Source: Elusimicrobiota bacterium (GTDB taxonomy: Bacteria; Elusimicrobiota; Elusimicrobia; UBA1565; UBA9628). Taken from it: a DNA stretch of 32,563 bases. The DNA is taken from NCBI GenBank assembly GCA_003151975.1, contig PLZD01000038.1:1-32563 (forward strand), given 5' to 3'. The number at the start of each line of letters is the position of its first letter. The stretch's first letter is position 1. A program made the position numbers and the translations under genes. Shown here in pieces: positions 1 to 32,563 of this stretch. The notes beneath the pieces were generated by a model that did not search any database, was not told the DNA's origin, and worked only from the letters and a program-made list of their open reading frames with translations.

Positions 1-1
1 A

Positions 2-181
2 ATATTCGACTTCACATTACACAATCATCCGTCGGGAGACTGCACGCCGTCGGCGGAGGACCGCGACGCCACGCGAAGACTCATCCGCTCCGGAGAGCTG
101 CTGGGGATTCCCTTGCTCGATCATCTGATCGTCGCCGAATCCGGTTTTTTCAGCTTCAGAGAACACGGGCTTCTCTCGTAA
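2..181 (+). CDS. radC: RadC family JAB/JAMM protein, C-terminal end only
   Basis: The window opens inside this gene; only the last 59 residues are present, read in the frame starting at base 2 and ending in TAA at 179-181. The fragment carries HNHPSGD followed by TPSAED, which fits the JAMM metal-site spacing H-x-H-x7-S-x2-D as it appears in RadC (UPF0758) proteins, and ends FREHGLLS, close to the usual RadC C-terminus. RadC proteins are named as DNA repair proteins, but the JAB domain's biochemical role is unsettled. They are common in mobile or defence-related neighbourhoods, which suits the toxin-antitoxin pair that follows. The start and the conserved Glu of the JAMM site lie outside the window. 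Confidence 0.88.
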
Positions 182-190
182 TGAACATCC

Positions 191-245
191 TTGCACAAGA
201 ATGGGATAAAATTAATTATCTATTGCACAGATACCGTTCATCTGT
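191..245 (+). promoter_or_regulatory. Candidate higBA promoter and operator
   Basis: The 70-bp gap before higB is AT-rich compared with its surroundings. TTGCAC at 191-196 and AATTAT at 214-219 (17-bp spacer) form a plausible sigma-70 promoter. Just downstream lies a perfect inverted repeat, ACAGAT (227-232) and ATCTGT (240-245), with a 7-bp spacer, ending 6 bp before the higB ATG. HigA antitoxins usually repress their own operon through such palindromes, so this is the likely operator. TTGCACA also recurs at 223-229. Assignment is by position and symmetry only. Confidence 0.42.
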
Positions 246-251
246 TATATT

Positions 252-542
252 ATGATCAAGACCTTCGCAGACACCGCCACTCGGGATATCTACGATGACG
301 TCAATTCGAAGGCCGCCAGAACCATCCCGCAACGGCTTTGGGGCGTTATACGGAGGAAGCTTGACTGGCTTGAGTCCGCGACGAATCTGCATAACATCGG
401 AGCTTTGCCGGGCAATAGGCTCGAGGCCCTCAAAGGTGATATGAAGGGATGGTATAGTATCCGCGTGAACGACCAGTACAGGATCATATTCAGATTCGAG
501 GACGGTTCGGCGTTCGATGTCGAAGTCGTCGACTACCACTAG
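252..542 (+). CDS. higB: HigB-type toxin (RelE/ParE superfamily mRNA interferase)
   Basis: A 96-residue protein starting MIKTF, the usual opening of HigB toxins, with the family pattern LHNIGALPGNRLEALKGD followed by GWYSIRVNDQYRIIFRF, the RelE-fold beta-sheet core. HigB proteins cleave mRNA on the ribosome and are neutralised by HigA. Toxin-first order, length and the 9-bp gap to the antitoxin all match the family. No obvious Shine-Dalgarno sequence precedes the ATG; TTATAT sits directly before it, so translation may use a very short leader. Confidence 0.9.
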   Translation: MIKTFADTATRDIYDDVNSKAARTIPQRLWGVIRRKLDWLESATNLHNIGALPGNRLEALKGDMKGWYSIRVNDQYRIIFRFEDGSAFDVEVVDYH

Positions 543-551
543 GAGAGGAGA

Positions 552-830
552 ATGCTGCCCAAGAATAGGCCCCCCACGCACCCCGGAGAGATTCTCCTCC
601 ACGAATTTCTCTTGCCTCTGAAAATCACGCAAGTGGAGCTCGCGAAGTCGCTCGGCGTGCCGATCCAGCGCATCAACACGATCATCAACGGCAAACGCGG
701 GATCACCGCTGAGACTGCTCTGCTCCTCGCCAAGAAATTTAAGACGACACCCCACGTGTGGCTGAATCTCCAAAACAACTGGGATCTCTACCAGGCCTCG
801 CACAAACGAAGCCGGCTCGTGGCTGCGTGA
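552..830 (+). CDS. higA: HigA-type antitoxin (XRE-family helix-turn-helix)
   Basis: A 92-residue protein opening MLPKNRPPTHPGEILLHEFL, the hallmark HigA N-terminus, followed by a Cro/CI helix-turn-helix (roughly residues 24-60, TQVELAKSLGVPIQRINTII) and the family tail TTPHVWLNLQNNWDLYQA. HigA binds and inactivates HigB and represses the operon. GGAGAGGAG lies a few bases before the ATG, a strong ribosome-binding site. The stop overlaps the GTG start of the next gene (GTGA, 827-830), so the lipoprotein downstream is probably translationally coupled to the antitoxin, which is not the usual end of a higBA operon. Confidence 0.92.
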   Translation: MLPKNRPPTHPGEILLHEFLLPLKITQVELAKSLGVPIQRINTIINGKRGITAETALLLAKKFKTTPHVWLNLQNNWDLYQASHKRSRLVAA

Positions 831-1627
831 AGAAGCTCCTCTTGGCGCTGCTGCCGCTCACAATTGCGGGCTGCGACTCGTACTACTACACTGCTGGCAG
901 GTTCTACGACGCACGCGGCAAGAACTTCGCGGCCGTCGAGAACTACGAGAAGTTCCTCAAGGATCGTCCGAGCGACCCCCGCGCCGCCGAGATTCACGTG
1001 CGCGCGGGAGAACTCTACGCGGACCTGCACCGCTGCCTCGAGGCCAAGCGTCATTTCGAGACGGCCGCGCGAGAGTTCCCGCTCGCCGAGAGCTGGTCGG
1101 ACCGCGCCAAGGGCGGCATCATGGACTGCCCGGACTATTTCCCGATCGACTCCGGACGGACCTGGATTTACGGCGACAGCGTCAGCCGCGGCAAGAACAT
1201 GAGGCTCGACGCGGAAGTGCGCCTCTCCAGCGGCGGCGCCGGCGGCATGATCCAGACGGCGCTCTACGCCGGCTCAAAGCAGATCCGCTCCGAGGAAGCC
1301 GAGTACAAGAAGGCCCATTGGATGGTCCTCCAAAAATCGGGCGAAGACTGGGCGCCCTTTCTGCGCTATCCGTTCCGCAAGGGAGAGTCCTGGCACGCGC
1401 GGCGCGACAACGCCGATTTGTTCTACACGATCGTGGAAGACGACGCGCGGATCAAGACGGTCGCGGGCACTTTCGAGAACTGCCTCAAGGTCCGCGAGGT
1501 CAACCCCAAGTTCAAGGGCTCGTGGAAGTACGACTACTACGCGCCGTTCGTCGGGCGCGTGGCGACGACGATCGCGGGGCCCGGCTTCGAGAATCCGAAT
1601 ACCGAGCTCATCAAGTTCTCGCGCTGA
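827..1627 (+). CDS. Predicted lipoprotein with an N-terminal TPR-like region
   Basis: A 266-residue protein of unknown function. I place the start at GTG 827 because it begins a lipoprotein signal peptide (VKKLLLALLPLTIAGC); the lipobox IAGC puts the lipidated Cys at residue 16. An upstream in-frame ATG at 758 would lie deep inside higA. Residues about 20-75 look like tetratricopeptide helices (AVENYEKFLKDRPSDPRAAEIHV split over two helices). The C-terminal part is beta-rich, with a GTFENCLKV segment recalling secreted proteins that carry an attached-sugar or substrate-binding beta fold. The start overlaps the higA stop by 4 nt. Probably anchored in the outer or inner membrane. Confidence 0.8.
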   Translation: MKKLLLALLPLTIAGCDSYYYTAGRFYDARGKNFAAVENYEKFLKDRPSDPRAAEIHVRAGELYADLHRCLEAKRHFETAAREFPLAESWSDRAKGGIMDCPDYFPIDSGRTWIYGDSVSRGKNMRLDAEVRLSSGGAGGMIQTALYAGSKQIRSEEAEYKKAHWMVLQKSGEDWAPFLRYPFRKGESWHARRDNADLFYTIVEDDARIKTVAGTFENCLKVREVNPKFKGSWKYDYYAPFVGRVATTIAGPGFENPNTELIKFSR

Positions 1628-1656
1628 AGCGCGATTTGGTAAAATAGGGGAAGACC

Positions 1657-2781
1657 ATGGCTCTCCCGCGCCCCCTGTCGCACTCGTCGATCTCGATGTA
1701 CACGGAGTGCCCGCTTAAGTACAAGTACAAGTACATCGACAAGATTCCTGAGAAGCCCAAGTACTTCTTCTCGTTCGGACAGACCGTGCATTCGGCGCTC
1801 GAGTTCTTCTACGGCGTAAAGATTCTTCCCCCGCCGAGCCTGAAGGAACTGCTCGAGTACTACAAAGAAAACTGGGTGCGCGGCGGCTACCGCGACGAAA
1901 CCCAGGAGGCCGAGTACTTTCAAGACGGCAAGGATATTCTGACGAAGTTCTACAACAAGCACATCCAGGACTATGCGATCCCGTTCTTCGTCGAGTACGA
2001 GTTCAAGCTGCAGGTCGAGGGCGTGCCCGTGATCGGCTACATCGACCGCATCGACAAGCTGCCCGACGGTAAGCTCGCGGTCCTCGACTACAAGACCGGC
2101 AAGTCGCTCTCCACCGCGCGCGTCGAGACCGACGCTCAGCTCACCATGTACCAGATGGCCGTCGAGGAACTGCTGGGCGCGCAGGTCTCCCGCTTGATTT
2201 TCTACCACGTCCCTTCGCTCAAGCAGCAGATCGTCGAGCGGCATCCTAAGAATTTGGTCGAGGGCCTGCGCACGAAGATCGTGACAACGGCCGAGTCCAT
2301 CGAGAAGGGCGCCTTTGCGCCTAAGCCCGCCGAGAGCGTCTGCCGCTGGTGCGACTACAAGCCGATCTGCCCCATTTACAAGAATCCCTCCGCCGACGCG
2401 GCCGCTCTGCCCGAGGACGAACTCGCCGCGATGATCGACCAGCTCGGCGACATGCAGGAGAGCCTGTTCTCTCAAAAGGAGAAAGAGGAGAAGCTTAAGG
2501 CGGAGATACTCGCCGCGCTCGTCAAGAAGGGCTTCGTGCGCGCGTTCGGCAAGAAATATCAGGCCTCGCGCGCGGCCAGCGAGAAATGGGAGTTCTCCGA
2601 CAAGAAAAAAGTTCTCGAGCTCATCAAGAAGGCCGGACTCTACGACAAGGTTTTGGCCCCCTCCGCGCCGAAGATCGAGCAGTTGATGGCCGACCCCGCC
2701 CTGCCCGCCGACCTGCGCGCGCGGCTAGGCGAGCTTGGCGTTAGGGTAGAGACGCCGGATCTCAAGGTCAAGCCGCTTTGA
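1657..2781 (+). CDS. PD-(D/E)XK nuclease, RecB/Cas4-type with probable Fe-S cluster
   Basis: A 374-residue protein with the RecB-family nuclease core: His46 in GQTVHSALEF, the acidic stretch GYIDRID (about 127-133) and the catalytic LDYKTGK (Asp144, Lys146). Four cysteines are placed as in AddB/Cas4 iron-sulfur nucleases: Cys18 in SMYTECPLKYKYKY, and Cys228, Cys231 and Cys237 in CRWCDYKPIC. The last 130 residues are charged and helical. No helicase or AddA partner is nearby and no CRISPR array is visible, so this is a stand-alone DNA-processing nuclease of unknown pathway. GGGGAAG precedes the ATG at good spacing; TAAAAT at 1640-1645 may be a -10 box. Confidence 0.85.
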   Translation: MALPRPLSHSSISMYTECPLKYKYKYIDKIPEKPKYFFSFGQTVHSALEFFYGVKILPPPSLKELLEYYKENWVRGGYRDETQEAEYFQDGKDILTKFYNKHIQDYAIPFFVEYEFKLQVEGVPVIGYIDRIDKLPDGKLAVLDYKTGKSLSTARVETDAQLTMYQMAVEELLGAQVSRLIFYHVPSLKQQIVERHPKNLVEGLRTKIVTTAESIEKGAFAPKPAESVCRWCDYKPICPIYKNPSADAAALPEDELAAMIDQLGDMQESLFSQKEKEEKLKAEILAALVKKGFVRAFGKKYQASRAASEKWEFSDKKKVLELIKKAGLYDKVLAPSAPKIEQLMADPALPADLRARLGELGVRVETPDLKVKPL

Positions 2782-4253
2782 AAATCCGGCAAGCGGTCAT
2801 CGCGCTCGATCAGGGCAGCTCGAGCTCTCGTGCGCTGGCCATCGACTCGAGCGGCAAGGTGCTGGCCAGGGCGCAGTTTAAGATCAAGACTTTTTATCCG
2901 CAGGCGGGCTGGGTCGAGCATGACGCGCTCGACATTGCCCGGACGCAGGAAGCCGCGCTCGACGCGGTTTTGGCGAAGCTCCCCAAGTCGGTCGAGGTCG
3001 TCGGCGTGGGCCTAGCGTGCCAGCGCTCAACGGTCGTGTTCTGGGACAAAGAGACGGGCAAGCCCGCGGCGCGCGCGCCCTCGTGGCAGGACGGCCGGGC
3101 TTCGGCCGTCATCGCGCCTTGGCAGCACCGCCAAGCGGAGGTCCACGAGCTCACTGGGCTTTATCTGACGCCGTACTATTCCGGGCCGAAGATCCGTTGG
3201 TTTCTTGATAACGACAAGCAAGTGCTCGAATTACTGGAGCGCGACCGGCTCATGATCGGTCCCGTTTCTTCATTCTTGATCTGGCGGCTGACCAAGGGCG
3301 AGGTTTTCGCGGCCGACCCGACGCTGGCCCAGCGCATGATGCTGTTGAACCTTCACGCGATGGACTGGGACGAGAGCTTGCTCGACATGTTCGGCGTGCC
3401 CCGCTCGGCCGTTCCGAAGATCTTGCCTTCCGCCGGCGATTGGGGCACGGCCGTCCGCTGCGGCAGGAAATTGCCCCTGCGCGCCTGCCTTGGCGATCAG
3501 CAGTCGGCGATGATCGGCCTCGGCGGCTCGGAGCTGGGCTCGTCGATCGCCAACTACGGCACCGGCGCTTTTTTCCTCCATAACACGGGCGCGGAGCAGC
3601 ACCGCATTCCCGGTCTTTTGACTTCGGTAGGATGGAAGATCGACGGCCAGGCGCCGTGCTTTTTGCAGGAAGGTACCGTGCACGCGGCCGGCGCCTCGTT
3701 CGACTGGCTGCGCGAGAATCTCGGCCTCTTGGACGGCAGGGACCTCGACAAGGTTTGCGCGGCCTCGAAGCAAAGGCTCCTCGCATTGAACGCGATTGGC
3801 GGCCTCGGCGCGCCGCGTTGGGACTACACGACGAAGACCGCCTTCTTCGGCATCGATTCGCAAACAAGGCCCGCCGATTTTGTTCGCGCCGTCACCGAAG
3901 GCATCGCGCACCTGATCGCGGACATCGTCGACGCCCTGCGCGGCGGCGGCCTGAAGCCCGGCCTCGTTCGGGCATCAGGCGGCCTCTCACGCGTCAATCA
4001 CCTCATGCAGTTTCAGTCCGACCTGCTGGGCGTCGACATCCAGCGCTGCGCGGAAGCCGAGGCGACGGCTCTCGGAGTCGCGGAACTCGCGGCTCAGGCC
4101 GCGGGAGCCGATTGGGCGCGCCTGCTGCGGTCGGCGCCGATCGACAAGATCTTCAAGCCGGCGATGCCGTCGGCCGAATCCGCGAAGCTGCGCCGCAACT
4201 GGAAGCTCTTCGTCGAGACGCAGGCCAAGCTCAGCCGCGAGCTGGCGGCCTGA
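2778..4253 (+). CDS. FGGY-family carbohydrate kinase, glycerol-kinase-like
   Basis: A 491-residue kinase collinear with glycerol kinase (about 500 residues): phosphate loop ALDQGSSSSRA near the N-terminus, YPQAGWVEHD, GDQQSA (Asp240), YGTGAFFLHNTG, LGAPRWD and the C-terminal FGGY adenosine-binding region. It starts at TTG 2778, which overlaps the stop of the nuclease gene (TTGA). Aligned to E. coli GlpK, the glycerol ligands Arg83, Trp103, Tyr, Asp and Phe are kept, but Glu84 is Ser (QRS instead of QRE). The substrate may therefore not be glycerol. No glycerol facilitator or glycerol-3-phosphate dehydrogenase is adjacent. The 3' end overlaps the convergent HAD gene by 23 bp. Confidence 0.85.
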   Translation: MKIRQAVIALDQGSSSSRALAIDSSGKVLARAQFKIKTFYPQAGWVEHDALDIARTQEAALDAVLAKLPKSVEVVGVGLACQRSTVVFWDKETGKPAARAPSWQDGRASAVIAPWQHRQAEVHELTGLYLTPYYSGPKIRWFLDNDKQVLELLERDRLMIGPVSSFLIWRLTKGEVFAADPTLAQRMMLLNLHAMDWDESLLDMFGVPRSAVPKILPSAGDWGTAVRCGRKLPLRACLGDQQSAMIGLGGSELGSSIANYGTGAFFLHNTGAEQHRIPGLLTSVGWKIDGQAPCFLQEGTVHAAGASFDWLRENLGLLDGRDLDKVCAASKQRLLALNAIGGLGAPRWDYTTKTAFFGIDSQTRPADFVRAVTEGIAHLIADIVDALRGGGLKPGLVRASGGLSRVNHLMQFQSDLLGVDIQRCAEAEATALGVAELAAQAAGADWARLLRSAPIDKIFKPAMPSAESAKLRRNWKLFVETQAKLSRELAA

Positions 4254-4890
4254 TCTTGAAGCGGCCGGACAGCTCGGCGAAGCTCTCGAACTCGTAGTCG
4301 GCCGCGGAGAGGTCCTGCTCGTCGTTGTGGCCGTTGCGGAAGGCCGCGCACGCCATGCCCGCCGCCTTGGCGGCCTTCACGCCGGGCGCCGAGTCTTCGA
4401 TCGCGATGCACTCGTGAGGCAGGACGCCCAGGCGCTCGGCGCAGAGCAGGTATAAGTCGGGCGCCGGCTTGGTCTTGCCGGGAGTCTCGTCGCCGCTGGC
4501 GATCGCGCCGAAGGTCTTCGTGAGAACGAAGCGCTCGAGCACGATGTCGATCCAGACACGCGGCGACGACGAGGCCAGGCCGATCTTGACGCCGCTGCGC
4601 CGGAGCATCGCGAGGAAGGGTCCCGCGCCCGCGGTGTAGGTGACCTTGCGGCCGTAGATGTCCTCGGCGAGCGTGTGGCATTCCGCCAGGAATTCTCCCT
4701 TGGGTTTCTTGATCGCGTATTCCTCGACGAGCCAGTGGTAGAGGTCGACGACGCCCATGCCGACGATCTTGTGGTGGTCGTGGTCGGTCCAATGCGGGAT
4801 CATCGTCCGGAAATAGGTTCCCTCGCAGAGCTTCCACTGCTTCTCGCTGTCGACAAGCACTCCGTCCATATCGAAGATGAAGGCTTTCAT
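4231..4890 (-). CDS. HAD-superfamily hydrolase, beta-phosphoglucomutase-like
   Basis: A 219-residue HAD enzyme with all four motifs: FDMDGVLVDSE (nucleophile Asp7, acid/base Asp9), LASSSP (motif II), KTKPAPD (motif III Lys) and IEDSAPGVKAA (motif IV). A helical cap sits between motifs I and II, giving the beta-PGM/phosphatase subfamily. The substrate, likely a small phosphorylated sugar or metabolite, cannot be read from sequence. Its ATG overlaps the stop of the ABC exporter by 4 nt, so the two are co-transcribed, and its 3' end overlaps the FGGY kinase. Confidence 0.87.
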   Translation of the reverse strand: MKAFIFDMDGVLVDSEKQWKLCEGTYFRTMIPHWTDHDHHKIVGMGVVDLYHWLVEEYAIKKPKGEFLAECHTLAEDIYGRKVTYTAGAGPFLAMLRRSGVKIGLASSSPRVWIDIVLERFVLTKTFGAIASGDETPGKTKPAPDLYLLCAERLGVLPHECIAIEDSAPGVKAAKAAGMACAAFRNGHNDEQDLSAADYEFESFAELSGRFKIRPPARG

Positions 4891-6632
4891 GGCGCGGTCG
4901 ATTCGGCGGGTTCGAGCTGTTGGAACTTATAAAGCGTCGCGTAGACGCCGCCCTTGGCGAGCAGTTCCTGATGCGTGCCGGTCTCTTGCACCTCGCCGTG
5001 GTGCAGGACGACGATGCGGTCGGCCTTCTGTAAAGTCGAGAGACGGTGCGCGATGATCAGCACGGTGCGGCCCGGATAGAGTTTCTCGAGCGCTTCCTGC
5101 ACGCTCTTCTCGGAGCCCGCGTCGAGATTCGAGGTCGCCTCGTCGAGGATCAGCAGGGCCGGGTTCTTGAGCACCGCGCGCGCGATCGCGATGCGCTGGC
5201 GTTGTCCGCCCGAGAGCTGCAGGCCGCGATCGCCCAGCGGGGTGTCGAGCCCTTGCGGCATCTTCATGACGAAATTGAGCGCGTCGGCGACGTCGAGCGC
5301 CTTCTTTATGTCGTCGCGCGAGGCGCCGGGCTTGCCCAAGGAGACGTTGCCGGCGACGGTGTCGTTGAACAAGATCGTGTCCTGAGTCACGAGGCCGATG
5401 TGCTCGCGCAGCGAGGTCACGGAATACTCGCGCAGGTTGCGGCCGTCGATCGTGATGCAACCGGCGGTCGGATCGAACAAGCGCAGGAGAAGATGCACGA
5501 GCGTCGTCTTGCCCGAGCCCGAGGGTCCCGCGACCGCCACGACTTCGCCGGGCTTGACGATCAGATTCACCTTGTTGAGCGCGACCATCTCGCGCGAAGG
5601 GTATTTAAAGCAGACGTCCTCGAGCGCGAGGCCGTTGGCCAGCTTTACGAACGCGGCCGCGCCAGGCTTGTCGATGACGGTCGGCTTCTCGTCGAGTACC
5701 GCGAATATGCGGTCGGCGGACGCCAGGCCCAGCTGGAGCGTCGCGTTGAGCTGCGCCAAGTTCTTGATCGGCGCGTAGGCCGCGAAGAACGCGCCGAGGA
5801 AAGTGAAGAACGCTCCCGGCGTCATGCGGCCGCCGATGATTTCAACGCCCGCTTGATAAACGACAGACGCCATGATGATCGAGCCGAGAAACTCCATCAG
5901 CGGGCCCGAGAGCGCGGTCGCGCGGAAGTAGCGCATCATTTGATCGAACAGGGCGTCGTTCTCGGCGCGGAATTTCTCCACCGCGCCTTTCTCGTAGTTG
6001 AAGGCTTTGACGACGAGCATCCCTTGCAGACTCTCCTGGAAGCGGTGGTAGATTTCGCCGGTGATCTCCTGGCTGCGGCGGCCCGAAGACCGCAGCTTAC
6101 GGCCCAGCACGCCGAGCACGCCGCCCGCGACCGGAATCGCGATCAAGGCCGTCAGCGCGAAGTGCCACTGCAGATAGAACATGACGCCGAGCAGGACCAC
6201 CACGGTGGCGGAGTCGCGCACCACGTAAAGCGGCACGAACTGCAGGCTGTCGCCGAGGCGCGTGAGGTCGTTGGTCAGGCGGGCCAGCGTGTCGCCGCTC
6301 TTGCTCTTCCAGTAAAAGTCCATCGAGAGCTCGTGGAGATGCAGGAACAGGTCCTCGCGCAGCTGCTGGGTGATCTTCTGACCGAGCCAGCTCATCAGAT
6401 AACTCTGCGTGTAAGTCACGATCATCTTCAGGAAAAACAGGGCGGGGATCAGGACCACGACGCCCCAGAGCATCGCCGCGTCCTTGTTGACGAAGACGCG
6501 GTCGACCGCCGGCTTGACGACCCAGACCGTGCCGCCGTTCAAGGCGGCGACGGCGACCATCACGAAGCAGGCCTGGATGAAGCGGACCTTGTGGGGGCGC
6601 AGGTACGGCGCGAGTCGCTTTAACGACGACAT
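4887..6632 (-). CDS. ABC exporter, MsbA/lipid-flippase-like half transporter
   Basis: A 581-residue half transporter. The first 300 or so residues form a six-helix exporter domain; the C-terminal ATPase has Walker [10 protein letters not shown] (about 369-377), Q-loop LVTQD, signature [14 protein letters not shown], Walker [13 protein letters not shown] and switch IIAHRLS. The organisation matches MsbA-type lipid A or phospholipid flippases, which work as homodimers in the inner membrane; multidrug exporters share this architecture, so lipid transport is inferred. It heads a two-gene unit with the HAD hydrolase. It is divergent from the aldehyde dehydrogenase operon across 86 bp, where I see no clear promoter on this strand. 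Confidence 0.9.
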
Positions 6633-6682
6633 GAGCGCCTATTTTCCCATATTTGAGGCGTTCGGTCCAGCATTTGCCGTCG

Positions 6683-6712
6683 TTGACACATCGACGGAGA
6701 CATTGATATCCT
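6683..6712 (+). promoter_or_regulatory. Promoter of the aldehyde dehydrogenase/paa-like operon, probably leaderless
   Basis: TTGACA (6683-6688), an 18-bp spacer and TATCCT (6707-6712) make a good sigma-70-type promoter. The ATG at 6719 lies exactly 6 nt after the -10 box, so transcription should begin at or within a base of the start codon. There is no Shine-Dalgarno sequence close to the ATG, which agrees with a leaderless message. Confidence 0.62.
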
Positions 6713-6718
6713 AGCCTC

Positions 6719-8227
6719 ATGACCACCACCGCCGCCGTGCCCGAAATTCACCCCGATTTGCGCGTATTTTTGTCGAAGAAACCTCATAAATTGCTGATCG
6801 GCGGGCAATGGGCCGACGCGGCGTCGGGCAAGACCTTCCAAACTTTCAATCCGGCCGACGGCGAGATCTTGGGAACCGTCGCGGAGGCAGGCGCGGCCGA
6901 CGTCGACGCGGCCGTCAAAGCGGCGCGCAAGGCGCTGGAAGGCCCGTGGGGCAAGATGAGCCCCGCCGAGCGCGAGAAGGTCCTGCACAAGATCGCGGAC
7001 CTCATCGAGAAGCGCGCCGACGAGCTCGCACAGTTGGAGTCGCTCGACAACGGCAAGACGATTAGAGAAGCAAAGAACGGGGATTTGCCCCTGTGCACCG
7101 CGCTGTTCCGCTACTTCGGCGGCTGGCCGACGAAGATCCACGGCAACACGACCCCCGTTAGCGTTCCGTACTATCCGGGGGCGAAATTCCTGCACTACAC
7201 CGTGCGCGAGCCCATCGGCGTCGTCGGCGTCATCGTGCCTTGGAATTTCCCCCTCTTGATGGCCGCAGAACGTCTCGCTCCGGCTCTGGCTTGCGGCAAC
7301 ACCGTCGTGCTCAAGCCCGCCGAACAGACGCCGCTATCCGCGATCCGGTTGGGCGAACTGCTGCTCGAGGCGGGCCTGCCTGAGGGCGTGGTCAACATCG
7401 TTCCTGGCTTCGGGCCCACCGCCGGCGCCGCGCTGGCTTCGCATCCCGACGTCGACAAGGTCACTTTCACCGGCTCGACGGAAGTCGGCCGCGAGATCGT
7501 CAAGGCGAGCGCCGGAAATTTAAAAAAGCTGAGCCTTGAGCTCGGCGGCAAATCCCCGAACATCGTCTTCGCCGACGCGGATCTGGAAGCCGCGGCCAAG
7601 GGCATGTTCATGGGCATCTTCTACAACCAGGGCCAGACCTGCTCGGCGGGCTCGCGCGTCTTCGTCGAGCGCCCGAAATTCGAGGAGATGGTCAACGCGC
7701 TCGCCGAAAAAGCGAAGACGATCCGCCAAGGCCCCGGCCTCGACCCTAAGACGCACATGGGCCCGCTCGTCTCCGAGGAGCAGCGCAAGCGCGTGCTCTC
7801 GTACATCGAGAGCGGCAAGAAGGAAGGCGCCACGATCTTGGCCGGCGGAGAAGCCGGCGCGGGCAAGGGCTACTTCGTCAAGCCGACGGTTTTCTCCGAC
7901 GTCAAGGATTCGATGAAGATCGCGCAGGAAGAAATTTTCGGACCCGTCGTCGCCGTGATGCCCTTCGACACGATCGACGAGGTCGTCACGCGCGCCAACG
8001 CGACGCCTTACGGCCTCGTGGCCGGAGTCTGGACGAAGGACATAAAAAAGGCGCACCGGTTAACGCAATCGATCAAAGCCGGTGTCGTTTGGGTGAATTG
8101 CTATCAATTCGTCGACGCGGCCGCGCCCTGGGGCGGCTTTAAGCAGTCGGGCTACGGACGCGAGAAGAGCGAGCTTGCCGTCGACGCGTACACGCAGGTC
8201 AAGAGCGTGTGGATCGACTTGAACTGA
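6719..8227 (+). CDS. NAD(P)-dependent aldehyde dehydrogenase
   Basis: A 502-residue ALDH of the usual length. It has the cofactor/oxyanion Asn in VIVPWNFP (Asn176), FTGSTEVGR of the Rossmann domain, general base Glu274 in LELGGKSPNIV, catalytic Cys308 in GQTCSAGSR, and EIFGPVVAV. It oxidises an aldehyde to an acid in the cytoplasm. It is the first gene of an operon of acyl-CoA enzymes, with its stop overlapping the next start (TGATG). In the phenylacetate pathway an ALDH domain (PaaZ) oxidises the ring-opened semialdehyde; this protein lacks the hydratase domain of PaaZ, so that role is an inference from context. A betaine-aldehyde-type or general ALDH remains possible. Confidence 0.93.
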   Translation: MTTTAAVPEIHPDLRVFLSKKPHKLLIGGQWADAASGKTFQTFNPADGEILGTVAEAGAADVDAAVKAARKALEGPWGKMSPAEREKVLHKIADLIEKRADELAQLESLDNGKTIREAKNGDLPLCTALFRYFGGWPTKIHGNTTPVSVPYYPGAKFLHYTVREPIGVVGVIVPWNFPLLMAAERLAPALACGNTVVLKPAEQTPLSAIRLGELLLEAGLPEGVVNIVPGFGPTAGAALASHPDVDKVTFTGSTEVGREIVKASAGNLKKLSLELGGKSPNIVFADADLEAAAKGMFMGIFYNQGQTCSAGSRVFVERPKFEEMVNALAEKAKTIRQGPGLDPKTHMGPLVSEEQRKRVLSYIESGKKEGATILAGGEAGAGKGYFVKPTVFSDVKDSMKIAQEEIFGPVVAVMPFDTIDEVVTRANATPYGLVAGVWTKDIKKAHRLTQSIKAGVVWVNCYQFVDAAAPWGGFKQSGYGREKSELAVDAYTQVKSVWIDLN

Positions 8228-9003
8228 TGTCCGCCAAGAAGGAGATTCTCGTCGAGACCGACGGACCCGTCGGCGTCATCACGCTCAACCGGCCCGAGGC
8301 GCTCAACGCGCTCAATCATGCGTTGATGGAGCAGCTCATCGCCGCCGTAGAAGATTTCGAGGCCGCTCCCCCCATCCGCGCGATCGTCATCGCCGGCTCC
8401 GAGCGGGCTTTCGCCGCCGGCGCCGACATCAAGGAGATGGACCAGGCGACCCCGGCCCAGATGAAGGCCGACCCGCATCTTTCGCGCTGGGACCGCTTGG
8501 GCAAGTGCTCCAAGCCGACGATCGCCGCCGTCTCGGGCTTCGCGCTCGGCGGCGGCTGCGAGCTCGCGATGGCTTGCGACATGATCGTGGCCTCCGAATC
8601 CGCGGTTTTCGGCCAGCCTGAAATTCTCATCGGCGTGATCCCCGGCGCGGGCGGCACGCAGAGGCTCACCCGCGCGATCGGCAAGTCGCGCGCGATGGAG
8701 CTCGTGCTGACCGGCCGCCGCTTCACGGCCCGCGAGGCGCACGCCTGGGGCTTGGTCAATCGCGTGGTGCCCGTCGAGGCGTTCTTGACCGAAGCCAAAA
8801 AGCTCGCGCAAGAGATCGCCGCCAAGCCTCCGATTGCCGTCAGTGCGGCAAAGGACGCGATCAACAAAGCCTTGGACGTCGACCTCGACACGGGACTGTC
8901 GCTCGAACGCCAACTTTTTTATTCGCTCTTCGACACGCAGGACCAGAAGGAAGGCATGAAGGCCTTCATCGAGAAGCGCGAACCGAGGTTCGTGGGAAAA
9001 TGA
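8227..9003 (+). CDS. Enoyl-CoA hydratase, crotonase/PaaF-like
   Basis: A 258-residue crotonase-fold hydratase that adds water across 2-enoyl-CoA. Both catalytic glutamates are present: Glu112 in GGGCELAMACD and Glu132 in GQPEILIGVIPGAGGTQRL; the oxyanion-hole segment AFAAGADIKEM is also intact. I chose ATG 8227, which overlaps the ALDH stop by one base, over an in-frame GTG 18 bases earlier. The following gene starts inside its stop codon (ATGA). In this operon it would supply the beta-oxidation-type hydration step (the PaaF role). Confidence 0.93.
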   Translation: MSAKKEILVETDGPVGVITLNRPEALNALNHALMEQLIAAVEDFEAAPPIRAIVIAGSERAFAAGADIKEMDQATPAQMKADPHLSRWDRLGKCSKPTIAAVSGFALGGGCELAMACDMIVASESAVFGQPEILIGVIPGAGGTQRLTRAIGKSRAMELVLTGRRFTAREAHAWGLVNRVVPVEAFLTEAKKLAQEIAAKPPIAVSAAKDAINKALDVDLDTGLSLERQLFYSLFDTQDQKEGMKAFIEKREPRFVGK

Positions 9004-9800
9004 CGACAGCCACCGCGCCGGAACTGCTCACAGAGACCAAGGACGGAATCCTGACTCTGACGCTCAACCGTCCCGAGGTTCTTAATTCCCTGACGATGGG
9101 AATGATGTCCGGCCTCTCGAAGGCTCTGCGTGCCGCTGAGAAGGACAAAGCCGTGCGCGTGGTTGTCCTGACCGCCGCAGGGCGCGCCTTTTGCGCGGGA
9201 GCCGATCTCGGCGATTTGCAAAAACGGCAAGCCGCCAAGGCCTTCTCTCTCGGCGACGAACTCCGGAACCATTTCAACCCCCTTATCCTGCAGATCCGGA
9301 GGATGGAAAAGCCCGTCGTCGGCGCGATCAACGGTCTGGCCGCCGGCGCCGGAGCCTCGCTGATTCTTTCTTGCGACGTGAAGGTCTGCTCGGAGTCGGC
9401 CAAGTTCATTAACGCGTTCTCGAAAGTCGGCCTCGTTCCGGATTCCGGAATGACTTACTTCATGCCGCGCACGATCGGGATCTCGTTGGCGCTCGAGCAC
9501 GCGTGGACCGCCAAGCCGATCACGCCGGTGCAGGCCCTGCAGTTCGGCTGGGTCAATTACGTGGTTGCGCCAGACCAGCTCGCCGCCAAGACTGCCGAGG
9601 TCGCGGGAGACATCGCTAAGGCGCCGCCTCTGGCGGTCGCCTTGACCAAGCGCGCCATGAATCGCGCGTTCGAGAACACTTTCGAAGGCCAGATGGAATA
9701 CGAGGCGCAATTGCAGGAGATCCTGGGCAAGACCAAGGACCACGCCGAGGGCGTCCAAGCGTTCCTCGAGAAGCGTCCGCCGCAGTTCAAGGGAGAGTGA
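9000..9800 (+). CDS. Enoyl-CoA hydratase/isomerase, PaaG-like
   Basis: A 266-residue crotonase-family protein that lacks the two hydratase glutamates (AGAGASLILSCD replaces the GGCELAMACD type). Instead it has NAFSKVGLVPDSGMT, matching the AFSKLGLIPDCGGT segment of E. coli PaaG; Asp148 aligns with the catalytic Asp of PaaG. PaaG isomerises ring-1,2-epoxyphenylacetyl-CoA to the oxepin and also shifts double bonds in the later dehydroadipyl-CoA steps. Its neighbour is a PaaA-like oxygenase, which would make the epoxide. The terminal FLEKRPPQFKGE also fits the family. The start overlaps the previous stop by 4 nt. Confidence 0.86.
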   Translation: MTTATAPELLTETKDGILTLTLNRPEVLNSLTMGMMSGLSKALRAAEKDKAVRVVVLTAAGRAFCAGADLGDLQKRQAAKAFSLGDELRNHFNPLILQIRRMEKPVVGAINGLAAGAGASLILSCDVKVCSESAKFINAFSKVGLVPDSGMTYFMPRTIGISLALEHAWTAKPITPVQALQFGWVNYVVAPDQLAAKTAEVAGDIAKAPPLAVALTKRAMNRAFENTFEGQMEYEAQLQEILGKTKDHAEGVQAFLEKRPPQFKGE

Positions 9801-9805
9801 TTTTC

Positions 9806-10633
9806 ATGTCCAAAGAGCCCGAGCGCGTCAAGGAAGAGAAGCTGCAGGAGAAGCTGGCCCACGGCCGGAAAGTCGAGACGCTCGACGAGATGACCGACGA
9901 GTACCGCGGCCATCTCACGAACCTCATGATGATGCAGGCCGACTCGGAGCTCGCCGGCGCTTTCGGCTACGTGCCGTGGATCACGAAGTCGCCCGACATC
10001 AAGGAAACGCTCCAGGTCGCGCAGATCGTCAAGGACGAGGTCCGCCACGCGCGCGTCATGTACCGCCTTCTCGAGGGCGTCGGCGTCGACGTCGATCAGT
10101 ACTACAAGAGCCACAACTTCAACCTGCGTGTCGAGAAGGACGACATCGGCACGCTGCGCGCCGCCGACGACAAGCGCGTCAACATTTTCTACTACCCGAT
10201 CGACACCTGGTTCGACTTCATCATGTTCAACTTCTGCATGGACCGCGGCGCTGGCCACCAACTCGAGGATTCCTTGGACTGCTCTTACAAGCCTTGGTGC
10301 GACGGCATGGAAGGCATTTTCAAGGAAGAGGCCATGCACATGGCCCACGGCGACCAATGGACCGAGCAGTTGTCGAAGAACGACAAGACCCACGACGACC
10401 TCCAATCCGCGCTCGACCGCTGGTACCCGCGCACGATGAACATCTTTGGCCGCGCGAATTCTCCCAAAAACGCGATCTACCGGAAGCTGGGCCTTAAGAA
10501 GCGCGACAACGACGAGGTCCGCCAGGCCTTCGCCAAAGACGTCGAGAACCTCTGCGGCAAGTTCGGGCTCCTGCGGCCCGCGTGGACGCCCGAGGCCTCC
10601 AAGATGTCCGAAGAGCCTTTTATTCCCGGCTGA
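9806..10633 (+). CDS. PaaA-like di-iron oxygenase (phenylacetyl-CoA epoxidase catalytic subunit family)
   Basis: A 275-residue ferritin-like protein of the PaaA/PaaC family (PF05138 type). Likely iron ligands follow the pattern E-ExxH-D/E-ExxH: Glu48 in ADSELAGAFGYVPW, Glu78/His81 in KDEVRHARVMY, an acidic residue near 133-154, and Glu175/His178 in KEEAMHMAHG. PaaA uses this di-iron centre to epoxidise the CoA-activated aromatic ring, normally within a PaaABCE complex fed by the PaaE reductase. None of paaB, paaC, paaD or paaE is in this window. GGGAGAG (9791-9797) favours ATG 9806 over an in-frame GTG at 9797. The substrate is unproven. Confidence 0.85.
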   Translation: MSKEPERVKEEKLQEKLAHGRKVETLDEMTDEYRGHLTNLMMMQADSELAGAFGYVPWITKSPDIKETLQVAQIVKDEVRHARVMYRLLEGVGVDVDQYYKSHNFNLRVEKDDIGTLRAADDKRVNIFYYPIDTWFDFIMFNFCMDRGAGHQLEDSLDCSYKPWCDGMEGIFKEEAMHMAHGDQWTEQLSKNDKTHDDLQSALDRWYPRTMNIFGRANSPKNAIYRKLGLKKRDNDEVRQAFAKDVENLCGKFGLLRPAWTPEASKMSEEPFIPG

Positions 10634-10635
10634 GC

Positions 10636-10986
10636 ATGGCCGTCAAGCACATCGCCTTCACGGTCTACCCGGTCAAGGACATGGCGCGCGCGCGCAAATT
10701 CTATGAGGAGGCTCTTGGTTTGGAACTCGGAGGCGAGTACGCCGAGGGCAAGTGGATCGAATACTATCTCGACAACGGCTGCTTCGCCCTGACGAATATG
10801 TATGAGGGGACAGGTTGCGGCATCACGTTCGAAGTCGACGACGTCGATAAGACCGTCGCCCAGCTCAAAGCCGCCGGCGCCGGCGTCAAGATGGAGCCCT
10901 TCGCGACGCCCGTCTGCCGCAACGCGGTCTTGATTGATCCCGAAGGCAACCTCGTCTCGCTGCATACCAAGAACGCCGGCCGATGA
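10636..10986 (+). CDS. VOC-superfamily (glyoxalase/bleomycin resistance-like) protein
   Basis: A 116-residue protein of one glyoxalase/VOC unit: opens MAVKHIAFTVYPVKDMARA, then FYEEALGL, a mid-protein GITFEVDDVDKTVAQLKAAG and a final LIDPEGNLVSLH. Candidate metal ligands are His5, Glu in the central strands and the His of SLH. Such proteins include glyoxalase I, methylmalonyl-CoA epimerase and ring-cleaving dioxygenases; this short single-unit form cannot be assigned a reaction. Start ATG 10636 follows the oxygenase stop by 2 bases, and its own stop overlaps the next gene (ATGA), so it belongs to the CoA-ester operon and may act on one of its intermediates. Confidence 0.85.
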   Translation: MAVKHIAFTVYPVKDMARARKFYEEALGLELGGEYAEGKWIEYYLDNGCFALTNMYEGTGCGITFEVDDVDKTVAQLKAAGAGVKMEPFATPVCRNAVLIDPEGNLVSLHTKNAGR

Positions 10987-12074
10987 TCCAGCGCGTCGCC
11001 GTCGTCGGCGCGGGCACGATGGGCGCGGGCATCGCCCAGTTATGCGCCCAAGCCGGCTTCTCGGTGAAGGTCTTCGATTCGTTTCCCCAGACGCTGGCCG
11101 ATCTGCCGGCGCGGCTCAAATCGAGCCTCGACTCGGCGGTGCTGCGCAGCAAGCTCACGACCTCCCAAGCCGAACGCGCCTTCCAATCGGTCAGCCCCGT
11201 CCAGGCGCTGGCCGACCTTGCCGGCGCCGACCTCGTCATCGAGGCGGCCAGCGAGGACCTCGAGCTCAAGCGCGCGATTTTTTCCGAGCTTGACGAGGTT
11301 TGTCCCGACGCGATCCTCGCGACCAACACCTCCTCGCTCTCGGTCTCGGCCATCGCGGAGGCGGTCAAGACGCCGGAGCGCCTGCTCGGCATTCATTTCT
11401 TCAATCCCCCCGTCGTCATGAAGCTCGTCGAGATGGTGCGCGGCGCAAAGACGAGCCCGGAGGTCTTCCAGGGCGCCTGGGATTTCGTGCTCATGGGCTT
11501 GCGCAAGACTCCGGTCGACGTCAAGGACACCCCCGGCTTCATCGTCAACCGCGTGATGCGCCCGTATTATCTCGAGGGCCAGCGGCTCGGCCTCGCGGGT
11601 GCTGCGATCTCCTCGGTCGATGACGCCTGCCGCGCCGAGGGCTTTGTCCCGATGGGCCCTTTCGAGCTGATGGACCTGATCGGCCTGGACGTCAACCTCT
11701 CGATCACCAAGACGATCTATGAAGCCTTGGGCCGCCCCGAGCGCTTCAAGCCCCAGTTCCCCCAAGAGCGTCTCGTTGCGGCCGGCGTCGTCGGCAAGAA
11801 GGCGGGCCGCGGCTGGTATCTCTACGAGGCGGGCAAGAAATCCGGAGAAAACCCGGAGGCGGCCGCTCTCTTTCCTCGGGAAGGCGTCCTCACGCCTCGG
11901 GAAATATGGGTTCGTCTTTCCGGGGCGCTGGCCGCCGAGGCCGAACTGGCTCGCTCCGAGGGCGTGGCCGGCAAGTCCGACATCGACACCGCGATCAAGC
12001 TCGCGATGAACTTTCCCAAAGGACCCTTCGAATGGCAAAACCCATCCGCAAGCACGGCAAAGCCGGCAAGATAA
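10983..12074 (+). CDS. 3-hydroxyacyl-CoA dehydrogenase, PaaH/Hbd-like
   Basis: A 363-residue NAD-dependent dehydrogenase that oxidises 3-hydroxyacyl-CoA to 3-oxoacyl-CoA. The N-terminus has the nucleotide-binding loop VVGAGTMGAGIAQ; ATNTSSLSVSAIA and GIHFFNPPVVMKLVE (catalytic His138) follow, then the C-terminal helical domain (PGFIVNRVMRPYYLEGQRL). It is longer than single-unit Hbd enzymes (about 280) and shorter than PaaH (about 475): a partial second C-terminal domain is present after residue 290. It supplies the PaaH role in the operon. Its last 43 bases also encode the start of the next small protein. Confidence 0.92.
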   Translation: MIQRVAVVGAGTMGAGIAQLCAQAGFSVKVFDSFPQTLADLPARLKSSLDSAVLRSKLTTSQAERAFQSVSPVQALADLAGADLVIEAASEDLELKRAIFSELDEVCPDAILATNTSSLSVSAIAEAVKTPERLLGIHFFNPPVVMKLVEMVRGAKTSPEVFQGAWDFVLMGLRKTPVDVKDTPGFIVNRVMRPYYLEGQRLGLAGAAISSVDDACRAEGFVPMGPFELMDLIGLDVNLSITKTIYEALGRPERFKPQFPQERLVAAGVVGKKAGRGWYLYEAGKKSGENPEAAALFPREGVLTPREIWVRLSGALAAEAELARSEGVAGKSDIDTAIKLAMNFPKGPFEWQNPSASTAKPAR

Positions 12075-12265
12075 AGCAAAAGACGCTCGGCGAGCTCATC
12101 GGGGCCGACCGCCGCGTGCTCAAGGTGCTCGACAAGCACGGCGTCACATTTTGCGCGGGCTGCTACCTGACCTTGTTCGCCTCGCCGGAGAAAGCTGCGG
12201 TCTATCACGCCGTTCCCGACGTGCCGAAGTTCCTCGCTGACTTGCGCCGGGCGCTGGGGAAATAA
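12032..12265 (+). CDS. Small CxxC protein resembling the DUF1858/hybrid-cluster-associated redox disulfide domain
   Basis: A 77-residue basic protein whose core, TLGELIGADRRVLKVLDKHG followed by VTFCAGCYLT and an ASPEKAA helix, follows the DUF1858-type pattern (short helix, xxHG, CxxC, ExAA). Cys41 and Cys44 form the putative redox disulfide or metal pair. The usual signature is C-x-G-C with a downstream xxETLEEAA, so the match is good but not perfect. AAGGA lies 8 bases before ATG 12032. The gene starts inside the dehydrogenase gene and its stop directly abuts the stop of the convergent secreted-protein gene. Role in the operon unknown; redox control or metal delivery are possible. Confidence 0.68.
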   Translation: MAKPIRKHGKAGKIKQKTLGELIGADRRVLKVLDKHGVTFCAGCYLTLFASPEKAAVYHAVPDVPKFLADLRRALGK

Positions 12266-13084
12266 CTAGTAGCGCAGGCGATAGACCAGGCCGTAACGCT
12301 CGCCGCGGGCCTTGCCGTTGGACGAGCCCCACTCGGTCGTCACGGACACGGGGAGCTTCTTGTAGCCGAGCTCGAGGGAGGCCAGACGGTTGAATTCCCC
12401 CTGGGAATGCATGGCTTGGCGCAGGCGCAGACCTGGGGCCACGTCGACGCCAAGCTTGAAGCCGGCCACATTCATCGTGGCGTGGACTCCGTTAAGATAA
12501 AGAAAGGTACCGCCTAGAACGCCCGCCATGGTCAGGAAGCCCGGATCCCAGTTGCGTCGGTCGAGGGCGTATGAGCCAGAGGCACCGCCGAACAGCTCGA
12601 GCTTATAACGCTCGATCAAGGTGTCTCCCAAGGCGCCGACTCCCACGGACATCTGCTCCGCGGTCGCCCAAGACCTCCAAGCCTGGATCTGCGCGTCCGT
12701 CGGCGGCTTATCCGCGGAATATATCGGATAGGCGGCCCGGGCCCGCGCGAGGTAGCGGGATTCAGCCTCCCGCAGATTGCGGTCGAACAATGGAGCCGAA
12801 TCTTGATCGGGAGCGGCTTTGAGGCTGCGGGTGAGCCTCTCCGGCAGGATGTTGCCGAGTATGTGGATGCGCATGAAATCGTAGACCCCGTCGGAAACTC
12901 CCTCGACCATGCGGTAGGCCGGGTCCGCCGCGCCCGCGGCGCGAGGAGTTTCGGGAGCTTCCGTCGGCATCAGATAGCTCTGGGCCCTCGCGCTCGAGCA
13001 GGCGATCAAGGTCGCCAAACAGGCGGCCGGTATTCTCTTCATGTCTTGAGTGTAGCCGGCCCTCGTCGTGGGCGCAGGGGCCAT
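12266..13084 (-). CDS. Secreted protein of unrecognised family, paralog 1
   Basis: A 272-residue protein with a signal peptide (ACLATLIACSSARAQ) and a C-terminal YRLRY, as in outer-membrane beta-barrels. I do not recognise the family. Recognisable blocks shared with the next gene are LFDRNLRE-type, QAWRSWAT, DRRNWDPGFLTMAG, VAGFKLG and LELGYKK. I chose ATG 13084 over ATG 13042 because GGAGGAAAGG precedes it at good spacing and because its leader aligns without gaps to the leader of paralog 2 at that gene's start; 13042 has no ribosome-binding site. The N-terminal half is helical, the C-terminal half alternates hydrophobic residues. It lies downstream of paralog 2 and may also be reached by transcripts from the riboswitch-controlled promoter. 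Confidence 0.8.
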   Translation of the reverse strand: MAPAPTTRAGYTQDMKRIPAACLATLIACSSARAQSYLMPTEAPETPRAAGAADPAYRMVEGVSDGVYDFMRIHILGNILPERLTRSLKAAPDQDSAPLFDRNLREAESRYLARARAAYPIYSADKPPTDAQIQAWRSWATAEQMSVGVGALGDTLIERYKLELFGGASGSYALDRRNWDPGFLTMAGVLGGTFLYLNGVHATMNVAGFKLGVDVAPGLRLRQAMHSQGEFNRLASLELGYKKLPVSVTTEWGSSNGKARGERYGLVYRLRY

Positions 13085-13106
13085 AGTGCCTTTCCTCCGT
13101 CGGGAA

Positions 13107-13130
13107 AGGGCCCAAGAGTTCTTGGGCCCT
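13107..13130 (-). promoter_or_regulatory. Perfect 10-bp hairpin in the leader of paralog 1
   Basis: AGGGCCCAAG and CTTGGGCCCT form a perfect 10-bp stem with a 4-nt loop, 8-9 nt upstream of the ribosome-binding site at 13089-13098. It is placed where it could influence ribosome access or mRNA stability. On the transcribed strand it is followed by only TTT, so it is not a convincing terminator. The segment CCAAGAACTC, which covers the loop, is conserved in the leader of paralog 2, although the second arm is not. Confidence 0.6.
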
Positions 13131-13204
13131 AAGGCCTCCCGTCGGCGTAAGGGGCTTGGGATAGGCATGAACAACATTCCTGCCATGCTTGGAGTTTACA
13201 ACGC

Positions 13205-13233
13205 GAGCCTCAAGGAAGTGGCAACGGAGGCTC
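13205..13233 (-). repeat. Inverted repeat between the two paralogs
   Basis: GAGCCTC (13205-13211) and GAGGCTC (13227-13233) form a perfect 7-bp inverted repeat with a 15-nt loop, 40-70 bp beyond the stop of paralog 2. It lacks a T-run, so it may be an mRNA 3'-end stabiliser or processing site rather than an intrinsic terminator. The remainder of the 190-bp gap (13085-13274) shows only a weak promoter candidate for paralog 1 (TTGCCA, 18 bp, TGTAAA on the minus strand). Confidence 0.4.
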
Positions 13234-13274
13234 AATGATGGCTCAAACCAACGACCCGCAAGACGACGTAGTGA

Positions 13275-14102
13275 TTAATACCGCAGGGTGTAGTTGACGC
13301 CGACGCGCTCGTTCTTAAAGCGGCCGCCGTCGCGGCCCCACTCGGTCGCCACGGTCAGCGGGGAGTTCTTGTAGCCGAGTTCGACGCCGGCCAGCTTGTT
13401 GGTGTCGCTCTTGTTCTCGAGCGCCTGGCGCAGCTTCATGCCGGAGGGCAGGTCGAGGCCGAGCTTGAAGCCCGCCACCTTCGTGCTGGCGTGCATGCCG
13501 TTGACGTACATGAAGGTGCTGCCGAGGATGCCCGCCATGGTCAGGAAGCCGGGGTCCCAGTTGCGGCGGTCGTTGGCGTACGCGCCGGCCTTCGCGCCGA
13601 AGAGCTCCAGCTGGTAGCGGGAGATCATCGTATCCTTGAAAGAGTCGATGGCCACGCTGACCTGCTCGCCGGTGGCCCAAGAGCGCCAAGCCTGCAGTTG
13701 AGCAGCGTTGGCCGGGCGCACGCCGTCGCCGGTCACGGGATAAGCGGCGCTGGCGCGGGCGAGGAAGCGGGTCTCGTTCTCGTGCAGAGTGCGGTCGAAG
13801 AGCGGCGCCGAATCCTGCTGGGGCGCGGCCTTCAAGTTGCGCGTCAGGCGGTCGGGCAGGATCGAGCCGAGGACGTGCTGGCGCATGAAGTTGAAGACGC
13901 CGTCGGAGATCCCCTGGACGACGTGGTACGCGGGATAAGCGGCGTCCGAGTTGGACGGAGCCGCGCCGGGCTCGTCCATCACGGGCGAGGGCAGCACGGA
14001 CATTTCGGCGCGGGCGGCGGTCTGAAGTAAGGTTGCGGCGATCAGGGCGATAACTACTTTGAGGGTACGAGCGGCGGTGGTCCCGGTGTTAGTTGTCAGC
14101 AT
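13275..14102 (-). CDS. Secreted protein of unrecognised family, paralog 2, under a c-di-GMP riboswitch
   Basis: A 275-residue protein with a signal peptide (LKVVIALIAATLLQTAARA, cleavage probably after ARA) and C-terminus VNYTLRY. More than half of the aligned positions are identical to paralog 1, including ILPDRLTRNLKAAP, DSAPLFDR, QAWRSWATGEQ, DRRNWDPGFLTMAG, VAGFKLGLD and GVELGYKNSP. Start ATG 14102 has AGGAGAGGAGG just before it and begins the signal peptide; an upstream in-frame start would read through the riboswitch. The leader of about 395 nt holds a GEMM-I aptamer and terminator-like stem, so expression should answer to cyclic-di-GMP. That suggests a surface or biofilm/motility-linked role; no enzymatic motif is visible. 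Confidence 0.85.
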   Translation of the reverse strand: MLTTNTGTTAARTLKVVIALIAATLLQTAARAEMSVLPSPVMDEPGAAPSNSDAAYPAYHVVQGISDGVFNFMRQHVLGSILPDRLTRNLKAAPQQDSAPLFDRTLHENETRFLARASAAYPVTGDGVRPANAAQLQAWRSWATGEQVSVAIDSFKDTMISRYQLELFGAKAGAYANDRRNWDPGFLTMAGILGSTFMYVNGMHASTKVAGFKLGLDLPSGMKLRQALENKSDTNKLAGVELGYKNSPLTVATEWGRDGGRFKNERVGVNYTLRY

Positions 14103-14249
14103 AAGCCTCCTCTCCTGCCGGGAAAAGGTCTTCGAGTTCTTGGTCTCGGTGACCTTCTCGGTGTCGACAAGAGTATTGACAAAATCTGTTTCGGAATTAT
14201 TGCAGGGCTTGACAACGCAAGGGGTGGGGCTTGACAGGCTGGAGGGATT

Positions 14250-14301
14250 AAAAAAACCCGCCGCCAGGGAGGACGAATTTGCGGTGGGTCGGGTGCGGCG
14301 G
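14250..14301 (-). terminator. Intrinsic-terminator-like element in the riboswitch leader
   Basis: Read on the minus strand, CCGCCGC (14301-14295) can pair with GCGGCGG (14264-14258), followed by one G and then a run of seven T (14256-14250). The all-GC 7-bp stem and U-tract are terminator-like, but the loop is long (30 nt). It lies between the aptamer and the gene, where a transcriptional riboswitch places its expression platform. A second perfect hairpin, TGGGGGC/GCCCCCA with a 3-nt loop (14319-14303), sits immediately upstream. Confidence 0.55.
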
Positions 14302-14325
14302 CTGGGGGCTATGCCCCCAACGATA

Positions 14326-14431
14326 TGTTGGGCCATGGTCTATTCGGTAGCCTGACGCTCCCCGAGAACGAGGGAGTCATGGCTTTGCGCCCCCGACTTG
14401 CGCCGGGTTTGCCGTTATCGCCCATCCCAAG
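14326..14431 (-). promoter_or_regulatory. Cyclic-di-GMP-I (GEMM-I) riboswitch aptamer
   Basis: On the minus strand this has the GEMM-I core: CGGCAAACC, a 6-bp stem (CCCGGC/GTCGGG) closed by a GCAA GNRA tetraloop, GGCGCAAAGCC, a second stem (TGAC...GTCA with TCCC/GGGA inside) and GGCTACCG. Aligned by eye to the V. cholerae Vc2 aptamer, the ligand-contacting positions G20, A47 and C92 correspond to 14413, 14386 and 14347, all kept. G at position 20 predicts c-di-GMP rather than 3',3'-cGAMP, whose riboswitches carry A there. P1 can form between TTGGG-ATGG (14430-14422) and CCAT-CCCAA (14338-14328). It lies in the leader of paralog 2, about 70 nt after the predicted transcription start. Confidence 0.9.
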
Positions 14432-14503
14432 AAGCCCGCCCTCCGCGAAAACGTCCAACCACGATCACCGCGGACGACACTTGGGATGGGATGCTACATG
14501 AGG

Positions 14504-14531
14504 AGTATAGCCGGATTCCTCGGTTTGTCAA
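14504..14531 (-). promoter_or_regulatory. Promoter of the riboswitch leader
   Basis: Minus-strand TTGACA (14531-14526), a 16-bp spacer and TATACT (14509-14504) give a near-consensus sigma-70 promoter; transcription should begin near 14499-14497. Two more CTTGACA copies lie upstream on the same strand (around 14554-14548 and 14567-14561) without good -10 partners. Together with the riboswitch and terminator this accounts for the 460-bp gene-free stretch 14103-14562. Confidence 0.7.
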
Positions 14532-14562
14532 GACCCAGAATCGAGTTTGTCAAGGGGTGCTG

Positions 14563-14925
14563 TCAAGGGCGGGAGGACAGGCGAAAGCGCATCCGGGCGA
14601 CCCAGTCGTAAACGGGCTCCCCGACTACCTTAATACCGGGGATATGGAAGACGGGCGCCAGGGGCCAAAGCGGCGGAAGCAGCAAGGAAAGCCGTTTAAA
14701 TGCGTCAAATCCTTCCGAAAGCCGCCCCCCCCGCTCCAAGAGTTGAAGGCGCATCTCGCAGAGCTGGAGGGTCAATCGGGGGTCGATGGCCGCCGGGTCG
14801 ACCTTTCGAAAGTCGACGGTCTCGACCCGGCGTCCGGTATCTATGGCCTCGACGCGCCGGGCCCATTGGGCGCAAAAGCAGCAATCGCCGTCGAAGAGAA
14901 GTATGTGCCGCGCCCGGAGCGTCAC
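14563..14925 (-). CDS. DCC-family thiol-disulfide oxidoreductase-like protein (DUF393)
   Basis: A 120-residue protein with the family signature FDGDCCFCAQWA (CxxC = Cys15, Cys18) close to the N-terminus, followed by the thioredoxin-like pattern of DUF393/YuxK proteins (FDAFKRLSLLLPPLWPLAPVF, then VYDWVARMRFRLS in pieces). The family is predicted to be a redox protein; the reaction is unknown. Start GTG 14925 overlaps the lipB stop by 4 nt (GTGA), making this the last gene of the lipoate/dehydrogenase operon. A longer upstream reading would be antisense-type noise over lipB. Confidence 0.85.
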   Translation of the reverse strand: MTLRARHILLFDGDCCFCAQWARRVEAIDTGRRVETVDFRKVDPAAIDPRLTLQLCEMRLQLLERGGRLSEGFDAFKRLSLLLPPLWPLAPVFHIPGIKVVGEPVYDWVARMRFRLSSRP

Positions 14926-15542
14926 AGTACGCGGGCGGGTTCGGCGAAATAGGCCAGGAAGGCGTCGGCGACGAGCCTGAGGACTTCTTGAGCCGGAACG
15001 CCTCTGCCGAGGAGGCTTTCGACCGACCCGATCTCTTCCGGCTGGAGGTTGCAGGGATGGATGCGCGCGAAGGGCTCGAGATCGACGCTGACATTTAGAG
15101 CGAAACCGTGGTAGGACACGCCGTCCTTGACCGCCACGCCCAGAGAGGCGATTTTCTTTCCCCGGGCCCACACGCCCGTAAATCCTCTCAGGACCTTCGC
15201 CTCGAGCCCCAGGGGCCTCACGGCGTCGATCAGTAAGGCCTCAAGGGTTCTGAGGTAGGAACGCGGCCGCAGGCCCCGGGCCGCGAGTTCGATAATCGGA
15301 TAGCCCACCAGCTGCCCCGGGCCGTGGTAGGTGATGTCTCCCCCGCGCTCGACGCTGTGCAACGGGTGCGGCAAGGCCGGCGGGACCGGCGCCTTGGACG
15401 AGACGCCGCGCGTGTAAACCGGCGGATGCTCAACCAGAAGCAAGGTGTCGGGGATCTCTCCCGACGCGCGCTTTTGGACGAGTTCCTTCTGCAGTCTCCA
15501 GACCTCGGTGTACTCCTTGAGGCCGAGCGCGCGGATGAGCAT
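14922..15542 (-). CDS. lipB: Lipoyl(octanoyl) transferase
   Basis: A 206-residue LipB, normal length. It moves octanoate from acyl carrier protein to lipoyl-domain lysines, the first step of lipoate assembly. Signature ERGGDITYHGPGQLVGYPI is intact; catalytic Lys130 lies in GKKIASLG and catalytic Cys164 in IHPCNLQ. The start ATG 15542 overlaps the lpd stop by one base (TGATG). Together with lipA in the same cluster it gives the operon its own supply of lipoyl groups for the E2 encoded two genes upstream. Confidence 0.95.
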   Translation of the reverse strand: MLIRALGLKEYTEVWRLQKELVQKRASGEIPDTLLLVEHPPVYTRGVSSKAPVPPALPHPLHSVERGGDITYHGPGQLVGYPIIELAARGLRPRSYLRTLEALLIDAVRPLGLEAKVLRGFTGVWARGKKIASLGVAVKDGVSYHGFALNVSVDLEPFARIHPCNLQPEEIGSVESLLGRGVPAQEVLRLVADAFLAYFAEPARVL

Positions 15543-16954
15543 CAGCCCCTCGCGACCGCCGGCATGGTATGGATGGGATGGCCCATCGCGGTCTCGCAGG
15601 CCTCCAGAAAAGCCTCGTTGAGCGTCGGGTGCGGGTGGATGGTCGCCGCCACTTGGTCGAGCGTCGCGCCCAACGACACCGCCAGGCACGCTTCCCCGAT
15701 GAGGTCCGAGGCGTTGGGGCCGACGAATCCCGCCCCGATGATCTTGCGCGTCTTGGCGTCGGCCACCACCTTGCAGAAGCCTTCGGTCTCGCGCACGGCT
15801 TGCGCGCGGCCCGAGGCCGAGAACGGAAATTTTCCGACCAGGACGGAGGCCCCGCGAGACTTGGCTTCGGTCTCGGTCTCGCCGACCCAGGAAATCTCCG
15901 GGTCCGTGAAGACGGCCCACGGCACGGCGCCGCGCGCCTCGAGCGGCTTGCCCGCGATGGACTGCGCCGCGAGTATGCCCTCGCGCGAGGCTTTGTGCGC
16001 GAGATAAGGCTGGCCGACGCAGTCGCCGATGGCGTAGATGCTCGGCACGCTCGACATCTGCTCGGTGTCGACGACGATGTGGCCGCGCTTGTCCATCTCC
16101 ACGCCGGCGGCCTCCAAACCGAGGTCTTTGGTTCGCGGCGCGCGGCCGACCGCGAGCAGGACCTTGTCGCAGATGATTTTCTTTTCCCCGTCAGGCGTCT
16201 CGATGGTCGCCTCGAGCCGGCCGTCCTTCTTCGCGTAGGACTTGGCCTTGGATGAGAGGTGCAGATCGATGCCAAGCCGCGTGAGGATCCTTGAGACGGG
16301 GACGGTCATGTCCTTCTCAATGACGGGCAGGATGTCGGGCAGGAACTCGACGACGGTGACCTTGGTGCCGAGCTTGGCGAAGATCGTCCCGATCTCGAGG
16401 CCGATGACCCCGGCGCCGACGACGAGGAGGTCTTTAGGAGGATTAGTAATATCGAGGGCTTCTTTGGAGCCGATGACGTCCTTGCCGTCGATGGCGAAGC
16501 CCGGGATCGCGGTGGTGAACGAACCGGTGGCGATGATGGCGTGAGCGAACTCGATGGTCTCCTTGCCGCCGGCGTTCAGCGCGACCTCGGCGGAGTTCTT
16601 GCCGGTGAGCTTCGCTTTGCCGTTGATGACGTCGCCCTTGTTGGCCTTGATCAGCAGGCCGATGTTCTTGTTGAACCCGGCGATCAGCTGGGCCTTCCAG
16701 CCGATCACGCGCGACCAGTCGAGGCTGATGCCGTCGGAGCTCAGGCCGAAGGCCGCGGCCTTCTTGGGCTTGTAGAGCGCGCCCGCGGCGTTGATGAGCG
16801 CTTTCGAGGGAATGCAGCCGTAGTTGAGGCACTCGCCGCCGAGCGGATCGTAGTCGACGACGACGGCGCGCAGGCCGAGCTGGCCGGCCTTGATCGCGGC
16901 CACATACCCGCCGGGCCCGCCGCCGATGACGAGAACGTCGGTCTTGATGGCCAT
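15542..16954 (-). CDS. lpdA: Dihydrolipoyl dehydrogenase (E3)
   Basis: A 470-residue flavoprotein that reoxidises the dihydrolipoyl groups of E2 with NAD. FAD-binding GGGPGGYVAA is at the N-terminus, redox disulfide Cys42/Cys47 in GGECLNYGCIPSK, a second Rossmann loop VVGAGVIGLEIG, AIGDC in the FAD site, and the C-terminal His-Glu pair in HPHPTLNEAF. Usual length. One-base overlaps with E2 (TAATG) and with lipB mark it as part of the dehydrogenase operon. Confidence 0.95.
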   Translation of the reverse strand: MAIKTDVLVIGGGPGGYVAAIKAGQLGLRAVVVDYDPLGGECLNYGCIPSKALINAAGALYKPKKAAAFGLSSDGISLDWSRVIGWKAQLIAGFNKNIGLLIKANKGDVINGKAKLTGKNSAEVALNAGGKETIEFAHAIIATGSFTTAIPGFAIDGKDVIGSKEALDITNPPKDLLVVGAGVIGLEIGTIFAKLGTKVTVVEFLPDILPVIEKDMTVPVSRILTRLGIDLHLSSKAKSYAKKDGRLEATIETPDGEKKIICDKVLLAVGRAPRTKDLGLEAAGVEMDKRGHIVVDTEQMSSVPSIYAIGDCVGQPYLAHKASREGILAAQSIAGKPLEARGAVPWAVFTDPEISWVGETETEAKSRGASVLVGKFPFSASGRAQAVRETEGFCKVVADAKTRKIIGAGFVGPNASDLIGEACLAVSLGATLDQVAATIHPHPTLNEAFLEACETAMGHPIHTMPAVARG

Positions 16955-18687
16955 TAGAGCAAAGTCCTCGGGTTCTCGAGCGATTTGACGATGACGTTCA
17001 TGAAGTTGGCCGCGTCCGCGCCGTCGACCACGCGGTGGTCGAAGGTCAGCACGAGGTTCATCATGTCGCGAATCTCGACCTTGTCCTCGCGCACGACGGG
17101 CCGCTTCTGAAGCTTCATGAGGCCCAGGATCGCGACCTCTGGGTGGTTGATGATCGGCGTCGCGAAGAGCCCGCCGAGCGGGCCGATGTTGGTGATCGTG
17201 ACTGAGCCGTGCTGGAGCGAGGCGACGTCGATCTTGCCCGCGCGAACGGTCTCCGCCAGCTTCTGCACCTCGGCGGCCAGTGCCCAGAGGTCCTTCTTGT
17301 CGGCATCCTTGATGTTCGGGACGATGAGTCCTTGGCCCGCGTTGACGGCGATGCCGACGTTGTAGTAGCTCTTGACCACGAGCTCGCCCGCGGCGTCGTC
17401 GAGGCTCGCGTTAAAGTTCGGATATTCCTTGAGCGCTTTGACGAGCGCCTCGATTATGAAAGGCAGATAGGTCAGCTTGACCTTTTTCTTCTCCGCCTCT
17501 TTTTTCATGTCCTCGCGCAGCTTGACGAGCGCGGTCATGTCGCACTCTTCCATGTGCGTGACGGCCACGACGGTCGAGACGCTGTGATGCAAGCGCTCGG
17601 CGATCTTGCGGCGTATGCCGACGAAAGGAGTTCTCGTCTCACCAGGAAGGACCGGGAGCCGTTGAGCCTTCGGCGCTTCGGGCGCCGAAGCCGGCGCGGA
17701 CGCAGGCCGCGCCGCAGCTTGCGGCGCCAATTTTCTGACGTCCCACTCCGCGATTCTTCCTCCAGGACCGGTGCCTTGGACAGAGGAGAGATTGACTCCG
17801 AGCTCGCGCGCGAGCTGCGCCACCGCCGGCGTCGCGTTGACCGGTCCCGTCGCGACGGGAGCGCCGGATCCGCCTTTGAAATTGCGCACGTCGGCGTCTA
17901 GGACTCGGCCTTCCGGGCCGGTGCCGGAAATTTGGGAGATGTCGACGCCCAGGCTCTTCGCGAGCTGGCGCACCATCGGCGTCGCGCTGACGCTCTGCCC
18001 GGGCGCCGCGGCGCGCGGCGCGAGCTTCGTCGTCGAAACGGGCGCGGCCGACGCGGAGGCTTGAGGGGAACTCTTGACGGCTCCCCCCACGAGCTCGAAC
18101 GAGACGAGAGGCTTGTGCACTTTCACTTTTTCGCCGGGCTTGGCGTACAGCTTGACGATTTTGCCGGCCTTGGGGCTGGGCACTTCGACTTCGGCCTTGT
18201 CGGTGAGCACGTTGCAAAGCGGTTGGTTCTCCTTAACGACGTCGCCGACCTTCACGTGCCAGCGCGTCACCTCGCCTTCGGTCAGCCCTTCGCCGATGTC
18301 GGGCAGCAGGAACTCGAAATTGGCGGCGGACGGCGCAGCCGCGGAAATTGTCTCATCCGCCCCGGGACGGATGACTTTATTCGGGGCTTTGTCAGCCGGC
18401 TTCGGCGCTTCCTTCGTGGGCACGGGAGCCGGCGCCGCGGAGACGCCGTTTGAGAGCTCGAGCGCGACGAGCGGCGCGTGGACCTTGACCTTCTCGCCGG
18501 GCTTGGCGAAGAGCTTGACGATCTTGCCGGCCTTGGGGCTGGGCACTTCGACCTCGGCCTTGTCGGTCAGCACGTTGCACAGAGGCTGATTCTCCTTGAC
18601 CGTGTCCCCCTCTTTGACGAGCCAGCGGACGACCTCGCCCTCGGTGAGGCCTTCGCCGATGTCAGGCAGCTTGAATTCGTAGTTCAT
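16954..18687 (-). CDS. 2-oxoacid dehydrogenase E2 (dihydrolipoyl acyltransferase) with two lipoyl and two binding domains
   Basis: A 577-residue E2. Order: lipoyl domain 1 (about 1-78, Lys43 in LTDKAEVEVPSPKAG), linker, lipoyl domain 2 (about 122-200, Lys164), Ala/Pro linker, peripheral-subunit-binding domain 1 (about 235-271, ATPMVRQLAKSLGVD...GRVLDADV), binding domain 2 (about 284-320, ATPAVAQLARELGVN...GRIAEWDV), and the acyltransferase domain with active-site LTFDHRVVDGADAANF. E2 forms the complex core and transfers acyl groups to CoA. Two lipoyl domains are common; two binding domains are unusual. AAGGGG precedes ATG 18687. Pyruvate or branched-chain specificity cannot be settled from this subunit. 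Confidence 0.93.
   Translation of the reverse strand: MNYEFKLPDIGEGLTEGEVVRWLVKEGDTVKENQPLCNVLTDKAEVEVPSPKAGKIVKLFAKPGEKVKVHAPLVALELSNGVSAAPAPVPTKEAPKPADKAPNKVIRPGADETISAAAPSAANFEFLLPDIGEGLTEGEVTRWHVKVGDVVKENQPLCNVLTDKAEVEVPSPKAGKIVKLYAKPGEKVKVHKPLVSFELVGGAVKSSPQASASAAPVSTTKLAPRAAAPGQSVSATPMVRQLAKSLGVDISQISGTGPEGRVLDADVRNFKGGSGAPVATGPVNATPAVAQLARELGVNLSSVQGTGPGGRIAEWDVRKLAPQAAARPASAPASAPEAPKAQRLPVLPGETRTPFVGIRRKIAERLHHSVSTVVAVTHMEECDMTALVKLREDMKKEAEKKKVKLTYLPFIIEALVKALKEYPNFNASLDDAAGELVVKSYYNVGIAVNAGQGLIVPNIKDADKKDLWALAAEVQKLAETVRAGKIDVASLQHGSVTITNIGPLGGLFATPIINHPEVAILGLMKLQKRPVVREDKVEIRDMMNLVLTFDHRVVDGADAANFMNVIVKSLENPRTLL
18115..18609 (-). repeat. Near-identical lipoyl-domain coding repeats inside the E2 gene
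   Basis: The segments 18478-18609 (residues 27-70) and 18115-18246 (residues 148-191) encode almost the same 44-residue stretch, VKENQPLCNVLTDKAEVEV onward, and are also very similar in DNA sequence including many third positions. This points to recent duplication or ongoing gene conversion within the gene. Confidence 0.8.
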
Positions 18688-18698
18688 TCCAATCCCCT

Positions 18699-19337
18699 TT
18701 AGAACGCCATGCTAAAAAAAAACCGTTTCTTGCCGACTTTGAAGCTTTTGAAATACAGCCAGCGGCGAAGGCCCTGCAAACGCCATGCGAAGCCCTGCAG
18801 CGCGAACAGCCCGAGCAAGGTCTTGCCAAGCGCGTGGCTTACGATCCACGACACTGTTTCGTGCGCGGTCGCCAGCGCCGGGTGAGCCAGCAGGCTTTGA
18901 TGCACGCAGCCCGCGACGAAGGTCGCCAGGCCCGCGAAGTAGCCGACCACGGTGTAATCGTCGAGCTTGCCTTCGCTGCTCAGGTAGGCCATGCCGAGCA
19001 CGAAGTAAGTGAAGATGAAGCCTCCGGCCTCGTAGGCCATGAGCCAATCGCCGCCGGCCGAGACCTTCACGACGGCGGCGGCCATCACGCCGCCGAAGAG
19101 CACCGCAAGCCCGGCGTTATAAAAAACGGCGAAGACGACCGCGAGCGAATAGTCGAGCCAGGCGTGGACCTTGACCGCGACGAGGCCGCAGACGTGTGAG
19201 ATGAACCAGAACGCGCCCGACGTCCCCGAGAGGAAGGTGACCGCCTGAAACACGGGCCGCACGCCGGCGACCTGCATGAGGTGCTCCCACTTCAGCATCG
19301 CGTTCGTCATCGGCGGGACGAGGGCGTCGAAATTCAT
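18699..19337 (-). CDS. Integral membrane protein of unknown function within the dehydrogenase operon
   Basis: A 212-residue polytopic protein I do not recognise. Hydrophobic segments include GAFWFISHVCGLVAV, YSLAVVFAVFYNAGLAVLF, GFIFTYFVLGMAYL, VGYFAGLATFVAGC and LLGLFALQGFAW, suggesting five or six transmembrane helices, with a basic C-terminal tail (YFKSFKVGKKRFFFSMAF). Start ATG 19337 overlaps the E1 beta stop by one base (TGATG), and E2 starts 11 bases after its stop, so it lies squarely between E1 and E2 genes. Only this part of a longer open frame is real; the upstream part is a shadow of E1 beta. No cofactor motif is visible. Confidence 0.82.
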   Translation of the reverse strand: MNFDALVPPMTNAMLKWEHLMQVAGVRPVFQAVTFLSGTSGAFWFISHVCGLVAVKVHAWLDYSLAVVFAVFYNAGLAVLFGGVMAAAVVKVSAGGDWLMAYEAGGFIFTYFVLGMAYLSSEGKLDDYTVVGYFAGLATFVAGCVHQSLLAHPALATAHETVSWIVSHALGKTLLGLFALQGFAWRLQGLRRWLYFKSFKVGKKRFFFSMAF

Positions 19338-20326
19338 CAGAAAGCCAGCGTCTCCGCGATGGCCATCGCGACGCGGTCGGCGTCCGGGATGTAGTACTTT
19401 TCGAGGCGGAAGAGCGGCATGCGGATGTCCCAGCCACCGACGCGCTTGACCGGGGCCAGAAGCTTCAAGAGCGCGCGCTCGGAGATGAGGGCCGCGATCT
19501 CCGCGGCCCAGGAGCCCGTGTTGGGAGCTTCGTGCGCGATCACCGCGCGGCCGGTCTTCTCGACGCTGGCCAGGATCGCGTCGAGATCGAGCGGCGTCAG
19601 CGTTCGGAGGTCTATGACCTCGATCGAGCGGCCGACTTTCTCGGCGGCGGCAAGGCACGTCTGCACCATCGCGCCCCAAGTGATCAAAGTGAGCTCGGTC
19701 CCCTCTCTGGCAATCCGCGCCTTGCCGATCGGCACCGTGTAGCTCTCGATGGGCACTTCGCCGCGCGCCGCGCGATAGAGCAGCTTGGGCTCGAAGAAGA
19801 TCACGGGGTCGGGGTCTTCGATGGCCGCGATCAGCAGTCCCTTCGCGTCGTGCGGCGTCGACGGGATGACGACCTTGATGCCCGGCGTGTGGCAGAAATA
19901 GGCTTCGGGCGACTCGGAATGATGCTCGGGCGCGTGGATGAGCCCGCCGTGCGGCGCGCGGATGACCAGCGGCACGCTCATCTTGCCGCGCGTGCGGGAC
20001 CGCAGGCGCCCCAGGTGGCAGACGACCTGGTCGAAGACCGCGGGCATGAAGCCGTCGAACTGGATCTCGGCGACGGGACGAAGTCCGTTGATCGCAAGCC
20101 CGATCGCGCCGCCGACGATCCCGATTTCGGCCAGCGGCGTATCCACGACTCGGTCGTTCCCGTACTTCTTCCAAAGGCCGTCGGTCGCGCGGAAGACGCC
20201 GCCGTTGCGCCCGACATCCTCACCGAGGATCATCACGCGGTCGTCCTTGGCCATAGCTTGGTCGAGCGCCTCGTTGACGGCTTGGACGAGATTAAGCTCC
20301 TTCGTGGCGGTCGTGGTCTTGCTCAC
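19337..20326 (-). CDS. 2-oxoacid dehydrogenase E1, beta subunit
   Basis: A 329-residue transketolase-like subunit of the alpha2beta2 E1 type (PdhB/BkdA2). Signs are ALDQAMAKDDRVMILGEDVG, NGGVFRATDGLWKKYG, RVVDTPLAEIGIVG, AEIQFDGFMPAVFDQVV and the C-terminal VKRVGGWDIRMP. With E1 alpha it binds thiamine diphosphate and decarboxylates a 2-oxoacid, passing the acyl group to E2. HSESPEAYFCHTPGIKVV is typical of pyruvate and branched-chain enzymes alike. ATGA overlap with E1 alpha. Confidence 0.93.
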   Translation of the reverse strand: MSKTTTATKELNLVQAVNEALDQAMAKDDRVMILGEDVGRNGGVFRATDGLWKKYGNDRVVDTPLAEIGIVGGAIGLAINGLRPVAEIQFDGFMPAVFDQVVCHLGRLRSRTRGKMSVPLVIRAPHGGLIHAPEHHSESPEAYFCHTPGIKVVIPSTPHDAKGLLIAAIEDPDPVIFFEPKLLYRAARGEVPIESYTVPIGKARIAREGTELTLITWGAMVQTCLAAAEKVGRSIEVIDLRTLTPLDLDAILASVEKTGRAVIAHEAPNTGSWAAEIAALISERALLKLLAPVKRVGGWDIRMPLFRLEKYYIPDADRVAMAIAETLAF

Positions 20327-21450
20327 GGGAATCTTCCCTCGGCCGGCGGGAGCGTCGTCAGAATTTCAGGTCCGCCTTTGGCTTCCAAAAGCCTTTCGAG
20401 TTCGGCGCGCTGCTCGACGAGAGCCCGCGGAGCCTTCGCGTAATTGTCCGCGAACATGTTGAGCGGGTTTGGCTGCGGGAAGGCCTCGTAGGCGGCCACC
20501 TCTGCGTCGATCCAGCTCTCGGTCTCGCGCGCGAGCAGCATCTCCGCCTTCTCGTCCCACAATTTCTTGGCGGTCAAGAACTTGCGCAGGCGCGCGATGG
20601 GATCCTTCTTGGCCCAAGAGGCGACCTCGGCGGCGTCGCGGTAGCGGCCCGCGTCGTCGGCGGTCGTGTGGTGGCTCATGCGGTAGGTCTCGCACTCGAT
20701 CAAGGTCGTGCCGCCGCCCGAGCGGGCGCGCTCGACGGCGTCGGTCATCGCCTTGTAAACGGCCAGGCAGTCGTTGCCGTCGACTTGGATGCCCTCGATG
20801 CCGTAGCCCCACGCTTTTTGCGCGAGCGTCGGGGACGCGGCTTGCTTTGCGCGGGGCACCGAAATCGCCCAACCGTTGTTCTCGATGATGTAGATCGCGG
20901 GCAGCTTGAACTGGCCGGCGAAAGTCAGCGCCTCGTGAAGGTCGCCTTTCGACGAGGTCCCGTCGCCGCAGTAGCCGACGGCGACGCCGCCGGTTTTCTT
21001 GAGCTTCTCCCCCCACGCTAGGCCCATCACTTGCGTGAGGTGCGTGCCGACGGGGATCGAGAATATCATGTCGTTGTTGCCTTCGGGAAAGTGCGTGCCG
21101 CGGTCGTCGCCGGCCCAGTAGAGAAGGGCGTAGCGCATCTGCATCCCGCGCGCAAAATAAACTCCGCCGCCGCGGTAGGTGGGCACGACCCAGTCGGCGG
21201 GCTTGAGGCACAGCGGAGGCACGCATTGCGTCGCCTCCTGGCCGGTGATCATCGGATAGGTGCCCAGTCGGCCCGAGCGCTGGAGCAGGATCGCGCGCTC
21301 GTCGAAGGCGCGGATTTGGAACATGAGACGGTACATTTTGAGCAGGAGCTCTTTGGAAATCTTTGGCAGCAGCTTCTCATCCGCCTTGCCGTCCGGCGAG
21401 AGAATCTCGAGCCGCTTGATGTCCATCGTCGCGATCGTCTTAACGGGCAC
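20323..21450 (-). CDS. 2-oxoacid dehydrogenase E1, alpha subunit
   Basis: A 375-residue thiamine-diphosphate subunit. The cofactor motif is GYCGDGTSSKGDLHEAL followed by IIENNGWAIS (GDG-x(25-30)-NN), and the conserved loop reads YRMSHHTTADDAGRYR, resembling the YRxGHHSTxDD loop of branched-chain 2-oxoacid dehydrogenases; pyruvate dehydrogenases of many bacteria share it. I prefer GTG 21450 because GGAGG stands 6 bases before it; this overlaps the lipA end by 11 bases. ATG 21426 would give 367 residues but has no ribosome-binding site. The substrate, pyruvate or branched-chain oxoacids, is open. Confidence 0.92.
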   Translation of the reverse strand: MPVKTIATMDIKRLEILSPDGKADEKLLPKISKELLLKMYRLMFQIRAFDERAILLQRSGRLGTYPMITGQEATQCVPPLCLKPADWVVPTYRGGGVYFARGMQMRYALLYWAGDDRGTHFPEGNNDMIFSIPVGTHLTQVMGLAWGEKLKKTGGVAVGYCGDGTSSKGDLHEALTFAGQFKLPAIYIIENNGWAISVPRAKQAASPTLAQKAWGYGIEGIQVDGNDCLAVYKAMTDAVERARSGGGTTLIECETYRMSHHTTADDAGRYRDAAEVASWAKKDPIARLRKFLTAKKLWDEKAEMLLARETESWIDAEVAAYEAFPQPNPLNMFADNYAKAPRALVEQRAELERLLEAKGGPEILTTLPPAEGRFP

Positions 21451-22333
21451 CTGCGGCCTCCAGCATCCCTTTGATGTAAAGCTCTCCCGCTTTGTACGAG
21501 CTGCGCACGAACGGCCCCGAGGCGACGTACAAGAAGCCGAGCTCGCGCGCGAGCGCGCCGTATTCGACGAAAGTCTCGGGCGTGACGAATTCGACGACGG
21601 GCAGGTTCCTTCCGACGCCGGACGGCCGCAGGTATTGGCCGAGAGTCACGATGTCGCAGCCGACCGCGCGCAAGTCCTTGAGCGCTTGCGTCAGTTCCTC
21701 TTTCGTCTCGCCGAGCCCCACCATAATCGACGACTTCGTCGGCGCCTGCGGACGGTGCGTCTTGGAGTGGGCGAGGACTTCTAGGGACTGGCGGTAGCCG
21801 GCCTTGGCGTCGCGCACGGCCTCGGTCAGGCGCTCGACGCACTCGACGTTGTGCGCGACGACGTCGGGCGATGAATCGAGAACACGCTCCAGCAACTTCT
21901 TATCGCCGCGGAAATCTTGGAGCAGCATCTCGAGCTTCATCGCGGGAAGCTCGCGCTTGATCGTCGTGATGCACGCGGCAAGGTGCGCGGCGCCCTGATC
22001 GGGAAGATCGTCGCGGCAGACGGTGGTCAGCACGACATAGTCGAGCTTCATTTCGGACAGCGTCTCGGCGAGCTTCCGCGGCTCTTCGGCGTCGGGCGGC
22101 GGCGGCTTGGCCCCCGAGGCCACGGAGCAGAAGCGGCAGCCGCGGGTGCAGGTGTCGCCCATGATCATGAAAGTCGCGGTTCCCCCGCCCCAGCACTCGG
22201 CGATGTTGGGACAGCGCGCTTCCTCGCAAACGGTGGAGAGGCCGCGCGTGCGGGAAGCGGCCTTGATCCGCTCGTAATTCTCGCCTGACGGCAGTTTGAC
22301 CCTGAGCCAGGGCGGCAGCTTGGGACGCGCCAT
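21440..22333 (-). CDS. lipA: Lipoyl synthase
   Basis: A 297-residue radical-SAM enzyme that inserts two sulfurs into protein-bound octanoyl chains. Both clusters are visible: auxiliary CEEARCPNIAEC (Cys36, 41, 47) and radical-SAM CTRGCRFC (Cys62, 66, 69), with the conserved RSSY near the C-terminus. Start ATG 22333 begins MARPKLPPWL; further upstream in-frame starts run into the promoter and the DUF1697 gene. It lies directly before E1 alpha with an 11-base overlap, so lipoate synthesis and the lipoate-dependent enzyme are co-expressed. Confidence 0.95.
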   Translation of the reverse strand: MARPKLPPWLRVKLPSGENYERIKAASRTRGLSTVCEEARCPNIAECWGGGTATFMIMGDTCTRGCRFCSVASGAKPPPPDAEEPRKLAETLSEMKLDYVVLTTVCRDDLPDQGAAHLAACITTIKRELPAMKLEMLLQDFRGDKKLLERVLDSSPDVVAHNVECVERLTEAVRDAKAGYRQSLEVLAHSKTHRPQAPTKSSIMVGLGETKEELTQALKDLRAVGCDIVTLGQYLRPSGVGRNLPVVEFVTPETFVEYGALARELGFLYVASGPFVRSSYKAGELYIKGMLEAAGAR

Positions 22334-22339
22334 AGCGGG

Positions 22340-22345
22340 ATTATA
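22340..22345 (-). promoter_or_regulatory. Perfect -10 box six bases before lipA, probably leaderless
   Basis: Minus-strand TATAAT is followed by CCCGCT and then the lipA ATG, so the expected transcription start coincides with the A of the ATG. No Shine-Dalgarno sequence is present and no good -35 hexamer is visible. The arrangement is the same as at trxB and at the aldehyde dehydrogenase operon. Confidence 0.5.
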
Positions 22346-22368
22346 CAATTTTGAGTCGAAGCGAGACT

Positions 22369-22920
22369 TTACGCGGGGCGTTTGCTGGTCAGCTCGAGCA
22401 GGGCGTCGACCGTGTTCCAATTGCGCGTCGTCGCCGTGATGGAGAGGGCGTTCTCGACCGCCGTGTTCGCGAGTTTGCTTCGCCCGTAGCCGTTGGGGGC
22501 ATGGAGATAGATTTCGCGGCCCTTGAGGCTCAGGCGGTCGGACCCCGCGGGAAGCGCTTTCAAGCGGGCAAGGCCTTCTTTTGAAGGCGCTTCCGACAGG
22601 AAGGTGACGTACAGCCTCAACGGATCGATGCCGCGCTCCTTCAAGAATGGATTGCCTTTAGCGACGGCGCGCAGCTCGTCGGCGGTTCTCACGACGACGG
22701 TCACCGGGAAGCCGAAGTCCCGTTGAATCGCGTTGCTGATGCCGCTGGCGAGATTCGCCGCCGATCTCGGCGCGGCGCGAAAGACGACGTTGCCGCTTTG
22801 CACGTGGGTCTCGACGCCCTCGAAGCCGAGCCGCGCGCACGACTTGCGCAGCTCCTCCATCAGGACGATCTTCTGTCCGCCGACGTTGATGCCGCGCAGC
22901 AGCGCGATGTAGACGGACAC
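22369..22920 (-). CDS. DUF1697 family protein
   Basis: A 183-residue protein with the standard DUF1697 opening, VYIALLRGINVGGQKIVLM, then LRKSCARLGFEGVETHVQSG, NVVF, and the C-terminal SKLANTAVENALSITATTRNWNTV in pieces. The family's function is unknown. Start GTG 22920 follows the trxB stop by 9 bases without a clear ribosome-binding site. It is co-directional with trxB upstream and lipA downstream; lipA has its own -10 box at the end of this gene. Confidence 0.9.
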   Translation of the reverse strand: MSVYIALLRGINVGGQKIVLMEELRKSCARLGFEGVETHVQSGNVVFRAAPRSAANLASGISNAIQRDFGFPVTVVVRTADELRAVAKGNPFLKERGIDPLRLYVTFLSEAPSKEGLARLKALPAGSDRLSLKGREIYLHAPNGYGRSKLANTAVENALSITATTRNWNTVDALLELTSKRPA

Positions 22921-22929
22921 GGCGGGGCG

Positions 22930-23856
22930 CTACTCGTGCCCGGCGAGGAAGCGCTCGGCCTCGAGCGCCGCCATGCACCCCGTCCCGGCCGCGGTCACGG
23001 CCTGGCGGTAGCGCGTGTCCATCACGTCTCCGGCCGCGAACACGCCTTGGACGGAAGTCCGGGTGCGGCCGTCGGTCTCGATGTAGCCTTCTTTGTCGAG
23101 CTTGACCTGGCCCTTCAGGAAGCCGGTCGTGGGGTTGTGTCCGATCGCGACGAAGACGCCGTCGCATTTCACGTCGGTGATCGCGTTGGTCTTGAGGTTC
23201 TTGAGCTTGGCCCCGTCGACGTGGCCGTTGCCGAGGATCTCCTCGACGCCCGTGTCCCAAATCCAGGCGATCTTGGGATTTTTCTTGGCGCGGTCCTGCA
23301 TAATGGCGGACGCCCGCAGGGAATCGCGGCGATGCACGACGGTGACCTTGGTGGCGAACTTGGTGAGGAAATTGGCTTCCTCCATCGCGGTGTCTCCGCC
23401 GCCGATGACCAGCACCTCTTTCCCTTTGAAGAAAAAGCCGTCGCAGGTCGCGCAGGCCGACACGCCGTGGCCCATGAGCAGCTTCTCGCTCGGGATGTTG
23501 AGAAGCTTGGCGTTGGCGCCCGTCGCCACAATCAAAGCCTCGGCGTCGGCTTCCTTGCCTTCGGTCGTCCAGAGTTTGAAAGGGCGTTTCGAGAGATCGA
23601 CGTTGTCGACGAGCTCGGGGATGATCGTGACGTTGAGGCGCTGGCACTGCTTCATCATGCGTTCCATGAGCTCGGGGCCCATGACGGGTTCGGGGAAGCC
23701 CGGGAAGTTCTCGACGTCGCTGGTGATCATGAGCTGGCCGCCCATCGAGACGCCGCCGAACAGGAGAGGCTCGAGGTTGGCGCGGGCGGCGTAGATGGCC
23801 GCGGTGTAGCCGGCGGAGCCGGAGCCGATAATGACGACTTTTTTCTGGTAGGGCAT
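22930..23856 (-). CDS. trxB: Thioredoxin-disulfide reductase
   Basis: A 308-residue flavoprotein that reduces thioredoxin with NADPH. FAD loop GSGSAGYTAA, GGQLMITSDVENFPGFP, redox pair Cys135/Cys138 in CATCDGFF, NADPH loop GGGDTAMEEANFL followed by VVHRRDSLRAS, and C-terminal FAAGDVMD. The length and all motifs are normal for the low-molecular-weight class. It is preceded by its own TATAAT box. No thioredoxin gene is adjacent. It could also serve the DCC and CxxC proteins encoded nearby, which is speculation. Confidence 0.95.
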   Translation of the reverse strand: MPYQKKVVIIGSGSAGYTAAIYAARANLEPLLFGGVSMGGQLMITSDVENFPGFPEPVMGPELMERMMKQCQRLNVTIIPELVDNVDLSKRPFKLWTTEGKEADAEALIVATGANAKLLNIPSEKLLMGHGVSACATCDGFFFKGKEVLVIGGGDTAMEEANFLTKFATKVTVVHRRDSLRASAIMQDRAKKNPKIAWIWDTGVEEILGNGHVDGAKLKNLKTNAITDVKCDGVFVAIGHNPTTGFLKGQVKLDKEGYIETDGRTRTSVQGVFAAGDVMDTRYRQAVTAAGTGCMAALEAERFLAGHE

Positions 23857-23862
23857 TATTCG

Positions 23863-23868
23863 ATTATA
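23863..23868 (-). promoter_or_regulatory. Perfect -10 box six bases before trxB, probably leaderless
   Basis: Minus-strand TATAAT, then CGAATA, then the trxB ATG. The predicted start of transcription is the start codon itself. No Shine-Dalgarno sequence is possible in so short a leader, and no consensus -35 box is seen in the overlapping end of the amidohydrolase gene. Confidence 0.5.
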
Positions 23869-23872
23869 ACAT

Positions 23873-24949
23873 TTAGGGTTTCAGGGACAGTACCCCCCAC
23901 CCTTCCTGCAAAATCTCCTCCGGCATTCCCATCGCCCGCTTGAGCGCGACGTCGCGGTCCCACACGTTCTTGATCCGCTTCACTTCCATGACGTCTCCCG
24001 CCCCGATCGTGCCCAGGTGATACCACGGCGAGACGATCGGAAAGCTCTGCAGCGGCCAGTCCGTCCCGTACACAAGCCGCCCGTGCAGACTTTTCTCCTT
24101 CAGCGCCTTTTTCAAGAACCCGATCCGATTGAACTGCGTCGTGGCCGAGATGTCGGCGTACAGCCGCGGATACTTCGAAAACAGCGGCAGCAGCCGCGCG
24201 AAATTCTTTTCTCCGTCGGTCGACCCCGTCGACGCTAGGTGCGCCGCGATCACCGTTACGCCCAACGACAAAGGATAGGCGAGCCTTGCAGGGTCGCACA
24301 GCTCGTCCTTGGACCGCGTGAAGGTCCGTTCCGCGCCCGTGTGCACCAGTAATGGCAGCTTGTACTCGACGAGCTTCCTATAAAACGGCGCGAGCGCCGG
24401 ATCGGCCGGGTCGATGCCCATGACCGACGGGATCCACTTGATGAGGACCGCGCCGTGCTCCTTTGCCCAGCGCAGGCGCTCCAGCGCGTCCGACCGATAG
24501 GGATTGACGCTCGCGCCAAACAGAAGGTTTGGATGCCGCTGGACCTCGGCCCACACGAACTCGTTGGGTATGTAGACTTCGCTTGCTTCTTTATCGAGGA
24601 CGCCGTTCTTGACCGCGCCGTCCAACGCGAGCACGACCGCCTTGGCGACCTCGCTTGAGGCCGCGATCTGCGCGCTGACCCGGTCGGCCACCACGCGCGA
24701 CTCAGTGTCGCGCATCTCTTTCTCGGTCACCCCGAGGAATTTGAGGTAAACCTTGTACTTCCAGCTGTGCAGAAGCGCCGACGAGACGTAGCACTCGTTC
24801 TTCTCGGTGGGCAGGCAGGCCAGGTGGCAATGGACGTCCAGCGCGGTCTTGCCCGCGGCCCGGGCCGGCCCCGCTAAGGCCAGCGCGAGCAGCGCTAAGG
24901 CTTTTGCGGGGCCCACACAAGATGCGGCGCTTTTCGGCTCATGGCGCAT
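23873..24949 (-). CDS. Exported amidohydrolase-family (amidohydrolase 2-like) protein
   Basis: A 358-residue protein with a hydrophobic signal sequence (ALALLALALAGPARAA) followed by a TIM-barrel metal hydrolase core: LDVHCHLA (HxH), LIKWIPS, LLVHTGAERTF, VIAAHLAST and LVYGTDWPL (the final Asp ligand). These fit the PF04909-type family of hydrolases and decarboxylases. The periplasmic location and substrate are inferred or unknown. The start is uncertain: ATG 24949 overlaps brnA by 55 bases, GTG 24916 by 22; neither has a ribosome-binding site. It may be a cargo gene read through from the toxin-antitoxin promoter. Confidence 0.82.
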   Translation of the reverse strand: MRHEPKSAASCVGPAKALALLALALAGPARAAGKTALDVHCHLACLPTEKNECYVSSALLHSWKYKVYLKFLGVTEKEMRDTESRVVADRVSAQIAASSEVAKAVVLALDGAVKNGVLDKEASEVYIPNEFVWAEVQRHPNLLFGASVNPYRSDALERLRWAKEHGAVLIKWIPSVMGIDPADPALAPFYRKLVEYKLPLLVHTGAERTFTRSKDELCDPARLAYPLSLGVTVIAAHLASTGSTDGEKNFARLLPLFSKYPRLYADISATTQFNRIGFLKKALKEKSLHGRLVYGTDWPLQSFPIVSPWYHLGTIGAGDVMEVKRIKNVWDRDVALKRAMGMPEEILQEGWGVLSLKP

Positions 24950-25122
24950 TCGCGCAGGTACAAGTTGATCAGATTCTGATAGGGCATGCCGGCCGTGGAG
25001 GCCAGGGTCTTGAAGTAGTCGATCGTATCCGTGTCTAAACGGATGGTGATCGACTTTTTGGCCTTCGGAGCAAACGGATTCGGCACCCTTTTCAGCTTCG
25101 AAAAATCATAGTGGTCCCTCAT
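24895..25122 (-). CDS. brnA: BrnA-like antitoxin (ribbon-helix-helix)
   Basis: A 75-residue basic protein with a ribbon-helix-helix fold: strand KKSITIRLDTDTIDYFKTLA, then AGMPYQNLINLYLREC. This strand-helix-helix pattern is that of the BrnA/CopG DNA-binding antitoxins. It neutralises BrnT and represses the operon by binding the upstream palindrome. It overlaps the toxin gene by 17 bases, and its end overlaps the amidohydrolase start. Confidence 0.85.
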   Translation of the reverse strand: MRDHYDFSKLKRVPNPFAPKAKKSITIRLDTDTIDYFKTLASTAGMPYQNLINLYLRECAMSRKAPHLVWAPQKP

Positions 25123-25411
25123 AGTTTCCCCTCCCGTACTCCTCTTCTTCGCGCTTGTCCGCTTTCCTGGCCGAGATGATACGTATGATCGTGTCGTTCT
25201 CCCGATGGCAGTTGCAAACGACGAGCAAGCGCGCCTTTAAACAATAACCGATCGTCAGAAATCGTTCCTCGTCCCCGGAGTCGTCCGGATCGAGTAGCCA
25301 TACTGCATTCTGGTCAGCAAACACGCCCTCCGCATCCTCGAACGAGATGCCATGCTTGCCAATGTTCTCCCAGTTCTTCGCCTCATCCCACTCGAAGCGA
25401 AGGTCCGTCAT
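25106..25411 (-). CDS. brnT: BrnT-like toxin (RelE-fold ribonuclease)
   Basis: A 101-residue protein with the BrnT signature FEWDEAKNWENIGKHGISFE, then DAEGVFADQNAVW, ERFLTIGYCLKARLLVVCN and the end motif TIIRIISARKADKREEEEY. BrnT cleaves RNA and is controlled by BrnA; toxin-first order is usual for the family. The ATG lies right beside the 24-bp operator. Confidence 0.92.
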   Translation of the reverse strand: MTDLRFEWDEAKNWENIGKHGISFEDAEGVFADQNAVWLLDPDDSGDEERFLTIGYCLKARLLVVCNCHRENDTIIRIISARKADKREEEEYGRGNYEGPL

Positions 25412-25412
25412 A

Positions 25413-25457
25413 TGTACTGTATACGCATACTGTACACACCCCTCTTTCGTAAGTCAA
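25413..25457 (-). promoter_or_regulatory. brnTA promoter overlapped by a near-palindromic operator
   Basis: Minus-strand TTGACT (25457-25452), a 17-bp spacer and TACAGT (25434-25429) form the promoter. A 24-bp near-palindrome at 25413-25436, half-sites TGTACTGTAT and ATACTGTACA around ACGC with one mismatched pair, covers the -10 box and transcription start and ends one base from the start codon. This is where a dimeric BrnA would repress. Confidence 0.65.
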
Positions 25458-25547
25458 GGGCGCTAGGCCCCACTATTACATACGATTGAGGGGGTCAAAA
25501 TGTTCCACTGCCAGACGCACAGCAGGTCGATTTATTATCATGGAGGC

Positions 25548-26048
25548 ATGACGAAGCTCGCGGCCGCCGCCTTGTTGTTGTGCGCGCAGGCCCCAGCCGC
25601 CCCGAAGGCTCGCACGATCAAGGAGCTCGTCGACCTCGCGCTCAAGACCGGCGCCGACGACGAAATCGCGGCGGAAAACGCGAAGCCGCTCGGCATGAAA
25701 GACGCCGTCGCCGCGACTAAAAACATGTGGGTCGAGGCCGAGGACGCGCCGGACAAGCGACAGCACATCTTCGACGTCGTGCTCGGCGACAAGCCCGGCA
25801 GCCCCGTCTGCGCCACTTTCAGCGTGAAGACCACCGACGAGACCGAGGACGGCGTTTATCTCAACGGCTTCTGGTTCCGGGTTTCGCTCAGCGGAGAACT
25901 GCTCGGCGCGATGAGCTTCGAGGGCCGCTCCGGCGAGCTTTTCCGCAAGACGCTGATCCTGAAGGACGCCAAGACGCGCGCCGCCTTCGAGAAGGAAAAG
26001 GATTTCTGGCTCAAGGACTCGGCGGGTCTCAAGGTCACGAGCCAATGA
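25548..26048 (+). CDS. Small secreted protein of unknown function
   Basis: A 166-residue protein with a short signal peptide (MTKLAAAALLLCAQAPAAPKA; cleavage probably after PAA) and an otherwise soluble acidic sequence. No known domain recognised. I chose ATG 25548 because the signal peptide starts there; an in-frame ATG at 25500 adds 16 unlikely residues. TATTAT at 25533-25538 is a possible -10 box giving a leader of only a few bases; no clear -35. The stop overlaps the GH1 start (ATGA), so the two are co-translated. It is likely periplasmic. Confidence 0.75.
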   Translation: MTKLAAAALLLCAQAPAAPKARTIKELVDLALKTGADDEIAAENAKPLGMKDAVAATKNMWVEAEDAPDKRQHIFDVVLGDKPGSPVCATFSVKTTDETEDGVYLNGFWFRVSLSGELLGAMSFEGRSGELFRKTLILKDAKTRAAFEKEKDFWLKDSAGLKVTSQ

Positions 26049-27292
26049 GTTTCCCGAAGTCGTTTCTCTGGGGCGCTTCGACGGCGGCCTATCAGATCGA
26101 GGGCGGCAATGCGCGCTCGGCGCTGTGGGACTGGGAGCGCAAGAAGGGCTGGGAGCGCTCGGGCGAGGCCTGCCGCTCGTGGGACCTGTTCGATGAGGAT
26201 TTAAAGCTCATCAAGGCGCTCAACCTCCACGCCTATCGTTTTTCCGTGGAGTGGTCGCGCGTGGAGCCCGAGCCCGGCCGCTTCGACCAGAGCGTGATCG
26301 ACCGCTACGTCTCGTGGGCGCGCAAGCTCGGCTCGGAGGGCATTCGGCCGTTCGTCTGCCTGCATCATTTCTCCGAGCCTGCGTGGCTTCTGCGCGAGCA
26401 TCCCGAGGGCTGGCTCGACGAGAGCGTCTCCGGGCGCTTTCTAACCTTCGCGACGCGCGTGGCGCGCGCGCTGGCTCCCGTCGTTTCCGACTGGGTCACA
26501 TTCAACGAGCCGATGGTCTTTCTCGCGGGGGCCTACGGCTTTCACCAGTTCCCCCCCGGCCGCTGGATGCTGACCGACCCGCGCAAGCAGTTCATCCCCG
26601 TCGTGATGCCGCACATGGCCGCGGCGCACAAGCGCGTCTACGGCATGCTGCACGATCTTCAGCCGCACGCAAATGTGGGCATCGCGCAGAATGTCGCGGC
26701 GGTCGAACCCGCGCGTCCCGGCGACGAGGCCGCGGCCCACACCTGGGACTTGTTCATGCACCGCAGCTTCATCGACATGATTCGGGATTCGCAGGACTAT
26801 CTCGGTCTCAACTATTACACGCGCATCTTCGTTTCGAAGACCAGAGTCCCGTGGATGCCGTTGGGGACCTTGCCCGGCTACGCCGAGCTCGAGAAGGGCC
26901 TGACCTGGCCGGTGTTCAAGATGCTCGGCGGCCGCCGCGACGGCAAGCCGCGCACCGGCATGAATTGGGAGGTCGTGCCCGAGGCGTTCGGGCCGCTCGT
27001 GCTCGACTACCACAAGTCCTACAAGAAGCCGATCTACATCATGGAGAACGGCATGGCTGAGCCCTCGCAAATAACTCGAACCGAATTCCTGCGCGGGCAC
27101 CTCTCTTCCCTTAAAAGCGCGATGCAGGCCGGGGCCGATGTGCGCGGCTACTTCCATTGGAGCCTGCTCGACAACTATGAGTGGGGCTCGTACCGCCCGC
27201 GCTTCGGGCTTTACACGCGCGCGCGGCGTCCCGCCGACGGCGCCGACTTCTACGCGGCGGTGGCCGCGAGTGGAGAAATTCCCAATGGATAA
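26045..27292 (+). CDS. Glycoside hydrolase family 1 (beta-glucosidase-like)
   Basis: A 415-residue GH1 enzyme, a little short for the family (usually 440-480). The N-terminus FPKSFLWGASTAAYQIEGG is the family signature; acid/base Glu155 is in TFNEP and nucleophile Glu334 in YIMENGMAEP. HHFSEPAWL and YFHWSLLDNYEWGSY...RFGLY are also typical. It hydrolyses beta-linked sugars in the cytoplasm; no signal peptide. Substrate unknown. ATG 26045 overlaps the secreted-protein stop by 4 nt, and the end overlaps folB by 8 bases. Confidence 0.93.
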   Translation: MSFPKSFLWGASTAAYQIEGGNARSALWDWERKKGWERSGEACRSWDLFDEDLKLIKALNLHAYRFSVEWSRVEPEPGRFDQSVIDRYVSWARKLGSEGIRPFVCLHHFSEPAWLLREHPEGWLDESVSGRFLTFATRVARALAPVVSDWVTFNEPMVFLAGAYGFHQFPPGRWMLTDPRKQFIPVVMPHMAAAHKRVYGMLHDLQPHANVGIAQNVAAVEPARPGDEAAAHTWDLFMHRSFIDMIRDSQDYLGLNYYTRIFVSKTRVPWMPLGTLPGYAELEKGLTWPVFKMLGGRRDGKPRTGMNWEVVPEAFGPLVLDYHKSYKKPIYIMENGMAEPSQITRTEFLRGHLSSLKSAMQAGADVRGYFHWSLLDNYEWGSYRPRFGLYTRARRPADGADFYAAVAASGEIPNG

Positions 27293-27644
27293 AATCTGGC
27301 TTCACGGCATCGAGTGCCTCTGCCGGGTCGGCGTGCCCGACGCTGAGCGTCGCAAGCCGCAAAAGATCTTGATCGACGTCGGACTCGAGCTCGACGTCTC
27401 GAAAGCCGCCGCGCGCGACGATTTCCGGCTGACGGCGGATTACTGGGCCGTCGAAAAGGCCGTGCGGGCCTGCGCCGAGACCGGCGAGCGGCGTCTCGTC
27501 GAGACGCTCGCGCAGAAACTGGCCGAGCTTCTGCTCGCCGAGGACAAGAAGCTCGCCGCCGTCACGATCATCGTCCACAAAAAGCCGGCCGTGATGCCCA
27601 AGACGCGGGAAGTGACCGTCGAAGTCACGCGCCGCAGATCATGA
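27285..27644 (+). CDS. folB: Dihydroneopterin aldolase
   Basis: A 119-residue FolB, normal length, that converts dihydroneopterin to hydroxymethyl-dihydropterin in folate synthesis. Family features: IWLHGIECLCRVGVPDAER (Glu of the active site), PQKILIDVGLELDV, AARDDFRLTADYWAV, LVETLAQKLAELLL and the VHKKPAVMP segment with the catalytic Lys. ATG 27285 lies within the end of the GH1 gene; its stop overlaps the channel start by 4 nt (ATGA). No other folate gene is next to it, but pterin genes follow at 31.6-32.5 kb. Confidence 0.9.
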   Translation: MDKIWLHGIECLCRVGVPDAERRKPQKILIDVGLELDVSKAAARDDFRLTADYWAVEKAVRACAETGERRLVETLAQKLAELLLAEDKKLAAVTIIVHKKPAVMPKTREVTVEVTRRRS

Positions 27645-28390
27645 AGCGCCTGCGCGGGTTCGTCGCGTCCGATTTGTTCCGGCGAACGGTCATTGCGGTG
27701 ATCCTGTTCAACGCCGTCCACATCGGCCTCGAGACCGATCCCGAGATCGTGCGCGCTTGGGGCGGCGCCCTGCACGCCATGGACTGGGCCGTGCTCGGAC
27801 TTTTCAGCGGCGAGATGCTGCTGCGATTGCTCGCGGCGGCGCCTCTCTCGGAATTCTTTCACGATCGCTGGAATTGGTTCGACTGCGCGATCATCGGGGC
27901 CGGCTTCTTCCCGGGCTCCGAGTTCATCACCGTGTTCCGCCTGCTGCGGATTCTGCGCATCATGCGTACTTTGCGCTTCATGCCGGGCCTCAAGAAGCTG
28001 GAGACCGCGGTCTTCGAGAGCATTCCCGCCGCGACCAACGTCGCCGTCATTCTGCTGCTTCTCTTCTACACTTATGCGATTGCCGGGACGATGCTTTACG
28101 GCGCGATCGCGCCCCAGCGCTTCGGCTCGCTGGCCCTGAGCCTGCTGACCTTGTTCCAGATCATCACGCTGGAGGGCTGGTCGACTTTGATGCATGAGGT
28201 CCTGCCCCAGGCGCCGCACGCGTGGATCTACTTCATCTCCTTCATACTGATGGGGACTTATCTCGCGATGAGCTCGGCCGTCGGGATCGTCGTCGCGCAC
28301 CTCAATCTCGTCGAGGAAGAAAGCGAGCTCGAGGACCTGCGCAGGGCTCTTGCGCGCATCGAGGCGCGCCTCGACAAGCTAGCCGACTAA
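27641..28390 (+). CDS. BacNav-type voltage-gated cation channel
   Basis: A 249-residue six-helix channel subunit. The S4 voltage sensor has five arginines at every third position (Arg100, 103, 106, 109, 112, in FRLLRILRIMRTLRF). The pore selectivity filter reads TLEGWS (176-181), against TLESWS in well-studied bacterial sodium channels. A charged, heptad-like C-terminal tail (EEESELEDLRRALARIEARL) is the coiled coil that tetramerises BacNavs. It should form a homotetramer in the inner membrane; sodium versus calcium selectivity is not decided by one Glu. Its 3' end overlaps the convergent GT9 gene by 12 bases. Confidence 0.9.
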   Translation: MKRLRGFVASDLFRRTVIAVILFNAVHIGLETDPEIVRAWGGALHAMDWAVLGLFSGEMLLRLLAAAPLSEFFHDRWNWFDCAIIGAGFFPGSEFITVFRLLRILRIMRTLRFMPGLKKLETAVFESIPAATNVAVILLLLFYTYAIAGTMLYGAIAPQRFGSLALSLLTLFQIITLEGWSTLMHEVLPQAPHAWIYFISFILMGTYLAMSSAVGIVVAHLNLVEEESELEDLRRALARIEARLDKLAD

Positions 28391-29404
28391 GAGCGCGGCG
28401 GCCGCGACCGCCGCGGCCGCCGGTATCGTGCCCACGCAGTGCGCGTCGATCTTGCAGCGCGGCTGGTAGTAGCACGAGCAAGCCGGTTTGGGCTCGAGCT
28501 TGATGCCGGAGCCGTAGAGCTCGATCTCGGCGGGCGAAGTCGGCCCGAAAAGGACGACCACCGGCGTTCCCACCGCGCAGGCCAAGTGAAGTGCGAGGCT
28601 GTCCGTCGAGACGAGCGCGCGGCACTGGCTGATCATCGCCGCGAAGACCGAGAAAGTTTTCCTCGGCGCGAGCGCGCCCACGCCGGCTTTTTTGCGGATC
28701 GCGCGGTTTCGCTCGAGCTCGGCCTCGCCTCCGAAATAGACGACCTCGAAGCCGCGGGCCGCGAGTCCGCGGGCGATCTCGGCGGCATGTTTGATGCTCG
28801 GCTGTTTGGCGGGCCAGCGCGCGCCCGCGCCGAGGTTGAGGCCCACGCGCGGCTTTGACGATTTTTTAAGCAATGCCACGGCCTCCGTCCGGTCGGTGTC
28901 GGTTATCGCGACGAGCGGCTCGAAGCCGCGCGGGTAGTCGGTCATGTCGAGGCCGAGCACTCCGGCCCAAAGCTGCTGGTAGGTCTTGCGGTTGGCTTTT
29001 TTGAGCGCGTCGGCCTTGGCCATGGAGCCGTTCTCGTCCTTGTTGAGGAGGCCGAGGTCGAAGTACGGCGCGCTCTCTGGCGTGTAGACCGGCTTGCCTG
29101 ATTCGTTCAGGAAGCCGCCGATGAGTTTCTTGGAGCTGGCCGCGCTCGCGGCCTTGCAGGCGAGCGGATCCTCGTCGAGGTTGAGCGCGAGGTCGAAGGA
29201 TTGGCGCTTGAGGATCGCGGTGGTCTTGCCTCCGGTCGACAGCGTTTGCTCGACGTCGAGGCCTTGCAGCAGCGGCAAAGCCTCGGGCGACGTCAGCCAG
29301 GTGATCCGGCACGGGCCGAATTTACGGCGGATGGGCGCGAGCAGGCACGTCGTGCGGATGACGTCGCCCAGCGCGCCGAGCTTGATGAGCAGAATCTCTT
29401 TCAT
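28379..29404 (-). CDS. Glycosyltransferase family 9 (heptosyltransferase-like)
   Basis: A 341-residue GT-B enzyme. It opens ILLIKLGALGDVIRTTCLL, the GT9 signature, and has NLGAGARWPAKQPS, VVYFGGEAE, STDSLALHLACAVGTPVVVL and FGPTSPAE in the C-terminal donor-binding half, followed by the usual cysteine-rich patch (ACSCYYQPRCKIDAHC). GT9 enzymes add heptose or other sugars to the lipopolysaccharide core. Its ATG directly follows the DUF5989 stop (TAAATG). It is the last gene of the carbamoyltransferase cluster. Confidence 0.9.
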   Translation of the reverse strand: MKEILLIKLGALGDVIRTTCLLAPIRRKFGPCRITWLTSPEALPLLQGLDVEQTLSTGGKTTAILKRQSFDLALNLDEDPLACKAASAASSKKLIGGFLNESGKPVYTPESAPYFDLGLLNKDENGSMAKADALKKANRKTYQQLWAGVLGLDMTDYPRGFEPLVAITDTDRTEAVALLKKSSKPRVGLNLGAGARWPAKQPSIKHAAEIARGLAARGFEVVYFGGEAELERNRAIRKKAGVGALAPRKTFSVFAAMISQCRALVSTDSLALHLACAVGTPVVVLFGPTSPAEIELYGSGIKLEPKPACSCYYQPRCKIDAHCVGTIPAAAAVAAAALLVG

Positions 29405-29584
29405 TTAGAACAGAGTGTAGACGAACGGCGCCAAGGGCGTGGACAAAGAGAAAACGACGAGCACCGCGACGAGGACGAGGACGACGATGATCGGGATCAT
29501 CCACCAAAGTTTTTTGCGCCAGAGGAAGGCGAACAGTTCTTTTAGAATACCAAGTTTTTGTCGGGCGCTTGCGAGGAACGCCAT
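29405..29584 (-). CDS. DUF5989 small membrane protein
   Basis: A 59-residue protein with one transmembrane helix: MAFLASARQKLGILKELFAF, LWRKKLWWMIPIIVVLVLVA and the ending TPLAPFVYTLF, a sequence typical of DUF5989 proteins found beside carbamoyltransferases. Start ATG 29584 has GGAGG five bases before it; ATG 12 bases upstream is less well placed. It overlaps the end of the carbamoyltransferase gene by 43 bases in another frame and abuts GT9. Function unknown; probably an inner-membrane partner. Confidence 0.83.
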   Translation of the reverse strand: MAFLASARQKLGILKELFAFLWRKKLWWMIPIIVVLVLVAVLVVFSLSTPLAPFVYTLF

Positions 29585-31407
29585 GAGGTCCTCCATGAAG
29601 ATGAGGCCGTTTGAAGCTTGTCTTTCTCGACGACGCAGGAGCCGACGACGAGCGCGTCCATGCCGCTGTCCATGAACGTCGCGAAGGCCTCCAAGGGCGT
29701 GTTGACGATCGGCTCCCCCTTCAAATTGAACGAGGTGTTGAGCACGAGCCCCACGCCGGTGGCCTGCTGGAAGCCGCGGATGAGTCCGCGGTAGAGCGGC
29801 GGGGCGTCGGGGCCGACGGACTGAACTCGAGACGAGCCGTCGACGTGCGTGACGGCCGGAATCTCGGCGCGCTTCTTGTCCTTGACTGGGAAGGTCATCA
29901 GCATGAAGCTCGCCGCGTCCGGAACTTCCCTTCTTCCGAAGTCGAAATAGGCGTCGGCGGACTCGGCCAGCACCGAAGGCGCGAAAGGGCGAAAGGGCTC
30001 GCGGAATTTGATCTTGATGTTGACCGTGTCCTTCATTTTCTCGGAGCGCGGGTCGGCGATGATCGAGCGGTTGCCCAAGGCGCGCGGCCCCCATTCGAAG
30101 CGGCCCTGATGCCAGCCCACGACCTTGCCTTGGCGCAGCAGGTCGACGGCGCGCTCGAGCAGGCGTGCCTCGTCGTCGAACGTTTCAAAGTTCGCGCCGG
30201 CGGACTTCAAGGAGTCAACCGTTTGGCCTACGGAGAATTCCTGGCCCCAATCGGCGCGCGTCATCACATGGCGGCGGGGCTTTTGCAGCAGCGCGTGATG
30301 GGCGTAGAGCGCGGCGCCCAAGGCCCCTCCTGCGTCTCCCGCGGAGGGCTGGATGAAGATTCGTTCGAAGCCTGATTCCCGCCAGAGCCGCCCGTTGGAG
30401 ACCGAGTTGAGCGCGACGCCGCCGGCCATGCAGAGATTCTTCGAGCCCGTGCGGCGCTTGGCTTCCGCGGCCATCTCGAGCACGAGCGTCTCAGTGACGG
30501 CCTGAATGCTGGCCGCGATGTCGGCGAAGCGTTGGTTCTCCGCGAGTTCGCTTGCTCCGGGCGCGTTCGTATCGTCGTAGAGGCTCGTCTGCGCGGTGAC
30601 AAAGCGCGTTCCAGGTTTGCGCGGCGGGCCGAACAGTTTCTCGAACTCATTGGTGAACGAGCGCTCGGCGTCGTGCTGAAAGGCGAAGGCGTCGAGCGCG
30701 AGCCGAAACGAGCCGTCGCCGAAGCGCGAGACGAGCTTCCAGACTTCCGTCTCGAAGCGCGGCTTGCCGTACGGCGCCATGCCCATGACCTTGTACTCGC
30801 CGTCGTTGACCTCGAATCCAAGGTATGCGGTAAAGGCCGAATAGAGCAGGCCGATTGAGTGCGGGTAGCGCAGCTCGTGCGAGAGTACGAGAGACTGCTT
30901 GCCCCCTTCCTGCCACGACGCGGTCCCCTTGCCGATGGTCGCGGTCGCCCATTCGCCGACGCCGTCCGTCGTGAGCACCGCCGCATCCTCGAAGGGCGAG
31001 CAGAAGAACGCGCTGGCCGCGTGCGAGAGGTGATGGTCGCAAAACAGGATCTTCTCCTCAGGCACGCCGAGCTCGCGCGCCAGCCGCGCTTTGATCCAGA
31101 GCTTCTCGCCGAGCCATGATTTCATCGCGCGCCGGAAGAGTCCCGCCGACTTCGGGAAGGTCGCAGCACAACCGGTCAGAATCCGCTCGAACTTAAGAAA
31201 GGGCTTCTCGTAGTACGCGACGTAATCGAGGTCTTGCGGCCTGAGGCCGGCCTTCCCCAGACAAAACGCGACGGCCTTCGCGGGATAACCGGAGTCGTGC
31301 TTCTTGCGCGAGAAGCGCTCCTCTTCGGCCGCCGCGACAAGCTCTCCGTCGGCCAGCAGGGCCGCCGCCGAATCGTGGTAGTGGCAGCTGAGGCCGAGAA
31401 TGTTCAC
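29542..31407 (-). CDS. Carbamoyltransferase, NodU/CmcH/TobZ family
   Basis: A 621-residue enzyme. The N-terminal Kae1-like domain has ILGLSCHYHDSAAALL, AAAEEERFSRKKHD, the metal histidines in FCDHHLSHAASAFF and GEYKVMGMAPYG; the C-terminal YrdC-like domain has GWHQGRFEWGPRALGNRSI and VLNTSFNLKGEP. These enzymes form carbamoyl-adenylate from carbamoyl phosphate and ATP and carbamoylate sugars or antibiotics. I chose GTG 31407, overlapping the previous stop by 4 nt. A GT9 enzyme nearby suggests a surface-glycan acceptor, which is inference. The end overlaps the DUF5989 gene. Confidence 0.93.
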   Translation of the reverse strand: MNILGLSCHYHDSAAALLADGELVAAAEEERFSRKKHDSGYPAKAVAFCLGKAGLRPQDLDYVAYYEKPFLKFERILTGCAATFPKSAGLFRRAMKSWLGEKLWIKARLARELGVPEEKILFCDHHLSHAASAFFCSPFEDAAVLTTDGVGEWATATIGKGTASWQEGGKQSLVLSHELRYPHSIGLLYSAFTAYLGFEVNDGEYKVMGMAPYGKPRFETEVWKLVSRFGDGSFRLALDAFAFQHDAERSFTNEFEKLFGPPRKPGTRFVTAQTSLYDDTNAPGASELAENQRFADIAASIQAVTETLVLEMAAEAKRRTGSKNLCMAGGVALNSVSNGRLWRESGFERIFIQPSAGDAGGALGAALYAHHALLQKPRRHVMTRADWGQEFSVGQTVDSLKSAGANFETFDDEARLLERAVDLLRQGKVVGWHQGRFEWGPRALGNRSIIADPRSEKMKDTVNIKIKFREPFRPFAPSVLAESADAYFDFGRREVPDAASFMLMTFPVKDKKRAEIPAVTHVDGSSRVQSVGPDAPPLYRGLIRGFQQATGVGLVLNTSFNLKGEPIVNTPLEAFATFMDSGMDALVVGSCVVEKDKLQTASSSWRTSWRSSQAPDKNLVF

Positions 31408-31637
31408 CCTTGGCTCTTGAGGTGCTCGGCTGGATCGACTGGTTCTCGCGGCTTCCAACCGGTCTTTGCGTCAGCGGCGCCGAAGGGATTGCGTCCGGAA
31501 AGCTTGAGTGCGAGGGATGCCGGTCCCAGCGCGAGATAGTAGACGGCGGTCAGCACGAAGTCGGCCTGAAAGGACGCGATCGCGCGGCCGGCGGCCTTGA
31601 GTCCCGCCCACAGGCCTCGGCTTTCAGCCTCCGGCAT
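31404..31637 (-). CDS. Small membrane protein of the carbamoyltransferase cluster
   Basis: A 77-residue protein with an amphipathic N-terminus, one hydrophobic helix (FVLTAVYYLALGPASLALKL) and a polar tail (GWKPREPVDPAEHLKSQG). Proteins of this shape recur beside NodU-type carbamoyltransferases with DUF5989; I recall no formal function. It overlaps the PTPS-like gene by 14 bases and the carbamoyltransferase by 4. Confidence 0.72.
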   Translation of the reverse strand: MPEAESRGLWAGLKAAGRAIASFQADFVLTAVYYLALGPASLALKLSGRNPFGAADAKTGWKPREPVDPAEHLKSQG

Positions 31638-32028
31638 ATTCGGCGAAGGAGTTGACCGTCTCCCAAAGGCGGACGGAGACCACCGGAAGCTTGCGCGACT
31701 TGGCGTAATCGTAGATGTGGCGCGCGATGCTTTCGGCCGTGGGGTTGCCCTTCATGAGGACGACCGGCTCGCCCATGCCCTTGAGGACTTTGGCGAGAGG
31801 GTCTTTCTCGTTGAGGAGCATCTTGTGGTCGAGCTCCGAGTCGACCCAGCGCTGGACCTTCTCCTTGATCTCCTCGAAATCCATCACGAAGCCAAGCTTA
31901 TCAAGCGATTTCCGAGATATCGTGATCTCGATCTTTCCGTTGTGGCCGTGGGGATGGCGGCACTTGCCCTGATAGTCGAGCAGGCGGTGTCCGTAACAAA
32001 AATGAATGAGCCGGGTGACAGTGTACAT
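31624..32028 (-). CDS. 6-pyruvoyl-tetrahydropterin synthase/QueD family protein
   Basis: A 134-residue T-fold enzyme. Zinc ligands: His in RLIHFCYGHRL and the two of HGHNG; catalytic Cys of the CxxxHGH motif (CRHPHGH); catalytic Asp-His in LDHKMLL; and the pterin-anchoring Glu in VRLWETVNSF. The family acts on dihydroneopterin triphosphate, yielding pyruvoyl- or carboxy-tetrahydropterin. The CxxxHGH form is that of QueD, but no other queuosine gene is here; its neighbour is a pteridine-reductase-type SDR, which hints at a tetrahydropterin cofactor. TAGGAGAAAGC gives a good ribosome-binding site. Confidence 0.9.
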   Translation of the reverse strand: MYTVTRLIHFCYGHRLLDYQGKCRHPHGHNGKIEITISRKSLDKLGFVMDFEEIKEKVQRWVDSELDHKMLLNEKDPLAKVLKGMGEPVVLMKGNPTAESIARHIYDYAKSRKLPVVSVRLWETVNSFAEYAGG

Positions 32029-32036
32029 GCTTTCTC

Positions 32037-32563
32037 CTAGGCGATCAGGCGCCCTCCGTCGACGGGCAGCGCGGCGCCCGTGACGAAATCGTTCTCGATG
32101 AGATATATGACCGCGCGCGCGATGTCTTCCGGCGTTCCCAGCCGCTTGACCAAGGTCGCTTGGCGGACTTTCTCGGCTTGCTTCGGGCTTGTGGCTGGCG
32201 GCAGCATCACGGGCCCGGGCAGAACCGCGTTGACGCGGATGTCCGGCGCCAGCGCCTTGGCCAGCGCCGTGTTGAGGCTGAGCAGCGCCGCCTTCGAGGC
32301 GCAGTAAGGGATGAAATCGGCGTAGGGCCGCAGGCCCGCCCAGTCGGCGATGTTGACGATGACTCCGCCGCCCGCGCGCCGGATGTGAGGCGCGGCCGCC
32401 TGGCAGAGAAAGAACGGCGCGCGAGCGTTCGTATCCATGTGCCGGTCCCAGTCAGATTCTGTGGTGCGGCCGAAATTATTTTTTTCGTAAATCGACGCGC
32501 TGTTGACCAGGACATGCAGTCCGCCGAGGCCCGAGGCTGCGGCATCGACCGCGGCCTTGGCCG
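32037..32563 (-). CDS. Short-chain dehydrogenase, pteridine-reductase-like (N-terminus off the window)
   Basis: The gene runs off the right edge; the last 175 or so residues are present, reading LHVLVNSAS, DWDRHMDTNARAPFFLCQAA, VIVNIADWAGLRPYADFIPY, CASKAALLSL, VNAVLPGP and the final PVDGGRLIA. The catalytic Ser of ordinary SDRs is replaced by Asp (IAD), 13 residues before the catalytic Tyr of YCASK; Leishmania PTR1 has the same Asp-13-Tyr-x3-Lys arrangement. This, and the PTPS-like gene 8 bases downstream, suggests it reduces a pterin. The NADP-binding N-terminus cannot be checked. Confidence 0.85.
   Translation of the reverse strand, partial: AKAAVDAAASGLGGLHVLVNSASIYEKNNFGRTTESDWDRHMDTNARAPFFLCQAAAPHIRRAGGGVIVNIADWAGLRPYADFIPYCASKAALLSLNTALAKALAPDIRVNAVLPGPVMLPPATSPKQAEKVRQATLVKRLGTPEDIARAVIYLIENDFVTGAALPVDGGRLIA

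Follow-up and report, generated by a model that had tools for sequence, protein, structure and literature searches.

A c-di-GMP-I riboswitch locus of Elusimicrobiota with an upstream P0 domain, a start codon at the aptamer edge and a possibly ribosome-coupled terminator

The closest described relatives of the locus presented here are the c-di-GMP-I (GEMM-I) riboswitches, covered in Rfam by RF01051 and by the sub-model RF03167 (c-di-GMP-I-GGC). The residues G20, A47 and C92 contact c-di-GMP in aptamers of this class (PMC4744006), and a G20A change leads to cGAMP binding (PMC7288161). In Vibrio cholerae, the available excerpts describe Vc2 as a translational switch that requires a formed P1 helix, and Vc1 (GbpA) as preceding a secreted protein. 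PMC9262584 states that P1 is needed for ligand binding in Vc2, where its loss abolishes binding, and that no P1 was detected in Cd1, so that a stable P1 is no strict requirement of the class. The Bacillus Bc1 riboswitch has a long expression platform with intrinsic terminators, and dual regulation is reported for it (PMC11218506).

The window, by which the whole analysed stretch of 32,563 nucleotides is meant, carries on its minus strand an aptamer that resembles these systems in some respects and departs from them in others. It belongs to the phylum Elusimicrobiota, whose members are known mostly from metagenome-assembled genomes. Shared with RF01051 are the aptamer fold, the tetraloop-capped P2, P3, the bases G20, A47 and C92, a promoter before, a terminator after and the apparent control of secreted or surface proteins; the window differs by a two-pair P1 abutted by an additional domain (termed P0) and by a start codon that follows 6 nt behind the aptamer, while its relatives differ by a terminator inside the open reading frame (ORF). 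The RF03167 model ends at the aptamer and holds no P0 domain. The pocket bases are common to Vc2 and Vc1 as well, and the long platform with intrinsic terminators is common to Bc1; however, the abstract of PMC11218506 describes neither terminators in the regulated ORF nor a 5' domain, and the excerpts on Vc2 and Vc1 report no P0 domain or ORF-embedded terminator. The features of the locus, in order of transcription, are the following.

14531-14504, minus strand: sigma-70-type promoter TTGACA-16-TATACT, 11/12 match, the same arrangement being present at most related aptamers.
14495-14416, minus strand: P0 domain, a conserved structured RNA recognised by models R1 and R2 and by covariation.
14423-14342, minus strand: c-di-GMP-I (GEMM-I) aptamer recognised by the Rfam covariance models RF03167 and RF01051.
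14336-14334, minus strand: ATG of the leader ORF, without a Shine-Dalgarno sequence, 6 nt downstream of 14343, where the RF01051 aptamer ends.
14321-14301, minus strand: hairpin B, GTTGGGGGC-ATA-GCCCCCAGC, with its first base at +16 from the ATG at 14336.
14301-14255, then 14256-14250, minus strand: intrinsic terminator, with a stem from about 14301/14290 followed by U7, -13.6 to -14.8 kcal/mol.
14102-13275, minus strand: gene of a 275-aa secreted protein, with ATG, signal peptide, helical region and five C-terminal strands ending in ...YTLRY.

We give roughly even credence to the reading that this is a c-di-GMP-I riboswitch of Elusimicrobiota-specific architecture with ribosome-coupled control of its terminator. 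Its more specific form is put forward tentatively: P0 would replace the closing P1, the expression platform would be the ORF itself, by means of a start without Shine-Dalgarno sequence at the aptamer edge and a terminator in signal-peptide codons, and c-di-GMP would decide whether a ribosome precedes the terminator.

The identity of the aptamer is the firmest part of this reading. A preliminary description had named a GEMM-I aptamer on the minus strand and proposed the RF01051 covariance-model search as a check; that search gives 62.8 bits against a gathering score of 35 (14423-14343, minus strand; E=1.1e-11 over the whole genome), which supports the assignment. The best-scoring model, as a correction to that description, is the GGC sub-model RF03167 and not RF01051 (14422-14342, minus strand; 66.0 bits against a gathering score of 59; E=1.1e-13 over the whole window). 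We take the name GGC to refer to bases 20, 47 and 92. The RF03167 consensus has G at the position equivalent to A47 of Vc2, whereas the window has A14386, as do the genome's other five aptamers at this position; the pocket is thus canonical. Read from the sequence, the equivalents of G20, A47 and C92 are G14413, A14386 and C14347, kept as had been claimed, and c-di-GMP is accordingly the ligand predicted from the pocket. A ligand such as 3',3'-cGAMP or another dinucleotide is very improbable: A20 makes a c-di-GMP-I aptamer bind cGAMP, and of this genome's six aptamers the one on contig C40 carries it; in the window, however, position 20, the A of cGAMP-type (GEMM-Ib) aptamers, is G14413, and together with A47 and C92 it makes up the canonical c-di-GMP contacts (PMC4744006).

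It can be seen from the model alignment that P1 consists of two Watson-Crick pairs alone, C14420-G14345 and G14419-C14346. Between the promoter and the aptamer lies the P0 domain, which is absent from the preliminary description. Its common shape is about 70 nt of a long outer stem enclosing a stem-loop, with GGGG(U)UG in the apical loop of most copies; in the window the outer stem pairs 14490-14480 with 14431-14421 (11 bp) around an inner stem-loop, and its 3' arm finishes within the aptamer's first bases. In a seed of seven loci 15 of the 25 P0 pairs change on both sides, and none of 500 shuffles reaches any of five measures. Model R1, built from that seed, adds eleven loci; these include the window and contig C32 of the same genome, both absent from the seed. 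The window P0 scores 35.3 bits with R1 (E=1.9e-5, window outside the seed) and E=3e-7 in the whole genome with R2, of which the window sequence is a part, E-values of such models being rough and related genomes not independent. In the 18-locus alignment, two-sided changes are seen at 22 of the 25 pairs, and 91% of cells are paired; sliding the partner lowers this share to 37-41%. Since this alignment was fitted to the structure, the seven-locus result is the cleaner one.

P0 was also considered as an independent element and rejected. Searched against 57 genomes, those of the window and its relatives, R2 gives 19 matches, all beside a c-di-GMP-I aptamer. Of these, 18 overlap the first bases of the aptamer; in the remaining one (genome G041) P0 precedes by 43 nt an aptamer whose 5' half is disrupted. 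A search of 199 genomes from the phylum gives matches only in the window's family and in one genome of its order, likewise only beside c-di-GMP-I aptamers. A second known riboswitch in tandem was discarded too, as P0 matches no Rfam family, lax E-values included; ar14, the one further Rfam match at the locus, overlaps the terminator and is put down to chance at E=2.2. Because G14421 of the outer stem directly adjoins C14420 of P1, coaxial stacking of the two helices can be proposed, and the P0 stem probably stands in for the longer P1 that is usual. Such a replacement is a reasonable role given the P1 requirement of Vc2 and the lack of a detected P1 in Cd1 (PMC9262584). The domain looks new.

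The near-consensus promoter before the aptamer and the GC stem with T7 after it, both of the preliminary description, are likewise confirmed. The promoter is the sole such site in 3.2 kb, for which shuffles give 0.7; the same -35/-10 spacing is found 5' of most related aptamers, and the transcript is expected to start near 14497. The terminator of the window has a long loop, which counts against our preferred explanation.

The argument for coupling to the ribosome comes from the related loci; in all, 125 aptamer loci of the compared genomes were read with their flanks. Terminator-like hairpins lie within 170 nt 3' of the aptamer in 65 of the 125 loci, compared with 34 of 375 shuffles. Many relatives have an ATG behind the aptamer, at a distance of 1-8 nt, with which a signal-peptide protein begins, and hairpin B starts at +16 to +18 of this ATG in 22 of 29 loci. 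Of the 49 non-redundant ORFs whose start lies no more than 8 nt behind the aptamer, 33 carry a terminator in their early codons, at +20 to +125. When synonymous codons are permuted in these 49 ORFs, 13.5 +/- 2.3 have a terminator (over 40 trials, never more than 20); of 18 homologues of the 275-aa protein that lack a riboswitch, none has one at +20 to +125. Neither the protein sequence nor the GC content is thus likely to have produced the ORF terminators as a by-product. In roughly one third of the related ORFs, that of contig C32 included, no terminator was detected, which also weighs against the preferred explanation. The placement of a terminator within the regulated ORF seems new.

The window holds the corresponding parts. 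The ATG at 14336 beside the aptamer had been overlooked in the preliminary description; the ORF begins MAQHIVGGIAPSRRTRP and its frame stays open to 13275 (353 aa). As an open frame over the 78 codons from 14336 into the gene arises by chance in 0.16 of shuffles, it is weak evidence by itself. The leader MAQHIVGGIAPSRRTRPTANSSSLAAGFF resembles N-termini such as MANHEAKGQALGQIRRPAAALSAAAGFFF (locus L095), with an interrupted hydrophobic core, and the cassette as a whole, including its first ~30 codons and the terminator, resembles that of UPF0164/PorV-like genes, here placed as a leader ahead of another kind of secreted protein. Translated leaders are not confined to the window: in five genomes of one other genus (L024, L026, L028, L032, L036) aptamer, ATG, hairpin, terminator and a leader ORF of ~59 codons follow one another in the same layout, and the stop codon of that ORF overlaps the TTG with which the next secreted-protein gene starts.

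Built on the parts and their order, on the covariation of P0 and on the enrichment of terminators inside related ORFs, all of them observed at the level of sequence, the following course of events may be proposed. RNA would start near 14497, and the P0 stem would fold first and abut the two-pair P1. Binding of c-di-GMP in the pocket would hold or release the 3' strand of the aptamer, 8 nt from the AUG that lacks a Shine-Dalgarno sequence, so that the aptamer would act on initiation at this adjacent AUG. Where ribosomes start there, translation of the leader would keep the terminator (U7 at 14256-14250) unfolded and the polymerase would enter the secreted-protein gene; where no ribosome starts, transcription would stop at the terminator. 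We infer the stacking of P0 on P1, the ligand binding, the ribosome coupling and the control of the 275-aa gene from this arrangement.

A ribosome-independent switch of the classical transcriptional kind, in which the ligand remodels a terminator against an anti-terminator (hairpin B or the 3' strand of the aptamer), is rather unlikely in our estimate, though several observations speak for it. The window has a terminator, and the Cd1 and pilM switches of this class act at transcription (PMC9262584). Hairpin A (CCCAAC x GTTGGG), adjacent to the ATG, pairs 14332-14327 with 14321-14316, the 5' arm of hairpin B, so that the two are mutually exclusive. The A/B complementarity pooled over 20 loci is 226 against 186 +/- 10 in shuffles; as a switch, this competition was set aside, being significant when pooled and weak per locus, with the kinship of the loci uncorrected. 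Against a classical switch, none of 14 segment pairs, in which the stretch after the ATG, both aptamer ends, the P3 region and the P0 region were set against the terminator arms, pairs above chance on permutation between loci, a simple test that assumes contiguous pairing and has no independent positive control, the strong match between the terminator's own two arms following from how these were chosen; moreover, the terminators of many relatives sit in translated codons. Sequestration of the AUG was also tried and rejected: with the aptamer locked, predicted AUG accessibility rises in 10 and falls in 11 of 31 loci, and this lack of a consistent direction weighs against the preferred explanation, in which the translational switch is thus a supposition. 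As the terminator lies in translated codons and the search brought up no competing RNA, the simplest anti-terminator that remains is occupancy by the ribosome.

The gene behind the leader has a strong Shine-Dalgarno sequence, AGGAGAGGAGG, at 14116-14106, and 14102 is the probable start of the secreted protein. The preliminary description regarded this protein as unrecognised, and the searches agree: it has no Pfam match, its one NCBIfam match is insignificant (E=0.16), and its AF2 model (pLDDT 77; signal peptide, helical part and five C-terminal strands) has no significant fold match in the PDB; GTDB contigs likewise yielded no named relative of the protein. The further claim of a link between a new secreted protein family and c-di-GMP fails as far as the family is concerned, because the aptamer accompanies the window copy only. 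The genome has five paralogues, two of them in tandem within the window, and 15 other genomes of the 57 compared have homologues; in these 16 genomes, the four other paralogues here included, the window's own pair are the only homologues found on a contig together with an aptamer. The riboswitch link to c-di-GMP may hold for this one copy.

This singular association also suits an explanation that we hold to be improbable, namely that promoter, P0, aptamer and leader are the vestige of a lost UPF0164/PorV-like gene and that expression of the 275-aa gene is independent of them or depends on read-through alone. The leader peptide, which resembles the N-termini of aptamer-adjacent ORFs and has no clear hydrophobic core, and the gene's own Shine-Dalgarno sequence fit such a history. 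Against it, the promoter, the P0 stem and every core base of the aptamer are preserved, a search of the stretch from the terminator to the gene gave no second promoter, and leader plus gene are arranged alike in the five genomes of another genus.

Two observations on the paralogues may be added. Between the tandem pair in the window, just 5' of the second gene (12269-13042), a perfect hairpin, GGGCCCAAG-AACT-CTTGGGCCC, followed by TTT lies at 13129-13108 (minus strand). In front of two other paralogues (L047 and L048, on contigs C53 and C34 of this genome) stands a small ORF that is similar in both, has a strong Shine-Dalgarno sequence and carries a CRSP motif near its end; the window copy lacks it.

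Overall, the riboswitch class is an ordinary one in this genome, as it has six c-di-GMP-I aptamers and nine GGDEF domains above cut-off, and it is the architecture that is unusual and apparently undescribed before; no paper of the open-licence library searched brings Elusimicrobi*, c-di-GMP and riboswitch together. Aptamers of the class occur in 43 of the 57 genomes, and the pattern of the aptamer subtype gives 22 loci in GTDB genomes, with Elusimicrobia/Elusimicrobiota as the only phylum named in their titles. Most of the 125 loci precede proteins with signal peptides, and phylum-wide the aptamer mostly stands before other secreted or outer-membrane proteins, UPF0164/PorV-like and CsgG/FlgO-like. 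The same can be deciphered from the own genome, where the aptamers of C32 and C52 precede UPF0164/PorV-like proteins, that of C40 a CsgG/FlgO-like, that of C26 a long secreted and that of C43 a small secreted protein. If the proposed reading is true, an unrecognised structural domain would be added to one of the best-studied riboswitch classes, regulation would proceed without untranslated space for an expression platform, the terminator being encoded in the regulated protein, and a readable c-di-GMP regulon of outer-membrane and secreted proteins would become available for Elusimicrobiota.

Variants of the aptamer were met among these loci. The A20 aptamer of this genome (AATAGCACACC; L001:1501-1590, equal to C40:40860-40949), upstream of the CsgG/FlgO-like secreted protein, is confined to contig C40, and about ten more occur in relatives; Elusimicrobiota may thus use cGAMP. 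At L124, L125, L126, L129, L137 and L135, the aptamers have a P2 insertion of 25-50 nt with extra hairpins. A second aptamer type, at L006 and its relatives L039, L073 and L101, follows its promoter by ~20 nt, lacks P0 and precedes small secreted proteins, several of which share a motif like AVGLEAQGVDP.
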